Below are positions 1 through 64,000 of a stretch of 64,000 bases of DNA, piece after piece; position 1 is the first letter of the stretch; each line of letters starts with the position of its first letter. This DNA is from Marinomonas balearica (GTDB lineage: Bacteria; Pseudomonadota; Gammaproteobacteria; Pseudomonadales; Marinomonadaceae). The notes below the pieces were generated by a model. That model was not told the DNA's origin. It searched no databases and saw only the letters and a program-made list of their open reading frames with translations. The stretch spans positions 1-64,000 of the forward strand of contig NZ_SNXC01000009.1 in assembly GCF_004362145.1 (NCBI RefSeq), read 5' to 3'. The translations under genes were made by a program, and so were the position numbers.

Positions 1-44
1 GTAGTGTGGGGGATCCCATGTGAGAGTAGGTCGTCGTCAAGCTT
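1..44 (+). rRNA. rrf: 5S ribosomal RNA, 3' end (partial)
   Basis: The first bases read like the 3' third of a gammaproteobacterial 5S rRNA, including the CCCATG-GAGAGTAGG stretch of the 3' arm. The gene begins before the window, so this should be the end of an rrn operon. It is followed directly by a strong hairpin with a T-run. The exact 3' end is estimated within a few bases. Confidence 0.85.
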
Positions 45-53
45 CTAATACAG

Positions 54-86
54 AAAGCCCTGATCAGAAATGGTCAGGGCTTTTCT
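54..86 (+). terminator. Rho-independent terminator of the rRNA operon
   Basis: A perfect 10-bp stem (AAAGCCCTGA / TCAGGGCTTT) closes a 10-nt loop and runs into a short T-tract. It sits about 10 bases after the 5S gene. Confidence 0.85.
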
Positions 87-456
87 CGTTTCTGAACGCG
101 TAATCCAGAATAAAAAAGAATAGCCTACTCTGCTCCCTGAGCCTGTCGAAGGCTGGTTTAAAGGGGATTGAAAAGTGTGTCTTTTCTCTCATTTCATTGC
201 TTCACTCTCCATTTAAACAGGCGGCTTTTCTGAAATCGACTAGCCACATACCGAACTTCGTCATGTATTGCCTTATTCCCCTGAAATAATCTGGAAACTT
301 CATAATCGTTAACTCTTCAAAGTCAAAGAGTTAACGTGTTGTTATGCAAATTAATCTCAAATATCATGTTTTTTTCCGCAATTTTGGCGGAAAGGCTTCC
401 TTTTATCTAGACTGAGTTCAGTACACCTCACCATACATTAGTTAAAGGGAAGAACA
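87..456. other. Non-coding spacer between rrn terminator and chemoreceptor gene
   Basis: I see no gene here. It contains the widespread intergenic word CTGAGCCTGTCGAAGG at 137-152. It also holds a perfect 11-bp inverted repeat at 307-336 and a 7-bp hairpin at 373-393. The promoter of the chemoreceptor gene is expected near the right end, but I could not assign a convincing sigma-28 or sigma-70 pair. Confidence 0.6.
307..336. repeat. Perfect 11-bp inverted repeat
   Basis: The arms CGTTAACTCTT (307-317) and AAGAGTTAACG (326-336) are perfectly complementary around an 8-nt spacer. There is no following T-run, so an operator fits better than a terminator. It lies about 120 bp upstream of the chemoreceptor start. 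Confidence 0.6.
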
Positions 457-2493
457 ATGCGCATTCACTCTATTCGTTTAAAGGTCATGCTCCCAATATT
501 ATCTCTTGCAGCAATATTGGTCGCGCTTTTTACTTTTATGATTGTTATTAACAGTATTCAAAAGAATGCGATGTCTGTACAAGCAGAGCATTACTTTGAA
601 GCGATAACGGAAGTATTAAACGCCGACCGAGACATTTATCAGGCGAGATTGGCATTGGAAAGGTATTATGCGAATGACGGCGACCCAATACAAAATAAAA
701 GAGACTATGAAGAGAATGCCCAGCAAGTATTTGATAGATTTCAACTTTACCGACAATTTCTAGAAGATGAACCGAAAGAGCTGCTTGATCCATTTGAGTC
801 ATTTGATGAAGACTATAAAACATGGGTAGCAGCCAGTGACACCTTAATACAGACAACGCTAGCGAGCAATCAAGTTTCTCAAGAGTTTATCGACCTCGAT
901 GTAAAATTTTATAAAATTCGTAACATGCTGGATAAAGCTGGGGAAGAGTTACGAGATCATACTCATGTTATGGAACAAAAGCATGGATCGAATCTCGATA
1001 TTGAACGCTATTTAGAAGGAATGTCAGAAGTACTCAATGCTGACCGAGATATGTATCAAGCTCGATTAGCTCAGCAAGAAATTATTAATGGTTTAGGGGA
1101 TTACGAGGAGCGCAAAGCCACATTCGAAGAAAATGCCAAACAAGCAATACAAAGATTTCACTCGTATCGGACCTATTTATCCAAGGAACCTGAGCTTACT
1201 AAGGGTTATGAAGCATTTGACACTATTTATAATCAATGGCTACAAGAAAGTCGTCGTCTAATAGAGTCTCCTAACATTGAAAATAAATCCCATTTATCTG
1301 AAGACTTTATGATCGCCGAGGAAAAATTTGGCGAGATACGAGAGTTGCTTGATGTTGCAGGGGAAACGGTACGAGACTATGCGAGGGATATTGAAATAAA
1401 AATGTCCGAAAAAATATCTTTTTACCAAGATGTTGCAGTAGTTGTTTTAGCTCTCTCCTTCATTGTGGCGTTATTCTTTGGTTATTACGTCCCGCTCAAG
1501 CTTACGCAAAATATAGATAATATGGCGAGCCGAATTCGTGAGATCGCAGATGGAGACGGCGATTTAACACAAAAAATTCAATCAACCTCTAAAGATGAGT
1601 TAGGGGATTTGGCAAACGAGTTTGATGGCTTTGTTGAACAACTCAGGGTTATTATTGCTAATGTTCATCAGCAATCCAACGCTTTGGGAAAAATGACGCA
1701 TGAGCTAAAAAATGCGTCAAACAATACTACGGAAATTACTAACGCGTTAACCAGTGTATCTAACTCTATTGTCAGTGCCGGACATCAAATGAGTATGTCA
1801 AACCAGCAAATGGAGAGTGCTGCGAGTGATACTGCAAGTGAGGCAACGAAGTCAACACAGCTCACTGAGCAGGGTATTAAAGCGGTAAAAATATCGCATA
1901 ATGCCATTTCTAGTTTGATAAGTGATATTGAAGAATCTCTTACTAGAGCTAAAGAACTCGAAGAAAGCTCAGAAGCCATTGCTTCTGTGTTGGAAGTGAT
2001 TAGGAATATCGCTGAGCAAACAAACTTGCTGGCTTTAAATGCCGCGATTGAAGCCGCTCGAGCGGGCGAGCAAGGGCGAGGTTTTGCAGTGGTTGCTGAT
2101 GAGGTTAGAACCCTCGCGACTAGAACACAGGACAGCACAGACGAGATAGAAACCATGATTGATCGTTTGAAAGTCAATGTGAAAAAATCGTCTACATCTA
2201 CTCAAAGTAGCCGCACCAACGTAAAACATACTGCAGATAATTTTGATGAAGTGATTCGCACCTTTGATGCGCTCAACGAATCCTTTGATAAAGTTCAGTC
2301 AATGGCTGCCCAAACTGCTCAGGCAACACAAGAGCAGTCAACAGTTGCAAATAACATCAACGAAAATCTCTTGTCTTTGCAAGAGCAAACCAATCAAGCT
2401 GAGAAGCTATCTAAATTGGTGGAAAGTCATTCGGATCAAATTTCAGAACTTTATGTGGGGCTAAATAATCAGGTAGGCAGTTTTAAAGTATAA
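457..2493 (+). CDS. Methyl-accepting chemotaxis protein with duplicated helical sensor
   Basis: A transmembrane chemoreceptor that should pass ligand signals to CheA/CheW. The order is TM1 at about residues 9-31, a long helical periplasmic region to about 320, TM2 at about 326-346, HAMP, and a cytoplasmic MA signalling domain whose hairpin tip around residue 525 has the conserved [15 protein letters not shown] core. The sensor is an internal duplication: residues about 43-172 and 182-311 align at an offset of 139-140, each with EVLNADRD near the start and a LLD-AGE--RD-type end. This resembles helical-bundle sensors (HBM/4HB type), but the ligand cannot be told. ATG 457 follows the ribosome site AAGGGA. 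No che or other flagellar operon is adjacent. Confidence 0.93.
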
Positions 2494-2499
2494 ATGATG

Positions 2500-2613
2500 T
2501 GTACTAGCTTAGACCTGATCTGACAGCTATCTCATTTTGAATCGGTGTCTCTCAGTTTAGATCTGAGCTAGTACAATTGACGGCAGTCACGCGGATCTCA
2601 TGTGACGGCCGTC
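2500..2613. terminator. Two adjacent inverted repeats between convergent genes
   Basis: First, arms TGTACTAGCT (2500-2509) and AGCTAGTACA (2566-2575) flank a partly self-complementary stretch. Second, GACGGC-GTCAC and GTGAC-GCCGTC form an interrupted hairpin at 2579-2613. The genes on both sides converge here, so a bidirectional termination zone is likely, although neither hairpin has a good T-run. Confidence 0.5.
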
Positions 2614-2629
2614 TTAGATTTGAATTAGC

Positions 2630-3640
2630 TCATAGAGTCATAACAATTCGGCCAGTAATATCTCCTTTCTCCATATCTGAAAAAATACCGTTTATATCAT
2701 CAAGTTTTTTCTCGGTAATAATTGCTTTTACTTTTCCTCGCGCGGCAAACTCTAGACACTCTTCTAAATCTTTACGTGTACCGACAATTGAGCCTACTAC
2801 ACTGACACCATTGAGGACGGTATCAAAAATAGGGAGAGGCATGTCTTCAGGAGGTAGGCCTACTAGTACACATTTTCCTCCTCGGCGAACAACGTCATAA
2901 CTTTGGCGAAATCCTACTTTGCTTACGGCTGTGCATACGCTGGCGTGTACGCCTCCTGTGAACTCCTTTATGTCCTCTACAACATTGTCTGTCATAAAAT
3001 CAATAAACTCTTCTGCACCTAATGATAAAGACAGCGATTTTTTTGCGGCTCCTGTGTCCACAGCAATAACGCGCAACCCCATCGCAATAGCATATTGCAC
3101 TGCGAGATGGCCTAATCCTCCAATGCCAAAAATAGCAACCCAATCACCCGGTTTGGCTTCAGACACTTTTAGAGCTTTGTAGGTTGTTACACCGGCACAA
3201 AATAAAGGAGCTGCGTCAACATAGCTGACTTCATCAGGTACTTTAACAACGTATTCGGAATGTGCTGCACAGTATTCAGCATAACTTCCGTTTACAGAGT
3301 ATCCCGCGTTTTGTTGAGACAGACAGAGACTCTCTTTTCCGCTTAAACAGTATTCACAATGCCCGCACGCACTGTATAGCCAGGGTATGCCTACACGATC
3401 TCCCATTTTTAAATGTGTTACGGCGTTTCCAACTTCGACGATTTCGCCTACGCCTTCATGGCCAGGGATGAGCGGCATGATCGGTTTGACAGGCCAGTCG
3501 CCGTGGCATGCATGTAAATCTGTATGGCAGACTCCACAGGCGTGGATTTTTACTAAAATTTGGTGGGGTTCAATAGCCGGTTGTTTGACATCTTTAATGT
3601 CTAGCTTAGAACCAAATGCGTTAGCTACTGCTGCTTTCAT
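2630..3640 (-). CDS. adhP: Zinc-dependent alcohol dehydrogenase, AdhP type
   Basis: A cytosolic medium-chain dehydrogenase that interconverts primary alcohols and aldehydes with NAD. From the second in-frame ATG (3640) the protein is 336 residues, the usual length; the frame also opens four codons upstream. The catalytic-zinc region [14 protein letters not shown] near residues 36-50 and the [12 protein letters not shown] segment are intact. The structural-zinc loop has four cysteines near residues 90-110 (CGHCEYC...C). The Rossmann motif GIGGLGHLA lies near residue 170. It is a single gene facing the chemoreceptor, with a 440-bp leader upstream. Substrate preference cannot be decided from sequence alone. 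Confidence 0.92.
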
Positions 3641-4080
3641 AACAAACTCCATCTTCTATTTTGTGTTTTGAAGGAGCGAAATCGTCGCTCACTCCAAGCG
3701 TAGAACCTGTTAGGTTTAGAAATTTGCCTGCCAGTCCACATAATTAGCATATCAGTCTGACTTTTTTTAAAGATTGATTTAGCGCACGGTTCGCATTTAC
3801 TTTTATCGGGAAGTCTTTATTTATGTGTTTTAAAAAAGGCGATCGCTATTAAAGAGAGCACTGACTGGGGAGACTTAAAGGTATTTCGATTGTGAGAAAG
3901 TGGCCTTATCGAAAACTGCTCGAAATTATGGCGTTCTATCGAGCGCTAAATGGAGTATAAATAAAAAAATGCGCCTAAATAAATAAAACGCTGTTTTAAA
4001 ATATTGGATCTTAATCTATATTTGTGTAATATGACTTCGCTTTAGTCGCTCAAAGTTAACTACTCGAGGCAAGGATCCGT
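3641..4080. other. Divergent intergenic region, adhP to kdgF-like gene
   Basis: About 440 bases with no supported gene. It must carry the promoters for both flanking genes. A small hairpin (GAGCG / CGCTC, 3675-3691) lies in the adhP leader. I saw no riboswitch or recognisable operator. Confidence 0.5.
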
Positions 4081-4404
4081 ATGTTTATACACAATAATGA
4101 TATTCCGCTTGAAGATCTTGGTGATGGTGTATCACGTAAAATCATGGCATATAGCGAGAACATAATGACTGTAGAGGTTCATTTTGAAGAGGGAGCAGTT
4201 GGGCCTATGCATCAACACCCTCATGAGCAGTTAACCTACGTATTGTCAGGAGAATTTGAATTCACAATTGGTGATGAAACTCGTTTGGTAAAGTCGGGCG
4301 ATACCTTGTATAAAGAGCCAAATATTATGCATGGGTGTGTGTGTAAAAAACCAGGCGTCCTATTGGATAACTTTACACCTATGCGGAAAGATTTCGTCGA
4401 ATAA
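4081..4404 (+). CDS. kdgF: Small cupin protein, KdgF-like
   Basis: A 107-residue single-cupin protein. The first cupin motif has the metal ligands HQHPHEQ near residues 44-50 with the conserved glutamate and tyrosine just after, and the second has its histidine in EPNIMHGC near residue 84. KdgF proteins linearise unsaturated uronates from pectin or alginate breakdown, and this length and motif pattern fit that family. The next gene, 23 bases downstream, is an RpiB/LacAB-type isomerase, a pairing that fits sugar-acid use. No lyase or KdgK/KdgA gene is in view, so the exact substrate is an inference. Confidence 0.75.
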   Translation: MFIHNNDIPLEDLGDGVSRKIMAYSENIMTVEVHFEEGAVGPMHQHPHEQLTYVLSGEFEFTIGDETRLVKSGDTLYKEPNIMHGCVCKKPGVLLDNFTPMRKDFVE

Positions 4405-4427
4405 TAAGAGTCAAACTGGAGAGATTT

Positions 4428-5066
4428 ATGAAAATTGCACTGATGATGGAAAATAGCCAAGCACCGAAAAACGCAGTCGTATTAGATCAGCTAAATACTG
4501 TCGCTGGCCCGTTAGGTCATGACGTATTTAACGTAGGCATGAGTGACGAAAACGATCATCACCTCACCTATATTCATTTAGGAATAATGGCAAGTCTACT
4601 CATTAATTCAAAGGCTGTGGATTTTGTTGTAACAGGTTGTGGGACAGGCCAGGGTGCGATGATGTCATTAAATCTTCATCCAGGTGTTTTATGCGGGTAC
4701 TGTCTTGAGCCTTCGGACGCCTTTCTTTTTAATCAGATTAATAATGGAAACGCTTTGGCTCTTGCCTTTGCGAAAGGCTTTGGCTGGGGCGCAGAACTCA
4801 ATGTACGATATATATTTGAAAAGGCCTTTACTGGAGAGCGTGGAGCAGGTTACCCATTAGAGCGAAAAGAGCCTCAAGTTCGCAATGCGGGTATCTTGAA
4901 TGACGTTAAGTCAGCGGTACTAAAAGATAATTATCTTGAAACACTAACTTCAATTGATCAGGAATTGGTTAAAACCGCTGTTTCGGGCGAGCGTTTCCAA
5001 CAGTGTTTCTTTGAAGGGTGCAAAGATGATGCTATTTCTGATTATGTACGTTCATTAATTAGCTAA
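4428..5066 (+). CDS. RpiB/LacA/LacB-family sugar-phosphate isomerase
   Basis: A 212-residue cytosolic protein. The RpiB/LacAB signature is visible in the first half: a GHDVFNVG strand near residue 30 and the VTGCGTGQGAMMSLN active-site loop near residues 68-82, where the family cysteine is kept. It is longer than classical RpiB (about 150 residues) because of an added C-terminal half, as in the subgroup found beside uronate-degradation genes. It probably forms an operon with the upstream cupin gene. The reaction is likely an aldose-ketose isomerisation of a uronate-derived sugar, but the substrate is not determined. Confidence 0.72.
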   Translation: MKIALMMENSQAPKNAVVLDQLNTVAGPLGHDVFNVGMSDENDHHLTYIHLGIMASLLINSKAVDFVVTGCGTGQGAMMSLNLHPGVLCGYCLEPSDAFLFNQINNGNALALAFAKGFGWGAELNVRYIFEKAFTGERGAGYPLERKEPQVRNAGILNDVKSAVLKDNYLETLTSIDQELVKTAVSGERFQQCFFEGCKDDAISDYVRSLIS

Positions 5067-5111
5067 AAGGTTTCGACTGTTAAATAACGTTAGAAGTCTT
5101 ATTGTTCGAAT

Positions 5112-5143
5112 AAAAGGCTGGCATGTATATGTCAGCCTTTTTT
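5112..5143 (+). terminator. Rho-independent terminator after the cupin/isomerase pair
   Basis: Complementary arms AAAAGGCTG and CAGCCTTTTT enclose a short loop and end in a T-run 45 bases after the isomerase stop. Confidence 0.8.
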
Positions 5144-5290
5144 AGTGTTATAGGTGTTGATATATATCTTGTAAAAAATATCCATGAAAACTGGATAAAA
5201 GTGAAATTTTAGTGAAAAATAGTCTTGATAGCTTAGAGCTAAGTATGGTGTTGTTTTAACATGGAAGAATTCAATTTATAAGGGATAAAT

Positions 5291-5932
5291 ATGTTCTTAT
5301 TACGAGGGGTAGTTTACCTCTTTTTTGTTGCCGGTGTTGCTCAGGTGATCTCGCTTGAAGCGTTTGATTTGGGCCCGTTAGCAGAATACTCTGAAGATTC
5401 ATTAACAGAAACTCTACAAGATACCTTTGCAGCGTTAAGTGCAGCGATGTTTTTTACGGTAGCTTACATCAGTACCAAGTTTCGATATGCGGCGATATTG
5501 CTTGGCTCTCTCATGTCAATGATGTGGGTCCGAGAGTCTGATTCGTTTCTGGATCAAAATGTATTTGATGGTGCTTGGCAAGCAATTGTATTTGCGATCC
5601 TTGTTGTTACGCTATTTTCTCTTCGCAATAAGTTTGTTGCTGCTTATCAGTCCCTAAAAGACTACTCGACGACTGCAAGTTTCGGTTTAATGTCGGCAGG
5701 CTTAGTAATTGTATTGGCTTTTTCGCGACTTATGGGACGCGGTAAACTGTGGCAAGCTCTAATGGATGACTCTTATATGCGTGCCGTAAAGAACCTCGTC
5801 GAAGAGGGAACGGAGTTACTAGGGTATACCATTATTGTATTAGCGGCAGCTGAATTGTTAGTGTATGCGTTGAACTATAATAAGCGGACTAAAAACGAAG
5901 ACGCTGCACATCCGAAAATGCAGTATCAGTAG
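5291..5932 (+). CDS. Multi-pass inner-membrane protein of unknown function
   Basis: I do not recognise this 213-residue protein. Five to six hydrophobic segments can be seen, starting near residues 3-22, 45-62, 65-80, 97-113, 133-150 and 176-194, with short charged loops. The C-terminal tail is polar and probably cytoplasmic. No catalytic or binding motif stands out. It is a lone gene between a terminator and a convergent TetR gene, with a plausible ribosome site (AAGGGATA) before ATG 5291. Confidence 0.7.
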   Translation: MFLLRGVVYLFFVAGVAQVISLEAFDLGPLAEYSEDSLTETLQDTFAALSAAMFFTVAYISTKFRYAAILLGSLMSMMWVRESDSFLDQNVFDGAWQAIVFAILVVTLFSLRNKFVAAYQSLKDYSTTASFGLMSAGLVIVLAFSRLMGRGKLWQALMDDSYMRAVKNLVEEGTELLGYTIIVLAAAELLVYALNYNKRTKNEDAAHPKMQYQ

Positions 5933-5957
5933 ATACTGTGTTTCATTAAGAGTAGTG

Positions 5958-6551
5958 TTAATTCTTAGGAAATGACTGAAGCATTTTCGATATCTGCTGT
6001 GTCATTTCTTTAATCTCTGATTGGTTTACGTATATCCCATCTAAAACGAGCCTTGCAAAACCATGCAGGCTCGCCCAGCAAGCTTGCCCGACTCTCAAAG
6101 GGCTGTTTTCTTTATCAAGAATTCCTTCCATTTGAAGCTCTTCAACCCATTTTATCCAAAGCTTGAATGTTGTTCTAGAGGCCGATTTTAGGCTATCTGT
6201 TTGTAATTGATTTCTCCATATTAACTGCCCGTACATAAGGTCATAGAGGTGGTGGTTATTGGCTGCAAAGGAAATGTAGCTTTGAACGTATTCTTCGAAT
6301 GCCTCTCTTGATTTCTCTTTTTTCATTATTGTTTGTAGGGCGTTCTTTTGCGTCGCGAATCCAGATTCTGCTAGCGCACAAAGTAAGCTGTTTTTGTCTT
6401 TAAAGTGGTGATAAAGAGCGGTTCTCGACACGCCTACTTGAGCGGCAAGCTTTCGTATTGAAAGTTCGCTTACTCCTTCATTTTTCAATATTTTTTTTGC
6501 TTCTAAAAGTAATGTCGAATATAGGTCACCATGGTGATAGGGTTTAGGCAT
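5958..6551 (-). CDS. TetR/AcrR-family transcriptional regulator
   Basis: From ATG 6551 the protein is 197 residues. The N-terminal helix-turn-helix is clear: ILKNEGVSELSIRKLAAQVGVS followed by ALYHHFKDKNSLL, typical of TetR repressors. The C-terminal half is a helical ligand domain of unknown specificity. An open frame continues upstream to 6689, but it would run through the operators and the promoter, so MPKPYHHGDL is the likely start; ATG 6563 is the alternative. It is divergent from a 2,4-dienoyl-CoA reductase, with two identical-type palindromes between them, so it probably represses both and responds to an acyl-CoA or xenobiotic. Confidence 0.88.
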   Translation of the reverse strand: MPKPYHHGDLYSTLLLEAKKILKNEGVSELSIRKLAAQVGVSRTALYHHFKDKNSLLCALAESGFATQKNALQTIMKKEKSREAFEEYVQSYISFAANNHHLYDLMYGQLIWRNQLQTDSLKSASRTTFKLWIKWVEELQMEGILDKENSPLRVGQACWASLHGFARLVLDGIYVNQSEIKEMTQQISKMLQSFPKN

Positions 6552-6579
6552 AGGGCTTACCATGTATATAAAAAGATGT

Positions 6580-6607
6580 AGTTTAGCGCCTATCTTGACG
6601 GTGTCAA
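6580..6607 (-). promoter_or_regulatory. Predicted promoter of the tetR gene overlapping operator 1
   Basis: On the minus strand, TTGACA (6602-6607) and TAAACT (6580-6585) are spaced by 16 bp. The -35 box is part of the first TTGAC-N3-GTCAA palindrome, so binding there would block the regulator's own transcription. Confidence 0.55.
6595..6607. promoter_or_regulatory. Putative TetR operator 1
   Basis: TTGACGGTGTCAA is a TTGAC-N3-GTCAA palindrome. The same 17-bp context (TATC before it) recurs 27 bp away as operator 2. Both lie between the divergent regulator and reductase starts. Confidence 0.65.
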
Positions 6608-6621
6608 AATTGAACGCTATC

Positions 6622-6634
6622 TTGACAGTGTCAA
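6622..6634. promoter_or_regulatory. Putative TetR operator 2
   Basis: TTGACAGTGTCAA differs from operator 1 by one base. Its first half could also act as the -35 box (TTGACA) of the reductase promoter, with AAGAAT 18 bp downstream as the -10 box. It lies 34 bases before the reductase ATG. Confidence 0.65.
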
Positions 6635-6662
6635 CATAATAAAACAAGAATAAATAAAGTGA

Positions 6663-8711
<2,049 letters not shown>

Positions 8712-8721
8712 GGTATATGTC

Positions 8722-8750
8722 TCTATTGGCGCCAATGTGGCACCAATAGG
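8722..8750 (+). terminator. Hairpin after fadH
   Basis: Arms TATTGGCGCCA (8724-8734) and TGGCACCAATA (8738-8748) form an 11-bp stem with one mismatch and a 3-nt loop. The T-run is missing. It may serve as a terminator between two convergent genes. Confidence 0.45.
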
Positions 8751-8792
8751 AAATGCAGCAAAAAGTTCGCTCTATATAATTTAGTGCTGAGT

Positions 8793-9350
8793 TTATTGTT
8801 CAGTACTGTCTTGGTTCGCCTCGTCTGTGCTTGATTGGCTAGGCGGCTCACCTGTTTTAAGTAATCGTAAGAGATTGAGGCGTTCTAAACTCGATTTCAA
8901 GGCGAGGTCTGTACGATATTGGTATTCGTTTGCCCAATCAGTACCTCGAGGTACGAGATCTGATAGATCACCAATGCCTTGGCGCATGACTGCCAAATAA
9001 GCTTGAATATTTTCTTCCTGATTGATTAGAATGTTTTTTAAAGCCGTTGAGCTGCTATGGCGTAAGTAGGTCTTGAGCACGCTGCTTTCTTGCTCTAGTT
9101 TACTGATAGTTTGCTGTTGCTGTGCAATTTGTGATTCAAGCGCTTTTAGTGTCTCTTCAACAGACTGTTCTCCTGTAACAGATTCGGTTACGCTGCTGCT
9201 AGAAAGGAAAAACGATATCCCAGATGACGCGCCGACACTGATTAAAAAGCACATGAAAAAACCAATAATTAATCCTAAAGGGAGCTTTAGTTTTTTCTTT
9301 TCGGCCTTGTCTTTCGTTTCTTCGTCTTTCGGTACATCATTTTTTGACAT
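8793..9350 (-). CDS. Single-pass membrane protein with coiled coil, unknown function
   Basis: I do not recognise this 185-residue protein. A lysine- and glutamate-rich cytoplasmic N-terminus of about 22 residues is followed by one membrane segment at about 24-50. After it comes a periplasmic coiled coil at about 65-100 (ETLKALESQIAQQQQTISKLEQE) and a helical tail ending in a polar serine/glutamine-rich stretch. The topology resembles accessory scaffold proteins, but no function can be assigned. The gene is divergent from iscR and about 300 bp away. Confidence 0.7.
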   Translation of the reverse strand: MSKNDVPKDEETKDKAEKKKLKLPLGLIIGFFMCFLISVGASSGISFFLSSSSVTESVTGEQSVEETLKALESQIAQQQQTISKLEQESSVLKTYLRHSSSTALKNILINQEENIQAYLAVMRQGIGDLSDLVPRGTDWANEYQYRTDLALKSSLERLNLLRLLKTGEPPSQSSTDEANQDSTEQ

Positions 9351-9554
9351 AAATAGTCCCCTTTATTAAAACGGGCTGATAATAACGGCTTTGTTAATTC
9401 TGTTGGCTTGATGTAGCGGGTTTAAAGCAATAATTCTGAATATTGCACGATCCGACGCTTAAGTTCCATCCTTTTACAGCAATTGTATGGGTGTAAAGGT
9501 TCAGTTTTTTAGAATTACACCGTAAAATACGCGCAAATTTTAAACTTATGATTA

Positions 9555-9579
9555 ATAACCTACTAAATTAGTTGGTTAT
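9555..9579. promoter_or_regulatory. Predicted type-1 IscR binding site
   Basis: The 25-bp near-palindrome starts ATAACC and ends GGTTAT around a central ACTAAATTAGT. It matches the known E. coli type-1 IscR consensus (ATASYYGACTRwwwYAGTCRRSTAT) at 21 of 25 positions by my hand count, with mismatches placed symmetrically. It lies just upstream of the predicted iscR -35 box, which fits Fe-S-dependent autoregulation. Confidence 0.75.
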
Positions 9580-9583
9580 ATAC

Positions 9584-9613
9584 TTGATAAAAATACTGGG
9601 TTTTTTGTATACT
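9584..9613 (+). promoter_or_regulatory. Predicted sigma-70 promoter of iscR-suf
   Basis: TTGATA (9584-9589) and TATACT (9608-9613) are spaced by 18 bp, 34 bases before the iscR ATG and just after the IscR site. Confidence 0.6.
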
Positions 9614-9646
9614 TGGTCGCAAAGATAATCGTATTCGGTGGGTAAA

Positions 9647-10147
9647 ATGCGCCTGACAACTAAAGGTCGCTATGCGGTCACAGCAATGCTAGACCTTGCT
9701 TTACACTCGGATAAAGGGCCTGTTTCTCTATCCGATATTTCTGCAAGGCAAGGCATATCTCTTTCGTACCTTGAACAACTATTTGCCAAGCTCCGTAAAC
9801 AGTCGCTTGTTTCCAGCGTCCGTGGTCCTGGTGGAGGTTACCTCCTTAGTAGGGAGCGTTGCGACATATTTGTAGCTCAAATTGTCGATGCAGTTAACGA
9901 ATCCGTCGACGCTACAGGATGTCGTGGACGCAGTGATTGTCAAGGAGGAACAACCTGTTTGACTCATCATTTATGGTGTGACCTAAGTGATCAAATTCAT
10001 GATTTTTTAAGTGGAATCAGTCTCGAGAAACTCGTCCAACGAAAAGATGTGCGTTTGGTTGCAGAGCGGCAAGATTCTGATATTAGGCAGATTGATCAGT
10101 CGCATGATAAAGACCAAGACAAAATAAGTGCAGCGCTTCTTGGCTAA
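9647..10147 (+). CDS. iscR: Fe-S cluster regulator IscR (Rrf2 family)
   Basis: A 166-residue winged-helix transcription factor that carries a [2Fe-2S] cluster and controls Fe-S biogenesis genes. The start [20 protein letters not shown] is the classical IscR N-terminus, so ATG 9647 is preferred over GTG 9638. Cys92, Cys98 and Cys104 with His107 occupy the same positions as the cluster ligands of E. coli IscR, so it should be a cluster-binding sensor. It is the first gene of the suf locus, 111 bp before sufB, with a predicted IscR site at its own promoter. It therefore probably represses itself and the suf genes when clusters are plentiful. Confidence 0.95.
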
Positions 10148-10223
10148 ACCGTCAATAAAAGCATAGAAAATAATGGCAAAACGGGACTTCCCAATAAGTT
10201 TCGTCGAAAGCCAATAAAGAAAG

Positions 10224-10237
10224 TGGGCTTTCGCCCA
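10224..10237 (+). other. Small hairpin between iscR and sufB
   Basis: TGGGC-TTTC-GCCCA forms a 5-bp stem with a tetraloop about 20 bases before the sufB start. It has no T-run. It may be an mRNA processing or stability element that lets iscR and suf levels differ; this is speculative. Confidence 0.35.
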
Positions 10238-10258
10238 ATACAGTGAGTGAATTCCAAT

Positions 10259-11695
10259 ATGACAGAGCAGATTGATAAGGCGCTGGCGAGAGAATATGAA
10301 GCGGGTTTTGTATCAGAGATAGAATCTGATACGTTTGAACCAGGCTTAAATGAAGATGTTATTCGTCGCCTTTCGCAAATTAAAGGCGAGCCAGAGTGGA
10401 TGCTAGATTGGAGGCTTAAAGCCTTTCGAGTATGGCAGGAAATGGAGGAGCCGGATTGGGCTCATGTCGATTATCCTAAGATCGATTTTCAAGCCATTGC
10501 TTATTATTCCGCCCCAAAAAGCATGCAAGATAAGCCTAAATCGTTAGATGAGGTTGATCCAGAGTTACTTCGAACGTACGAAAAACTCGGTATCCCTCTA
10601 ATAGAGCAGCAAATGTTGGCCGGAGTTGCGGTCGATGCTGTATTTGATTCTGTCTCGGTTGTTACCACTTTTCGAGATAAGCTTGAAGAAGCTGGGGTTA
10701 TTTTTTGCCCTATATCTGAGGCCCTTCATAAATACCCCGAGTTGGTTAAACAGTATTTGGGCAGTGTTGTTCCTACCAAAGACAATTACTATGCGGCGCT
10801 AAACTGTGCTGTTTTCACTGATGGGTCGTTTGTATACATTCCCAAAGGCACACGTTGCCCAATGGAACTGTCAACGTATTTCCGAATTAATGAGCAAAAT
10901 ACCGGACAGTTCGAACGTACTCTGATCATCGCAGATGAAGGTAGTTACGTAAGTTACCTAGAGGGCTGTACAGCTCCACAGCGCGATGAAAACCAGTTGC
11001 ATGCCGCTGTGGTTGAATTGGTTGCAATGGATGATGCTGAGATAAAATATTCTACCGTTCAAAATTGGTATCCCGGTGATGAAGAAGGGAAAGGTGGTAT
11101 TTATAACTTCGTTACGAAGCGTGGAATTTGCCATACGAACGCAAAAATATCTTGGACCCAAGTTGAAACAGGGTCTGCCGTTACCTGGAAATACCCCAGT
11201 TGTGTATTAAAAGGGGATAACAGTGTCGGTGAATTCTATTCTGTGGCGTTGACGCGTGGCCGTCAGCAAGCAGATACCGGGACTAAGATGATTCACCTTG
11301 GTAAGAATACTCGCTCGACGATTATTTCCAAAGGTATCTCCGCTGGTAAGAGTAATAACAGCTATCGTGGATTGGTGCGTATGAATCCCGGAGCGAAAGG
11401 TGCGCGAAACTTTACACAATGTGATTCATTGCTAATTGGTGATCAGTGTGGGGCTCATACTTTCCCGTATGTAGAGAGCCGCAATCCGTCTGCAATTATT
11501 GAGCATGAAGCAACTACGTCAAAAGTCAGTGACGAGCAAATGTTCTTATGTCAGCAGCGTGGGTTGGATCCAGAAAAAGCAGTATCCATGATTGTTAATG
11601 GATTTTGTAAAGAAGTTTTTAAAGAATTGCCGATGGAATTTGCCGTAGAAGCGGGCAAATTACTTGAAATAAGCCTTGAAGGTTCAGTGGGTTGA
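10259..11695 (+). CDS. sufB: Fe-S cluster assembly scaffold SufB
   Basis: A 478-residue component of the SufBCD complex, the scaffold on which Fe-S clusters are built. The N-terminus from ATG 10259 ([17 protein letters not shown]) matches SufB starts, so the GTG four codons upstream is less likely. The SufB/D beta-helix core and the family C-terminal region ([36 protein letters not shown]) are intact. The cysteine in that first motif corresponds to the region that accepts sulfur in E. coli SufB. It is first in a tight sufBCDSAT run; the next gene begins 14 bases on. Confidence 0.96.
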
Positions 11696-11709
11696 GGAAT
11701 AAATCAAAC

Positions 11710-12495
11710 ATGTCTAACGAAAACGTTTTGTTATCGATTAAAGATCTGCACGCAAGTGTAGAAGAGAAGAATATCATTAAAGGCCTCAACCTCGAGATTA
11801 AACCCGGTGAAGTTCATGCGATCATGGGGCCAAATGGCGCGGGTAAAAGTACATTGGGTTATGTTTTATCTGGTCGCGAAGGTTATGAAGTTGATTCAGG
11901 TTCAGTTAGCCTAGGTGGCGAAGATTTGTTTGATATGGAAACGGAAGAGCGCGCTCGCGCTGGTTTGTTTTTAGCGTTTCAGTATCCAGTAGAAATTCCG
12001 GGTGTAAGCAACCTAGAGTTTTTAAAAGCATCCGTTGATGCGACTCGCGAAGCGAACGGTGAAGAAGCGATTACATCTGCGGATTTCCTTAAGCAAGCGA
12101 AAGAAGCCTGCAAAAAAGTTAATTTGCCTGTTTCATTTTTGAAGCGTGGTGTGAACGAAGGTTTTTCTGGTGGTGAGAAGAAGCGTAATGAGTTAATGCA
12201 AATGCTGCTTCTGAAACCAAAGCTTTGCATCCTTGATGAAACCGATTCTGGTTTGGATATTGATGCTCTTCAGGTAGTTGCTGAAGGTGTTAATAGTCAA
12301 CGTTCAGACGAGCGAAGCTTTATTGTCGTAACACATTATCAGCGTTTGTTGGATTATATTAAGCCGGATTATGTGCATGTTCTCTCAGACGGCAAAATTG
12401 TAAAGAGCGGGGATGCATCGCTTGCGCTTGAGCTTGAAGCACAAGGCTATTCTTGGTTGCAAACTGAACCTGCTGAAGACGAACTAGAGGGCTAG
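11710..12495 (+). CDS. sufC: SufC ATPase of the SufBCD complex
   Basis: A 261-residue ABC-type cytosolic ATPase that drives conformational change in SufBCD. Walker A is MGPNGAGKST near residue 38, the ABC signature is GFSGGEKKRNE near residue 151, and Walker B is CILDETDSGLD near residues 172-182 (the SufC-typical DETDSGLD). An H-motif histidine occurs in VVTHYQR. The start at ATG 11710 (MSNENVLLSIKDLHA) avoids overlap with sufB. Length is normal. Confidence 0.96.
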   Translation: MSNENVLLSIKDLHASVEEKNIIKGLNLEIKPGEVHAIMGPNGAGKSTLGYVLSGREGYEVDSGSVSLGGEDLFDMETEERARAGLFLAFQYPVEIPGVSNLEFLKASVDATREANGEEAITSADFLKQAKEACKKVNLPVSFLKRGVNEGFSGGEKKRNELMQMLLLKPKLCILDETDSGLDIDALQVVAEGVNSQRSDERSFIVVTHYQRLLDYIKPDYVHVLSDGKIVKSGDASLALELEAQGYSWLQTEPAEDELEG

Positions 12496-12497
12496 GC

Positions 12498-13775
12498 ATG
12501 AGCGAATGGTTTTCAAATGCGCTCATTCGAGCTCAAGACCTAACAGGGCTTGTGGATCAGCAATGGATGGATCCGGTTCGAACGAAAGCAATTACGCAGC
12601 TAAAAAACACTGCCTGGCCGAACCGCAAGACAGAAGCTTGGCGTTACACGCCGCTACGCTCTGTTGAGCGTACAACAGCATCTGTAAAGTCGACGGAAAA
12701 CGACTTAAGCCAATTAGCACCTGTTGTAATACCTGGTATCGAGCCAATTGAAGTTGTGTTTATTGATGGTCGATATTGTGCGGCTTTAAGCTCTGGAGAG
12801 CTTCCTGAAGGCCTTTCTATTGTGCTTGGATCCAAGCTCGAAGCACGTGATGAGCTGCTAGATAAACTTTCTGCGATAAAGCCTGAACGGCATTTGTTTG
12901 GAATGCTAAATGATGCTTTAGCGCAAGACGTAGTTTGGATTAAAGTCGGTTGCGGTGTTTCGATTGATACTCCTATTCGAATCAGTAATTTGTCATCGCA
13001 GTCTGCAGAATCACACGTTAAGGCGTTTGTCTCTCTTGAGGAAGGCGCTCAAGCAACGATCTTAGAAATGGCTGATGCAGAAGGTCAGACATTGTCTACT
13101 GGGTTTACCGAGTATGATTTAGCGAAAAATGCTCGACTGGAGCACTATCGATTTGCATTGCAGACGGGCGACAACGTGTCGGTTGGAGGGAGTCATTTCA
13201 AGCTTGAAGAAGGTGCTCAATTAAATAGCAATATTATTGGTTTCGGTAGCGATTTACAGCGATTAGACACAGACATTATCTACGCTGGCGAAAACGCAAA
13301 TGCTAAATTAAATGCTATTTATTTATTGGATGGAAAAGAGCTCTTTGACCTCCATGCTACGGTTGAGCACGCGGTGCCGAATTGCGTAACCGAAGAGAAT
13401 ATCCGAGGTATTGTTGCAGATCGAGCTCGTGCGGTTTTTAACGGTCGAATTCATATTCACCGTGATGCACAAAAAACGCTAGCTGAGCTTAATAACCGAA
13501 ATTTGTTATTGTCTGATAAAGCTGAAATTAATACAAAGCCCGAACTTGAAATCTATGCTGATGATGTGCGATGTGCTCACGGTGCAACGGTTGCAGAGAT
13601 TGATAAGAAGGCCCTTTATTATTTGCAAACGCGCGGCATCAGTAGAGCTAAAGCGCAAGTGATGCTCAATTTTGGTTTTATTAATGAGTTGATAGATCAG
13701 ATGCCAAATGAAGTGATTGCGGAATGGGTGCGCCCTATGATTCGTAGTCGATTTGAGCAGATGGAAGTGAAATAG
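12498..13775 (+). CDS. sufD: Fe-S cluster assembly protein SufD
   Basis: A 425-residue partner of SufB and SufC. The divergent N-terminal part contains the PNRKTEAWRYTPLR motif near residue 40, typical of SufD. The C-terminal beta-helix shows the family block HGATVAEIDKKALYYLQTRGI near residue 355, with the conserved histidine used at the SufB-SufD interface. ATG 12498 lies two bases after the sufC stop, so translation is probably coupled. Confidence 0.94.
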   Translation: MSEWFSNALIRAQDLTGLVDQQWMDPVRTKAITQLKNTAWPNRKTEAWRYTPLRSVERTTASVKSTENDLSQLAPVVIPGIEPIEVVFIDGRYCAALSSGELPEGLSIVLGSKLEARDELLDKLSAIKPERHLFGMLNDALAQDVVWIKVGCGVSIDTPIRISNLSSQSAESHVKAFVSLEEGAQATILEMADAEGQTLSTGFTEYDLAKNARLEHYRFALQTGDNVSVGGSHFKLEEGAQLNSNIIGFGSDLQRLDTDIIYAGENANAKLNAIYLLDGKELFDLHATVEHAVPNCVTEENIRGIVADRARAVFNGRIHIHRDAQKTLAELNNRNLLLSDKAEINTKPELEIYADDVRCAHGATVAEIDKKALYYLQTRGISRAKAQVMLNFGFINELIDQMPNEVIAEWVRPMIRSRFEQMEVK

Positions 13776-13781
13776 GCGGTA

Positions 13782-15002
13782 ATGATGAAGTTTGATGTTG
13801 CGGCTATCCGTGAACAGTTTCCAATATTGAAGCGTGAAGTGGATGGCAATCCATTGGTGTATCTTGATAATGCTGCAAGTACACAAAAACCGCAGTGTGT
13901 TATTGATGCGCTGGTGGGTTATTACACACAATGCAACTCTAATGTTCATCGCGGTGCTCATCGGTTGGCGGACGAAGCCACTAAAGAGTTTGAATCAGCT
14001 CGTGACATTATTAAACAATTTATCAATGCCCCGCATCGCGAAGAAGTTATTTGGACATCGGGCACCACTGAAAGCCTAAACATTATTGCTCATGGCATGC
14101 GTGAGAAATTGCAGCATGGCGATGAAGTGATTGTTACTGAGATGGAGCACCACGCGAATATAGTAACATGGCAGCAAGCGTGTCGGTATGCGGGAGCGTC
14201 ACTGAAAGTGGTTCCAGTATCGGAGCAAGGTGAGCTTGATTTGAACGTCTTTGAGGCGTTACTTAGTGTTAAAACTAAGTTGGTTGCTTTCCCTCATGTA
14301 TCAAATGCATTGGGTACAGTGAATCCTGTTCATTGGCTAACCAAAAAGGCCAAAGAGGTCGGGGCACTCGTGTCGATAGATGGCGCTCAAGGGATCGCCC
14401 ACGGTGGCGTAGACGTTCAAGATATCGGTTGTGATTTTTACTCGTTCTCAGGTCACAAAATATACGCTCCAATGGGTGTTGGTGTAATGTGGGGTAAGAA
14501 AGACGTCCTTGAAACTTGGCCAGTATGGCAAACAGGTGGAGAGATGATTTCGACTGTTACTCTTGAAAAAGCGACTTGGAATACGTTGCCTTATCGCTTT
14601 GAAGCCGGTACGCCAAATGTGGGTGATGCCATTGCTTTTGGTGCTGCGATCAAATGGTTTTGTGAATTTGATTTGCAAGAGGTTCAGGCGCATGAACAGC
14701 AGCTTATGGCTCGAGCAACGGAACTTGCTTCCGCGTTTGATGGATTAACTATTGTTGGAAATGCAAAAGAAAAAATTGGTGCACTGAGTTTTGTTCTTGA
14801 TTGCGGTCATCCTGCTGATGTTGGATTTTTGCTGGATAGGCAGGGCTTTGCTATCCGTACTGGAGATCATTGCGCGCAACCGCTGATGTCTCGTTTCAAT
14901 GTTCCTGGAACGGCACGAGTATCTTTTGCAATTTATAATACACTTGAAGAAGTGGATGCCTTTTTTGACGCACTTAAAAAAGTACGCATGATGTTGGCGT
15001 AG
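13782..15002 (+). CDS. sufS: Cysteine desulfurase SufS (group II)
   Basis: A 406-residue PLP enzyme that removes sulfur from cysteine and hands it to SufE. The PLP lysine lies in SFSGHKIYAP near residue 226, and the persulfide cysteine in RTGDHCAQPLM near residue 364 has the group-II context. The N-terminal PLVYLDNAASTQKP motif is typical. It could start at ATG 13782 or the next codon; the spacing to sufD is six bases. Confidence 0.96.
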   Translation: MMKFDVAAIREQFPILKREVDGNPLVYLDNAASTQKPQCVIDALVGYYTQCNSNVHRGAHRLADEATKEFESARDIIKQFINAPHREEVIWTSGTTESLNIIAHGMREKLQHGDEVIVTEMEHHANIVTWQQACRYAGASLKVVPVSEQGELDLNVFEALLSVKTKLVAFPHVSNALGTVNPVHWLTKKAKEVGALVSIDGAQGIAHGGVDVQDIGCDFYSFSGHKIYAPMGVGVMWGKKDVLETWPVWQTGGEMISTVTLEKATWNTLPYRFEAGTPNVGDAIAFGAAIKWFCEFDLQEVQAHEQQLMARATELASAFDGLTIVGNAKEKIGALSFVLDCGHPADVGFLLDRQGFAIRTGDHCAQPLMSRFNVPGTARVSFAIYNTLEEVDAFFDALKKVRMMLA

Positions 15003-15012
15003 GAGGTAAAAG

Positions 15013-15366
15013 ATGATAACTGCAACTTTTGATCCGAATCAAGCGGTGACGTTAACGGACGCTGCACAGAAATACTTTTCAGCAAAATTAACGTCTCAGC
15101 CGCAAAAGCTTATAAGGCTTAGTACTAAAGAAAGTGGTTGTACAGGCTTTGCTTACGTTTTGGATATCGTAGATAAAGCAGAAGACAGTGATGAGGTGCT
15201 AACGTTTGAAAACGACCTAGCATTTGCGGTTGAACAAGGATCGCTAAAACTGTTAAAAGGCACAGAAATTGACTTGGTGCGTGAGGGTGTGAATCACGTA
15301 GTAAAATTTAATAATCCAAACGTCGTTGCTGAATGTGGCTGTGGCGAAAGCTTTAGTGTGAATTAA
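15013..15366 (+). CDS. sufA: A-type Fe-S carrier, SufA/ErpA/IscA family
   Basis: A 117-residue HesB-family carrier that passes clusters to apo-proteins. The three ligand cysteines are present: one in KESGCTGFAY near residue 43 and two in the C-terminal ECGCGESF near residue 110. The position between sufS and sufT supports the SufA name; sequence alone does not exclude other A-type carriers. Confidence 0.92.
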   Translation: MITATFDPNQAVTLTDAAQKYFSAKLTSQPQKLIRLSTKESGCTGFAYVLDIVDKAEDSDEVLTFENDLAFAVEQGSLKLLKGTEIDLVREGVNHVVKFNNPNVVAECGCGESFSVN

Positions 15367-15369
15367 TTA

Positions 15370-15900
15370 ATGCAGAAAATGGTTGTGACTCAACGAGCTT
15401 GTCCCGCTCGCCGAGTACCCAGTGGTGAGCCTATGCTCATTCCAGAAGGGCAGTTTATTACAATTAACCAAAGCTTGGGTGGAAACTATACCGTCACCTA
15501 TCAAGGAAACATGCATCGTATTGATGGAACCGACGCCGATGCCATCGGACAGGAACCTGAAGTTCTAAATTTCGAAGATAACGGTTCCGGAATTATTGTT
15601 GAAGATCAGGTATGGCAGGCGCTAGATTCTGTATTTGATCCTGAGATTCCAATTAGTCTAGTGTCACTTGGATTGATTTATAGCGTAGATATTAATCAAG
15701 ATGAAAATGCTGTTTCTATTAATATGACGTTGACTGCTCCGGGTTGTGGAATGGGTCCAGTACTGGTAAGTGATGTTAAATATCGAGTTGAACTTGTGCC
15801 TAACGTCGAAAGTGCCAATGTTGAGCTGGTGTTTGATCCGCCTTGGTCACGTGAAATGATGAGTGAAGAGGCTCAGCTCGAAGCAGGTTTGTTTTTTTAA
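15370..15900 (+). CDS. sufT: SufT, DUF59/MIP18-type Fe-S maturation factor
   Basis: A 176-residue protein with an N-terminal extension of about 75 residues and a C-terminal DUF59 domain at about 80-165. The domain includes the conserved SVFDPEIPISLVSLGLIY and LTAPGCGMGP motifs, the second holding the characteristic cysteine. SufT proteins assist Fe-S maturation and often end suf operons. It begins three bases after the sufA stop and is followed by a strong terminator. Confidence 0.92.
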   Translation: MQKMVVTQRACPARRVPSGEPMLIPEGQFITINQSLGGNYTVTYQGNMHRIDGTDADAIGQEPEVLNFEDNGSGIIVEDQVWQALDSVFDPEIPISLVSLGLIYSVDINQDENAVSINMTLTAPGCGMGPVLVSDVKYRVELVPNVESANVELVFDPPWSREMMSEEAQLEAGLFF

Positions 15901-15977
15901 GCTGTAATATAGTTTTTACAAAGATAAAATGTTCAAATAATTGTCTTAATGACAAGTTTTAATTTGACTAAATAGTG

Positions 15978-16013
15978 AACAACCATAGGCAAATGGCCTT
16001 TGGTTGTTTTTTT
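15978..16013 (+). terminator. Rho-independent terminator between sufT and sufE
   Basis: AACAACCA (15978-15985) pairs with TGGTTGTT (16001-16008), and an inner GGC/GCC pair tightens the stem. A run of seven or more T residues follows. It should split the sufBCDSAT transcript from sufE and iscS, or attenuate it. Confidence 0.85.
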
Positions 16014-16039
16014 GTTTTTAGGGGTAAATGAGGGTAGTT

Positions 16040-16465
16040 ATGTCTTTGCCAAGTACAGAAGATATTATTGATGATTTGTCGTTTTTTGACGATTGGGAAG
16101 AGCGCTATAAATACATCATCGATTTAGGTAAATCGCTTCCGAAGTTTGAGGAAGAATGGCGTACTTCTGAGCGTTTGGTAAAAGGCTGTCAAAGCAGTGT
16201 TTGGATTCAGCCAGGTAACGAAATGGATTCACAATATGGTGAAGTGTTGACGTTTTCTGTAGACAGTGATGCTGTGATTGTTCGGGGGTTGTTGGGGTTG
16301 GTGCTTGCTGCATATGATCACAAAACTGCCAAGCAAATCTTAGAGTTTGATATCGATGGGTATTTTGGAGCAGTGGATTTGGAGCGCCATTTAAGCCCGA
16401 CTCGTGGGAACGGATTGCGCTCTATTGTCATGCGTATAAAAGCGATTGCAAGCGCTTCTGTTTAA
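16040..16465 (+). CDS. sufE: Sulfur-acceptor protein SufE
   Basis: A 141-residue partner of SufS that accepts a persulfide and passes it to SufB. The acceptor cysteine is Cys50 in RLVKGCQSSVW, the family motif. MSLPSTEDIIDDLSFF aligns with known SufE starts, so ATG 16040 is preferred, although ATG 16028 also has a ribosome site. It lies behind the sufT terminator, so it may use read-through or a weak promoter of its own. Confidence 0.94.
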   Translation: MSLPSTEDIIDDLSFFDDWEERYKYIIDLGKSLPKFEEEWRTSERLVKGCQSSVWIQPGNEMDSQYGEVLTFSVDSDAVIVRGLLGLVLAAYDHKTAKQILEFDIDGYFGAVDLERHLSPTRGNGLRSIVMRIKAIASASV

Positions 16466-16532
16466 AATTATTTAGTCGCTATTTCGCTCATTTTTAGATA
16501 CATAAGTTAAAAGATAGTTAGAGACCCAATAC

Positions 16533-17681
16533 ATGCAAAGCCCAGTTTATCTCGATAATTCTGCCACTACTCCAGTGGATCCTCGTGTCGCCGAAAAGAT
16601 GATGTCTTGTTTGACTGAAAACGGTAATTTTGGAAACCCTGCATCTCGTTCGCACCTTTTTGGCTGGCGGGCGGAAGAGGCCGTTGAGGAAGCTCGTCTT
16701 CAGGTTGCAGAGCTGATTCATGCTGATGCGCGCGAAATTGTCTGGACATCGGGGGCGACTGAGGCGGATAACCTCGCACTGAAAGGGGTTGCTTATGCTT
16801 ATCGCAAAAAAGGTCGTCATATCATTACCTCTTCAATCGAGCATAAGGCGATATTAGACCCATGCAAGCAACTTGAGAAAGAAGGGTTTGAAGTCACGTA
16901 TTTAAAGCCGAACTCTAAAGGTGAAATCACTGTCGCTTCTGTTGAGGCCGCCATTACTGAAGATACTGTTTTGGTGTCGCTTATGCATGGCAATAATGAG
17001 CTAGGAGTACTAACGGATATCGGGGCAGTAGGAGCGATTACAAAAGAAAAAGGTATATTTTTTCATGTAGATGCAGCCCAAACTACCGGGAAGGTAGATA
17101 TAGATGTAAAGGCGATGAACGTAGATTTAATGTCTCTTACTGCTCATAAATCGTATGGCCCAAAAGGTGTTGGCGCTTTATATGTTCGGCGAACACCCAA
17201 AGTAAAATTAGAAGCCCAGATACATGGTGGAGGTCATGAGCGAGGCATGCGCTCGGGAACGCTGCCTACCCATCAGATTGTGGGTATGGGTGAGGCGTAT
17301 AAGCTTGCTAAGCAAGAGATGGCGGACGATTCGATTCGCATTGCCGAATTACGGGATCATCTTTGGGAGGGGCTTCAAAAATTAGGCGGCGTGCATTTGA
17401 ACGGTGCGAGTGATCAGCGCGTTGCGGGTGTACTTAACGTAGGGTTTGATGGAGTCGATGGTGAAGTTTTGTTGATGTCATTGAATGATGTCGCTGTATC
17501 TTCTGGCTCTGCGTGTACTTCCGCAAGCCTTGAGCCTTCTTATGTTCTTAAGGAAATTGGCTTGGATGATGCTTTGGCTCATGCATCTTTAAGGCTATCC
17601 ATTGGCCGATTTACGACAAAGGCGCAAATTGATTACGCTCTAGATGTTATTACTAATGCGATATCTGCATTGCGTGAATAG
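16533..17681 (+). CDS. iscS: Cysteine desulfurase IscS-like (group I) without the C-terminal tail
   Basis: A 382-residue PLP-dependent cysteine desulfurase. The PLP lysine is Lys206 ([12 protein letters not shown]) and the persulfide cysteine is Cys328 in [17 protein letters not shown], the group-I/IscS context. E. coli IscS has 404 residues; this one ends at about the SIGRLRDL position and lacks the last 20 or so residues known to contact IscU. No iscU, hscBA or fdx gene is next to it. It may therefore supply sulfur mainly for tRNA thiolation and other acceptors. It sits 67 bases after sufE. Confidence 0.92.
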
Positions 17682-17771
17682 AGCCGCATTACAGTTATCG
17701 CATATTGAGGTTGAAATGCTTTTTCGTTATTATCGCGCCAAATCTCAATAATCTATTGTTATTTAGGAAGC

Positions 17772-17803
17772 CACTCAAAAAACTCAATTTTGAGTCAGTG
17801 GTA
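17772..17803 (+). terminator. Possible terminator after iscS
   Basis: CCACT...AGTGG encloses complementary CAAAA/TTTTG and ACTCA/TGAGT segments, about 90 bases after iscS. Only a weak T-rich tail follows, so this is tentative. Confidence 0.4.
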
Positions 17804-17914
17804 TTTATCATTTTTGAGAGTATAGTTATTAGTTAATGCTTTTTTCCATGCCAAATGGATTGCTGCATTTGAATGCTTACTTTAGATTGCTCGGTGTGGA
17901 AAAAGGATATTAGT

Positions 17915-18499
17915 ATGACTAAGTCTGAAAAAGTAGAAATCGTTGAAAGTACAGAAAATGAAGCGACGGAAGAACTGTCAGGATCCGTTGAAAAAGCATC
18001 AGAGTCGGCAGCGTCTGAATTGGATCAGTTGCGGAACATTGTATTTGGAGCGGCAAAAGCTGATCTAGACGAAAGAATTCGAGCTCTTCAAAGTGAGATG
18101 AGAGCGGGCTTTGAGCAGGCTACTCAGTCTTTGCATCAGCAAATTTCAAACGTTCAAGCGGCACTGCAGGAAAGTGTTAATTCGTTAGAAGACCGTATTG
18201 GTCAGGTTGACAGTCACTACGATTATAAAACGTCAGAGCTTACTAAGAATATTGAGACGCTCGCCGCGGAAGTGGAATCGAATGACGAGAATAACCGTCA
18301 GTTAGATGAAGCACTTCATAAACGTATTGATGAAGAGATTCAGCAGCTTACCGATCAGTTTACTCAAAAACATAATCAAACAATTGACCTGCTTAATCAG
18401 GTTAAAAAAGAACTTAATTCCTCCAAAACAGACAGAAAAACCCTTGCGAAGCTTTTGGCTACGGTGGCGACAAATCTTGAGACAGAAGAAGACATCTGA
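17915..18499 (+). CDS. Soluble coiled-coil protein, first gene of the GTPase operon
   Basis: I do not recognise a named family. From ATG 17915, which has the ribosome site AAAAGGA, the protein is 194 residues, acidic, and almost entirely helical with heptad-like spacing from about residue 45 to 180. There is no signal peptide or membrane segment, so it should be cytoplasmic. A short motif LDQLRNIVFG near residue 37 is echoed by MEQLRSLVLG at the start of the next protein. It begins a four-gene unit with an OmpA-like protein, a small GTPase and a GGDEF-EAL protein. A scaffold or adaptor role is an inference. Confidence 0.8.
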   Translation: MTKSEKVEIVESTENEATEELSGSVEKASESAASELDQLRNIVFGAAKADLDERIRALQSEMRAGFEQATQSLHQQISNVQAALQESVNSLEDRIGQVDSHYDYKTSELTKNIETLAAEVESNDENNRQLDEALHKRIDEEIQQLTDQFTQKHNQTIDLLNQVKKELNSSKTDRKTLAKLLATVATNLETEEDI

Positions 18500-18507
18500 G
18501 TTTGCCT

Positions 18508-20679
18508 ATGAGCAGCAACAGGGACTCTCAAGCCAGTCAATTTGACGAAAACCAACAGATGGAGCAGTTGCGCTCTCTTGTTTTAGGTGAAGATTGTCAG
18601 ATTGTTCGAGACGTTGTTGAAGAGAGTGCGCGAGATCTTGTTACCAATGTTTTAACGGAAGCGTTGCATGATAGGCAAAAAAACGACGGTAGTGTAACCG
18701 CTGTTATTGCGCCGCTTGTTGAGCAATCCGTAGAATCGTCGGTCGTCGCGCGAAAAGATCAATTTGTTAGTTACCTTTATCCGCTTGTCGGTAGCTTAGT
18801 TCGAAAGTCGGTAAGCTCGTTTTTAGCCGAGATTATTGAGCAGACTAATGAGCTTCTAGAAAGTAGCTTAACCTACAAAGGGCTTAAGTGGCGCTTTGAA
18901 GCTCGACGCGCGGGCATCAGTTATTCTCAGTACGTTGTACAGAAAACATTTGTTTTTCGTGTAGAGCAAGTTCTTCTTATTCATAAAGAAACGGGCATGT
19001 TGTTGAAAACGGTCATTCGGGATAAAACCCAAGCGACTGATGGCGATATGGTGTCCGCTATGCTGACAGCCATTAATGATTTTGTTGCCGACTCGTTTTC
19101 ACCGCAAGAAAACGAACTAGAGCAAAGTTTGGATGAAATTAAAACGGATGATTTCATCCTTCTAATAAAACAGGGTCCTAAAGCCATGTTGGTTGCTGCG
19201 ATTACCGGTAACCCTCCCGCTGGAATCGCTGACAAACTACAGCTTACTCTCGAGTCGATACATCAGATTTATAATGATGAACTAAACGACTACGATGGCG
19301 ATTCATCTGAATTTGAAAACACCGAACAACAGCTTAATGAGTGTTTGTTAGCCCAGCAAAAAGAGAATAAAGCGGAGAAGAAAAAACTTCCGTGGTTAGC
19401 AATCGGGTTATTGTTGTTAGGGTTTGTTGGATTGGTTACATACTTCTCTAAAGGTTGGGAGCGAGAGGGTATTGCAAATGATATTCGCACTTTAAATGCG
19501 CCTCCTGGGATTGTGTTGCTCAGTTCTAAGACGTGTGGTGACAAGGTATGTGTTGAGGTACTGCGAGACCCTGTAGCTCAAGATGTGTCGACTTGGATCT
19601 CAAGTGTTTCTGATATGGATGATATTCTGCTTACCGAGCGAAGTTATCGTTCACTCGATGAAAGGCTACAGCCACAACGACTGAAAAAGGTTGCAAATAC
19701 GTTTGCGGAGCTGCAATTTGATCCTGAAAGTGGAGTATTTCTCGGCAGTTTATCTAGAGAAAGGTACGATCAATTTCAATCTATGATTTCCGTAATCTTG
19801 GAGTCTAAATCTGTACAGGTAATTATGGATGCGGTTAAGCTGGATGAGCATAATGTGTCCAACACGATAGCGCTAAATAAATTGGCGAATAAGGTTCGTC
19901 TGCTTCCTGACGTACCCGGAATTGTACTGCTTAGTGCAGATGTTTGTGCAGAAAGTGTTTGTGTTGAGGTGCTTAGAGACCCTGATGCTCAAAAGGCATC
20001 TACTTGGATTCGTGATATTGGTTCTGAAAAACGAATAAAAATAAGAGAGCGTCATTTTCAAGCGGTTGATGAGAGGTTGTTGCCTAGTCGTTTAGCTAGA
20101 ATCGTCAAAATGTACCCAGAACTGGTATTTGATTCTGATTCATTGCATATAACAGGCTCGATATCTGTGGCTCGGTTCCAAGAATTACGTACTCAATTGC
20201 TCGGCATACCTGAATCAATATCTGTCGATTTTCTGTTAAACGACGTCAGTGTTGAGTCGCAAAGCCTGTCTGAAAGAATGTCAGATGAACTGCAACTAGA
20301 ACAATACATTTACGATATTAAGGCGACAAAAATTCGGTTTGATGTAAACGAAAATCAACTGCCTGATATTGAAATTGAAAACATTAAACGGCTAGGGATA
20401 AAGCTTGATGAAATACAACGTCTGGCTAAAAACGTAAAGCAAACGCTTTTTGTCATTATCATGGGAACGAGTACATCAGGTGGAACCGAAGCGTACAACA
20501 ATAAATTAAGTCTAGATCGAGCTAATGCGGTAATGAAGGCGTTAATTGACGCAGGGATCCCTTCCAGTATTTTAAGAACGACAGGGCTTGGTGTGTTTGA
20601 CCGGAATATCGATACACCAAAAGTGATATTTGATGTGGTCAGGCCATTATCCGAAGAAAATAGAGAAGTGCAGGACTAG
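18508..20679 (+). CDS. Inner-membrane-anchored OmpA-like protein with duplicated periplasmic module
   Basis: A 723-residue protein counted from ATG 18508. Residues 1-292 are cytoplasmic, with a conserved-looking region of short motifs (LRSLVLG; GLKWRFEARRAGISYSQYV; VEQVLLIHKETGMLL) that I have seen in other proteobacterial OmpA-family proteins. A membrane segment lies at about 294-312. The periplasmic part has two copies of a module of about 137 residues (about 332-468 and 469-585), each opening with PGIVLLS, a cysteine pair and VCVEVLRDP. The C-terminal OmpA-like domain (about 605-712) keeps the NKLSLDRA peptidoglycan-binding motif but has Thr at the usual Asp position. The next gene starts directly after its stop, so the proteins probably work together across the envelope. 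Confidence 0.88.
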   Translation: MSSNRDSQASQFDENQQMEQLRSLVLGEDCQIVRDVVEESARDLVTNVLTEALHDRQKNDGSVTAVIAPLVEQSVESSVVARKDQFVSYLYPLVGSLVRKSVSSFLAEIIEQTNELLESSLTYKGLKWRFEARRAGISYSQYVVQKTFVFRVEQVLLIHKETGMLLKTVIRDKTQATDGDMVSAMLTAINDFVADSFSPQENELEQSLDEIKTDDFILLIKQGPKAMLVAAITGNPPAGIADKLQLTLESIHQIYNDELNDYDGDSSEFENTEQQLNECLLAQQKENKAEKKKLPWLAIGLLLLGFVGLVTYFSKGWEREGIANDIRTLNAPPGIVLLSSKTCGDKVCVEVLRDPVAQDVSTWISSVSDMDDILLTERSYRSLDERLQPQRLKKVANTFAELQFDPESGVFLGSLSRERYDQFQSMISVILESKSVQVIMDAVKLDEHNVSNTIALNKLANKVRLLPDVPGIVLLSADVCAESVCVEVLRDPDAQKASTWIRDIGSEKRIKIRERHFQAVDERLLPSRLARIVKMYPELVFDSDSLHITGSISVARFQELRTQLLGIPESISVDFLLNDVSVESQSLSERMSDELQLEQYIYDIKATKIRFDVNENQLPDIEIENIKRLGIKLDEIQRLAKNVKQTLFVIIMGTSTSGGTEAYNNKLSLDRANAVMKALIDAGIPSSILRTTGLGVFDRNIDTPKVIFDVVRPLSEENREVQD

Positions 20680-21174
20680 ATGATCCAAAAAAAAATATGC
20701 ATGTTAGGTGCTTCTGCGGTTGGTAAAACCAGTTTGGTCAAACAATTTGTAGAAGGTATTTTTTCTGATAAATACCTCACAAGCATCGGTGTGAAAATCG
20801 ATAAAAAGAAGTTGGAAGTTGACGAAACTACCGTGCAGCTCATGTTGTGGGATATTGAAGGTGTCGATCGATACGCAGGGTTTAATCCTAAATACCTACG
20901 AGGGGCTGCGGCTGCAATCATTGTTGTAGATCAAACACGCACTCAGTCATTTCTTGAGGGAATCGAAATTTGTCGTTTAGTAAAACTTGAAAAAGAGATC
21001 CCCATTTTTTTAGTAGCTAATAAAAGCGATCTGCCTAAATCAGAATCATGGGACAGTGCCGCTGATTGTGGTGTGACCTCGTTATTTGAGCTCAGTTTTA
21101 GTACGAGTGCAAAAACAGGGGAAGGCGTGGAAGATATGTTTCTTAATGTTGCTAAAGCAGCATTAAACAAATAG
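20680..21174 (+). CDS. Small Ras/Rab-like GTPase (bacterial Rup-type)
   Basis: A 164-residue stand-alone G domain. G1 is GASAVGKTS (residues 10-18) and the switch-I threonine is in YLTSIGVKI (Thr34). G3 is WDIEG (57-61), G4 is NKSD (114-117) and G5 is TSAK (142-145). Motif spacing is that of eukaryotic Ras/Rab proteins and of the prokaryotic Ras-superfamily GTPases. The residue after the G3 glycine, the catalytic Gln in Ras and Rab, is Val62 here. There is no lipidation cysteine at the C-terminus. ATG 20680 abuts the stop of the OmpA-like gene and the next gene starts 11 bases later, so a co-regulated module is likely. It may be a polarity or localisation switch. Confidence 0.92.
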   Translation: MIQKKICMLGASAVGKTSLVKQFVEGIFSDKYLTSIGVKIDKKKLEVDETTVQLMLWDIEGVDRYAGFNPKYLRGAAAAIIVVDQTRTQSFLEGIEICRLVKLEKEIPIFLVANKSDLPKSESWDSAADCGVTSLFELSFSTSAKTGEGVEDMFLNVAKAALNK

Positions 21175-21185
21175 AGGTTGAGAGT

Positions 21186-23285
21186 ATGAGTGCGCTGCTG
21201 TATCAAGAATTAGGAATATTCGATTGTGTCGTACTTAAGCATATAAAAGACGACTCTTTTCTGATTCATTTCGCAAACGATAACTGGTTTAACACTCTAT
21301 TTCCCGGGATGCACGTAGGCGACGAAATCGTATTGGATGACACTCCTTATTATCTGGTTGACTTTTTGTATGATGCCAAAGAATTTTGGGGCTTAAATTC
21401 GCAGGGGCGAATTAATTCGGGTATCTGGAGTGAGCAAGTCGGTCGAAAGGTATTGCGTTTGGAAGCCGCAGCAATATCCAAAAAAGACGAGAACTTCCTT
21501 GTCCTCTTCAATCTTGAGAATGAATACAATAAAAGACAAAGTACGCTACAAATTGCGCGAGAGCTTCTTATTTCGAATGATAAGGTCTTAGAGCAACATG
21601 AAGTCATTCGCGAACGTATCGAAGCGTTAGCAGTTCAGCAAAATAATCGCAGTAGTATTAACTTGCCTGTAACGGAAGTTATTCAAGGAGCAGAGTTTGG
21701 CGTGGCTATCATAAGTCACGAATACCAGCCCATAGAGCAAAATCCTGCGTTGTTTAAGTTGTTTGAAATGCAGGTCGGTGACGGCGGTCAACCAGCAGCC
21801 TTGCTGATGGACTTGTGCGGACGTCAATTTCCTGAATTTCAGCGCATTTTAGATACTCGAAGTCGATGGAGTGGCGAGCTGTATTGGATGAAACCTCCGT
21901 CATTAAGTCGGTGGATGCAGCTTACCGTTTGTCCTATTGAAAGCGAGATCGATGGACTTTATTGGCTTCTTTTAGTGACTGACGTTTCTCGTGAGAAGTA
22001 CCTTCAACAAAGCAATGAGAAGCTGACTTATTTCGATGTGTTGACGAACCTTCCCAACCGTCAATACTATTGGCAATGTTTAGAAAATGCGATAGACGGC
22101 GGTCAGAGCTTTTTTGCAATGCAGTTGGATATTAGGCAACTCAAAACGATCAATGAAGTGTTTGGTTTCGCTGTCGGCGATACGGTGTTGAAAGAGTTGG
22201 CGGAAAGATTGCGCCAACTGATTAGCCCAAACGACGTGCTTGCAAGGATCGGTGGAAATGAGTTCGCGGTCATTTTGCGAGAAGCGCCACATCAGAATTG
22301 TGAGCAGATCGCCAGAAGAATGGTATCTGATATTTGTGCTCCATATTATGTGATGGAAGAGCAGTATAAGTGCAGTGTGGGTGTAAGTATCGGTGTTTCG
22401 CATTTTCCATATGACAGTGTAATTGCAGAAGAGCTTATGAAGTACGCTGATTTGGCTTCTTTCACTGCAAAACAATCTGGGAAGAATGTTGTTCAATTTT
22501 ACTCTCGCGAACTAAAAGACAGCTCATTGCGCCGGATGGAGTTAGAAGCAGCACTTCGTGATGCGATAGAGAACGGAGAGTTTGAGTTGTTTCTTCAGCC
22601 TATTCTCGACCTTTCTACTGGTAAAGTTTCTCAGGCTGAGGCGTTGATTCGTTGGCGGCGTCCTGATGTAGGGCTAGTCTTTCCTGATGAGTTTATTCCT
22701 ATTGCTGAAAAAACGGGGCTTATCATTGCGATTGGGAAGTGGGTTATTCAAGAAGCTTCAAGGTTGTTATCGCAGCTTCATGAGAACGGACAGTATATTA
22801 AGTTGTCCGTAAACTTATCGCCAGCGCAGGTAAGTGACCGATCGCTTTTGCACTTTATTAAAGAGCATATTGAAACCAATGAAGTTGATCCGACTTATTT
22901 GGAGCTAGAGCTTACGGAAGGCGTTCTGGTTAACGACTTTGAGAGAATAAATCACTTTCTTTCTGAGGTTCGAAAATTGGGGGTTAGTGTCGCGATTGAT
23001 GACTTCGGAACAGGATACAGCTCCCTTTCGTATCTACCTAAACTGCCGATCGATTTTCTAAAAATAGATCGCTCTTTTATCGGAGAGTTGATCGATAGTG
23101 AAAGTAATAAGGCGATTGTATTGGCAATTTTGGCAATGGCTGAAAGTCTGAAATTAGGCGTTATTGCAGAAGGTGTTGAAGTTGAATCACAAAAAGCGTT
23201 TTTGAGTAAACATAGATGCCAATCTGCCCAAGGCTATTTATTCAGTCGCCCTGTGCCGTTTGATGAATTTTGTAAGCTGCTTTGA
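21186..23285 (+). CDS. PAS-GGDEF-EAL protein, probable c-di-GMP phosphodiesterase
   Basis: A 699-residue cytosolic protein with no membrane segment. It has a PAS-like N-terminus (about 1-110), a helical linker, a second PAS-like domain (about 165-270), GGDEF (about 280-440) and EAL (about 447-699). The GGDEF signature is GGNEF (356-360), and the usual DxDxFK metal/GTP region reads QLDIRQLKTIN, so cyclase activity is doubtful. EAL (485-487), NLSP, ELTEG and DDFGTGYS (605-612) with KIDRSF are preserved, so hydrolysis is likely. As the last gene of the GTPase operon it may link the GTPase state to c-di-GMP level. Confidence 0.92.
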   Translation: MSALLYQELGIFDCVVLKHIKDDSFLIHFANDNWFNTLFPGMHVGDEIVLDDTPYYLVDFLYDAKEFWGLNSQGRINSGIWSEQVGRKVLRLEAAAISKKDENFLVLFNLENEYNKRQSTLQIARELLISNDKVLEQHEVIRERIEALAVQQNNRSSINLPVTEVIQGAEFGVAIISHEYQPIEQNPALFKLFEMQVGDGGQPAALLMDLCGRQFPEFQRILDTRSRWSGELYWMKPPSLSRWMQLTVCPIESEIDGLYWLLLVTDVSREKYLQQSNEKLTYFDVLTNLPNRQYYWQCLENAIDGGQSFFAMQLDIRQLKTINEVFGFAVGDTVLKELAERLRQLISPNDVLARIGGNEFAVILREAPHQNCEQIARRMVSDICAPYYVMEEQYKCSVGVSIGVSHFPYDSVIAEELMKYADLASFTAKQSGKNVVQFYSRELKDSSLRRMELEAALRDAIENGEFELFLQPILDLSTGKVSQAEALIRWRRPDVGLVFPDEFIPIAEKTGLIIAIGKWVIQEASRLLSQLHENGQYIKLSVNLSPAQVSDRSLLHFIKEHIETNEVDPTYLELELTEGVLVNDFERINHFLSEVRKLGVSVAIDDFGTGYSSLSYLPKLPIDFLKIDRSFIGELIDSESNKAIVLAILAMAESLKLGVIAEGVEVESQKAFLSKHRCQSAQGYLFSRPVPFDEFCKLL

Positions 23286-23482
23286 TACGCAAATGCAATG
23301 ATGCCTGGTTTTTCCCTTGTTTGGGAATTAGTCATGTTTTCTTGCTCGACTGAAAAGTAATCAAAGATTTTTGCTATGAGCATACAATTTTAATAAATAC
23401 ATGCGTATAATCCACGCGCGAAACTTTTTAGATTACAGGCTCAATGTTTGGGTCTGTTAAAAAATACATATTGGAGTTTAAA

Positions 23483-23890
23483 ATGGCGCTAGAACGCACC
23501 CTATCTATCATCAAGCCTGATGCTGTTGCAAAAAATGTTATCGGTGAAATCTACACTCGTTTTGAGCGTGCTGGTTTAAAAATCGTTGAAGCTAAAATGA
23601 TCCAACTGGATGACGAGCTTGCTGGTGGTTTCTATGCTGAGCATAAAGAGCGTCCTTTCTACAAAGACTTGGTTGCTTTCATGACTTCTGGCCCAGTTGT
23701 TGTATCTGTTCTTGAAGGTGAAAACGCTGTAGCACGTCACCGTGAATTGATGGGCGCAACTAACCCTAAAGAAGCAGCGACAGGTACATTACGCGCTGAC
23801 TACGCAGAATCTATCGATGCTAATGCTGTGCACGGTTCTGATTCTACGACTTCTGCTGAGCGTGAAGTGGCTTACTTCTTCGGTAACTAA
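23483..23890 (+). CDS. ndk: Nucleoside diphosphate kinase
   Basis: A 135-residue enzyme that balances nucleoside triphosphate pools using a phospho-histidine. The active site appears as NAVHGSDS near residue 114, and the N-terminal [12 protein letters not shown] is diagnostic. ATG 23483 has the ribosome site TTGGAG and gives a normal length; the frame is open 13 codons further upstream but no suitable start is supported. It starts the conserved ndk-rlmN-rodZ-ispG-hisS block. Confidence 0.97.
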
Positions 23891-23935
23891 GAATAAGCAT
23901 GCGGTCTATTTAGCGACTAATATAAATAGACTTGC

Positions 23936-23963
23936 AGAGGTGCAGTCATTTTGCTGCACCTCT
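23936..23963 (+). terminator. First hairpin after ndk
   Basis: AGAGGTGCAG (23936-23945) pairs perfectly with CTGCACCTCT (23954-23963) around an 8-nt loop. The tail is AT-rich but not a T-run. It stands in tandem with a stronger terminator. Confidence 0.65.
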
Positions 23964-23971
23964 ATTTAGAG

Positions 23972-24008
23972 GCTTCTGAAAAGCGTACTTCTTTTCAGAA
24001 GCTTTTTT
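23972..24008 (+). terminator. Rho-independent terminator of ndk
   Basis: GCTTCTGAAAAG pairs perfectly with CTTTTCAGAAGC around a 7-nt loop and is followed by six T residues. Confidence 0.9.
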
Positions 24009-24101
24009 CGTATTTAATATTTGTAACATTGGGTTTTTAGGCTGATAGTTCTGAATGGCTGTAAATCCCTCAAAGCGTTTACGCAAGTGATTGGTTGAAA
24101 C

Positions 24102-25223
24102 ATGTCTGCTATACAAAAAGTTAATTTGCTCGGTTTGTCCCCTGAAAAATTGATCGAGTTTTTCGAATCGATAGGCGAAAAGAAATTTCGTGCAACTCAG
24201 GTTATGAAGTGGATTCATCAAAAGGGTGCTGAAAGCTTCGAGGAAATGACGGACGTCAGTAAGAAACTGAGAGCGAAACTAGAAGGGATATGTGAGATTC
24301 GTGCGCCTGAAATTGTTGAGCAAAATATTTCGACCGATGGTACTCGTAAATGGATTATTCGAACTGAAGGTGGCAAAAATGACTGTGTAGAGACGGTGCT
24401 GATACCTGATGGCGACCGTGCGACGTTATGTGTTTCTTCTCAAGTCGGTTGTTCTCTAGACTGTAGCTTTTGTTCAACTGGAAAACAGGGTTTTAATCGT
24501 AATTTGACGCCTGCAGAGATCATTGGTCAGGTGTGGATCGCTATAAAGTCATTTGGACCTATGGATCCAAATGGTCCTCGTCGTGTCACTAATGTGGTGA
24601 TGATGGGGATGGGAGAGCCGCTCATGAACTTTGAGCCGGTTGTTGATGCAATGATCTTGATGATGCACGACAATGCTTACGGCCTGTCAAAGCGACGTGT
24701 AACGTTGAGTACGTCAGGGGTTGTACCAAAGATTTACGAGTTGGTTAAGCGTACCGATGTGTCACTGGCCATTTCACTGCATGCTCCTAACAATCCATTG
24801 CGTGATGAATTGGTACCTATTAACCGAAAATACCCAATCGAAGAGTTGTTAGAAGCTTGTCAGCATTATTTAGACAATCTTCCTGATAAGCGTCATATTA
24901 CAATTGAGTACACTATGATGGCGGGTGTGAATGACCAAGAAACGCATGCTCGTGAATTGGTAGGCTTGTTGAAAAATTTGGAATGTAAGGTAAACCTAAT
25001 CCCATTTAATCCCTTCCCTCATTCTGGGTATGAGAAGCCGTCGAACAATCAGACTCGTCGTTTCCAGAAAATATTGGCAGATGAAGGGTACACCGTAACG
25101 GTTAGAACGACTCGTGGCGAAGATATCGATGCAGCGTGTGGGCAGTTAGTCGGTGACTTTCATGATAAGACGCGTCGGTCACAAAAATACATAGAACTGC
25201 GTGAAGTAAGCGACCAGTCTTAA
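24102..25223 (+). CDS. rlmN: 23S rRNA A2503 / tRNA A37 C2-methyltransferase RlmN
   Basis: A 373-residue radical SAM enzyme that methylates C2 of adenosine in 23S rRNA and certain tRNAs. The radical SAM cluster motif CSLDCSFC is near residue 124, and the two extra cysteines of the mechanism are expected near residues 118 and 350 ([11 protein letters not shown]). The N-terminal [22 protein letters not shown] region matches the family. A start at ATG 24102 is well placed. In many gammaproteobacteria it sits between ndk and rodZ, as here. Confidence 0.97.
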
Positions 25224-25574
25224 TCGATCAAAGACAGGATTTTATGAACTTTGATCGACTGAAACGTTCAAATAATGGTCAAAGTTCATGTTCTACCAAA
25301 TTTTGATATAAAAATGTGCATTCTTTTGCGAATGAGGTTTGATGGTAGCCGTCAATCTTGTTTTAATAGCCATTATTGATAAGGTGTGCTTTTAAGTATT
25401 ACATCAGGCTCGATAACTTGTTTTTTAATGGATATGTGTGATTTGACATGAACATAAGCCATAAAAATGAGTAATGATATGGATATGTCTGTCGTGAGTA
25501 GCTTTTCACGAGACTGACCTTTCTTTCCATTCATTTCATGCCACCTTGTTTTGCCTGAGACCCAAGGTATAAAA
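25224..25574. other. Spacer between rlmN and rodZ
   Basis: About 350 bases with no supported gene. Pseudomonas has pilF at this place, and I saw no trace of it in any frame; E. coli also lacks it. A perfect inverted repeat (ATGAACTTTGA 25244-25254 / TCAAAGTTCAT 25279-25289) lies 20 bases after rlmN and may help 3'-end formation, although it has no T-run. Confidence 0.55.
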
Positions 25575-26540
25575 ATGACTACCGAATATAAAGTAGAGAC
25601 GGTCTCGTTAGACGATAACAGCGAGACAGAGATCGGAAAAAAATTAAAAATGAAAAGGATGTCGCTTGGTCTTGATGAAAGACAAGTAGCGACAGAACTG
25701 AAATTACCTATAGAACAGGTTATTGCACTCGAAAATAATCAATTTGACTATTTTCGCAGTAGCATGTTCGCTAGAGGTTATCTTAAAAGCTATTGCCGCT
25801 TATTAGACGTAGACCCTCGTCCGATTTTATCTGTTTTTGATCTACAGCAAGCTTCTCACGAACCTACCGTTAAACCTGTCGATAAAGTTAATAAACAGGC
25901 CAACTTTGGCGATCCAATTGTAATTCTTGTCTCCGTGGTCATTGTTGCGGTAATGATTTTTCTTGCTGTTTGGTGGCCGACATTGGAACGATCTTCGCCA
26001 AATGAAAGCGCTGAACCTGCATATCAAGAATCTGTGACTGAACAAGCAGGCGCGACTAACGATAGTGGTGTTGAGGTCATGCAACCGACTCAAGAGGGTT
26101 CAACGGTGACGGAGGCTGTCGTGGCAGGCGAGCTGGCTGAAGAAAAAGCGGTTGAAGACAGTGACATTGAAATTGGCTTATCTGCTGAAACAAAAGCTAT
26201 TTTAGAAGAAGCGGGCGTTGATCCAGAAAAAGTCGCTAAAGATACAGCACGAGATACAAGCGAACCTGAGCCTGTACTTGAAGTGGTTAAGCCAGAATAT
26301 AAAGACGACGTAGTGATGACCTTCAGTGCTGATTGCTGGACAGAAGTGAGAGACAGTCGAGGGAGAATACTGTATTCGGGCGTTAAATCTAAAGGAAGTA
26401 CGCTTAAGCTAAATGGCAGCGCGCCTTATAGAGTCGTCTTGGGTTTTGCTCGCGGAGTATCGTCGCTTAAATATAAAGGCGAAGAGTTCGATTTTTCTTC
26501 ATTTATTAGTAAAGACTTAGCTCGATTTGAGCTTAAATAG
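25575..26540 (+). CDS. rodZ: Cell-shape protein RodZ
   Basis: A 321-residue bitopic protein that links MreB to the cell-wall elongation machinery. The cytoplasmic N-terminus is a Cro-like helix-turn-helix ([26 protein letters not shown] to about residue 85). A membrane segment lies at about 112-130 ([19 protein letters not shown]). A long acidic, low-complexity linker follows, and a C-terminal DUF4115 domain covers about 240-318 ([20 protein letters not shown]). I start it at ATG 25575; a TTG eight codons upstream is open but less likely. It ends eight bases before ispG. Confidence 0.93.
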
Positions 26541-26548
26541 AGAGAACT

Positions 26549-27661
26549 ATGCATTTCGAATCACCAATAAAGCGCCGACAGTCTCGTCAAATTATGGTCG
26601 GAAATGTGCCTGTAGGCGGCGGGGCACCGATCAGTGTCCAAAGTATGACGAATACAGAGACGTGCGATGTCGATGCTACCGTTGCGCAAGTTAGAGCAAT
26701 TGAGCAAGCCGGTGCGGATATTGTTCGTATTTCCATTCCCTCTATGGAAGCTGCGGAAGCATTTAAAGAAATTCGAAAGCAAGTTTCGATTCCGTTAGTT
26801 GCAGACATTCATTTTGATTACCGTATTGCTCTTAAAGTGGCGGAATACGGGGTGGATTGTTTGCGAATCAATCCAGGAAACATAGGGAACAAAGACCGAG
26901 TGCGCTCTGTTGTAGACTGTGCCCGAGATAAAAACATACCAATTCGAATAGGTATCAATGCAGGGTCTTTAGAAAAAGACTTGCAAAAAAAGTACGGTGA
27001 ACCGACACCGGATGCGCTTGTTGAGTCCGCATTTCGACAAATCGAGTATTTCGATGAATTGGATTTTCATGAGTATAAGTTAAGTCTTAAAGCATCAGAT
27101 ATATTTATGACGGTTGAGGCATATCGAAAGATCGCTTCTCAAATCGATAATCCACTCCATCTGGGCATTACTGAAGCCGGGGGCTTGCGCTCTGGAACCG
27201 TTAAGTCCTCAATTGGTTTGGGATTGCTTCTAATGGACGGTATTGGTGACACATTGCGAGTATCACTTGCAGCAGATCCCGTTCAGGAAGTCAAAGTAGG
27301 TTGGGATATGCTTCGAAGCCTAAAACTTCGTAATCGAGGGATTAACTTCATTGCTTGTCCAAGTTGTTCTAGACAGAACTTTGATGTTATCAAAACGATG
27401 AACGAACTTGAGGAACGTCTAGACGATGTTACTGTCTCAATGGATGTTGCAGTAATTGGGTGTGTTGTGAATGGTCCTGGGGAAGCGAAAGAAGCGGATC
27501 TCGGTTTAGCCGGGGGATCTCCAAATAACTTGGTTTATCTAGACGGTAAACCGAACAGTAAACTAAAGAATGAAACACTGGTTGATGGTTTAGAAAAAAT
27601 GATTCGTGAAAAAGCTGCGGCAAAAGAAAACGAACTTTCTAACATCATCGCCAAGCAATAA
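26549..27661 (+). CDS. ispG: (E)-4-hydroxy-3-methylbut-2-enyl-diphosphate synthase IspG
   Basis: A 370-residue [4Fe-4S] enzyme of the MEP isoprenoid pathway. The TIM-barrel N-terminus starts [20 protein letters not shown]. The cluster ligands are CPSC near residue 271 and the cysteine in [18 protein letters not shown] near residue 306, followed by the conserved glutamate. It depends on the Fe-S machinery encoded upstream. Length is normal. Confidence 0.97.
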
Positions 27662-27671
27662 GGAAACGAAA

Positions 27672-28949
27672 GTGGGTAGTAAAGTACAAGCAATTCGAGG
27701 TATGAATGATATCCTGCCTGGTCAATCCTCTATTTGGCAGTATATTGAAAATGCAGTCGCGGAAGTGGTTAACAGTTACGGCTACCATCAAATTCGTTTT
27801 CCTATTGTAGAGCATACTGAACTGTTTAAGCGCGGTGTTGGTGAGACGACCGACATCGTTGAAAAAGAAATGTACACATTTGATGATCGCAATGGAGAAT
27901 CGCTTACGTTGCGTCCAGAGGGCACAGCAAGCTGTGTTCGTGCTGCAGATCAGGCTGGATTGTTATTTAATCAAATCCAGCGTTTATGGTACGTTGGTCC
28001 GATGTTTCGCTATGAGCGCCCGCAAAAAGGCCGCTATCGTCAGTTTCATCAAATAGGTGTGGAATCGTTCGGCATGGCGACGCCCGATATCGACGCCGAG
28101 TTAATTATTTTAACAGCACGCCTTTGGAAGAAGTTAGGTTTACTTGAGCACGTTGAACTTCAGTTGAATACCATTGGTGTCGCTGAAGCTCGTGAAAATT
28201 TCAAAGCCAGTTTGGTTGAATATCTAACTCAGTATAAAGATGAGTTGGATGAAGACAGTCAGCGCAGATTAGAAACGAACCCTCTACGTATATTAGATTC
28301 AAAAGATTCAAACACTCAAAAGGTGCTCGAAAATGCGCCAAGCCTAGATGAGTATATTGATGAAGAGTCTCAAGCGCATTTTGATCGTCTGCAAGCCATA
28401 TTAAAAGCCAACGACGTCCCGTATGTAATTAATCGCAAGCTCGTTCGTGGATTGGATTACTATGGTAAAACTGTATTTGAATGGGTAACAACTCATTTAG
28501 GTGCTCAGGCAACAGTATGTGCTGGTGGGCGTTATGATGGGTTGGTAGGGCAGTTGGGTGGTAAAGCAACTCCAGCGGTGGGTTTTGCTATGGGGCTTGA
28601 GAGGCTTGTTCTATTATTAGAAACGCTGAACTTAGTGCCTGATGTCGCAAAAGCGTCCACTGATGTGTTCATTGTCAGCATGGGTGACGCTGCAGAGTTA
28701 GCTTCATTTAAAGCTGCTGAATCGATCAGAGAGACAGTGCCAAGTTTAACGGTATTGCGCCACTGTGGAGGCGGTAATTTTAAGAACCAGATGAAAAAAG
28801 CTGATAAATCTGGCGCACGGTTCACGTTAATAATGGGCGAGAACGAAGTCGAAAAAAATGTTTGTCAGGTTAAAGACATGACAACTGGGCATCAAGAAGA
28901 ATGTGTTTTGGACAACATTGCTGAGTATTTACTGTCTTTTTTAAATTAA
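27672..28949 (+). CDS. hisS: Histidyl-tRNA synthetase
   Basis: A 425-residue class-II aminoacyl-tRNA synthetase. Motif 2 ([16 protein letters not shown]) and the histidine-specific signatures [15 protein letters not shown] and GGRYDGL are present, with the anticodon-binding domain at the C-terminus. I place the start at GTG 27672, which has the ribosome site AAGGAAACG and avoids overlap with ispG. The resulting start [16 protein letters not shown] fits the family. Confidence 0.97.
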
Positions 28950-29098
28950 TTGAACGCTAAGAGTTCTATCTTTAGTGGTGTAAGCAAAAAGGCAGTGTAA
29001 AGCAGCGGATTAACAGTAAAACAGCGGTTGTTAGCGATGTTGTCGTTAGATACGCTGTTTTGATTAATAAGATAAAGATGTAACCTGAGGACGATTAG

Positions 29099-29740
29099 GT
29101 GTCAGAGTTAAAAACAGAAGAAGAACAAATAGAAGCGTTTAAAACGTGGTGGAAGAAAAACGGTACAGCGTTGATTCTTGCTGTTGCTGTTGGAGTAGGT
29201 GGCTACTTTGGTTTTCAAACGTGGAAACAGAATGAAGCGGCTCACATTAGTGAAGCGTCATCCATGTACCAAACTTTGGTTGAAGCGGCTGCAGATCTAG
29301 ATACTGAGAAAAACCAAAAAGATGTTGCTGCGCTCGCTGCTCAATTAAGTGAAGAGTACGGCGATACTGGCTATGCGATGTTTGCCGAGCTTTTTGTGGC
29401 AGAGCTTGAAGTAAACAAAGGCAATTATGATAAAGCCATTTCTGCTTTAGAGCGTGCTATCACTGGAACCGAAGATAAATCGTTCCAAGCTGTCGCTGTT
29501 ATACGTGTGGCGCGCCTTCTCGCTGAGAAAGAAGATTACGATTCTGCGTTAAGCAAATTGGATATGGTTTCAGACAACGCATTCTCGGTACAAAAGAATG
29601 AACTGAAAGGTGATATTTATTTACGTCAAGGTAAACGAGACGAAGCAAGAACCGCTTATGAGCAAGCTAAGCAAGCACTGGAGGTAGGACAAAATCATCC
29701 TCTGCTTGATATTAAATTAGGTGATCTTGCGAAGAGCTAA
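29099..29740 (+). CDS. yfgM: YfgM-family inner-membrane TPR protein
   Basis: A 213-residue bitopic protein with a short cytoplasmic N-terminus, one membrane segment at about 20-41 (GTALILAVAVGVGGYFGFQTW) and a periplasmic tetratricopeptide-like region. YfgM of E. coli is an ancillary SecYEG/PpiD-associated chaperone. GTG 29099 is preceded by GAGGA. Position between hisS and bamB is the conserved one. Confidence 0.92.
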   Translation: MSELKTEEEQIEAFKTWWKKNGTALILAVAVGVGGYFGFQTWKQNEAAHISEASSMYQTLVEAAADLDTEKNQKDVAALAAQLSEEYGDTGYAMFAELFVAELEVNKGNYDKAISALERAITGTEDKSFQAVAVIRVARLLAEKEDYDSALSKLDMVSDNAFSVQKNELKGDIYLRQGKRDEARTAYEQAKQALEVGQNHPLLDIKLGDLAKS

Positions 29741-29742
29741 TT

Positions 29743-30873
29743 ATGTCTAAAATATTGCTTTTGTCCTCTTTGCTTATTGCATTGTTTTTGCAAGGGTGTG
29801 CCACCCAACTGCCTTTACCTGAACCTGAAAAAATGGATCAAGAGGTTTTTTTTGATACATCTTGGCGACGTGGAGTCGACGGATCATATGGGGAATACAC
29901 TGAACGCTTTAATCCAGTAGTAAAGGATGATGGTGTATTTTTCGTTACTCGTCGTGGAGCAGTATATAAACTACGCCAATCTGATGGCCGCCGCTTAAAC
30001 TATTTTGTAACAGATTATGAGCCAAGTGCAGGCGTCGAGTTAAACAACGATTTGCTGTATTTTGGTACTTATGATGCAAAATTAGTTGCCGTTTCTCTGA
30101 GTACAAAAGAAGTGGTTTGGGAGCGTTCGTTGACGTCAGAGATTCTGTCGGAGCCGACTTACCAAAATGGCTTTCTTGCAGTTCAAACTGGCGATGGTTG
30201 GTTAAGTGTCTTAGAAGCGAATACTGGTGATACAATATGGCGCGCTAAAGAGGACATTCCTGCCTTAACGGTTCGTGGTACAAGTGTGCCCGTTATTTCA
30301 GGTAATAAAGTCATTGCTGGTTTTGCAGATGGTAAGCTTAAAGCCTTTTCTTTGTCTCAAGGAAAAGAGCTATGGTCATACGAAGTAGGCACCCCCAAAG
30401 GTCGTTATGAAATTGAACGATTAACGGACGTAAACGGTCGTCTTGTAGTTAAAGGTGAGACGGTTTATGCGGTGGCTTATAACGGAACGTTAAGTGCCTT
30501 ATCGGTTGAAACAGGTAAGTTGGAATGGCAGCGCAGTATTCCAAGCGCTGTTGGCGTAGCGGTAAAGGATGATCAACTTGTTATTGTAAATCAGGATAGC
30601 AGCGTAATTGCTTTGAATGCTCTTAATGGAACCCAGATATGGGAAAACCGAGAGCTTGAGGATAGAGCGCTTTCTGAACCTACTTTCTTCAGAGATTATA
30701 TTGCGGTTATAGACAGAGGTGGTTTTGTTTTTTTACTCGATCCTAAGTCTGGTGAGAAAAAAGCCTTTAAATTAGCCGATACCAATCAAAAGCCTGGAAG
30801 TAGAATGGTGTCTAATGGTAAGCAATTGTTTATACTTACGCCAGATTCAAAAGTAACTGCACTTAGCTACTAA
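29743..30873 (+). CDS. bamB: Outer-membrane assembly lipoprotein BamB
   Basis: A 376-residue lipoprotein of the BAM complex, which folds outer-membrane barrels. The signal peptide ends in lipobox LQGC with Cys19 as the lipidated residue. The remainder is an eight-bladed PQQ-like beta-propeller with repeated G-W/A-L-xxxTG type blades. It starts two bases after the yfgM stop. Confidence 0.95.
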   Translation: MSKILLLSSLLIALFLQGCATQLPLPEPEKMDQEVFFDTSWRRGVDGSYGEYTERFNPVVKDDGVFFVTRRGAVYKLRQSDGRRLNYFVTDYEPSAGVELNNDLLYFGTYDAKLVAVSLSTKEVVWERSLTSEILSEPTYQNGFLAVQTGDGWLSVLEANTGDTIWRAKEDIPALTVRGTSVPVISGNKVIAGFADGKLKAFSLSQGKELWSYEVGTPKGRYEIERLTDVNGRLVVKGETVYAVAYNGTLSALSVETGKLEWQRSIPSAVGVAVKDDQLVIVNQDSSVIALNALNGTQIWENRELEDRALSEPTFFRDYIAVIDRGGFVFLLDPKSGEKKAFKLADTNQKPGSRMVSNGKQLFILTPDSKVTALSY

Positions 30874-30928
30874 TTTATAGATACGTTTCTATTCGCTTAT
30901 CTTAATGCTAAGAGTACTTTTTCAAGGC

Positions 30929-30957
30929 TGCCTTCTCTGAAACGGTCAGGGGAGGCA
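30929..30957 (+). other. Stable RNA hairpin downstream of bamB
   Basis: TGCCTTCTCTGA (30929-30940) pairs fully with TCAGGGGAGGCA (30946-30957), using two G-U pairs, around the loop AACGG. It has no T-run after it. Confidence 0.6.
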
Positions 30958-31098
30958 TGATTAAGTCCACTGTATTGAGTGTGAGAAAATTGTTTCGTTA
31001 AAGGTAATTTCTCTGTAATGAATCTATTTACAGAGCGCTTTGATGGAATGTCGCACCGCGCTCATTGCCTTTTTAGTGTCATTGTTTTTAGCAGTTGA

Positions 31099-31132
31099 AG
31101 TATTGCTGGAAGTACGTCTTCCAATACTTTTT
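31099..31132 (+). terminator. Rho-independent terminator 230 bp after bamB
   Basis: AGTAT and TGGAAG pair with CTTCCA and ATACT around the loop TACGT, with a 3-nt bulge, and a T-run follows at 31128-31132. It lies about 95 bases before der. Confidence 0.7.
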
Positions 31133-31227
31133 CGCGTTGATACATGAAACTCATTTAAAGGCGAAATGCACAGAGGCTAAATTCATCCTTCTTCAGGTAG
31201 CCGTACAATATTTAAATAGGTATAAAA

Positions 31228-32565
31228 ATGATTCCAGTTATTGCATTGGTTGGTCGTCCCAATGTAGGTAAATCCACCCTTTTCAATCGCTTGACTAAAT
31301 CTCGGGATGCGCTTGTCGCAGATTACCCTGGATTAACCCGAGATCGAAAATATGGTGATGGCAAATTAGGTGAGCATGATTTCATCGTTATTGATACGGG
31401 TGGTATAACAGGAGATGAGCAAGGGATCGATGAGAAAATGGCATCGCAATCCCTTCAAGCGATCGAAGAAGCGGATGCGGTTTTGTTTTTGGTTGATGGT
31501 CGACATGGCCTAAACCCCGCAGACGAAATGATTGCTAACCACCTGCGTCGCTCAAATAAATCAATTTATTTAGTCGTCAATAAAACAGACGGTATTAATG
31601 AAGATATTGCCTTAGCTGACTTCTACGCTGTCGGTTTAGGGGAGCTGTATCCTATTGCAGCTGCGCACGGAAAAGGTGTTCGGAGTCTGATTGATACAGC
31701 TTTAGCGCCATTTGCAGAGCAAGTAGCAGAAGCGCGCGATCAAATTCAGTTAGAGTCAAAAGGTATTCGTATTGGTGTGGTTGGTAGACCGAACGTTGGT
31801 AAATCCACGTTGGTAAACCGCATGTTGGGTGAAGATCGCGTTGTTGTGTATGACATGCCGGGAACGACTCGCGACAGTGTATACATTCCCTATCAACGAC
31901 ATGATAAAGAATATACCTTAATTGATACTGCTGGTGTACGTCGTCGAAAGCACGTTAAAGAAGCGGTTGAAAAGTTCTCCATTGTAAAAACGCTTCAAGC
32001 GATCCAAGATGCGAATGTTGTAATCTGTGTCATCGATGCGCATGAAGATCTTGTTGAGCAAGACCTTCATATGATTGGATATGTTCTCGACGCTGGGAGA
32101 GGGCTGGTTATTGCAATCAATAAATGGGATGGCTTGCAAAAAGACGAGCGCGAACATATAAAGAAAGAAGTTGAGCGTCGTCTTGGGTTTGTTCCATACG
32201 CTAAGGTGCATTACATCTCTGCGTTGCATGGAACCGCGGTAGGGGATCTATACGACACTATCGAAGAGACCTATGATTCTTGTTATTCTAAATGGTCTAC
32301 AAATAGGCTGACACGAATCTTAGAAGATGCCGTTTCTGAGCATCAGCCTCCTATGGTGAAGGGTCGTCGTATTAAATTACGTTATGCGCATCAGGGGGGG
32401 TCCAATCCACCACGAATCGTTGTGCATGGCAATCAAACAGATGCTCTTCCAGGCAGTTATAAGCGTTACTTGGAAAATAAATTCCGTACTGTTTTGAATA
32501 TAACAGGAACACCAATTAGCTTTGAATTCCTTTCGTCAGAGAACCCGTACGCACCCAAAAAATAG
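31228..32565 (+). CDS. der: Ribosome-assembly GTPase Der (EngA)
   Basis: A 445-residue protein with two tandem Era-like G domains and a C-terminal KH-like domain, needed for 50S maturation. The first G domain has [16 protein letters not shown] and NKTD; the second has [12 protein letters not shown] near residue 187, DTAG and NKWD. This two-domain layout is unique to Der. Length is normal. Confidence 0.98.
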
Positions 32566-32602
32566 CGTGCTGGGTACGAACGCATTCTGCTAATTGAATA
32601 TG

Positions 32603-32650
32603 AAACCATAGATCTATCGAGTAAGTTACTTGATCGGTCTATGGTTTTTT
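32603..32650 (+). terminator. Rho-independent terminator of der
   Basis: AAACCATAGA pairs with TCTATGGTTT around an inner self-complementary segment (GTAAGTTAC), and a T-run follows. It lies between the convergent der and rsmS genes. Confidence 0.85.
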
Positions 32651-32655
32651 TATTT

Positions 32656-32841
32656 TCAGTTCGTACTTCCTTCCATTGAAATTTTCTCTATAGCGCTCTC
32701 ATCAGATAACTTCTTTTCATAGTCTTTGAGTACGATTTTCAGGGCGTCTATCGCCGTTTGTGGTTGAATTTGATTTCCTTCTAATAAGTCGATCAAATCT
32801 ACCGCTAATTTTATATGATCGGGTGCATTTTCTAGCGCCAC
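32656..32841 (-). CDS. rsmS: RsmS/YbaM family small regulator (DUF2496)
   Basis: A 61-residue helical protein when started at GTG 32841. The sequence [19 protein letters not shown] followed by [13 protein letters not shown] matches E. coli YbaM closely as I recall it, which starts at the equivalent residue. CAGGAG lies six bases before that GTG, so it is preferred over the ATG six codons upstream. The family is called RsmS, a pleiotropic regulatory protein in plant-pathogenic enterobacteria. Its molecular action is unclear. The gene is convergent with der. Confidence 0.85.
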
Positions 32842-32998
32842 GGGGTTCTCCTGTTGCATTTTTTTTGTATCTTGAAACTAAGAGGCAAAAGTATTTTTTA
32901 GAAAAAATGTGTAAATTGATCCAAACTGTGTTTGTAGACATATTTTTACCACACTTACTTTGCGAAGATAACAGAGTTGATTGAAAGGTGAGATTATT

Positions 32999-33640
32999 GT
33001 GATTACAAATGAGTTTTGGTTGGATCGATGGAAAGCTGGACGTATTGGGTTTCATGAAGATGAAGTTAGCCCATTGTTGACCTTCTATTGGCGAAGTTTA
33101 CCTCGCGGCAGTCGAGTGTTAGTACCCTTGTGCGGTAAATCCAACGATTTAATTTGGTTGGCGGAGCAAGGGTATGACGTTGTTGGTGTAGAGCTGTCTT
33201 CACTTGCAGTGGTTGAGTTTTTCGGAGACAACGACCTCGAGTACACCACCGAAAGTACACCGTTAGGTAAAATGCACAGAGCATGCGATATGGCTCTCAG
33301 TATATTTGAGGGCGACATTTTTGACTTTGACGAAATAAATTTTGATGCATGTTACGACCGTGCTGCGATGGTAGCAATGCCGCCTTCTTCTAGGCAACAC
33401 TATGTTGATAAAGTCAGTGCATGTTTACGACCAAAAGCCTACATCCTTGTAATTGCTCTATATCATGATGGGGACATCACTGATCCACCATTTTCTGTAT
33501 CAGATGATGAGGTTGCTGCTCTTTGGAAGCGAGATATTCACAAAATCGCGAGCGAGGATTTAGTGCAAACTAACATCCGTTATAAAGAGAAAAATCATGC
33601 ATTTTTCGAAGAAAGCGTCTGGCAAGTACTGCCGGATTAA
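32999..33640 (+). CDS. tpm: Thiopurine S-methyltransferase family protein
   Basis: A 213-residue SAM-dependent methyltransferase. The N-terminus NEFWLDRWKAGRIGFHEDEVSPLL and the motif VLVPLCGKSNDLIWLAEQGYDVVGVELS are characteristic of bacterial Tpm, which can methylate tellurite, selenium compounds and thiopurines. GTG 32999 is chosen because the ribosome site AAAGGTGAG sits just before it; an in-frame TTG at 32981 is less suitable. The gene is monocistronic. Confidence 0.9.
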   Translation: MITNEFWLDRWKAGRIGFHEDEVSPLLTFYWRSLPRGSRVLVPLCGKSNDLIWLAEQGYDVVGVELSSLAVVEFFGDNDLEYTTESTPLGKMHRACDMALSIFEGDIFDFDEINFDACYDRAAMVAMPPSSRQHYVDKVSACLRPKAYILVIALYHDGDITDPPFSVSDDEVAALWKRDIHKIASEDLVQTNIRYKEKNHAFFEESVWQVLPD

Positions 33641-33819
33641 AGTTTCTAATTGCTGCGGTATGCTGTGCTGAGCGCTAATGTCACTTGGTGCTGTATACCT
33701 GACTGTTTTTCTGGGATAATCGCATTTCTTAAGTTTACGACAAAAATAGCCGATCAGAAAAGCAAACTAATGCAGTGTTATTGCATACAGTGTCTGTCTG
33801 ATCTGCAACTGAGTACCTC

Positions 33820-36132
33820 ATGATAAAACGACACAAGACTGCGCCGGACCTTTTTTCCTATCCTCAATATTGGGCTGAATGCTATGGAGTTTCTCCGTTT
33901 TTACCCACAACTAGAGAAGAGATGGATGCCCTAGGATGGGATAGCTGCGACATCATCATTGTAACGGGTGACGCCTACGTAGATCATCCAAGTTTCGGAA
34001 TGGCAGTATTAGGTCGTTTGTTAGAAGCTCAAGGTTATCGAGTGGGCATTATTGATCAGCCAGATTGGCGCAATAAAGATGACTTTATGCGTCTTGGCCG
34101 ACCAAATTTATACTTTGGTGTCACGGCTGGAAACATGGACTCGATGATTAATCGCTATACTGCTGATTTGAAAGTTAGGAATGATGACGCCTATACGCCT
34201 TATGGGGTCGGCGGAAAACGTCCTGATCGAGCCGTAATCGTCTATTCTCAACGCTGCAAAGAGGCATTTAACGACGTTCCGGTTATGATCGGCGGGATCG
34301 AGGCCAGTCTCCGTCGTATTGCTCAGTATGATTACTGGAGTGATGAAGTTCGTCGTTCTGTATTGATTGATTCTACGGCCGACATACTTTTATATGGTAA
34401 CGCTGAGCGCGCGATTGTCGAAGTGACTAAGCAAGTAGCAGCTGGCAAAAAAATGAATCAAATCACGGACGTTCGCGGCACGACTTTAGTACGTGATGTT
34501 CCACCCGGTGGTTTTTCGGAGATTGATTCAAGCCGTGTCGATTGGCCAGGGAAAATAGATAAGATTTACAGCCCATACGAATACATTCCAGAAGGCAAAT
34601 GTCAAACGAAAGACTCCAGTGAAGACGATGATGTCATGCCGATTCGGGTTATACCTGCGCCATTGCGAAGAGGGGAGAAGCTGGATGCTGACAAAACGTA
34701 TATTCGCTTGCCATCGTTTGAGAAAGTGTCAAAAGATCCCGTCCTTTATGCACATACTTCACGTATTTTACACTTAGAATCCAATCCTCATAATGCGAGA
34801 GCATTGATTCAAAAGCACGGTAAAAAAGAAATTTGGGTCAATCCGCCGCCAATTCCATTAGAGACTGATGAGATGGATGGTGTGTTTGATTTACCTTATG
34901 CGCGAGTACCACACCCGAAATATAAAAAAGCGCGTATTCCTGCTTATGACATGATTAAAACATCGATCAATATTATGCGTGGGTGTTTTGGTGGGTGTAC
35001 TTTCTGCTCCATTACCGAGCATGAAGGGCGAGTCATTCAGTCTCGATCTCATGAATCGATCATCAATGAAATAGAGCAAATTAAAGAGAAAGTTCCTGGC
35101 TTCACAGGGCATATATCGGATCTTGGTGGCCCAACGTCCAATATGTATACACTGAACTGTAAGGACGATGCGATACAAGCATCATGTCGGAAACTATCGT
35201 GTGTTTATCCTACTATATGTTCTAACTTAAATACCGACCACAGTCCAACGACTCAGTTGTACCGTAAAGCACGTGCAGTGGAAGGGATTCATACGGTTTC
35301 CATTGCTTCAGGGTTGAGGTATGACCTTGCTGTAGAAGACCCTGAGTATGTCAGAGAGCTAGTAACCTATCATGTCGGTGGTTTGTTAAAGATTGCGCCT
35401 GAGCACTCGGAAAAAGGGACGTTATCGAAAATGATGAAACCCGGTATGGGGACTTACGATACGTTCAAACGAATGTTTGATAAATACTCGAAAGAAGCAG
35501 GTAAAAAACAGCACCTCATACCTTACTTTATTGCCGCTCATCCCGGATGTGAAGATGAGGATATGATGAATTTGGCGGTTTGGTTGAAGAAAAATGATTT
35601 TAAACCGGATCAAGTACAGACTTTTTACCCTTCACCTATGTCATTAGCGACTGCTATGTACCATTCGGGGAAAAACCCTCTGAACCGAGTGACGTATAAA
35701 AGTGAAGACGTTTATACGCCTAAGGATCATAAACAAAGAATGGTTCAAAAAGGATTTTTACGTTACCACGACGCCAGTAACTGGGGTGATTTAAGAGACA
35801 CGCTTAAAAAGATGGGGCGAACAGATTTAATCGGCCATGGCACAAATAAACTGGTTCCTGCTGAAGACAAAGACAACCAGATGCCTCGTCGTCCGAAAAA
35901 TGCCAAACCTGGGCAGCGTACTGGAGCATCGCATACGAGTAATCGGCCGACCGACAAAAATATTAAAGAAGCTGAGCGTAATAGACGTAAGTCTGCTAAC
36001 GGAGAGTCGCCTGCCGCTAGGCCAGCATCCGGCAAAAACAGCGGAGTTAAAAAGCCAACGAACTCTTCGAAAGGCAGTACACACTCTCCTAATGGCGCTC
36101 GATCTAATAAGCCGACTAAACGCCGACGTTAG
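33820..36132 (+). CDS. YgiQ-family radical SAM protein
   Basis: A 770-residue cytosolic protein of unknown substrate. The radical SAM cysteines are in GCFGGCTFC near residue 390. A family N-terminal region includes [25 protein letters not shown]-type text, and the C-terminal 100 residues are a basic, proline/serine-rich tail that may bind RNA. Length and domain order match E. coli YgiQ-like proteins. It needs Fe-S clusters from the Suf machinery. Confidence 0.92.
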
Positions 36133-36146
36133 CTCGACTAATCTTT

Positions 36147-36188
36147 GATGTCTGCATTTAGCCGATAAATTAGCTAAGTGCAGACGTC
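36147..36188 (+). terminator. Long hairpin after the ygiQ-like gene
   Basis: GTCTGCATTTAGC (36150-36162) pairs with GCTAAGTGCAGAC (36173-36185), extendable to about 16 bp with flanking GAT/GTC, around a 10-nt loop. Only a weak T-rich tail follows. Confidence 0.6.
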
Positions 36189-36465
36189 TATTTATGGGCA
36201 TTTGTATCAATCAAATATCGCCCCATTCAACGTAATCGCATTTATCGTTCGGGTGTGCTCCTCGAAAACACCATGACGAAAAAGCCGCGTTTATGAAGAG
36301 TATTAGCAGTTTTATTAGAAATTAGCGATTCAATAATTGTTGAAACTCTGTATTCTAAAGCATCTTAATCAATGAAAAAGATTGGGTTTTACTTTTTTAG
36401 AATGGACCGCACCCAATGGGGTTCATTTTGTAGTTGCCCTGTATCCACAATTTCTATGGCAATAC
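36189..36465. other. Leader region of cobalamin cluster 1
   Basis: No gene is supported. I looked for a cobalamin riboswitch (B12 box and P-arm pattern) and did not find one on the + strand. A small ACCC-CAAT-GGGGT-like hairpin lies near 36410-36425. The reading frame of the next gene is open through here to a TTG at 36382, but homology starts only at ATG 36466. Confidence 0.45.
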
Positions 36466-38262
36466 ATGACAGATTTTAAGCATCTTACATTTCCCTTTTC
36501 TGCAGTTGCAGGGCAAGAAGCGCTCAAACTTGCATTAATTCTTTGTGCGATTAATCCGAAAATTGGTGGCGTATTAATAAGCGGCCCTAGAGGGTCAGCT
36601 AAATCAACACTCGCTCGTGGTTTATCTGATGTGCTACCTCCATTTGAGGGGGAAGTGCCTGTCGCATTTGCTACGTTACCTCTTGGTACGAGTGAGGATC
36701 GACTGCTTGGGGCGATTGATTTACAACGTGTTTTGAATGACAAAAAAATTGATTTCCATCCCGGTATTTTGTCAAAAGCGCACGGTGGCGTACTGTATGT
36801 TGATGAAGTCAATTTACTGGCCGATAATCTTGTCGATCAATTGCTCGATGTCGCTGCAAGTGGATTGAACCGCGTTGAACGAGACGGAATCAGCCATGAA
36901 CATGAAGCCAAGTTTTTACTTATTGGAACGATGAACCCTGAAGAAGGAGAGCTTAGGCCTCAGTTAAAAGACCGATTTGGGCTCATGGCTGTGTTGTCGA
37001 ATCAATACAGTCTTGAAGAGCGTGTTCAAATTGTTCGATTGCGAGAAGAGTTTGATGGAAACCCACGCGCTTTTCGCGATGCATTTAAGTACAAACAAAA
37101 GACCTTGAAACAGAACATAAATTCAGCGCGAGCACGGCTCGCGAACGTTTCATGTTCTGATACGGTTCGAATGGACATTGCTTCAAGGTGTCACGATGCG
37201 AATGTCGATGGCGTTAGGGCGGATATTGTTTGGGTTCGAGCGGCGCTAGCTCATGCAGCTTGGCGTGGGGCGGGATCGGTGACGGCAGAGGATATTCAAG
37301 CCGTAGCAGAACTGGTATTGGTACATCGTCGCCATGCCTCGTCTGGCTCAAAAGGGTCGCAAGGAGAGTCTCATTCTTCGACACCGCCTTCTGCCTCCAG
37401 ACCTCCAAGTAGTCGAAGACCTCCTGATTCGTATAAAACTCCTTCGAATAACCCGTCAGAAGAAAGTGAGGCATCGTCGGGAAAGCCACAAGCCGCTTCT
37501 GATCAAGATTGGGGCGGCCTTCCACCACAGCAGCAATCAACGTATTCAAAAATAGCGTTGAGCAAAGCTAATAATCATTCTGACGATCGACCTATAAAGA
37601 CTGCTTTGTCTAGAGGACCGCTTCAGCAATGCGTCAGTAGGAAAATCGGCAAAGACGCGGGTGGTTATAGACTTTCCAACAGTTCATTGTCTACGTCGGT
37701 TAACTGGTGCAGAACATTGACGTTATCTCCCCACAAGTGGCCACCTAAACTCATAATGGCGAATGAGAAAACGGGACTGGGTGTATTGAATATTATAATG
37801 CTCGACACATCAGCATCTGTATTAGGTCAAACCGTTTTCTCGAAAATGAAGGGAGTAATTCTGGATATTTCTCAGCGGGCCTATTTAGCACGAGAGCAGC
37901 TTACTATATTTGGATTTTCAGAAGAGCGTGTCGAAACAATACTGCCGAAGGTTCGCTCTCCAAAAGATATACATACGTTACTTGATGGCCTTACCGCAGG
38001 AGGGGGGACGCCTTTATTATCAGCGTTGTCTAAACTAGAGTGTGAAGTCAGTCGCCATCGAAAACAGTATCCAAGGTTAAGCATAAACGCATATATAATG
38101 ACGGATGGCCGAAGTCATATGCCGATTTCTGATATGCCTAATATCGACAGTAGAGTAATCTGGTTAGACACAGAGCTTGCTCACGTTAAGCGAGGAAGAG
38201 GCCGGCAATTTGCGGATGCGCTTGGTGCAGAATATTACACATTAGCACAGCTCTTAGCGTAA
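36466..38262 (+). CDS. ChlI/ChlD-like chelatase ATPase subunit, probably of cobaltochelatase
   Basis: A 598-residue fusion-type chelatase motor. The N-terminal AAA+ domain (ChlI/BchI type) has Walker A GPRGSAKST near residue 42 and Walker B GGVLYVDEVNLL near residue 107. A serine/proline-rich linker covers about 300-370. The C-terminal von Willebrand A domain has the MIDAS motif DTSAS near residue 448 and GGGTPLLSAL. Such subunits work with CobN to insert cobalt when CobS/CobT are absent. This fits the cobalamin neighbours and cobN at 58 kb; magnesium chelation is unlikely because no bch/chl pathway is seen. ATG 36466 is chosen from homology. Confidence 0.86.
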   Translation: MTDFKHLTFPFSAVAGQEALKLALILCAINPKIGGVLISGPRGSAKSTLARGLSDVLPPFEGEVPVAFATLPLGTSEDRLLGAIDLQRVLNDKKIDFHPGILSKAHGGVLYVDEVNLLADNLVDQLLDVAASGLNRVERDGISHEHEAKFLLIGTMNPEEGELRPQLKDRFGLMAVLSNQYSLEERVQIVRLREEFDGNPRAFRDAFKYKQKTLKQNINSARARLANVSCSDTVRMDIASRCHDANVDGVRADIVWVRAALAHAAWRGAGSVTAEDIQAVAELVLVHRRHASSGSKGSQGESHSSTPPSASRPPSSRRPPDSYKTPSNNPSEESEASSGKPQAASDQDWGGLPPQQQSTYSKIALSKANNHSDDRPIKTALSRGPLQQCVSRKIGKDAGGYRLSNSSLSTSVNWCRTLTLSPHKWPPKLIMANEKTGLGVLNIIMLDTSASVLGQTVFSKMKGVILDISQRAYLAREQLTIFGFSEERVETILPKVRSPKDIHTLLDGLTAGGGTPLLSALSKLECEVSRHRKQYPRLSINAYIMTDGRSHMPISDMPNIDSRVIWLDTELAHVKRGRGRQFADALGAEYYTLAQLLA

Positions 38263-38295
38263 CCTGTTAGAGACAGTAGCTTTTAAGTTATACGG

Positions 38296-39717
38296 ATGAG
38301 CCATCGGCTTAGTGAAGTCGAGATACAACCTATTTTGAAAGATCAAAAGCAGAGTAATGATATGCCTTCAAATAAGATGATATTACAATCACCAAATACG
38401 AACCAAGTCGCATGCCCAGCGTTATTTCTAACTGCGCCTGCGTCGAATCAAGGTAAAACAACAATTACTGCTGCACTTGCCCGTCATTTTTCAAAATTAG
38501 GCAAAACCGTTCGGGTCTTTAAGACGGGTCCAGATTACTTGGATCCGCTAATACTTGCTCAGGCATCAGGGCATCCCGTTGAACAACTTGATATTTGGAT
38601 GGCAGGTACAGAGTATTGTCAGGAACGTCTCTACTTGGCGGCACAACATGCTGATTTAATCTTAGTGGAAGGTGCGATGGGAATGTTTGATGGAGAGCCG
38701 TCGTCTGCTGATCTTGCGGCGTGTTTTGGTATTCCAATGGCCATCGTGATGGATGTAAAAGGCATGGCGCAAACCGCAGCGGCGGTTGCCAGTGGCTTAG
38801 CTGCGTTTAGAGACGATGTTGAAGTGTCTGGTTTGATTGCGAATCGCTGCGGCAGTGAACGCCACGCACAGCTAATACGAGACGCGCTACCTGAATCCGT
38901 TCCTTTGCTTGCAACATTGAAGCGTGACGAAGAAGTCACGTTGCCAGAAAGGCATCTTGGTCTTGTTCAAGCAGAAGAAGTAACTCAAGAGTTAGAACAA
39001 AAGTTTGAAGCCGCAGTTGATTGGTTACGGCAAACCAACGACAAAGGCCTTTTGGAATTGCCTAAGCCGGTTGTTTTTTCTGAACCCGTAACGTCTTATG
39101 AGAATAGCGATATAGAGCCACAGCTTGACGGGAAACGCATTGCTGTAGCGAAAGATTTGGCGTTTAGTTTTATATATCATGCGAACTTAGATGCTCTAGA
39201 GCGTTTAGGCGCTAAAATTTATTTCTTTTCTCCCCTTTACGATCACGAGTTACCGGACTGTGATGCGGTATGGTTACCCGGCGGGTATCCAGAGTTGCAC
39301 AGTAATGTTCTCGCTAATAACGACGAAATAAAGCAAGCGCTGTATGCGTTTTATGAAGCAGGAAAACCCATTCTAGCGGAATGCGGAGGCATGTTATATT
39401 GCCTTGAGAGTTTGACGGATTTGGAGCAAAACACAGTGCCTATGCTGGGGATCTTGCAAGGCCAAGGGTCTATGCGAGGTAAGCGTGGTTGTCAGGGAAT
39501 GCAGACTGCGGTTTGTCCTCAAGGAGAGATCAGAGCACACGCACATCATCGATCACGAAGTGCTGGCACACCGGATCCTATTGGACATGGACGACGACAA
39601 CGACATCCTGCGCCCGGTGAACCGATATACCAAGTCAAAGGGTTAACCGCCAGTTATCTACATTTCTTCTTTCCTTCAAACCTGACCGCTATAGCGGCTA
39701 TTTTTAGCGAACGATAA
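38296..39717 (+). CDS. cobB: Cobyrinic acid a,c-diamide synthase CobB/CbiA
   Basis: A 473-residue ATP- and glutamine-dependent amidase of the corrin ring. The N-terminal ATPase has ASNQGKTTITAALARH near residue 50 and KTGPDYLDP. The C-terminal class-I-type amidotransferase domain has the nucleophile in LAECGGMLYCLE near residue 360 and the histidine region RAHAHHRS near residue 415. The start could be ATG 38296 or ATG 38362, since the first conserved residues come only at about residue 40. It uses hydrogenobyrinate or cobyrinate depending on the route. Confidence 0.93.
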   Translation: MSHRLSEVEIQPILKDQKQSNDMPSNKMILQSPNTNQVACPALFLTAPASNQGKTTITAALARHFSKLGKTVRVFKTGPDYLDPLILAQASGHPVEQLDIWMAGTEYCQERLYLAAQHADLILVEGAMGMFDGEPSSADLAACFGIPMAIVMDVKGMAQTAAAVASGLAAFRDDVEVSGLIANRCGSERHAQLIRDALPESVPLLATLKRDEEVTLPERHLGLVQAEEVTQELEQKFEAAVDWLRQTNDKGLLELPKPVVFSEPVTSYENSDIEPQLDGKRIAVAKDLAFSFIYHANLDALERLGAKIYFFSPLYDHELPDCDAVWLPGGYPELHSNVLANNDEIKQALYAFYEAGKPILAECGGMLYCLESLTDLEQNTVPMLGILQGQGSMRGKRGCQGMQTAVCPQGEIRAHAHHRSRSAGTPDPIGHGRRQRHPAPGEPIYQVKGLTASYLHFFFPSNLTAIAAIFSER

Positions 39718-39723
39718 ACGCGT

Positions 39724-40827
39724 ATGTGGCCTGAAAGTGCAGAGGAAAATAAACCTCTTAGAACGGGATTAACAACAGGCACATGCGCAACGGTCTGTGT
39801 GATGGCTGCGGCGCAGGCTTTGATCGCACAGCGTGAAGATCCCAAGGCCTTTGTAGTGTTGCCGAAGGGGCAAAAAGTCTCTCAGGCAATTCTATATTAC
39901 CAGTATCTCAATAGTGCTGTTAAAACAGCAACGATCAAAGATGGGGGCGATGATCCTGATGCAACCCATGGAGCGGTTGTTTGGGCTGAAGTTCGTCTCA
40001 CCAAGCATAAAGGTATTTTCTTTATCGCAGGTGAAGGGGTTGGAACCGTAACGCGAAGTGGTCTCGTGCTCGATGTGGGAGAGCCTGCAATTAATCCCAT
40101 CCCCCGAAAAATGATGATGGAAAACCTTACCTCTTTTGCAGCAGCATATGGCTATGAAGGCGGCTTTGAACTGACTATCGGAATTGAAAACGGTGACCAA
40201 ATCGCGCAAAAAACCATGAACCCAAGGCTTGGAATACTGGGTGGCTTATCGATATTGGGAACGACCGGAATTGTTCGCCCGTTTTCTTGTGCGGCGTACA
40301 TCGCGTCGATTCATCAAGGTATTGATGTTGCACGAGCAAATACGCTTAACCACATTGCTGCAACGACCGGGAACGCAAGTGAGAGTGCAATCAAAGCGCA
40401 TTACGGTTTAACGGAAATGGCATTGATTGAAATGGGAGATTTTGTCGGCGCTGTTTTAAAACATATTCGTAAAGTAGAGAAAGAGCCACAGCTTAAAAAG
40501 CTCTCCATTTGTGGAGGCTTTGGTAAAATCAGCAAGTTGGCGCAGCGTAACATGGATCTAAACAGCCGAGCTTCCTCTATTAATCTCGATGCACTGGCTG
40601 ACACCGCTTTAACATTAGGTGCATCAAGTTCTCTGCATGAAAAAATGCGTCTCGCGAATACCAGTGTAGAAGCATTAAAGTTTGCTCAACTCGAAGGGCT
40701 GGCTTTAGCTGATGTGGTTTGCGCTCAAGCTCTACACTTTTGTCGTGAATATATCCCTGATTATATGGAATTGGAAGTGTACGCAATAGACCGAAGTGGG
40801 CGTTTTGTTGGGCATGCTAAAGGTTAG
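39724..40827 (+). CDS. cbiD: Cobalt-precorrin-5B C1-methyltransferase CbiD
   Basis: A 367-residue SAM-dependent enzyme that methylates C1 during ring contraction in the oxygen-independent type of pathway. The N-terminal motif LRTGLTTGTCATVCVMAAAQAL and the glycine-rich GEGVGTVTRSGL are diagnostic. CbiD also takes the place of CobF in some aerobic pseudomonads, so its presence alone does not prove the anaerobic route. It begins six bases after cobB. Confidence 0.95.
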   Translation: MWPESAEENKPLRTGLTTGTCATVCVMAAAQALIAQREDPKAFVVLPKGQKVSQAILYYQYLNSAVKTATIKDGGDDPDATHGAVVWAEVRLTKHKGIFFIAGEGVGTVTRSGLVLDVGEPAINPIPRKMMMENLTSFAAAYGYEGGFELTIGIENGDQIAQKTMNPRLGILGGLSILGTTGIVRPFSCAAYIASIHQGIDVARANTLNHIAATTGNASESAIKAHYGLTEMALIEMGDFVGAVLKHIRKVEKEPQLKKLSICGGFGKISKLAQRNMDLNSRASSINLDALADTALTLGASSSLHEKMRLANTSVEALKFAQLEGLALADVVCAQALHFCREYIPDYMELEVYAIDRSGRFVGHAKG

Positions 40828-40872
40828 AATTGATGCACGATGCCTTGGTATTTGTTTAATACAAAATGATAA

Positions 40873-41670
40873 GTGAAAATATTGAAAATTTTATTGCTTG
40901 GTGGAACCGCAGATGCCCGCCAATTGGCGGATCAGCTTCATTTGCGCGGTGTTCATGTGATCTATTCTATCGCTGGATTAGTACGTGTTCCCAGATTGGG
41001 GTGCGAAGTGCTGGTGGGGGGCTTTACTCAGTTTGGTGGGCTTGAGCGTTATTTAACGGATCACAATATCAGTTTAGTAGTCAATGCGACGCACCCGTAT
41101 GCTCTTAATATGACGAATACAGCAGTGCGCGCCTCTAAAAAAGTAGGTGTAGATTGTTGGCGATTTTTACGTCCAGAGTGGCAAATTGAAGCGGGAGATA
41201 ATTGGATCTACTATGAAAATGAAGACCAATTAATAAACGCTCTTTCTCGATTTCAGCGACCATTATTGAGCGCAGGGCAGCATTCACAAGAGTTTATAAT
41301 GTCTGTTGCTGGGTTAAGTAGCATCGATGTCGTTTGTTGGCGTACCGCAGTCACTCCGAAGTTTATGCTGCCTGATGATGTTAAATGGCAAAAAGCAATC
41401 GGGCCATTTAATTTCGAAAGTGAAAGAGCATTTATTGGCGATAATCACATTGATGTTATTGTAAGTAAGAACAGCGGTGGAAAATCGACATACGCTAAGC
41501 TCGAAGTCGCAAGGAAGCAAAGTATTCCAGTGCTTATGCATAGAAGGCCAATTACCGAGACGGCTTCAGCGACTTACTCGTCACATGATGAGATAATGGA
41601 TGACATTATCGATTTTTCTAATAAATTTTGTCAAAAGAACCAAGCTCAAAAAGGCAGCACGCAGCAGTGA
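40873..41670 (+). CDS. cobK: Precorrin-6A reductase CobK/CbiJ
   Basis: A 265-residue NADPH-dependent reductase. It starts with the family nucleotide-binding text ILLLGGTADARQLADQL, and it contains VNATHPYALNMT near residue 75 and VSKNSGG near residue 198, all typical of the family. The start is GTG 40873; a TTG three codons later is possible. Its TGA overlaps the cbiC start by four bases. Confidence 0.93.
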   Translation: MKILKILLLGGTADARQLADQLHLRGVHVIYSIAGLVRVPRLGCEVLVGGFTQFGGLERYLTDHNISLVVNATHPYALNMTNTAVRASKKVGVDCWRFLRPEWQIEAGDNWIYYENEDQLINALSRFQRPLLSAGQHSQEFIMSVAGLSSIDVVCWRTAVTPKFMLPDDVKWQKAIGPFNFESERAFIGDNHIDVIVSKNSGGKSTYAKLEVARKQSIPVLMHRRPITETASATYSSHDEIMDDIIDFSNKFCQKNQAQKGSTQQ

Positions 41671-42338
41671 AACAACCGCTAGAAAACAAAGATCAGTCTC
41701 TATTTAAGTATGAAGCGAATCCACAAGCGATCGAATCAGAAAGCTTCCGCCAGATTCGTGAATGCACAAATCTAGATCAATTTAGCCGAGATGAGCAGCA
41801 AGTCGTTATGCGGATCGTACACAGTTTGGGGTATCCAGACGTGGCTGAGCAAGTCAGGTTCAGTAAAAATGCGTGTGATGCAGGTAGAAAGGCGTTAGCA
41901 GGAAGCCACACTATATTGTGTGATGTTGAAATGGTGAAGCAAGGTGTGACGAAAAGAATGATTGAGACGCCGCCTGTCTGTCGCTTAAACGACCCAAAAA
42001 CCGTTGAGCTGGCGAAATCTACCGGAGAAACCCGTTCGATGGCGGCACTTAAATTATGGGACACCGAACTTAAAGGAAGTGTCGTGCTCATTGGCAATGC
42101 GCCGACGGCCTTATTTCGCTTATTGGAAATGATTCGAGCTGGCGCTCCTAAGCCTGCTTTAGTCATAGGTATGCCCGTTGGTTTTGTTGGAGCGGCAGAA
42201 TCGAAAGAGGCTTTATGGGAAGTGCATGAGTCGCTGGGAATAGAGTGCATTACACTTCTAGGAAAAATGGGCGGAAGTGCTGTCACCTCAGCCAGTTGTA
42301 ATGCGTTGCTTCGTTGCAATAGAAATGAGTATTACTAA
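41667..42338 (+). CDS. cbiC: Precorrin-8X methylmutase CbiC/CobH
   Basis: A 223-residue enzyme that moves the C11 methyl group to C12. The family motifs VIGNAPTALFRLLEMI near residue 140, GMPVGFVGAAESKEAL and the C-terminal GGSAVTSASCNALL are clear. I place the start at GTG 41667, which overlaps the cobK stop as GTGA, a coupled arrangement. A TTG 13 codons upstream is unlikely. The extension before the core (about 20 residues) is longer than usual. Confidence 0.94.
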   Translation: MKQPLENKDQSLFKYEANPQAIESESFRQIRECTNLDQFSRDEQQVVMRIVHSLGYPDVAEQVRFSKNACDAGRKALAGSHTILCDVEMVKQGVTKRMIETPPVCRLNDPKTVELAKSTGETRSMAALKLWDTELKGSVVLIGNAPTALFRLLEMIRAGAPKPALVIGMPVGFVGAAESKEALWEVHESLGIECITLLGKMGGSAVTSASCNALLRCNRNEYY

Positions 42339-43609
42339 TGCAGATTCATGTTGTTGGGCTTGGAGTTTCAGAGAACGCAGAATTAACAGAAAACGCCCGT
42401 TACCTAATTCATAACTTGACCCCCAGTGACCGATTGGTAGGAAGTGAGCGGCAAATAGAAATGCTTTCACAGTACCACTCGGGAACATCATTTATCTTGC
42501 CTAAGCTCTCTGAACTTAAAGAGGTGGTTAGCGCGTGGCATGAAAGCGGTGTTAACCGTGTTGTCCTTCTTGGATCAGGGGATCCGCTGTTTTACGGAAT
42601 TGGGCGCTGGGTTCAACGACATTTTGCGTACCTCGACGTATCATTCTATCCTAATGTATCCAGCATTCAGGTCGCGTGCCATAGAATCGGTTTGTCGTTG
42701 CAAGACGTGCATACAGTGAGCCTGCATGGGCGTCCGCTGCAGATCCTTCGAAAACACCTTCATACCAATAAAGTACTTGTTTTATTAACCGACAGTAACA
42801 GTCATCCGGCGGCCATCGCTAAAGAATGTGTTCGAGCAAACCTTGGAGACAGTCGAATAACCGTCTGTGAAAGGCTGGGTTATAGTGATGAAAGAGTTCA
42901 GCATTTCACATCGAAAGAATTGCAATTCTCCAGTTTAACTTTTGATTTGTTAAATGTTGTGATCGTTGAAGTAAGTTGCCAACAAGCGTTAGTGCCTTCG
43001 ACACCTGGTTTTCGCGATGATTTGTTTGTCACTGACAAAGGCGAAGGTAAGGGCATGATTACTAAGCGAGAAGTGCGCCTTTCTATTTTGTCTTATTTAG
43101 GGGCTGAAGAAGGTGAGACAATCTGGGATATCGGCGCAGGATGCGGAAGCGTGAGTGTTGAATTGGCTTATTGGAATTCGAATACGCAGGTGTATGCGAT
43201 TGAGCATCATCCAGATCGCATTGCTTGTCTTGAACAAAATCGGGAAAAATTTGGATTGATGCAAAATCTCACGTTAATCCAAGGTAAAGCGCCAGAGGTA
43301 CTTGACCAATTACCCCGTCCAGACCGTATTTTTATTGGGGGGAGCGGCGGTGAGCTGCCGGTATTGCTCCAATTTGTTTGGTCGTTGTTGCCTGAAGGCG
43401 GAGTATTGTTACTCAGCTCTGTTACTGATTCGACACAGCTCGAAGCCATGACGTTTCTTAATGTCAGAGAAAAAGCCTCTGATGCCAAATGTGAAAGTAT
43501 CACGATTCAAGTTTCGCGCAGTGAAGTATTAGCAGGCAGTACACTGCGCAAACCCTCTTTGCCTGTTACATTGTGGCAATTTCAAAAGTCGCGCGTGTTA
43601 GAATCATGA
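42338..43609 (+). CDS. cobL: Precorrin-6Y C5,15-methyltransferase (decarboxylating), CbiET/CobL fusion
   Basis: A 423-residue bifunctional protein. The N-terminal CbiE half (1-215) is a tetrapyrrole methylase with LLGSGDPLFYGIGRW near residue 82. The C-terminal CbiT half (235-420) is a Rossmann-type SAM methyltransferase and decarboxylase with TKREVRLSILSYL and DIGAGCGSVSVELA near residue 267. The start overlaps the cbiC stop (TAATG). Confidence 0.95.
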   Translation: MQIHVVGLGVSENAELTENARYLIHNLTPSDRLVGSERQIEMLSQYHSGTSFILPKLSELKEVVSAWHESGVNRVVLLGSGDPLFYGIGRWVQRHFAYLDVSFYPNVSSIQVACHRIGLSLQDVHTVSLHGRPLQILRKHLHTNKVLVLLTDSNSHPAAIAKECVRANLGDSRITVCERLGYSDERVQHFTSKELQFSSLTFDLLNVVIVEVSCQQALVPSTPGFRDDLFVTDKGEGKGMITKREVRLSILSYLGAEEGETIWDIGAGCGSVSVELAYWNSNTQVYAIEHHPDRIACLEQNREKFGLMQNLTLIQGKAPEVLDQLPRPDRIFIGGSGGELPVLLQFVWSLLPEGGVLLLSSVTDSTQLEAMTFLNVREKASDAKCESITIQVSRSEVLAGSTLRKPSLPVTLWQFQKSRVLES

Positions 43610-43643
43610 AGCAAGAAATAGTGTTATTAATAGGAAAAAGTGA

Positions 43644-44366
43644 ATGAATGCGCTTGGCTCTTTTGTTGGTATAGGTGTTGGGCCCGGTGATCCGGAGCTG
43701 CTCACATTAAAAGCTGCGAGTTTGATAGAACATGCACCTGTTGTTGCTTACTTAGCGAATGAGGAAGGTGTCTCACAGGCGAAAAAAATTGCGTGTATTG
43801 CAATGGAAAGACGATACTCTATACACCCTGATGTCGTTATTCCTATGCCCATGTCAATGGATAGAACGAAAGCAAACATTGCCTACGATCATGGAGCACA
43901 AGAAATTGCGCTGCATTTAAAACAAGGTCGAAACGTCGCATTTTTATGTGAGGGAGATCCCTTGTTTTTTGGCTCTTTTACCTACCTTATGGAACGACTG
44001 GAAGGCGACTACAATTGTCAGATTGTTCCAGGGATTTCAAGCATTCACGCAGCGGCATCTGCTCTTAAGCACCCGCTAACGGTACTTAAGGAGTCTTTCG
44101 CCGTGGTCAGTGGACGTCACTCAGACAATGAGATTGTGAGTGCACTTGAAAATCACGACTCTGTTGTCATTATGAAAGCGGGATCTGCGCGTCCGCGAAT
44201 TTTAGCAGCGTTAAAAAGAACCGAGCGAATGTCCGATGCAAAATACTTGGAATACATTGGTCGAGAAAACGAGCATATAGTATCGGATGTTAGAGAGCTG
44301 GTTCCCGCTGCCGGCCCTTATTTCTCGTTGTTTGTCGTTACTCGAGGCGACAGAAACCGTCAATGA
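43644..44366 (+). CDS. cobI: Precorrin-2 C20-methyltransferase CobI/CbiL
   Basis: A 240-residue tetrapyrrole methylase. GVGPGDPELLTLKAASLI near residue 11 and FLCEGDPLFFGSF near residue 95 are the SAM-binding family motifs, and VPGISSIHAAASAL is typical of the C20 enzyme. It should act first on the precorrin-2 (or cobalt-precorrin-2) substrate. It overlaps cbiG by four bases (ATGA). Confidence 0.92.
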   Translation: MNALGSFVGIGVGPGDPELLTLKAASLIEHAPVVAYLANEEGVSQAKKIACIAMERRYSIHPDVVIPMPMSMDRTKANIAYDHGAQEIALHLKQGRNVAFLCEGDPLFFGSFTYLMERLEGDYNCQIVPGISSIHAAASALKHPLTVLKESFAVVSGRHSDNEIVSALENHDSVVIMKAGSARPRILAALKRTERMSDAKYLEYIGRENEHIVSDVRELVPAAGPYFSLFVVTRGDRNRQ

Positions 44367-45157
44367 TTCGCATTATTTCGTTAACAGAGCGTGGAAAAAA
44401 ACTTTCTGAAGCGATAGCTAAAAGGTTGCAGGGTTGTGAAGTGACCCACAACCCAAAGCCCTTTAAAGAGACTGTTCAGGACTATTTTAAGCAGGGGGAT
44501 AGCCTCATTTTCATCTGTGCGACTGGCATTGTCATACGCACCTTGGCTCCAGTGTTAGAAAGCAAACTTTCTGATCCGGCCGTATTGGTAATGGATGAAT
44601 TTGGCCGGTTTGTCATACCTTTGTTATCAGGCCATGAAGGCGGCGCGAACCACCTTGCAAGCCAATTAGAAAAGCAACTTGCAGACTTTAACACACAGTT
44701 AGTTATGACGACTGCAAATACATATTTAGATCCTATTTATACACTTGGGATGGGATGTGAACGAGATTGCCCTTTAAGTTATTTAGAAGAATTGATGCTC
44801 GAAGCGTTAGCTTTAAAAGGCCTTGCTCCTGAAGACATACGTTCTCTTAACAGTATCGATATAAAGTCAGATGAGACTCACTTAATTGCTTTAGCGCAAA
44901 AGTATGGGTGGGCGTATGTGACTTACTCTGTTCAGGAGCTAGGAACAATGGAGTCGAGGCTTAATTCTCGCTCTGAATACGTTTATAAAACGGTTGGCGT
45001 ATATGGCGTAGCGGAGTCTGCTGCTTTATATGGTGTACAAGAGGCAGCGGGTGCTACTCCTGAGTTGTTGCTACCTAAAATAAAAAATGCGAAAGCAACC
45101 TGTGCTTTAGCAAGAGCTTACCCCGCATCCAATCGCGAGGCCAGTCGTCGACAATAG
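44363..45157 (+). CDS. cbiG: CbiG-type cobalamin biosynthesis protein, N- and C-domains only
   Basis: A 264-residue protein. The first part (about 1-110) is a CbiG_N domain with FICATGIVIRTLAPVLESK and PLLSGHEGGANHLA. The second (about 125-255) is a CbiG_C/CobE-like domain starting near LGMGCERDCP and containing TYSVQELG. The middle domain found in 350-residue CbiG appears missing. CbiG opens the delta-lactone of cobalt-precorrin-5A in the oxygen-independent route; CobE is the aerobic relative of the C-domain. It is last in cluster 1. Confidence 0.88.
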   Translation: MIRIISLTERGKKLSEAIAKRLQGCEVTHNPKPFKETVQDYFKQGDSLIFICATGIVIRTLAPVLESKLSDPAVLVMDEFGRFVIPLLSGHEGGANHLASQLEKQLADFNTQLVMTTANTYLDPIYTLGMGCERDCPLSYLEELMLEALALKGLAPEDIRSLNSIDIKSDETHLIALAQKYGWAYVTYSVQELGTMESRLNSRSEYVYKTVGVYGVAESAALYGVQEAAGATPELLLPKIKNAKATCALARAYPASNREASRRQ

Positions 45158-45242
45158 AATATCAGGGTAAAACCATCGTAAAAGTAGGGATAATATCCTA
45201 TTATTTGTTTCGTTTTGAATTGTCTTGGATCGAAGAGTTTCT

Positions 45243-46607
45243 ATGCTTCATTGGTTAAATGCGTCATTAAACAGAAAGATAGGCAGTCTATTTGTCGTCC
45301 TTTTCTCGTTCCTATTCATTGTGATCATTTTCTCAATTTATAAGCTTCGTTTAATCGACTTTGAAATGAAAGAAGTCGCGGAGATTGATATCCCGCTTAA
45401 TGAAGTGATGGTGCAGGCAGAAATGTTGCAACTAAAGCAACATGTCTTTATGGAGCAGTTTCGACGATTAGGGGGAGACGAGATGTTTACGGATCCCAAA
45501 GTACAATTCTCCGAGCGTCGTCAAGAACTGGTTCAGCTTTTGAACAGTGCAACTCACGTCATTCGTTCTAATATTGAGCGACATCGTATCCGGTTTGAGT
45601 TGTTAGAACACAAAGAACTTCTGAGAGAAATACAGGCCTTTCATCGAATAAGTAACGCTTTCGAAAACCAACTCGGTACGGTGTTAGATCTGCAGAATGT
45701 ATCTGCATCTGAATGGCAGGCAGTCGAAACTCTTAGTGTACAGTTAGACAAGAGTATGAGTTCAATTCTGCATCAAATAGAAACTCTGTCATTAGAGGCT
45801 GCACGTTATACGGAAAAGCACGAACGAGAGTTTATGTTTATTAACGGGTTATTAGGAGCTGGAGCATTTGTTATAGGGCTTTTTTTAACCGTTTATATTA
45901 TTCAAATTATTCGATTTCGAATTCTGCGAATACACAGTCAGGTTGAGAATATTCACCAATCGCTGGCAGAAGGTGGCCCTATTCAGGTTGATTTAACGTC
46001 AAACTCAAAGACAAAACCACAAGACGAGTTGGATGAACTTGAGCAAGACCTTCAAAAAATGGTGAGTCGCCTTTCGGATGAAATGGATGGACGGATTGCC
46101 GTGGAAAAGCAACTACTGACGCTTGCTACGCGAGACAAACTCACAGGCGCCTACAATCGCCATAAATGGGATGAGCAGATTAAAATCTCATTGGATCTCG
46201 CGCAGCGTGGCAGTGAATTTAGCTTAATCATGATGGATATAGATCATTTCAAAAAGGTCAATGATCAATATGGGCATCAAGTTGGCGACAAGGTATTACA
46301 GTTTTTTGTAACATCGTTAACTTGTTGCCTACGAAAATCAGATTTGCTGTTCAGATTGGGAGGCGAGGAGTTTGCAGTGCTTCTTCCCCAGCAATCTATT
46401 CAACAAGCTGCGGAGGTCGGAGAGCGAATACGTCAACGAATTGAAACGGCAGATGACGCTAATATTCCCGCTTTTACTGTCAGTCTGGGTATCAGTTCTT
46501 ATCATGAAGACGACGAGGAAAGCTCAATTTTAACGCGAGCAGATAAAGCACTGTATAGGTCAAAATTAAATGGACGGAACATGCTGACGCTCGAAATAGA
46601 ATCCTAA
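45243..46607 (+). CDS. Membrane diguanylate cyclase
   Basis: A 454-residue protein that should make c-di-GMP. TM1 lies at about 13-36, a helical periplasmic sensor of about 160 residues follows, TM2 is at about 203-225, and a HAMP-like helix precedes a C-terminal GGDEF domain (about 305-452). Its DMDHFK-equivalent MDIDHFKKVND and the intact active-site GGEEF near residue 378 suggest activity. ATG 45243 is preferred over TTG 45225 because AAGAG precedes it. It is not part of the cobalamin operon by function. Confidence 0.92.
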   Translation: MLHWLNASLNRKIGSLFVVLFSFLFIVIIFSIYKLRLIDFEMKEVAEIDIPLNEVMVQAEMLQLKQHVFMEQFRRLGGDEMFTDPKVQFSERRQELVQLLNSATHVIRSNIERHRIRFELLEHKELLREIQAFHRISNAFENQLGTVLDLQNVSASEWQAVETLSVQLDKSMSSILHQIETLSLEAARYTEKHEREFMFINGLLGAGAFVIGLFLTVYIIQIIRFRILRIHSQVENIHQSLAEGGPIQVDLTSNSKTKPQDELDELEQDLQKMVSRLSDEMDGRIAVEKQLLTLATRDKLTGAYNRHKWDEQIKISLDLAQRGSEFSLIMMDIDHFKKVNDQYGHQVGDKVLQFFVTSLTCCLRKSDLLFRLGGEEFAVLLPQQSIQQAAEVGERIRQRIETADDANIPAFTVSLGISSYHEDDEESSILTRADKALYRSKLNGRNMLTLEIES

Positions 46608-46653
46608 GAGATGGCTTCGCGTGTTTGAGTGACATAGCATATTGGCTGGGAGG

Positions 46654-46896
46654 TTATACGGTAATATCGATCAGGCTGCCAATCATGCTATCTGCGGTTT
46701 CAAGTACTTTTGTGTTTGCTTGTGCTTCTAACTTACTGCTAGAGGCTTCGATCAGTCCTTCTTGAATGTTAGAAGATCCGTTAGTCGAACCAGCCGTTGT
46801 CGCATTGACGACCTTATTACTTGCTTGATCTAAGTTGCTTTGGCTTCGTTGAAGCCCTGTTAGACCATTGCTAAAAGGTGATCCATTAATCTGCAT
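46654..46896 (-). CDS. Small flagellar rod/hook-like protein
   Basis: An 80-residue secreted-type protein without a classical signal peptide. The N-terminal FSNGLTGLQRSQSNLDQASNKVVNATT resembles the conserved N-terminal helix of flagellar rod and hook proteins (FlgC/FlgG/FlgE), and the C-terminal half has the equivalent of the C-terminal helix. It looks like a miniature with both end helices and no middle domain. Similar short proteins are annotated as flagellar in other gammaproteobacteria. It stands alone, so export and role are uncertain. Confidence 0.6.
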   Translation of the reverse strand: MQINGSPFSNGLTGLQRSQSNLDQASNKVVNATTAGSTNGSSNIQEGLIEASSSKLEAQANTKVLETADSMIGSLIDITV

Positions 46897-47294
46897 CTTA
46901 GTTTACCTACTTTTCTCTACAAGCGAATTTATCAATTGTCAGCTTAGAGAGTCTACTTGAAAAAAGCAATGAGCTAGAGAGGGTGCAATTAAGCCTGTTG
47001 ACTTCAATGAGCGGGCTGTTCGTCCAATACTCGGCAGTCGTCGCACCGAGTCCGATTACAACTACCGGGAGCGCCAATTGACTATACAGACGGGGCTGAT
47101 GAAAAATACGAAGGCGTTAATTTCGTCGCAGTGTGTGGTTATGTTTTATAAGGTCGCTTTTTTATTACAACTTTTGACAAAAAGCGTGTTAACTGGCTTT
47201 TCAGGGTGTATCCGTTTTATCTTGAATCTTTTATGCTGGTTTGTTGAAGTATGTTTATCTTTTAAAACGCATTGAAGAGGGACGACGAGCTAAG
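46897..47294. other. Spacer before the acetyltransferase gene
   Basis: About 400 bases with no supported gene. A 65-codon open frame at 47078-47275 lacks a ribosome site and shows no family resemblance. The sequence ACCGGGAGCGCCA near 47060 imitates a tRNA 3' end but no cloverleaf can be formed. Confidence 0.45.
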
Positions 47295-47789
47295 ATGATA
47301 CGAAACGCGACACAGAATGATGCAGCCAAAATCGCGGCAATATACAATCACTATATTGCAAAAACAGTGATTACGTTTGAAGAAGAGCCTGTCAGTATTA
47401 TTGATATTGTCGAGCGTGTGCAAAATGTTCAATCGCTTGATTTACCTTGGATTGTGGTTGAGGTAGATGGAGAGGTGGCAGGCTACGCGTATGCTGCTCA
47501 TTGGCATAAACGAAGTGCGTATCGATTTTCAGTTGAAGCGACGGTCTACTTATCACCGTGCCACTCTGGGAAGGGTTTAGGAACCTTGTTGTATCAAGCG
47601 TTATTCGACAAACTTCGGCACTCTAATATTCGTACTGTTATAGGTTGTATTGCATTGCCAAATGATGCCAGTATTTCTTTGCATGAAAAGCTTGGAATGA
47701 AAAAAATAGGACACTTTGAAGAAGTTGGCTATAAGTTTGGTCATTGGTGGGATGTGGGTTATTGGCAGCTAACATTGGCGAGCGAATAA
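47295..47789 (+). CDS. GNAT N-acetyltransferase, phosphinothricin-acetyltransferase-like
   Basis: A 164-residue cytosolic acetyltransferase. The N-terminal IRNATQNDAAKIAAIYNHYI and the block TVYLSPCHSGKGLGTLLYQALFD near residue 91 match the Pat/Bar-like GNAT family, including the acetyl-CoA loop. It may acetylate an amino-acid analogue such as methionine sulfone or sulfoximine; the substrate is unproven. ATG 47295 is the start that fits the family. It heads a three-gene run with a MAPEG protein and a second GNAT protein. Confidence 0.85.
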   Translation: MIRNATQNDAAKIAAIYNHYIAKTVITFEEEPVSIIDIVERVQNVQSLDLPWIVVEVDGEVAGYAYAAHWHKRSAYRFSVEATVYLSPCHSGKGLGTLLYQALFDKLRHSNIRTVIGCIALPNDASISLHEKLGMKKIGHFEEVGYKFGHWWDVGYWQLTLASE

Positions 47790-47825
47790 AAACCGAATTA
47801 ACGCAGCGTAGAGCAAGGACAGAAT

Positions 47826-48221
47826 ATGATAGTTACCCCAATTTATGCCAGCCTGATTGCTTTATTGTTTGTTTATCTCTCTGTCCGAGTAATTAAATTG
47901 AGGCGTTTGCAAAAAATTGGCATTGGTGATGGAGATAATTTACTGCTTAAGCGTGCTATGCGAGTCCACAGTAATTGTGCCGAATATGCGCCGATCGGGG
48001 TTATCTTACTTGCGTGTTTGGAGTTTCAAGGCTTCTCTGTAATATTTGTACATGCGCTTGGGTTGATGCTGTTACTGGGGCGGCTGATTCATGCGTATGG
48101 CGTAAGCCAATCTAAGGAAAACCTCATATTTCGAGTCTCGGGAATGATGCTCACTTTTTCAAGTATTACCTTGTCTTCCATCTGCCTACTTGGCTATACC
48201 ATTAAACTGGGACTATCTTAA
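47826..48221 (+). CDS. MAPEG-family membrane protein
   Basis: A 131-residue protein with four membrane segments (about 4-21, 54-72, 74-90 and 105-127). It carries the family text KRAMRVHSNCAEYAPIGVIL near residue 43 and LGRLIHAYGV near residue 85. MAPEG proteins are glutathione-related or of unknown role in bacteria. It lies 36 bases after the upstream GNAT gene. Confidence 0.88.
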   Translation: MIVTPIYASLIALLFVYLSVRVIKLRRLQKIGIGDGDNLLLKRAMRVHSNCAEYAPIGVILLACLEFQGFSVIFVHALGLMLLLGRLIHAYGVSQSKENLIFRVSGMMLTFSSITLSSICLLGYTIKLGLS

Positions 48222-48255
48222 AAGGAACGCATCTTTTTGCTGGGGTTCCTTAAAA

Positions 48256-48852
48256 ATGGCCAGTTTTCTTACGTCGTTTTTAAAGCGTGGTGTCAGTGTT
48301 GTAACTCGTAAGCCACACTTTTTTGCGATTTGTCAGCCAGAACTTGAAAGCTTTCGCTTTAGATTGAGGCCGTTTCATATGGATGATGCCCGCCGAGTCG
48401 TGACTCTGGTGAATACGCCACTAATCGCTAATATGACTGCAAATATTCCGTTCCCTTATTCCTTGCATATGGCAGAAGACTGGATAAGTTCCCACCACCG
48501 CGCTTGGTTAACCAGTGAATACGGTGTGTTTGCGATAGAGCAAAAGTCCGATGGGCTGGTTATCGGAGCCTGTTCTTTAATGAGTTTCGCTAAGCACGAA
48601 GCGGAAGTCGGGTATTGGATCGGTACGGAGTACTGGGGGAGAGGTGCCGCGACGGAAGCAGTACGTGAAATATTAACGTTTGCCCATCAGTCTCTGTCTA
48701 TTGAGTGTTTTCGTGCCCGACATCTAGTGGTTAACCCAGCATCGGGGAGAGTGTTAGAAAAGTTGGGTTTTAACCACACAAGTGATTCGTATGAACAAAT
48801 TGGCTTAATGACTCATCCTCAGTGGATGAAAGTGTATGAATTGATATATTAA
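48256..48852 (+). CDS. RimJ/RimL-type GNAT acetyltransferase
   Basis: A 198-residue protein. LRPFHMDDARRVVTLVN near residue 40, EVGYWIGTEYWGRGAATEAVREIL near residue 118 and NPASGRVLEKLGF near residue 162 are the RimJ/RimL-type GNAT motifs, with the Q/RxxGxA-like loop as WGRGAA. It may modify ribosomal or other N-termini. ATG 48256 gives a start after the MAPEG stop; the frame is open 22 codons further upstream. Confidence 0.83.
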   Translation: MASFLTSFLKRGVSVVTRKPHFFAICQPELESFRFRLRPFHMDDARRVVTLVNTPLIANMTANIPFPYSLHMAEDWISSHHRAWLTSEYGVFAIEQKSDGLVIGACSLMSFAKHEAEVGYWIGTEYWGRGAATEAVREILTFAHQSLSIECFRARHLVVNPASGRVLEKLGFNHTSDSYEQIGLMTHPQWMKVYELIY

Positions 48853-48881
48853 ACGCACTTACTCATTCTCTAGATAAAGAA

Positions 48882-48910
48882 AAGGCTGCCCGAAGGCAGC
48901 CTTAAAAGGG
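48882..48910 (-). terminator. Rho-independent terminator of aceA
   Basis: Read on the minus strand, AAGGCTGCC-TTCG-GGCAGCCTT is a perfect 9-bp stem with the stable UUCG tetraloop, followed by TTCTTT. It stands between the convergent GNAT and aceA genes and may also act on the + strand. Confidence 0.88.
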
Positions 48911-48922
48911 GGATGTTGGTGA

Positions 48923-50521
48923 TTAAAACTGGTTCATTGTGTTGTCTTTTCCTGATGCTTTCAGAGCCGCATCTCCAGAGAAGTATTCTTTGTGGTCGTC
49001 ACCCATGTTTGAGCCAGCCATTGCTTGGTGTTTCACGCAAGCGATACCTTGGCGGATTTCTTGGCGCTGAACGCCTTTTACATAACCTAGCATGCCTTGC
49101 TCACCGAAGTATTCTTTCGCAAGATTGTCAGTAGACAATGCTGCTGTGTGGTAAGTTGGCAATGTGATTAGGTGGTGGAAGATTCCGGCTTCTCGTGCTG
49201 CATCTGCTTGGAAAGTACGGATGCGCTCATCTGCTTCAGCTGCTAGATCGCTTGCATCGTATTCAACAGACATTAAGTTGGCACGATCATATGCTGATAC
49301 ATCTTTACCTGCTTCGGCCCAAGCATCGAATGTTTGCTGACGGAAGTTTAGTGTCCAGTTGAAAGAGGGCGAGTTGTTGTAAACAAGCTTCGCATTTGGT
49401 ACAGCTTCACGAATACGGTTAACCATGCCTGCAATCTGTTGTACGTGCGGCTTCTCTGTTTCGATCCAAAGTAGGTCAGCACCATTTTGTAGAGAAGTAA
49501 TGCAGTCAAGTACAACGCGGTCTTCGCCAGAACCTGTTTTGAACTGGAACAAGTTGCTAGGCAGACGTTTAGGGCGAACTAGCTTGCCTTTTTGGTTAAG
49601 GAGTACATCACCGTTTTTCATGTTGCTTGCATCAACTTCTTCCACATCTAGGAAGCTGTTGTATTGATCACCTAGGTCACCTTCAGCAGCTGTTACTGCA
49701 ATTTGCTTAGTTAAGCCAGCACCTAATGAGTCAGTACGTGCGACGATAACACCGTCTTCAACACCCAGTTCTAGGAAAGCGTAACGAACTGCGCGGATTT
49801 TCGCTAAGAAATCTTCATGTGGTACCGTTACTTTACCGTCTTGGTGGCCACATTGTTTTTCGTCAGATACTTGGTTCTCGATTTGAATACAGCAAGCACC
49901 TGCTTCGATCATTTGTTTCGCTAGAAGGTAAGTGGCTTCTTCGTTACCAAAACCTGCGTCGATATCAGCAATGATAGGCACAATATGAGTTTGGTAGTTG
50001 TCGACTTCAGCTTGTACTTTTTCTTCAGTAGCTTTGTCGCCAGCATCACGAGCTGCATCTAGGCTGCGGAATAATTCGCCTAATTCCCTAGCATCTGCTT
50101 GACGTAGGAAGGTGTATAGTTCTCCAATCAAACTTGATACTGAGGTTTTCTCATGCATAGATTGGTCTGGAAGAGGGCCAAATTCTGAGCGAAGCGCTGC
50201 AACCATCCATCCTGAAAGATACAAATAACGTCGGTCAGTAGAGTTAAAATGCTTCTTAATTGAAATCATTTTTTGTTGACCGATAAAACCGTGCCAGCAA
50301 CCTAGAGACTGAGTGTATTGGCTAGGGTCACTGTCATAGCGTTCCATGTCCGCTCGCATGATTTTCGCAGTATAACGAGCAATATCCAAACCTGTCTGAA
50401 AACGATTTTGTGCTTTCATTCTTGCCGCAAATTCTGGGTTGATCGCTTTCCATGAATCTCCTTGGCTGGCGATCAAAGTTGCTGTGTCGTCGATATCTTT
50501 ATTGTAATTAGACATGCTCAA
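48923..50521 (-). CDS. aceA: Isocitrate lyase
   Basis: A 532-residue enzyme that splits isocitrate to glyoxylate and succinate, the first step of the glyoxylate bypass. The catalytic cysteine is in KQCGHQDGKVTVPHEDF near residue 219, and other conserved text includes PIIADIDAGFGNEEATYLLAK. The length and the KQCGH variant fit the longer subclass (about 530 residues) of Pseudomonas and related bacteria rather than the E. coli type (434). It is divergent from glcB across 287 bp. Confidence 0.97.
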   Translation of the reverse strand: MSMSNYNKDIDDTATLIASQGDSWKAINPEFAARMKAQNRFQTGLDIARYTAKIMRADMERYDSDPSQYTQSLGCWHGFIGQQKMISIKKHFNSTDRRYLYLSGWMVAALRSEFGPLPDQSMHEKTSVSSLIGELYTFLRQADARELGELFRSLDAARDAGDKATEEKVQAEVDNYQTHIVPIIADIDAGFGNEEATYLLAKQMIEAGACCIQIENQVSDEKQCGHQDGKVTVPHEDFLAKIRAVRYAFLELGVEDGVIVARTDSLGAGLTKQIAVTAAEGDLGDQYNSFLDVEEVDASNMKNGDVLLNQKGKLVRPKRLPSNLFQFKTGSGEDRVVLDCITSLQNGADLLWIETEKPHVQQIAGMVNRIREAVPNAKLVYNNSPSFNWTLNFRQQTFDAWAEAGKDVSAYDRANLMSVEYDASDLAAEADERIRTFQADAAREAGIFHHLITLPTYHTAALSTDNLAKEYFGEQGMLGYVKGVQRQEIRQGIACVKHQAMAGSNMGDDHKEYFSGDAALKASGKDNTMNQF

Positions 50522-50808
50522 TTCCTCTATATAACAGTTTGAGTGGTTGCTTGAATCCGGTTAACAAATCCAGTTTGGCTATAAATAAATAATTTCTCAA
50601 ATCTATGTTTGTTATTGTGTATATATATTTTATGAATGTGCTATTTCGTTTTTTATGCGGCATTATCGGTTTATAGGTTTTCTATACCGTTTGTTTTTGT
50701 GTTTTATAAGATTTGTATATTCATATTGTGAATGTGTGTATTTCGTAAAACGTATAGTTGATGTGACGGATCATGAAAATAACAATTAATAATGAAAGGG
50801 GCTGAAAG
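50522..50808. promoter_or_regulatory. Divergent aceA-glcB control region
   Basis: A very AT-rich stretch of 287 bp that must carry both promoters of the glyoxylate shunt. I could not pick out a clear operator. Shared control of the two genes is a reasonable inference from the arrangement. Confidence 0.45.
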
Positions 50809-52986
50809 ATGAATCAAATCCACCGGAATGGCTTAACAATAGCAACACCTCTCTATGATTTAGTGAACAACGAGATACTTCCTGAGACAGGGGTTATGCC
50901 TGATGTTTTTTGGGATGGATTTGAACGTGCAATAGAGACATTAACGCCAATAAACAAGGCTTTATTGGAAAAGCGTGAAGCCATGCAGAAGCAGCTAGAT
51001 GAATATAACGTGTCTAGAAACCAGAGCGGTGACCCTTTTGCTCATTCTTTTGGTGAGTATGAAGATTTTCTAAAACGAATTGGTTATATCGTCCCTGAGG
51101 GAGCTGAATTTAAAATTTCTACTCAAAATGTCGATACCGAGATAGCTACTCAAGCAGCCCCCCAACTTGTTGTTCCTGTTAAAAATGCGAGATTCGCCTT
51201 AAATGCCGTTAATGCTCGTTGGGGGAGTTTGTATGATGCGCTTTATGGAACTAATGCAATTTCAGAAGCGGAAGGTGCGGAAATTACGACGGAATACAAT
51301 CCGATTCGCGGTCAAAAGGTTGTTGAGTTTGGTCGAGCGTTATTAAATCAAGCAATACCGCTTTTGACTGGTAACCATGCTGATGTATTGCAGTATGCCA
51401 TGGTCGATGGTGAGCTGGTTGCAACGCTGAAAAATGGCGATGCGGTACAATTAGCAAACCCGGATAAATGCATTGGTTATAAAGGTAAGGCTTCAAATCC
51501 TGATGCTATTTTATTGGTCAATAATCAATTACATATCGAAATCATTATTGACCGAGAAGGGAAAGTAGGCGGCACTGATAAGGCGGGAGTGCAAGACATT
51601 CTTCTTGAAGCGGCTGTTACAACGATTATGGACTGTGAAGATTCAGTAGCCGCCGTCGATGCCGAAGATAAGGTGGAAGTATACCGCAATTGGTTAGGGT
51701 TAATGAAAGGCACTTTGTCTGAAAAATTTGAGAAAGGCGGGCGAACCGTTACTCGCCAGATGAACCCAGATCGTGAATACCTAGATAAATCCGGTAATGA
51801 GTTTAGCTTGCCCGGCCGAAGCTTAATGTTTATTCGTAACGTTGGCCATTTGATGTCGAATCCTGCGATTAAAGATAAAGAAGGCAACGAGGTTCCTGAA
51901 GGCATAATGGATGCATTTATTACCGCACTGGCTGCAATTCACGATTTAAAAGGAAATACGGAACGCAAAAACAGCCGTGCGGGCAGTATTAATATTGTAA
52001 AACCTAAAATGCACGGTCCAGAAGAAGTGGCTTTTACAGTGTCGCTGTTTGAAAGCGTTGAAAAGGTACTCGGCTTGGCGCCAAATACCCTCAAAGTGGG
52101 GATTATGGATGAAGAGCGTCGTACAACGGTGAATTTAAAAGAGTGTATTCGAGCGGCTAAAGAGCGAGTTGTATTCATTAATACTGGGTTCTTGGATCGT
52201 ACGGGAGATGAAATTCACACTTCAATGCATGCAGGGGCATTTGTTCCTAAAACAGAGATGAAAATGCAAGCATGGATCAAAGCCTATGAAGATTGGAATG
52301 TTGATGTGGGCATAGAATGTGGATTGCCAGGGAGAGCTCAAATAGGTAAAGGAATGTGGGCGATGCCTGATGAAATGGCAGCGATGCTTGAACAAAAGAG
52401 CGCACATCCGCTCGCGGGTGCGAATACTGCTTGGGTGCCATCGCCTAACGGAGCCACGCTTCATGCAACTCACTACCATTCGATCAATGTGTCGGAACGT
52501 CAGAACGTACTCAGTGAGCGTGACAGAGCAAGCTTAGAAGACATTCTTACTGTTCCATTGCTTCCGAAGGAACGTGTATTAACCGACGAGGAAATTCGGT
52601 CAGAGTTGGACAACAATACTCAAGGGATTTTAGGGTATGTGGTGCGTTGGATTGATCAGGGCGTTGGCTGTTCAAAAGTTCCTGATATTAATAACGTTGG
52701 CTTAATGGAAGACAGGGCGACTTTGAGAATTTCGTCTCAGTATATCGCTAACTGGTTATTGCACGGTGTATGTAATGAAGAACAAGTAATGGCGTCGTTG
52801 AAGAGAACGGCGGAGATAGTCGACAAGCAGAATAGCAATGATGCGTTGTATTCGCCAATGGCTCCAAGCTTTGATGGTACGGCATTTAAAGCTGCTTGCG
52901 ATCTCATATTTAAAGGTGTCGATCAACCGTCAGGTTATACCGAGCCGTTGCTTCATGCCTACCGTTTGCAGAAGAAAATGGGGTAA
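50809..52986 (+). CDS. glcB: Malate synthase G
   Basis: A 725-residue enzyme that joins glyoxylate and acetyl-CoA to malate. The length is that of isoform G. The catalytic core includes [31 protein letters not shown] near residue 280 and [20 protein letters not shown] near residue 428 with the base aspartate region further on. It begins after AAAGGGG. With aceA it completes the glyoxylate bypass for growth on C2 and fatty-acid carbon. Confidence 0.97.
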
Positions 52987-53330
52987 AGGCGCTTCTTAAC
53001 ACTGCCAAGAAAAAAACCAAGTCCTTTTTTCTTGAAGAAGGTGTGCTCTTTTGGACTAAAGAGCTTTAAGTGAGCCTACACTCTAACTGTGTACGGCTCA
53101 CTTTTCTTTTATCTAGAAAAATTTACGGCACTGATCGAATCTCGTTCTAACGTTTTTAGCCTTTTGTTGCTGATATTCTAATCGTCGTCAAAATCTGCTT
53201 CCAATATAAAAATTAAACTGCACGATGAAGTCAGTGGGCTTTTTCGTATCTTCCCTAGCCATTAAACCGCAAGAAGTTTCGTGTTACCCTGACCGTCAAT
53301 TTTAGATCGTATGGTTTTTAGAGGTTAACG
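52987..53330. other. Spacer after glcB
   Basis: About 340 bases without a gene. Two hairpins lie in the first part: an A/T-only one (AAGAAAAAA/TTTTTTCTT near 53010-53035) and the strong terminator listed separately. The right half, up to ATG 53331, holds only AT-rich sequence that should include the next promoter. Confidence 0.5.
53068..53110 (+). terminator. Rho-independent terminator of glcB
   Basis: AAGTGAGCC-TACAC pairs with GTGTA-c-GGCTCACTT around a 7-nt loop, and TTTTCTTTT follows. It is about 80 bases after the glcB stop. Confidence 0.9.
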
Positions 53331-53984
53331 ATGATGGTATTCCAGACCACAGCAAGGATGTTTATTGGAGTGATGGCCGTGTCTGTTGCTTCGACAAGTT
53401 GGGCGGTTGAGCGCCGAGAGGAGTCTAATTCAACTTTTATGGCTGAATACCAAACCGGTTCGGATATTGAAGCATGGTCATTGGGCTTAGGTGTCCAACC
53501 GAGCGATCAGCCGGGGAGCTTTGGTGGGATTTTTTATTCTCAGATGACGCTTAATGATGAGCAGTCGTTTGAAGGTGTCAGCTTGGGAGAACGTGAAACG
53601 ACCATTAATAGCCTTGGTGTTCGAGGGTTTAGTGTAAACGGTACAGGCGATTCGTCTTATGGTGCAGATATGCGTATCGCGCTAAGTGAGACAAAAACTC
53701 AAAACTATTCACGTACAGGCCTGGAAATTGGAGCAGATTTTTACAGCCCGCTGGCAAAAGGTTTGACTTGGTTTGGCGGTATGACGCTTCGTCCGGAGTT
53801 TTTATCTTTTGACTGGAACTCGGATGTCATTACTGAAATTGGCGTAAACGTTGGGCTAGACTACCGCCCAGTGTCAGGAGTCGGGATTTTCGCAAAGTAC
53901 TACTATGAAAATATGCTGACAGACAATTTAGATTCTTGGAATCTAGGAAGCGGTACATTAATTGGTGTAAACCTCGTATTTTAG
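53331..53984 (+). CDS. Predicted small outer-membrane beta-barrel protein, YfaZ-like
   Basis: A 217-residue protein with a signal peptide (hydrophobic core about 10-22, likely cleavage after SWA near residue 25). The rest is rich in alternating Gly and aromatic strands, with the terminal phenylalanine of outer-membrane barrels (LVF). Length and pattern suit the YfaZ family, but I saw no decisive motif. ATG 53331 and ATG 53334 are both possible. It is a single gene convergent with ribH. Confidence 0.6.
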   Translation: MMVFQTTARMFIGVMAVSVASTSWAVERREESNSTFMAEYQTGSDIEAWSLGLGVQPSDQPGSFGGIFYSQMTLNDEQSFEGVSLGERETTINSLGVRGFSVNGTGDSSYGADMRIALSETKTQNYSRTGLEIGADFYSPLAKGLTWFGGMTLRPEFLSFDWNSDVITEIGVNVGLDYRPVSGVGIFAKYYYENMLTDNLDSWNLGSGTLIGVNLVF

Positions 53985-54009
53985 GTTAAAAGCACCCTTG
54001 AGGTTTTGG

Positions 54010-54056
54010 TTAAGTCACTTCCGAGCTATATCATATAGTGAACGAAAGTGACTTAA
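54010..54056. repeat. 11-bp inverted repeat between convergent genes
   Basis: TTAAGTCACTT (54010-54020) is the exact reverse complement of AAGTGACTTAA (54046-54056), with an AT-rich loop. The position at the end of two convergent genes suggests a termination or processing role, but no T-run is next to it. Confidence 0.5.
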
Positions 54057-54063
54057 AAAACTG

Positions 54064-54086
54064 AGCAGAAGAGCCTTATAGGCTCT
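54064..54086 (-). terminator. Hairpin at the ribH stop
   Basis: AAGAGCC pairs with GGCTCTT around TTATA, overlapping the last codons of ribH. The minus-strand tail reaches TTTTTT about 10 bases further on. This is probably part of the ribH terminator. Confidence 0.5.
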
Positions 54087-54561
54087 TTGCTTTTTCTGTT
54101 AGGCGCATTGCCTCATCCGCCGCGTTAGCGAGCTCTTTTCCCTTTTTAACGAAATGACGCTTAAAGTAACTAGAATGCTCGTCATGCTCGTGGAAATTAT
54201 GTGGCGTTAGCACGGCAGTTAGGACAGGAATTTCGGTTTCCAGCTGAACTTGCATAAGCGCATTGCACACGGTTTGAGCAACGAAGTCATGACGGTAAAT
54301 GCCGCCGTCAACAACTAATGCACTGGCTGAAATCGAATCGTACTTTCCACTTTTTGCTAATAGTTTAGCCTGAAGCGGTATTTCATAAGCGCCAGGCACA
54401 GGGATTATATCGATGGAATTTTCATCATAACCGCGCTCTAGCAGTTCTGCTTTGAAACCTTCCCAAGCTTCTAGAACGATGTCTGTATGCCAAGATGCAT
54501 GGATGAAAGCGATACGTTTGGTTTTTTGATTGTAGTTTTGGTTCGTCGAGCTCTGATTCAT
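54076..54561 (-). CDS. ribH: 6,7-dimethyl-8-ribityllumazine synthase, type II
   Basis: A 161-residue enzyme for the penultimate step of riboflavin synthesis. The family motifs IIPVPGAYEIPLQAKLLA near residue 52 and SALVVDGGIYRHDFVAQTVCNALM near residue 81 are present. The glycine and histidine variants there (GGIYRHDFVA rather than the usual GxTxHxxxV) suit the RibH2/type-II form, as in alpha- and some gammaproteobacteria. No other rib gene is near. An FMN riboswitch lies about 135 bases upstream, so it should be made when FMN is low. Confidence 0.92.
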   Translation of the reverse strand: MNQSSTNQNYNQKTKRIAFIHASWHTDIVLEAWEGFKAELLERGYDENSIDIIPVPGAYEIPLQAKLLAKSGKYDSISASALVVDGGIYRHDFVAQTVCNALMQVQLETEIPVLTAVLTPHNFHEHDEHSSYFKRHFVKKGKELANAADEAMRLTEKAKSL

Positions 54562-54696
54562 TTTGAATACCTATTACAACATTAGTGAATCAGGGCGAAG
54601 GTAGGGAACGTCTAAGCACAGACCATACAACCCTTTTATAGGCAAAATATTGTCTGCACTAGGACTCCATATAATTGGAATCTTCGTATACTACCC

Positions 54697-54838
54697 ATTC
54701 TCTATCATCCGGACTGTAACCGTCGGCTCTGGATTCACACCAGATCTGCTGACCTTTCAAATTATTGAAAGCGCTCGCGGGCTTGAAGCATAACTTCTTA
54801 CCGCCGGTGGGGAGTTTCACCCCGCCCCGAGAACGAAT
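54697..54838 (-). promoter_or_regulatory. FMN riboswitch (RFN element)
   Basis: Read on the minus strand, the conserved RFN blocks occur in order: a GGGGCGGGGTGAAA start, CCCCACCGGCGG, GCCCGCGAGC, a GTGAATCCAGAGCCGACGG block and AGTCCGGATGATAGAG. Together they are the full FMN-sensing aptamer. The 135 bases between it and ribH hold the expression platform; a terminator-like pairing there is not obvious, so control could also be at translation. Confidence 0.95.
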
Positions 54839-55074
54839 GCAGTTTTGTGACTGCATACTGAATATAACGACTTTGCTCTTTGACTGTCAAATACATCGAG
54901 ACGATTTAGATCAACAAAAAATTAAATAGTGTAATTACTATGCATAAAGTGTTTAAGCCAGTAATATCTGCGTTACGAAATTGTGAATACGTCTACATGC
55001 TGAAGCCAGTAGAAGTATTCGTATTTTCTCTTAGAATCAATTTATTGAAGGTTAAAGTGAAAGGATTCGGCTAA

Positions 55075-55371
55075 ATGAACAGATTAGCAAAAATTAATGT
55101 GTCCGTTCTGATTGTTTGTGCGTGTAGCGCTTCCCATGCAAATGACATGGTGGCGGCTTATGAATGTGAGGGGAAAGAACTTAAAGTTCACTTTCATGAT
55201 GATTGGGCTGAAGCTCACTGGCTTGGCAGCGCGTATGAACTTCATAAAGCGGTCAGTGTCGATGATGTTGTTTATCTCGGAGAAGAGTTGAGTATTCGTG
55301 AAGACGCGACTCACCTTGAACTGGATATTATGAATAAAAAGCAAATACATTGCGTTCGAATTACATCTTAA
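55075..55371 (+). CDS. Small secreted protein, MliC/lysozyme-inhibitor-like
   Basis: A 98-residue protein with a signal peptide (cleavage near ASHA-ND, residues 22-23). The mature part is about 75 residues and all-beta, with a cysteine in YECEGKELKVHFHDDWAEAHW near residue 30 and a second near the C-terminus (HCVRI), as in MliC/PliC-type inhibitors of C-type lysozyme. The loop SASG of classical MliC is not conserved, so this is a fold-level resemblance. It has no operon partner. Confidence 0.55.
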   Translation: MNRLAKINVSVLIVCACSASHANDMVAAYECEGKELKVHFHDDWAEAHWLGSAYELHKAVSVDDVVYLGEELSIREDATHLELDIMNKKQIHCVRITS

Positions 55372-55551
55372 CGAAATGCAAGCTTACGACTTGATTGTTC
55401 ACTGTTCTTGTTGAATTTTCCGGTTTTTCCATCATTCACGACTTGAACATTTCTCATTTTTTCGTTCGTTCCTTTCACCTTGGATTGCATCCGCTCCCAG
55501 TACAATGATTGATAGACAATAGCAAATCGAAATATGGTTTATAAACACTGA

Positions 55552-56328
55552 ATGACGACATTATTTGTAATGGGAATGGGGCCGGGCGATCTAGGCTTGG
55601 TCGCTCCAAACGCAACGAAAGCATTGGCATCCTGCACTGATTGGGTCGCTTATGGTTATTATCTAGAGTTGTTGGGTGAGCTGAGCCAAGGTAAAACATT
55701 TCACGACTTACCCCTCGGAGAAGAAATTGGTCGTGCGCGATTGGCGCTCAACTTGGCCGCACAAGGGAAAAAAACAGCTCTTATTTCAAGCGGCGATATT
55801 GGCATCTATGCGATGGCGACCTTGGTGTTTGAATTGCTAGATCAGCAATTACAGGGAAATGAAAATCATCCAGAATGGCTGGATGTAGACATTGAGGTCA
55901 TACCGGGGATTTCCGCTATGCAAGCGGGCGCAAGCCGTGTTGGCGCGTCGCTTGGACACGATTTTTGTACAGTATCACTGAGTGATTTACTCACTCCTTG
56001 GGAAACGATTGATAAGCGAATTCACGCTGCGGGTGCGGGTGATTTTGTGATTTCATTTTACAACCCAGTTTCAAAAAAACGAGACTGGCAATTGAATCAC
56101 GCTCGGGATGTTTTGCTTCAGTACCGTCCTGCGAACACACCTGTCATGATTGGACGACAACTGACTCGGCCAGAAGAAGAAATTACGATTACCACATTGG
56201 CTGAGTTGGATGGCAAAAACGTCGACATGTTTACTATGGTAACGGTCGGAAACTCCGAATCAAAACACATTGTCAATAAAGATCAGCACTGGCTATATAC
56301 TCCACGAGGTTATTCTAAAAAGCTTTAG
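55552..56328 (+). CDS. cobJ: Precorrin-3B C17-methyltransferase CobJ/CbiH
   Basis: A 258-residue SAM-dependent methylase of ring contraction. MGMGPGDLGLVAPNATKAL near residue 7, SSGDIGIYAMA near residue 83 and VIPGISAMQAGASRVGASLGHDFCTVSLSDLLTPW near residue 121 are diagnostic of CobJ/CbiH. It begins cluster 2, with no B12 riboswitch visible upstream. Confidence 0.95.
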   Translation: MTTLFVMGMGPGDLGLVAPNATKALASCTDWVAYGYYLELLGELSQGKTFHDLPLGEEIGRARLALNLAAQGKKTALISSGDIGIYAMATLVFELLDQQLQGNENHPEWLDVDIEVIPGISAMQAGASRVGASLGHDFCTVSLSDLLTPWETIDKRIHAAGAGDFVISFYNPVSKKRDWQLNHARDVLLQYRPANTPVMIGRQLTRPEEEITITTLAELDGKNVDMFTMVTVGNSESKHIVNKDQHWLYTPRGYSKKL

Positions 56329-56402
56329 AACAATACCAAGAGTAGAGAATCTCCCATTACTGCGGCCGAGTTGTTTAGAGAGTTATTTAGAGAGTAATTT
56401 AT

Positions 56403-57179
56403 ATGAAAGTGTTTTTTATCGGCGCAGGCCCTGGTGATCCAGAATTAATGACGGTTAAAGCGGTGAAGACCATCGAGCAATGTCCTGTAATCTTGTACGC
56501 AGGGTCGCTCATTCCGGAGCAAGTTATTGACAGTGTTAGAGGGAAAGCGGAAGCGATTTACGACACGGCATCAATGAATCTTGATGAAACCACTGCGGTT
56601 ATAGAGAAAGCTGCAAAAGAAGGCAAAAGTGTTGCTCGTTTGCAGTCTGGCGATCCAGCATTGTACGGCGCGACAGGGGAACAAATGCGTCGATTGGACA
56701 TCTTAGGTATTGATTATGAAGTGATACCCGGTGTCAGCGCGGTGGCGGCTTCTGCAGCATTGCTTAAGAAAGAGCTGACGCTTTCAGGAGTGTCTCAGAC
56801 GGTGATTATGACGAGATACGAAGGTAAGACGCCATTTCCTGAGAGAGAGCGATTACCCGCGCTTGCACAAAGCGGAGCATCGTTAGCCATTCACTTAGGT
56901 ATTACGCGAATACATAAAATAGTTGAGGAATTGATTCCACATTATGGGGAAGATTGCCCAGTCGCTGTTTGCTATCGAACAAGCTGGCCGGACCAAGATT
57001 ATGTCACAGGAACACTGAGTGATATTGTCTCCAAAGTGCGAGAAAAAAAGTTCACTCGTACCAGTCTTATTCTCGTAGGACGCGTATTAGATACAGAAGA
57101 CTTTGCAGACTCCTACTTGTATGACAAGAGTCAGGCCCACATATATAGAAAGATTCACAAAAATAAGAGCGAAGGTTGA
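56403..57179 (+). CDS. cobM: Precorrin-4 C11-methyltransferase CobM/CbiF
   Basis: A 258-residue methylase. FFIGAGPGDPELMTVKAVK near residue 4, LYAGSLIPEQV near residue 31, RLQSGDPALYGA near residue 79 and VPGVSAVAASAALLKKELTL are clear CobM/CbiF features. It lies 74 bases after cobJ and ends two bases before the cobW ATG. Confidence 0.95.
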   Translation: MKVFFIGAGPGDPELMTVKAVKTIEQCPVILYAGSLIPEQVIDSVRGKAEAIYDTASMNLDETTAVIEKAAKEGKSVARLQSGDPALYGATGEQMRRLDILGIDYEVIPGVSAVAASAALLKKELTLSGVSQTVIMTRYEGKTPFPERERLPALAQSGASLAIHLGITRIHKIVEELIPHYGEDCPVAVCYRTSWPDQDYVTGTLSDIVSKVREKKFTRTSLILVGRVLDTEDFADSYLYDKSQAHIYRKIHKNKSEG

Positions 57180-57181
57180 TC

Positions 57182-58258
57182 ATGCAACTGAATAAAATTC
57201 CCACAACTGTCGTCACAGGTTTTTTGGGCAGTGGTAAAACGACGTTATTGTCGAACGTACTAAAACAAGCCGCTGGCAAGCGTATTGCCGTTATCGTTAA
57301 CGAGTTCGGTGAGCTGGATATTGATTCTGATTTGCTGCGTAACTGCCCTTTAGACTGTGAAGACGGTCAGGAAGCAACACGCAGTGATGAGGGTTTTTAC
57401 GAGTTGGCAAATGGCTGTATTTGCTGCACCGTAGAAGAAGAGTTTCTTCCTGTGATGGAACAGTTAGTGGCTCGTCGTGACGATATTGATCATATACTAA
57501 TTGAAACCAGTGGATTGGCGTTGCCTAAGCCTTTGGTGCAAGCGTTTAATTGGCCGGGTATAAAAGAACATTGTACGGTCGATGCCGTGATTACCGTCGT
57601 TGATGGGCCAGCGGTCGCGGCCGGTCGCTTTGCGAATAATGAAGACGAAGTTCAGGAACAGCGTTTGGCCGATGAGTCACTGAATCACGACCCAAGCCTT
57701 CGAGAGTTACTAGACGACCAGCTAAGCGCAGCCGACCTAGTGGTTGTGAGTAAAAATGATTTATTGAATGACTCTGAACGCGAGGCGGTGAAAGATGTTA
57801 TTCAAAAAGAGGTGCCAGACCAAGTTAAAACGGCCTATATAGAAAACGGCGAGGCGTCATTAGATGTGTTATTGGGGCTTGGTTCCGAAACGGAGTTGCG
57901 CATAGATCAAATACATAACCACCATGATCATCATCATTCTCATGGACATGAACATGATCACGCCCATGATCATTTCGACTCGTTTGTATTGACGTTTGGT
58001 GAAGTAGATTCAGAAGTCTTGGTTGAGACAATTGAGGATCTTGTTGAGTCGCGAAATATCTTTCGTGTAAAAGGCTTTGCGGCGGTAAATGCAAAACCAA
58101 TGCGTAAAGTGATTCAAGTGGTTGGTAAGCGCGTCGACAAATATTTCGATCGTTTATGGGCTCCAGAAGAAATACGTAAAACCCAGCTTGTTTTTATCGG
58201 AAAAGGCATAGATAAAGATGATATAGAGGCTGCGCTTAATAACGCTTTGAGTGCGTAG
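57182..58258 (+). CDS. cobW: CobW-type metal-binding GTPase
   Basis: A 358-residue G3E-family GTPase thought to deliver metal (cobalt here) to the chelatase. Walker A is GFLGSGKTTLL near residue 14, and the metal motif NGCICCTVEEEF (CxCC) is near residue 76. A histidine-rich loop (HNHHDHHHSHGHEHDHAHDHF) runs from about residue 242 to 262. The position directly before cobN supports a role as cobalt chaperone. ATG 57182 follows GAAGG; an upstream TTG at 57176 is unlikely. Confidence 0.94.
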   Translation: MQLNKIPTTVVTGFLGSGKTTLLSNVLKQAAGKRIAVIVNEFGELDIDSDLLRNCPLDCEDGQEATRSDEGFYELANGCICCTVEEEFLPVMEQLVARRDDIDHILIETSGLALPKPLVQAFNWPGIKEHCTVDAVITVVDGPAVAAGRFANNEDEVQEQRLADESLNHDPSLRELLDDQLSAADLVVVSKNDLLNDSEREAVKDVIQKEVPDQVKTAYIENGEASLDVLLGLGSETELRIDQIHNHHDHHHSHGHEHDHAHDHFDSFVLTFGEVDSEVLVETIEDLVESRNIFRVKGFAAVNAKPMRKVIQVVGKRVDKYFDRLWAPEEIRKTQLVFIGKGIDKDDIEAALNNALSA

Positions 58259-58362
58259 TTTTCTATATTGAGATCTTCGCACGGTTAATCACAGAATTAT
58301 AAAGGTGCATATGAAAATGCGCCTTTATTTTTTGAACAATATTAACAACTTAGAGGAAACTT

Positions 58363-61300
58363 GTGCACTTACTGGCAGCAAAACCGGGTGGCTTTGTTGA
58401 TGATGAAGGCATTATCGACTTAGAGCAGGACCCAGCAGATATTGTCGTTTTATCTGCAGCAGACAGTGTATTAAGCGCGCTCGGAGGGGCTTTGGATCGG
58501 CTGCCCGATTTAAAGCACAGTGTGCGCTTGGTCAATTGGATGCAATTGGTAAAACCCGCTGCGTATGATTTGTACGAAGATTCCGTCTTGGATCATGCCA
58601 ACGTTGTAGTATTGTCTTTGCTTGGTGGCGAACATTACTGGCAGTATGGATTTGACCGTTTGGTGGCGTGGTCGAAGAAAAAAGGCCGAACGCTAATTGT
58701 TGTTCCTGGTGATGATTCTCCTGACCCAAGGTTAATCGAAAGCTCAAATACGTCGGATCAAAATGTCTACCGAGTATGGCGCTATTTAAGAGAAAGTGGC
58801 CCTCAAAACAGCGATCAGCTGTTCTATTTTCTTGAGTCTGAATATTTAAATGCTGCCCATTTTTGGCGAGAGCCTGTTGCACTTCCTAATGCTTCCATTG
58901 TTATGCAAGGAGAGGCGGTTGGGTTTAGTACGTGGTGTCTGAAATATCGCGGTGTATTCCAGCCGACGATTTCTGTTGCCGTTGTGGTCTTCTATCGCTC
59001 ACATTTACAAAGCGGCAATACGCAAATATTTTCTGAGCTTGAAGAAGTCTTGGAAACAGAGCAGCTAGTTCCGCTTTCAATCGCAGTAAATTCACTTAAA
59101 GATGAGCAAACCATTGCGCTAATTGAGAGTGTGATTGCTCGCGTGAATCATGAGTGCAATGGTGCAAGAGTGAGTGTGATCCTGAATACGACGGGCTTTG
59201 CTGCTAATCGATTTGGTGTCCCTGATTTGGCTTCGGAACCGACGGATTTTCAATCTAGCTTTGACTCTAAACTCCCCGTACTTCAGCTTATTTTATCTGG
59301 CAGTACGAAGGACGATTGGCAACAGCAGAAGCAGGGTCTTAGGAGTCGGGATGTAGCAATGCAAATTGTGCTTCCTGAAATGGATGGTCGAATTATCACC
59401 CGAGCGGTGAGTTTTAAAACCTTAAGTAAATACCATGAATCGGCACAAATTGATTTGGTTCGGTATGAGCTTGAATCTGAAAGAGCCGCTTTTGTTGCGA
59501 AGCTTGCTGCTAAATATTCGCAATTATCGAGAAAGCAAAACAGTGAAAAGCGCATAGCGCTCATTCTTGCAAACTACCCAACCAAAGATGGACGTATAGG
59601 CAATGGCGTGGGTTTAGATACGCCTGCATCCACGATTAACATATTAAACGCGATGTCTGGAGCGGGCTATCCGATACCGGATATTCCAGACGACGGCAAT
59701 GCACTGATTAAGCGGCTCCTTGGAGCGGTAACGAATAATCCTAATACTCTTCACGAAAGATCAGCGTGGCAAAGCTTAGCGATTGATGTCTACTTAGAAT
59801 ATTTTTATCAGCTTCCGCTTGAATGTCAGCAAGCAGTTTGGGAGCGATGGGGAGCGCCAGAAGACGATCATAAATGCCGCGTTTCACCGACTGGCGAACG
59901 ACGTATTATGTTGGCAGGTATTCGGTTGGGCGAGACTTTTATTGGTATTCAGCCGGCTCGTGGGTTTAACCTTGATTTGGCAGCAAATTATCACGATCCA
60001 GACTTAATACCACCTCACAGTTACCTCGCTTACTATTTCTGGCTGCGCCATGTTTACCAAGTTGATGCCATAATACACGTTGGAAAACACGGTAATTTGG
60101 AATGGTTACCCGGCAAAGGAACAGCGCTATCCGAATCTTGTTGGCCTGATATTACATTAGGGCCAATGCCGCATTTTTATCCCTTTATTGTTAATGACCC
60201 TGGTGAAGGTGCGCAGGCAAAGCGGCGCGCTCAGGCAACGATTATCGATCATCTTATGCCACCCATGAGTCGTGCGGAAAGTTACGGAGAGTTAGCTGAG
60301 CTGGAAACATTAGTCGACGAATATTATCAAGCGATGGGAATGGACAGTCGACGAGAGGCTTGGTTGCGCGCGAGTATTCTAGAGAAAGTCCGCACTGCGC
60401 ATTTGTTAGAAGAGTTGACTGGTGTTGTTGACGAAAATGAAGATTCTGTTTTAGAAAGTTTGGACGCGTATCTGTGCGAAATCAAAGAGTCTCAAATTCG
60501 CCACGGCCTGCATCGACTAGGAGAGCTGCCAGATGACGATAAGCTGTCCGATACCTTGGTTGCTCTACTGCGATTACCACGTGGAAACGCAGTGACGTCT
60601 AAGGGGATCCTTCACGCCCTTTGTGAAGATCTAGAAATCTCGGAACCAGAGTTCGACCCAATGGAAGCCAGTCCGCATCTTTGGAAGTCCGGAAAACATG
60701 AGATACTTCTAAAGCAGAGCTCCGACAGCTGGCGCACCCATGCAGATGCAAAAGAACGTTTGGAACTGCTTGCCAAAATGCTTGTACAGCAATCGCTTAT
60801 TTCAGCACAGGCAATAGAAAAAGCACAGTTTCCAGTAACGAGCCAATTGTTAGCACACGCAAAGAACAGTCTTTTCAAGGCGCTGAAAATGAGTGCACGG
60901 GACGAATTAGGTGCTTTACTTACGGGGTTAAGCGGTGGTTTTGTCCCGCCTGGGCCCAGCGGAGCACCGACGAGAGGGCGGTTGGATACGCTGCCGACAG
61001 GCCGTAACTTTTTCTCAGTAGATAATCGTGCTATTCCATCGCCGGCAGCATGGGCGATTGGCAAAAAGTCTGCTGATGCGCTTGTGTTAAGACACCTCCA
61101 AGAGCACGGTGATTACCCAAAAAATATTGGTCTTTCGGTATGGGGAACTGCAACCATGCGCACCGGTGGCGATGATATAGCGCAAGCGTTTGCGCTTATG
61201 GGCGTTCGTCCGATTTGGGCTACGGGCTCAAATCGGGTGACGGATTTTGAAGTAGTGTCATGCATGGAGCTGGGAAGGCCTAGGACAGACGTAACGCTAC

Positions 61301-62208
61301 GCGTATCAGGCTTTTTTAGGGATGCATTTGCGAATGTGATGCAACTTTTTGATGCGGCTGTTCAAGCCATTGTGGATTATGATGAGCCAGGGACAGGTAA
61401 TACCATTCGAAGCAGTATTCTAGAGCAGACTTCTAACCTAATGCAGCAAGGAAAGAGTGCTCACGACGCCGCACGACAAGCAAGCTTTCGTGTTTTTGGC
61501 AGTAAGCCCGGTGCCTATGGCGCTGGGTTGCAAGGTCTTATTGACGAGCGTTGTTGGGATACTCAAGCAGACCTTGCCGAAGCCTACATAAACTGGGGAG
61601 GATATGCCTACGATGGAAAAGCATCGGGAGGCGTAGAAGCGAAAAGTGCGTTTATTCAGCGCTTATCAAACATAGAAGTGGTGGTTCAGAATCAAGATAA
61701 CCGTGAACATGATATTTTGGATTCGGATGATTATTACCAGTTTCAGGGTGGAATGACCAACGCAGTGACGGAATTAAGCGGTAACGCCCCAGAGATCTAT
61801 CACAACGACCACTCTAATCCGGTTTCGCCAAAGGTCCGTACGTTAAAAGAAGAGCTGAACCGTGTTCTTCGCAGTCGCGTGTTAAACCCTAAATGGATTT
61901 CGGCAATGAAAGAGCACGGATACAAAGGCGCATTCGAAATGAGTGCGACTGTTGATTACCTGTTTGCTTATGACGCGACCACAGATTTAGTAGCGGATTA
62001 TCAATATGAAAAGGTCGCGGATGCTCTATTGCTAGATGAAGATAATCGGGAGTTTATGGAGCAAAACAATCCTCATGCTCTGGAAGAAATGGCAGAGAGG
62101 CTGTTAGAAGCGATTCAAAGAGACATGTGGAATGATACGGGCGAATACGAAGATAAGATTCAGTCGCTTCTGCTTGATTTGGATCAGCAACAAGAGCAAC
62201 CGCAATGA
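58363..62208 (+). CDS. cobN: Cobaltochelatase large subunit CobN
   Basis: A 1281-residue subunit that binds the ring substrate and cobalt for ATP-dependent insertion late in the oxygen-requiring pathway. The BchH/CobN core is clear: DAIIHVGKHGNLEWLPGKG near residue 568, GVGLDTPASTINIL near residue 419, and PTGRNFFSVDNRAIPS near residue 875. GTG 58363 follows AGAGGAAAC. The small CobS/CobT partners are absent; the ChlI/D-like protein at 36.5 kb is the probable motor subunit. Confidence 0.96.
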   Translation: MHLLAAKPGGFVDDEGIIDLEQDPADIVVLSAADSVLSALGGALDRLPDLKHSVRLVNWMQLVKPAAYDLYEDSVLDHANVVVLSLLGGEHYWQYGFDRLVAWSKKKGRTLIVVPGDDSPDPRLIESSNTSDQNVYRVWRYLRESGPQNSDQLFYFLESEYLNAAHFWREPVALPNASIVMQGEAVGFSTWCLKYRGVFQPTISVAVVVFYRSHLQSGNTQIFSELEEVLETEQLVPLSIAVNSLKDEQTIALIESVIARVNHECNGARVSVILNTTGFAANRFGVPDLASEPTDFQSSFDSKLPVLQLILSGSTKDDWQQQKQGLRSRDVAMQIVLPEMDGRIITRAVSFKTLSKYHESAQIDLVRYELESERAAFVAKLAAKYSQLSRKQNSEKRIALILANYPTKDGRIGNGVGLDTPASTINILNAMSGAGYPIPDIPDDGNALIKRLLGAVTNNPNTLHERSAWQSLAIDVYLEYFYQLPLECQQAVWERWGAPEDDHKCRVSPTGERRIMLAGIRLGETFIGIQPARGFNLDLAANYHDPDLIPPHSYLAYYFWLRHVYQVDAIIHVGKHGNLEWLPGKGTALSESCWPDITLGPMPHFYPFIVNDPGEGAQAKRRAQATIIDHLMPPMSRAESYGELAELETLVDEYYQAMGMDSRREAWLRASILEKVRTAHLLEELTGVVDENEDSVLESLDAYLCEIKESQIRHGLHRLGELPDDDKLSDTLVALLRLPRGNAVTSKGILHALCEDLEISEPEFDPMEASPHLWKSGKHEILLKQSSDSWRTHADAKERLELLAKMLVQQSLISAQAIEKAQFPVTSQLLAHAKNSLFKALKMSARDELGALLTGLSGGFVPPGPSGAPTRGRLDTLPTGRNFFSVDNRAIPSPAAWAIGKKSADALVLRHLQEHGDYPKNIGLSVWGTATMRTGGDDIAQAFALMGVRPIWATGSNRVTDFEVVSCMELGRPRTDVTLRVSGFFRDAFANVMQLFDAAVQAIVDYDEPGTGNTIRSSILEQTSNLMQQGKSAHDAARQASFRVFGSKPGAYGAGLQGLIDERCWDTQADLAEAYINWGGYAYDGKASGGVEAKSAFIQRLSNIEVVVQNQDNREHDILDSDDYYQFQGGMTNAVTELSGNAPEIYHNDHSNPVSPKVRTLKEELNRVLRSRVLNPKWISAMKEHGYKGAFEMSATVDYLFAYDATTDLVADYQYEKVADALLLDEDNREFMEQNNPHALEEMAERLLEAIQRDMWNDTGEYEDKIQSLLLDLDQQQEQPQ

Positions 62209-62359
62209 TCGAAAGGTGTTTTCATTCTGAAATACGAGTGCCGCACTTGCAACTCACAATAATCTTATTACTATCTGCACTACTATCTGTACCCCTATTG
62301 GCACAAAATATAATTAGAAATTAGATAACATCTTACGATATCAAATAACGAGACGATTA

Positions 62360-63532
62360 ATGAGCGAAACGACACAGGCTAAAAAAGGCATTATGATTTG
62401 CGGTCACGGCAGCCGTGATAAGGACGCAGAACGCGAGTTTGGTTTGGTTGCCGAAGGGTTAAAGCAACGCTTTCCTGATCTTCCCGTTGAATACGGATTT
62501 TTAGAGTTTTCCGCCCCAAATATACACATGGGGCTTAACCGTTTGTTAGAGCAAGGGGTTGATAATATATACGCAATTCCAGGGATGTTGTTTGCAGCGA
62601 CACACGCAAAGAATGATATTCCTTCTGTTTTAACCACGTACGAAGAAAAGAATGCCGGTCTTCATGTGACGTATGGTCGTGAGTTGGGTCTTCAAGAAGA
62701 CATGATAGAAGCATTTCAGGCACGCATTTATGAATCTCTAGGTATCGATCCAAATAACCCACCAGACAGCCTATACGACACGATGTTGGTTGTGGTTGGT
62801 CGTGGTACATCAGACACATCTGCGAATGCGGAAGCAACGAAATTAACGCGTATCGTAAATGAAAACATGGGGTTTGGTTGGGCGGATACTGTGTATTCAG
62901 GCGTGACTTACCCGTCTGTTGGTGTGGGTCTAGAGAAATTGCTTAAGCTGGGCTTTAAGCGCATTGTTGTTGCACCATACTTCTTGTTTACTGGACGTTT
63001 AATCAAGCGTATTCAAGGGTACGTTGATAAGGTGGCACAAGAAAACCCTGACATTGAGCTCATTCAAGCACACTATCTAAGTGACCATAGCCGTGTCATC
63101 GATGCATTTGAAAATCGAGTTAATGAAATCATGGATGGCTCACTGGAAGGTCAAGGTGAAGAAACACTTATGAGTTCGTTTAAGCGTCGTTTAGCTGCGG
63201 GTGAGGTTGATGTGCACCATCATCACGCTGAGTACGTGGATCCTGAGGATGACACTCAAGGGTTGTCTGTGTCAGATCATTCGCACAGTCATTCACATGG
63301 GCATTCGCACGACCACCATTCACACAGTCATGGTCATTCCCATAGCCATGGAGAAGGGCACCACCATCATGGCGTTTACCAGCATATTGGTCACCCATTG
63401 GGGCCTCGTACTATGATAGGTGAGAATATTTGTTGTTGCTTTATGGGACAATTTACAGCAGATATTTTGGAGGCAGAAAAGCACAAGATTGATGGCGATT
63501 GCACAAAAACGGCATTTGCTCATAAAAAGTAA
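62360..63532 (+). CDS. cbiX: CbiX-type sirohydrochlorin cobaltochelatase with histidine-rich tail
   Basis: A 390-residue long-form chelatase. Two CbiX domains are seen: one at about 10-120 with MICGHGSRDKDAE and IYAIPGMLFAATHAKNDIP, and one at about 137-265 with LVVVGRGTSD and VVAPYFLFTGRLIKRI. A histidine- and serine-rich region follows at about 282-342. The C-terminal NICCCFMGQF has three adjacent cysteines, near where long CbiX proteins carry an Fe-S site. It should insert cobalt into sirohydrochlorin before the corrin steps. Use of nickel or iron cannot be excluded. Confidence 0.92.
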   Translation: MSETTQAKKGIMICGHGSRDKDAEREFGLVAEGLKQRFPDLPVEYGFLEFSAPNIHMGLNRLLEQGVDNIYAIPGMLFAATHAKNDIPSVLTTYEEKNAGLHVTYGRELGLQEDMIEAFQARIYESLGIDPNNPPDSLYDTMLVVVGRGTSDTSANAEATKLTRIVNENMGFGWADTVYSGVTYPSVGVGLEKLLKLGFKRIVVAPYFLFTGRLIKRIQGYVDKVAQENPDIELIQAHYLSDHSRVIDAFENRVNEIMDGSLEGQGEETLMSSFKRRLAAGEVDVHHHHAEYVDPEDDTQGLSVSDHSHSHSHGHSHDHHSHSHGHSHSHGEGHHHHGVYQHIGHPLGPRTMIGENICCCFMGQFTADILEAEKHKIDGDCTKTAFAHKK

Positions 63533-63574
63533 TAGCAGGTCTTCATCTCAGTTTTATAGGGTCTAAATGGGGGT

Positions 63575-63610
63575 AAGGGAGGCTGAATTTAAGCCACCTC
63601 CCTTTTCTTC
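63575..63610 (+). terminator. Rho-independent terminator of cbiX
   Basis: AAGGGAGG pairs with CCTCCCTT around an inner GGCT/AGCC possibility, and a long pyrimidine tail (TTTTCTTCTTTTTT) follows. It ends cobalamin cluster 2. Confidence 0.88.
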
Positions 63611-63810
63611 TTTTTTGCCTTTTTTGTAAAAAGTGCGCCAAAAAGTAACACCTTTTCTTTTTTTATTCCTTTTTCACTTCCTCCATATTTAGCCTACCTT
63701 TCTTAATGCTTTGATTATCAAAGATTAAATTTATAATTCTTGTACGTTTTTTAAAATTGGTATAAACGTTGCCTATCTTAAAAGTTGAATATTCAATTAA
63801 ATAGTGTTCT

Positions 63811-63869
63811 AAATTTTGATTGTTTTACGTCCAAATTTTGATTGTTTTACGTCCAAATTTTGATTTGTT
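63811..63869. repeat. 22-bp tandem repeat before the binding-protein gene
   Basis: The 22-bp unit beginning AAATTTTGATTG and ending TTACGTCC occurs twice exactly (63811-63832 and 63833-63854). A third partial copy (AAATTTTGAT) starts at 63855. It ends about 20 bases before the start codon of the next gene. Confidence 0.85.
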
Positions 63870-63889
63870 CAAACTTTAAGGAGAAGGTT

Positions 63890-64000
63890 ATGGGTTATAA
63901 ATCTAAGTTGTTTGCAGGTGTAGCGTCTCTTTCTCTTCTCGCGGCACAAGCATTTGCCGCAGGAAGTACTCGTTTAGAAATTCAAAGTGCCTGGCCGCTT
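63890..64000 (+). CDS. Secreted protein, N-terminus only; probable TRAP-type substrate-binding protein
   Basis: Only 37 residues are inside the window. They form a signal peptide (MGYKSKLFAGVASLSLLAAQ, cleavage likely after AFA) and the start of a mature chain, STRLEIQSAWPL. That opening looks like DctP-type TRAP binding proteins, which often begin with a strand followed by a W-P motif. The ribosome site AAGGAGAAGG is excellent. The identification rests on very little sequence. Confidence 0.5.
   Translation, partial: MGYKSKLFAGVASLSLLAAQAFAAGSTRLEIQSAWPL

Follow-up and report, generated by a model that had tools for sequence, protein, structure and literature searches.

A Rab-like GTPase beside a predicted longin-fold membrane protein in a Group 1 Rup module of Marinomonas balearica

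Four tightly packed plus-strand open reading frames, at positions 17915-23285 of a 64,000-nucleotide stretch of Marinomonas balearica DNA (the window), encode a coiled-coil protein, an OmpA-type membrane protein, a small Rab-like GTPase, and a GGDEF-EAL protein. Do these genes form a system, and which partner would regulate such a GTPase where no MglB is encoded? The absence of MglB, noted in the original prediction for this locus, extends by sequence to the whole genome, in which Robl_LC7 gave 0 matches (E ≤ 0.001); a separate MglB elsewhere is thereby ruled out. Our structure models suggest that the supposedly missing MglB-type partner is probably present in another form, as a longin fold of the OmpA-type protein.

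A four-gene unit inserted at one site

All four genes that had been claimed from the sequence were found (Table 1), and the stop codon of the OmpA-type gene abuts the ATG of the GTPase gene without a gap, as had been noted. Pfam assigned Ras (6.8e-30), OmpA (2.9e-09), EAL (2.1e-70), and GGDEF (5.4e-33) domains. An in-frame ATG upstream of the coiled-coil gene, at 17873, is a possible alternative start. Promoter-like sites (7 found, 10.8 expected from shuffles, SD 3.8) and terminator-like sites (9 found, 4.8 expected, SD 2.2) were not counted as evidence.

Table 1. Features of the locus and its flanks, in window coordinates
Feature	Position	Strand	Basis
Left flank, presumably a cysteine desulfurase (IscS-like)	16533..17681	+	
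Coiled-coil protein, 194 aa	17915..18499	+	ORF; AGGA precedes the 17915 start
LRNIVFG motif of the coiled-coil protein (consensus IRDILFG), residues 39-45	18029..18049	+	
OmpA-type membrane protein, 725 aa	18502 (TTG) or 18508 (ATG) to 20679	+	ORF
LRSLVLG motif, residues 23-29	18568..18588	+	Consensus ELRxLLLG, 57-row alignment
Predicted cytosolic longin-fold domain, residues about 150-287	18949..19362	+	Two AlphaFold2 models; PDB structure matches
Transmembrane helix, residues 296-314	19387..19443	+	19-residue hydropathy 2.02; model helix 298-330
Periplasmic repeat 1, residues 326-457	19477..19872	+	Internal alignment with repeat 2, score 253
Periplasmic repeat 2, residues 463-594	19888..20283	+	Internal alignment with repeat 1
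OmpA-type peptidoglycan-binding domain, residues about 605-715	20314..20646	+	Pfam 2.9e-09 at 633-700
Rab-like (Group 1 Rup) small GTPase, 164 aa	20680..21174	+	ORF; Pfam Ras
Switch II start WDIEGVD, Val at the Ras Gln61 position	20848..20868	+	Alignment of GTPases
Output protein: N-terminal adaptor, GGDEF, EAL	21186..23285	+	ORF; Pfam; adaptor alignment
N-terminal adaptor domain, about residues 1-130	21186..21575	+	68-row alignment of downstream proteins
Q122 codon, near-invariant adaptor glutamine	21549..21551	+	68-row alignment
GGDEF domain, GGNEF signature	22029..22487	+	Pfam
EAL domain, usual catalytic motifs	22548..23252	+	Pfam 2.1e-70
Right flank, presumably ndk	23444..23890	+	

The module is a unit inserted cleanly at one site, between an Fe-S locus and ndk as originally described. 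Among 39 genomes of the genus, the spacing between the genes that we take to be iscS and ndk is 122-238 bp in 35 and 5336-5879 bp in the other four (G000, G010, G024, and G032), and these four are the GTPase-positive ones among the 35 of 39 tested for the GTPase. The GTPase and the OmpA-type partner travel together: the identical 5 of 56 relatives carry them, and across 398 genomes of the phylum 47 have both, 3 the partner only, 2 the GTPase only, and 346 neither, as counted at unequal thresholds (1e-6 versus 1e-20) in genomes that are not independent, many carriers belonging to one family (f57; by genus, 18 and 17 of 212). This co-occurrence exceeds chance.

Conserved core and changing outputs

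The set had been proposed as undescribed, but a 2014 article had already reported it as the Group 1 Rup neighborhood. In the portion of their article on which we draw, Wuichet and Sogaard-Andersen describe a coiled-coil protein, a protein with a conserved domain, a transmembrane segment, and an OmpA domain, a Rup GTPase without the switch II glutamine, and a diguanylate cyclase/phosphodiesterase or kinase output with an invariant N-terminal glutamine, which they propose serves GTP hydrolysis (PMC4316618). The window shares this gene content fully, including the coiled coil, the unknown domain joined to a transmembrane segment and OmpA, and the output protein with its glutamine. Its GTPase, at 164 aa, lies below the 240 aa bound of Group 1 (Ras superfamily near Rab/Ras/Rho), matches Pfam Ras, and belongs to a family whose profile retrieved Rab-23 first from the PDB (1.4e-39), then other Rabs among the 60 matches listed. 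A glutamine at the Ras 61 position occurs in 0 of 81 aligned GTPase sequences. Relative to that portion of the 2014 article, the new elements are the longin-fold prediction, a broader range of outputs, the site of insertion, and OmpA-less versions; we found no functional experiment on a Group 1 Rup module in the open-access literature.

To gauge conservation, we used 79 loci collected by matching short sequence patterns taken from the GTPase of the window, a sample therefore biased to that GTPase's relatives. In one step of the comparison, L001, L003, and L004 were removed because they duplicate the window, L006, and L007. The OmpA-type partner is present in 58, and the coiled coil in 57, of the 62 loci that extend 3 kb or more upstream of the GTPase; the longin gene is absent near the GTPase in four (L026, L064, L078, and L079). 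The adaptor family was found in 61 of 78 loci with a profile drawn largely from one of two apparent classes. Gene order varies and the set stays constant: the GTPase gene is divergent from the partner genes in L016 and L082, and the output gene precedes the coiled-coil gene in L065. With the first three genes together in most loci examined, the objection that the four are rarely together fails, and neighborhood conservation supports the claim of one conserved signaling module. Clustering of 851 ORFs gave no widely recurring gene outside the core (non-core clusters reached at most 7 loci), and the longin part is not encoded at any of the 33 sites in viral contigs that matched the patterns, giving no sign there of a phage-borne module.

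Across phyla, the core is constant and the outputs change. A scan of 68 downstream proteins, picked by position and including some retained rows that are misframed or come from a different gene (L017, L073, and probably L041), found HATPase_c in 34, HD in 9, EAL in 8, GGDEF in 8, guanylate cyclase in 7, and sigma-54 activator domains in 6. The adaptor is common to kinase, cyclase, HD, EAL, and sigma-54 outputs, and c-di-GMP is, judged by domain content, one of several outputs of the module. W81 of the adaptor is kept in 63 of 68 rows and Q122 in 65 of 68, doubtful-frame rows included; Q122 is probably the glutamine singled out in 2014, as far as the consulted part of that article goes (PMC4316618). 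The "PAS" label given earlier to the GGDEF-EAL protein was not borne out by Pfam, which returned no PAS at E ≤ 1; the adaptor may be PAS-like, to judge by its sequence pattern. Pfam gave no match for the window's adaptor copy and scattered chance matches only for 36 members, and a PDB profile search with the domain returned nothing informative. In the window, cyclase activity of the GGDEF domain is unlikely given its GGNEF signature. The EAL domain has the motifs EALIRW, NLSP, ELTE, DDFGTGYS, LKID, AEGVE, and QGYLFS, which have catalytic roles.

The OmpA-type partner and its predicted longin fold

The OmpA-type protein consists of N-terminal helices, the predicted longin-fold domain, one transmembrane helix, two periplasmic repeats, and an OmpA domain, for which structure matches reach Z 15.4. 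We compared family members in alignments (A1 and A4) of 57 hand-chosen rows, the window plus 56 of the 79 loci; loci truncated at a contig end, lying on the opposite strand, or lacking the gene were excluded, as were some others without a strict criterion. An OmpA match occurs in 50 of 57 members and a BON match in 2 of 57 (E ≤ 0.01; listed for periplasmic repeat 1), and near relatives of 586-592 aa are too short for both repeats. In three Dehalococcoidia loci (L030, L037, and L051), the longin protein has a transmembrane helix at its C terminus and no OmpA match. Because these versions keep the longin part, it looks like the constant one among the partner proteins, and because the longin proteins of L005, L042, L047, and L056 also lack an OmpA match, the tie to the wall is not general.

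Two AlphaFold2 models, both built from the same 57 loci, predict that the cytosolic "domain of unknown function" has a longin fold. We folded the domain alone as well as within the full-length protein because the 50 Foldseek matches listed for the full-length model were all OmpA-type domains. The isolated domain (pLDDT 82.5, pTM 0.72) is modeled as strand-strand-helix-three strands-helix-helix, that is, with the five strands, inner helix, and two end helices of a longin. Its closest longin structures are Sec22b (1ifq; Z 13.0, 2.6 Å, 121 residues) and VAMP7 (4afi; Z 13.0, 2.6 Å, 117 residues), and Rab-platform longins follow: Fuzzy of the Rab23 complex (9rs9; Z 12.7, 2.7 Å, 124 residues), TRAPP (2j3t; Z 12.1, 3.2 Å, 127 residues), and Mon1-Ccz1-Ypt7 (9rs7; Z 10.6, 3.6 Å, 131 residues). 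The longin fold is a cousin of Roadblock, and roadblocks match too, only to about model residue 150 (MglB 3t12; Z 10.1, 2.8 Å, 108 residues). All 50 matches listed for the domain are longin or roadblock proteins by title, and adaptor, COPI, and SRP-receptor chains contain longin folds. PAS and profilin are missing from these 50 VIA-align matches, which is not proof of their absence. The full-length model matched the same longins.

At the sequence level, a PDB profile search with the longin part gave no link to longins or roadblocks (best E 0.6), Pfam over the 57 longin parts gave a single Robl_LC7 match (0.017), and hhalign against a bacterial roadblock profile gave a probability of 2.6 (two poor rows kept). 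We therefore call the domain "longin-fold" and not a proven longin homolog. The assignment seems to be new.

How the module might work

We think it fairly probable that this Group 1 Rup module provides a wall-tied longin platform for its Rab-like GTPase, here controlling a c-di-GMP phosphodiesterase. The OmpA-type protein would span the inner membrane once, its outer end holding peptidoglycan, and its cytosolic longin-fold domain would both dock and regulate the GTPase, the part that TRAPP, Mon1-Ccz1, and Fuzzy-Inturned play for Rabs. The domain would most likely help GTP loading as an exchange factor, a GAP role being the lesser option; some longins, such as SNAREs and adaptor subunits, do jobs other than exchange. 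The GTP-bound GTPase would then engage the output protein's N-terminal adaptor and change the phosphodiesterase, so that the state of the envelope or wall might set the c-di-GMP level. In line with the 2014 proposal, the glutamine of the adaptor may supply what this GTPase, missing its own, needs to complete GTP hydrolysis. The envelope-to-c-di-GMP switch first put forward is a reasonable reading for this operon; in the module at large, c-di-GMP is only one among the outputs of the 68 downstream proteins. The suggested roles in motility or pole choice found no support in these results.

The same module could instead use its longin-fold domain as a GAP or effector platform, as MglB serves MglA, binding the GTP form and terminating the signal, assisted by the adaptor glutamine. 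We consider this possible but rather unlikely. MglB is matched as well, and a GTPase without the usual glutamine likely needs a hydrolysis helper, for which the 2014 authors propose the output glutamine in the part of their article used here (PMC4316618). However, the top longins (Z 12-13) exceed MglB and cover the last helix, other longins scoring 10-11 like MglB, and longin and roadblock dimers are GTPase platforms that are mainly exchange factors, according to the section of the source drawn on here (PMC10933270).

Clearly less likely again is that the longin likeness arose by convergence within PAS-like folds, in which case the domain would serve dimerization or envelope signaling without touching the GTPase, and the GTPase would work with the output protein alone. 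The undetected sequence relation to longins (PDB profile, Pfam, and hhalign) would fit this account, as would L064 and L079, which have GTPase and adaptor without a neighboring longin gene; it sits poorly with a list of matches made up entirely of longins and roadblocks and with a GTPase and a longin gene that share nearly the same genomes. That a GGDEF-EAL protein lies by chance beside unrelated genes in an ordinary c-di-GMP operon is highly improbable: the EAL protein does match common phosphodiesterase models, all under curated cut-offs, but the core is constant with changing outputs across phyla and the unit is present at one site. Conserved loci and single-site insertion in the genus rule out a chance neighborhood.

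If the exchange platform is the right reading, the cell wall of Marinomonas would be linked to c-di-GMP through a eukaryote-like switch. More tentatively, yet still quite plausibly, many phyla may carry a working Rab-longin pair, with the GTPase loaded by a peptidoglycan-tied membrane longin and wired to second-messenger or kinase outputs; the pair would be a counterpart, possibly a deep relative, of TRAPP, Mon1-Ccz1, and Fuzzy-Inturned. These platforms resemble the module in the partner's predicted fold and the Rab-like GTPase. They differ in that the window's partner has no sequence link to them, is one chain, anchored in the membrane and ending in a peptidoglycan-binding domain, and has a putative exchange role. 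The pairing of a predicted longin fold with a Rab-like GTPase at a single locus in many phyla offers a testable mechanism, would give an assignment to the central domain of the 2014 module, which previously had none, and bears on the origin of Rab-longin regulation. In one view, longins derived from prokaryotic MglB-like roadblocks (PMC3521125, as excerpted), and precursors have been sought in Asgard archaea (PMC10933270, as excerpted). MglA-MglB likewise pairs, at one locus, a small GTPase and a roadblock/longin-type protein; in the window, the GTPase is Rab-like by PDB matches, the genome has no Robl_LC7, and the partner is longin-like and membrane anchored. The actinobacterial conservon (Cvn), an analogy drawn in the cited part of the 2014 article, also combines a small GTPase, a roadblock-type partner, and a signaling protein in an operon, but with an MglA-type GTPase and a separate CvnB roadblock (PMC4316618), neither of which the window has.

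The coiled-coil protein would assemble with the OmpA-type protein. Pfam returned only sub-cut-off coiled-coil look-alikes for it, and its peak 19-residue hydropathy of 0.27 indicates no transmembrane segment; the operon has no MotA/ExbB-type membrane stator subunit. A relation to Zorya/MotAB was rejected, with weak ZorA matches of the coiled coil (best 2.5e-05) and a ZorB match of the OmpA-type protein at 5.4e-04. Its F44 and G45 are invariant in a 50-row alignment, and the IRDILFG motif weakly resembles the partner's N-terminal LRxLLLG (hhalign probability 30).

Conservation and insertion of the four-gene set

Open reading frames (ORFs) for all four genes of the original prediction were seen in the window (table below), and the stop codon of gene 2 does abut the ATG of gene 3; genes 3 and 4 are 11 bases apart. 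For gene 1, Pfam returned coiled-coil look-alikes alone, all under curated cut-offs. The gene 2 protein has a single transmembrane (TM) helix (residues 296-314) in addition to its OmpA domain. A weakly supported match between the coiled coil and the N-terminus of this protein at an LRxLLFG-like motif (hhalign probability 30) suggests that the two may form an assembly. We also noted that a periplasmic unit of ~130 aa is duplicated in tandem within this 725-aa protein and that its close relatives (loci L006-L009; 586-592 aa) lack room for both copies.

Features of the four-gene set in the window
Feature	Position	Strand	Evidence
Gene 1, coiled coil	17915-18499	+	ORF
Gene 2, OmpA-type	18502-20679	+	ORF, Pfam OmpA
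Tandem periplasmic duplicate in gene 2	19477-20283		
Gene 3, GTPase	20680-21174	+	ORF, Pfam Ras
Gene 4, output protein	21186-23285	+	ORF, Pfam GGDEF + EAL

To judge conservation, we used 79 loci retrieved by searching with the window's GTPase, 78 of which have a profile-confirmed GTPase ORF. Within 4.5 kb of the GTPase in these 78 loci lie a longin/OmpA-type gene (gene 2; 70/78), a coiled coil (65/78), and an adaptor-type output gene (61/78); among loci with at least 3 kb of upstream sequence, the first two rise to 58/62 and 57/62. Other gene families do not recur broadly: clusters that lack core genes cover no more than 7 loci. Among the groups named in the record titles are Gammaproteobacteria, Acidobacteriota, Verrucomicrobia, cyanobacteria, Myxococcales, Nitrospira, Gemmatimonadota, Dehalococcoidia, and Desulfobacterales. 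A 4-base overlap of the longin gene with the GTPase gene is frequent. Adjacency persists where gene order is altered (L065) and in two loci from Rhodothermaceae and Bacteroidetes bins (L016 and L082) in which the coiled-coil and longin genes lie on the strand opposite to the GTPase. The GTPase and longin genes are carried by the identical 5 of 56 relatives, and among 398 genomes of the window's phylum, 47 have both, 3 the longin gene only, 2 the GTPase only, and 346 neither (Fisher p 6e-55, not to be taken literally since genomes are not independent). Hence, the four genes were rightly read as one system: the set is conserved, and the pair is present or absent together.

The iscS and ndk genes gave one match apiece in each of 39 genomes from the window's genus, Marinomonas. 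Their spacing is 122-238 bp in 35 genomes and 5336-5879 bp in four, and these four are exactly the GTPase carriers (the GTPase search covered 35/39). Therefore, the module occupies a clean iscS-ndk site as one unit, and its distribution within the genus is patchy. IscS of the more distant carriers is 79% (genome G024) and 78% (G032) identical to that of the window, about the same as in most non-carriers, so either repeated loss or gain at the same place could account for the patchiness.

Two family GTPase genes are adjacent in a Pyrinomonadaceae bin (L018, 5417-6604) and a Blastocatellia bin (L034, 8001-9133). One Myxococcales contig (L045 and L064) holds two GTPase copies, one near longin and coiled-coil genes and the other near an adaptor-type output gene alone.

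Correspondence to Group 1 Rup GTPases

The set had been proposed as undescribed, a claim that does not survive comparison with a 2014 publication by Wuichet and Sogaard-Andersen. In that paper, Group 1 Rup GTPases adjoin three conserved genes. One encodes a coiled-coil protein, another a protein whose conserved domain of unknown function frequently precedes a TM helix and an OmpA domain, and the third an output protein that bears an invariant glutamine in its N-terminal part and is typically a DGC/PDE fusion or a histidine kinase. The authors also noted that the G3 glutamine is missing from the GTPase and proposed that it is supplied in trans (PMC4316618). The window module agrees on every point. 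Its GTPase has a valine at the switch II position, where glutamine occurs in 0/81 aligned sequences, and the output protein's Q122 is conserved in 65/68 aligned downstream proteins. According to the same authors, Rup members were uncharacterized as of 2014 except for transcription of one in Nostoc punctiforme (PMC4316618), and we found no functional experiment on a Group 1 Rup module in the open-access literature. What seems new relative to 2014 is a predicted longin fold for the unknown domain.

Predicted fold of the cytosolic domain

We modeled the gene 2 protein with AlphaFold2 using 57 relatives. In the full-length model, pLDDT averaged over ten-residue blocks is 77-96 across residues 151-280, except for a loop at 201-210 (pLDDT 60), and the domain modeled alone scored a pLDDT of 82.5 and a pTM of 0.72. 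Its predicted order is helices, two strands, a helix, three strands, and two helices. The best 50 matches listed in a PDB structure comparison are all longin or roadblock proteins by title, the assignment of some chains being our assumption.

Selected structures among the PDB matches listed
Structure	Z	Deviation (A)	Residues
Sec22b 1ifq	13.0	2.6	121
VAMP7 4afi	13.0	2.6	117
Fuzzy, Rab23 complex 9rs9	12.7	2.7	124
TRAPP 2j3t	12.1	3.2	127
Ykt6 3bw6	12.1	2.8	120
Lokiarchaeal longin 8yqg	10.7	3.4	128
Mon1-Ccz1 with Ypt7 9rs7	10.6	3.6	131
MglB 3t12	10.1	2.8	108

Foldseek agreed, returning adaptor, TRAPP, and roadblock chains at E 3e-4 to 6e-4. The listed longin matches extend over the two terminal helices, up to about model residue 170, whereas the roadblock matches end near 150. 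This gap fits the difference described in a published account, in which longins, relative to roadblocks, gave up the first helix and gained an extra last one (PMC10933270). Sequence comparison gave no such support: a PDB profile search with the longin part reached a best E of 0.6, Pfam on 57 family members gave a single Robl_LC7 match (E 0.017), and hhalign to bacterial roadblocks gave a probability of 2.6. The domain is therefore longin by prediction, the label denoting fold and not descent.

A possible membrane platform and varied outputs

The GTPase profile matches Rab-23 best, then other Rabs (best 60 PDB matches listed), and Fuzzy, high among the listed fold matches, shares entry 9rs9 with Rab23 by title. 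A Rab-23-like GTPase beside a Fuzzy-like partner fold is a suggestive coincidence, not proof. With a peak hydropathy of 1.11, the GTPase itself lacks a membrane segment, so the longin protein would be a natural membrane platform. Three Dehalococcoidia longin proteins (L030, 6897-7919; L051, 6274-7284; L037, 1-510, its 5' part missing at the contig end) show no match to OmpA and terminate in a hydrophobic C-terminal TM helix, like tail-anchored proteins; the OmpA match is also missing in L005, L042, L047, and L056. Thus, the longin part seems to be the core, with the wall tie as an addition.

In gene 4, the GGDEF signature reads GGNEF, so cyclase activity is unlikely, and every catalytic EAL motif looked for was found. 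The predicted PAS domain was not detected by Pfam. In the M. colpomeniae output protein (L007, 8503-10602), the letters EAL are absent from their normal position, although the protein has other EAL motifs. Enzyme domains vary among the 68 downstream proteins (HATPase_c 34, HD 9, EAL 8, GGDEF 8, guanylate cyclase 7, sigma-54 activator 6), and an N-terminal adaptor is common to them, marked by Q122 and by W81 (63/68 rows); Pfam gave nothing for it beyond scattered chance matches. This pattern, in which the adaptor stays unchanged with the GTPase as enzymes vary, would be expected of an effector domain.

From these observed and conserved parts, we infer each step of a possible route. Envelope state would be read via the periplasmic repeats and OmpA domain, altering the longin platform, which would load the Rab-like GTPase; the GTPase would then bind the adaptor and alter the phosphodiesterase.

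By eye, the adaptor alignment falls into two classes. In L040, L047, and L058, tandem output genes follow the GTPase, one per class. L058 comes from a bin labeled Tatlockia, and the neighbors of its module group with the module neighbors of L040, a cyanobacterium; the bin may be mislabeled or mixed.
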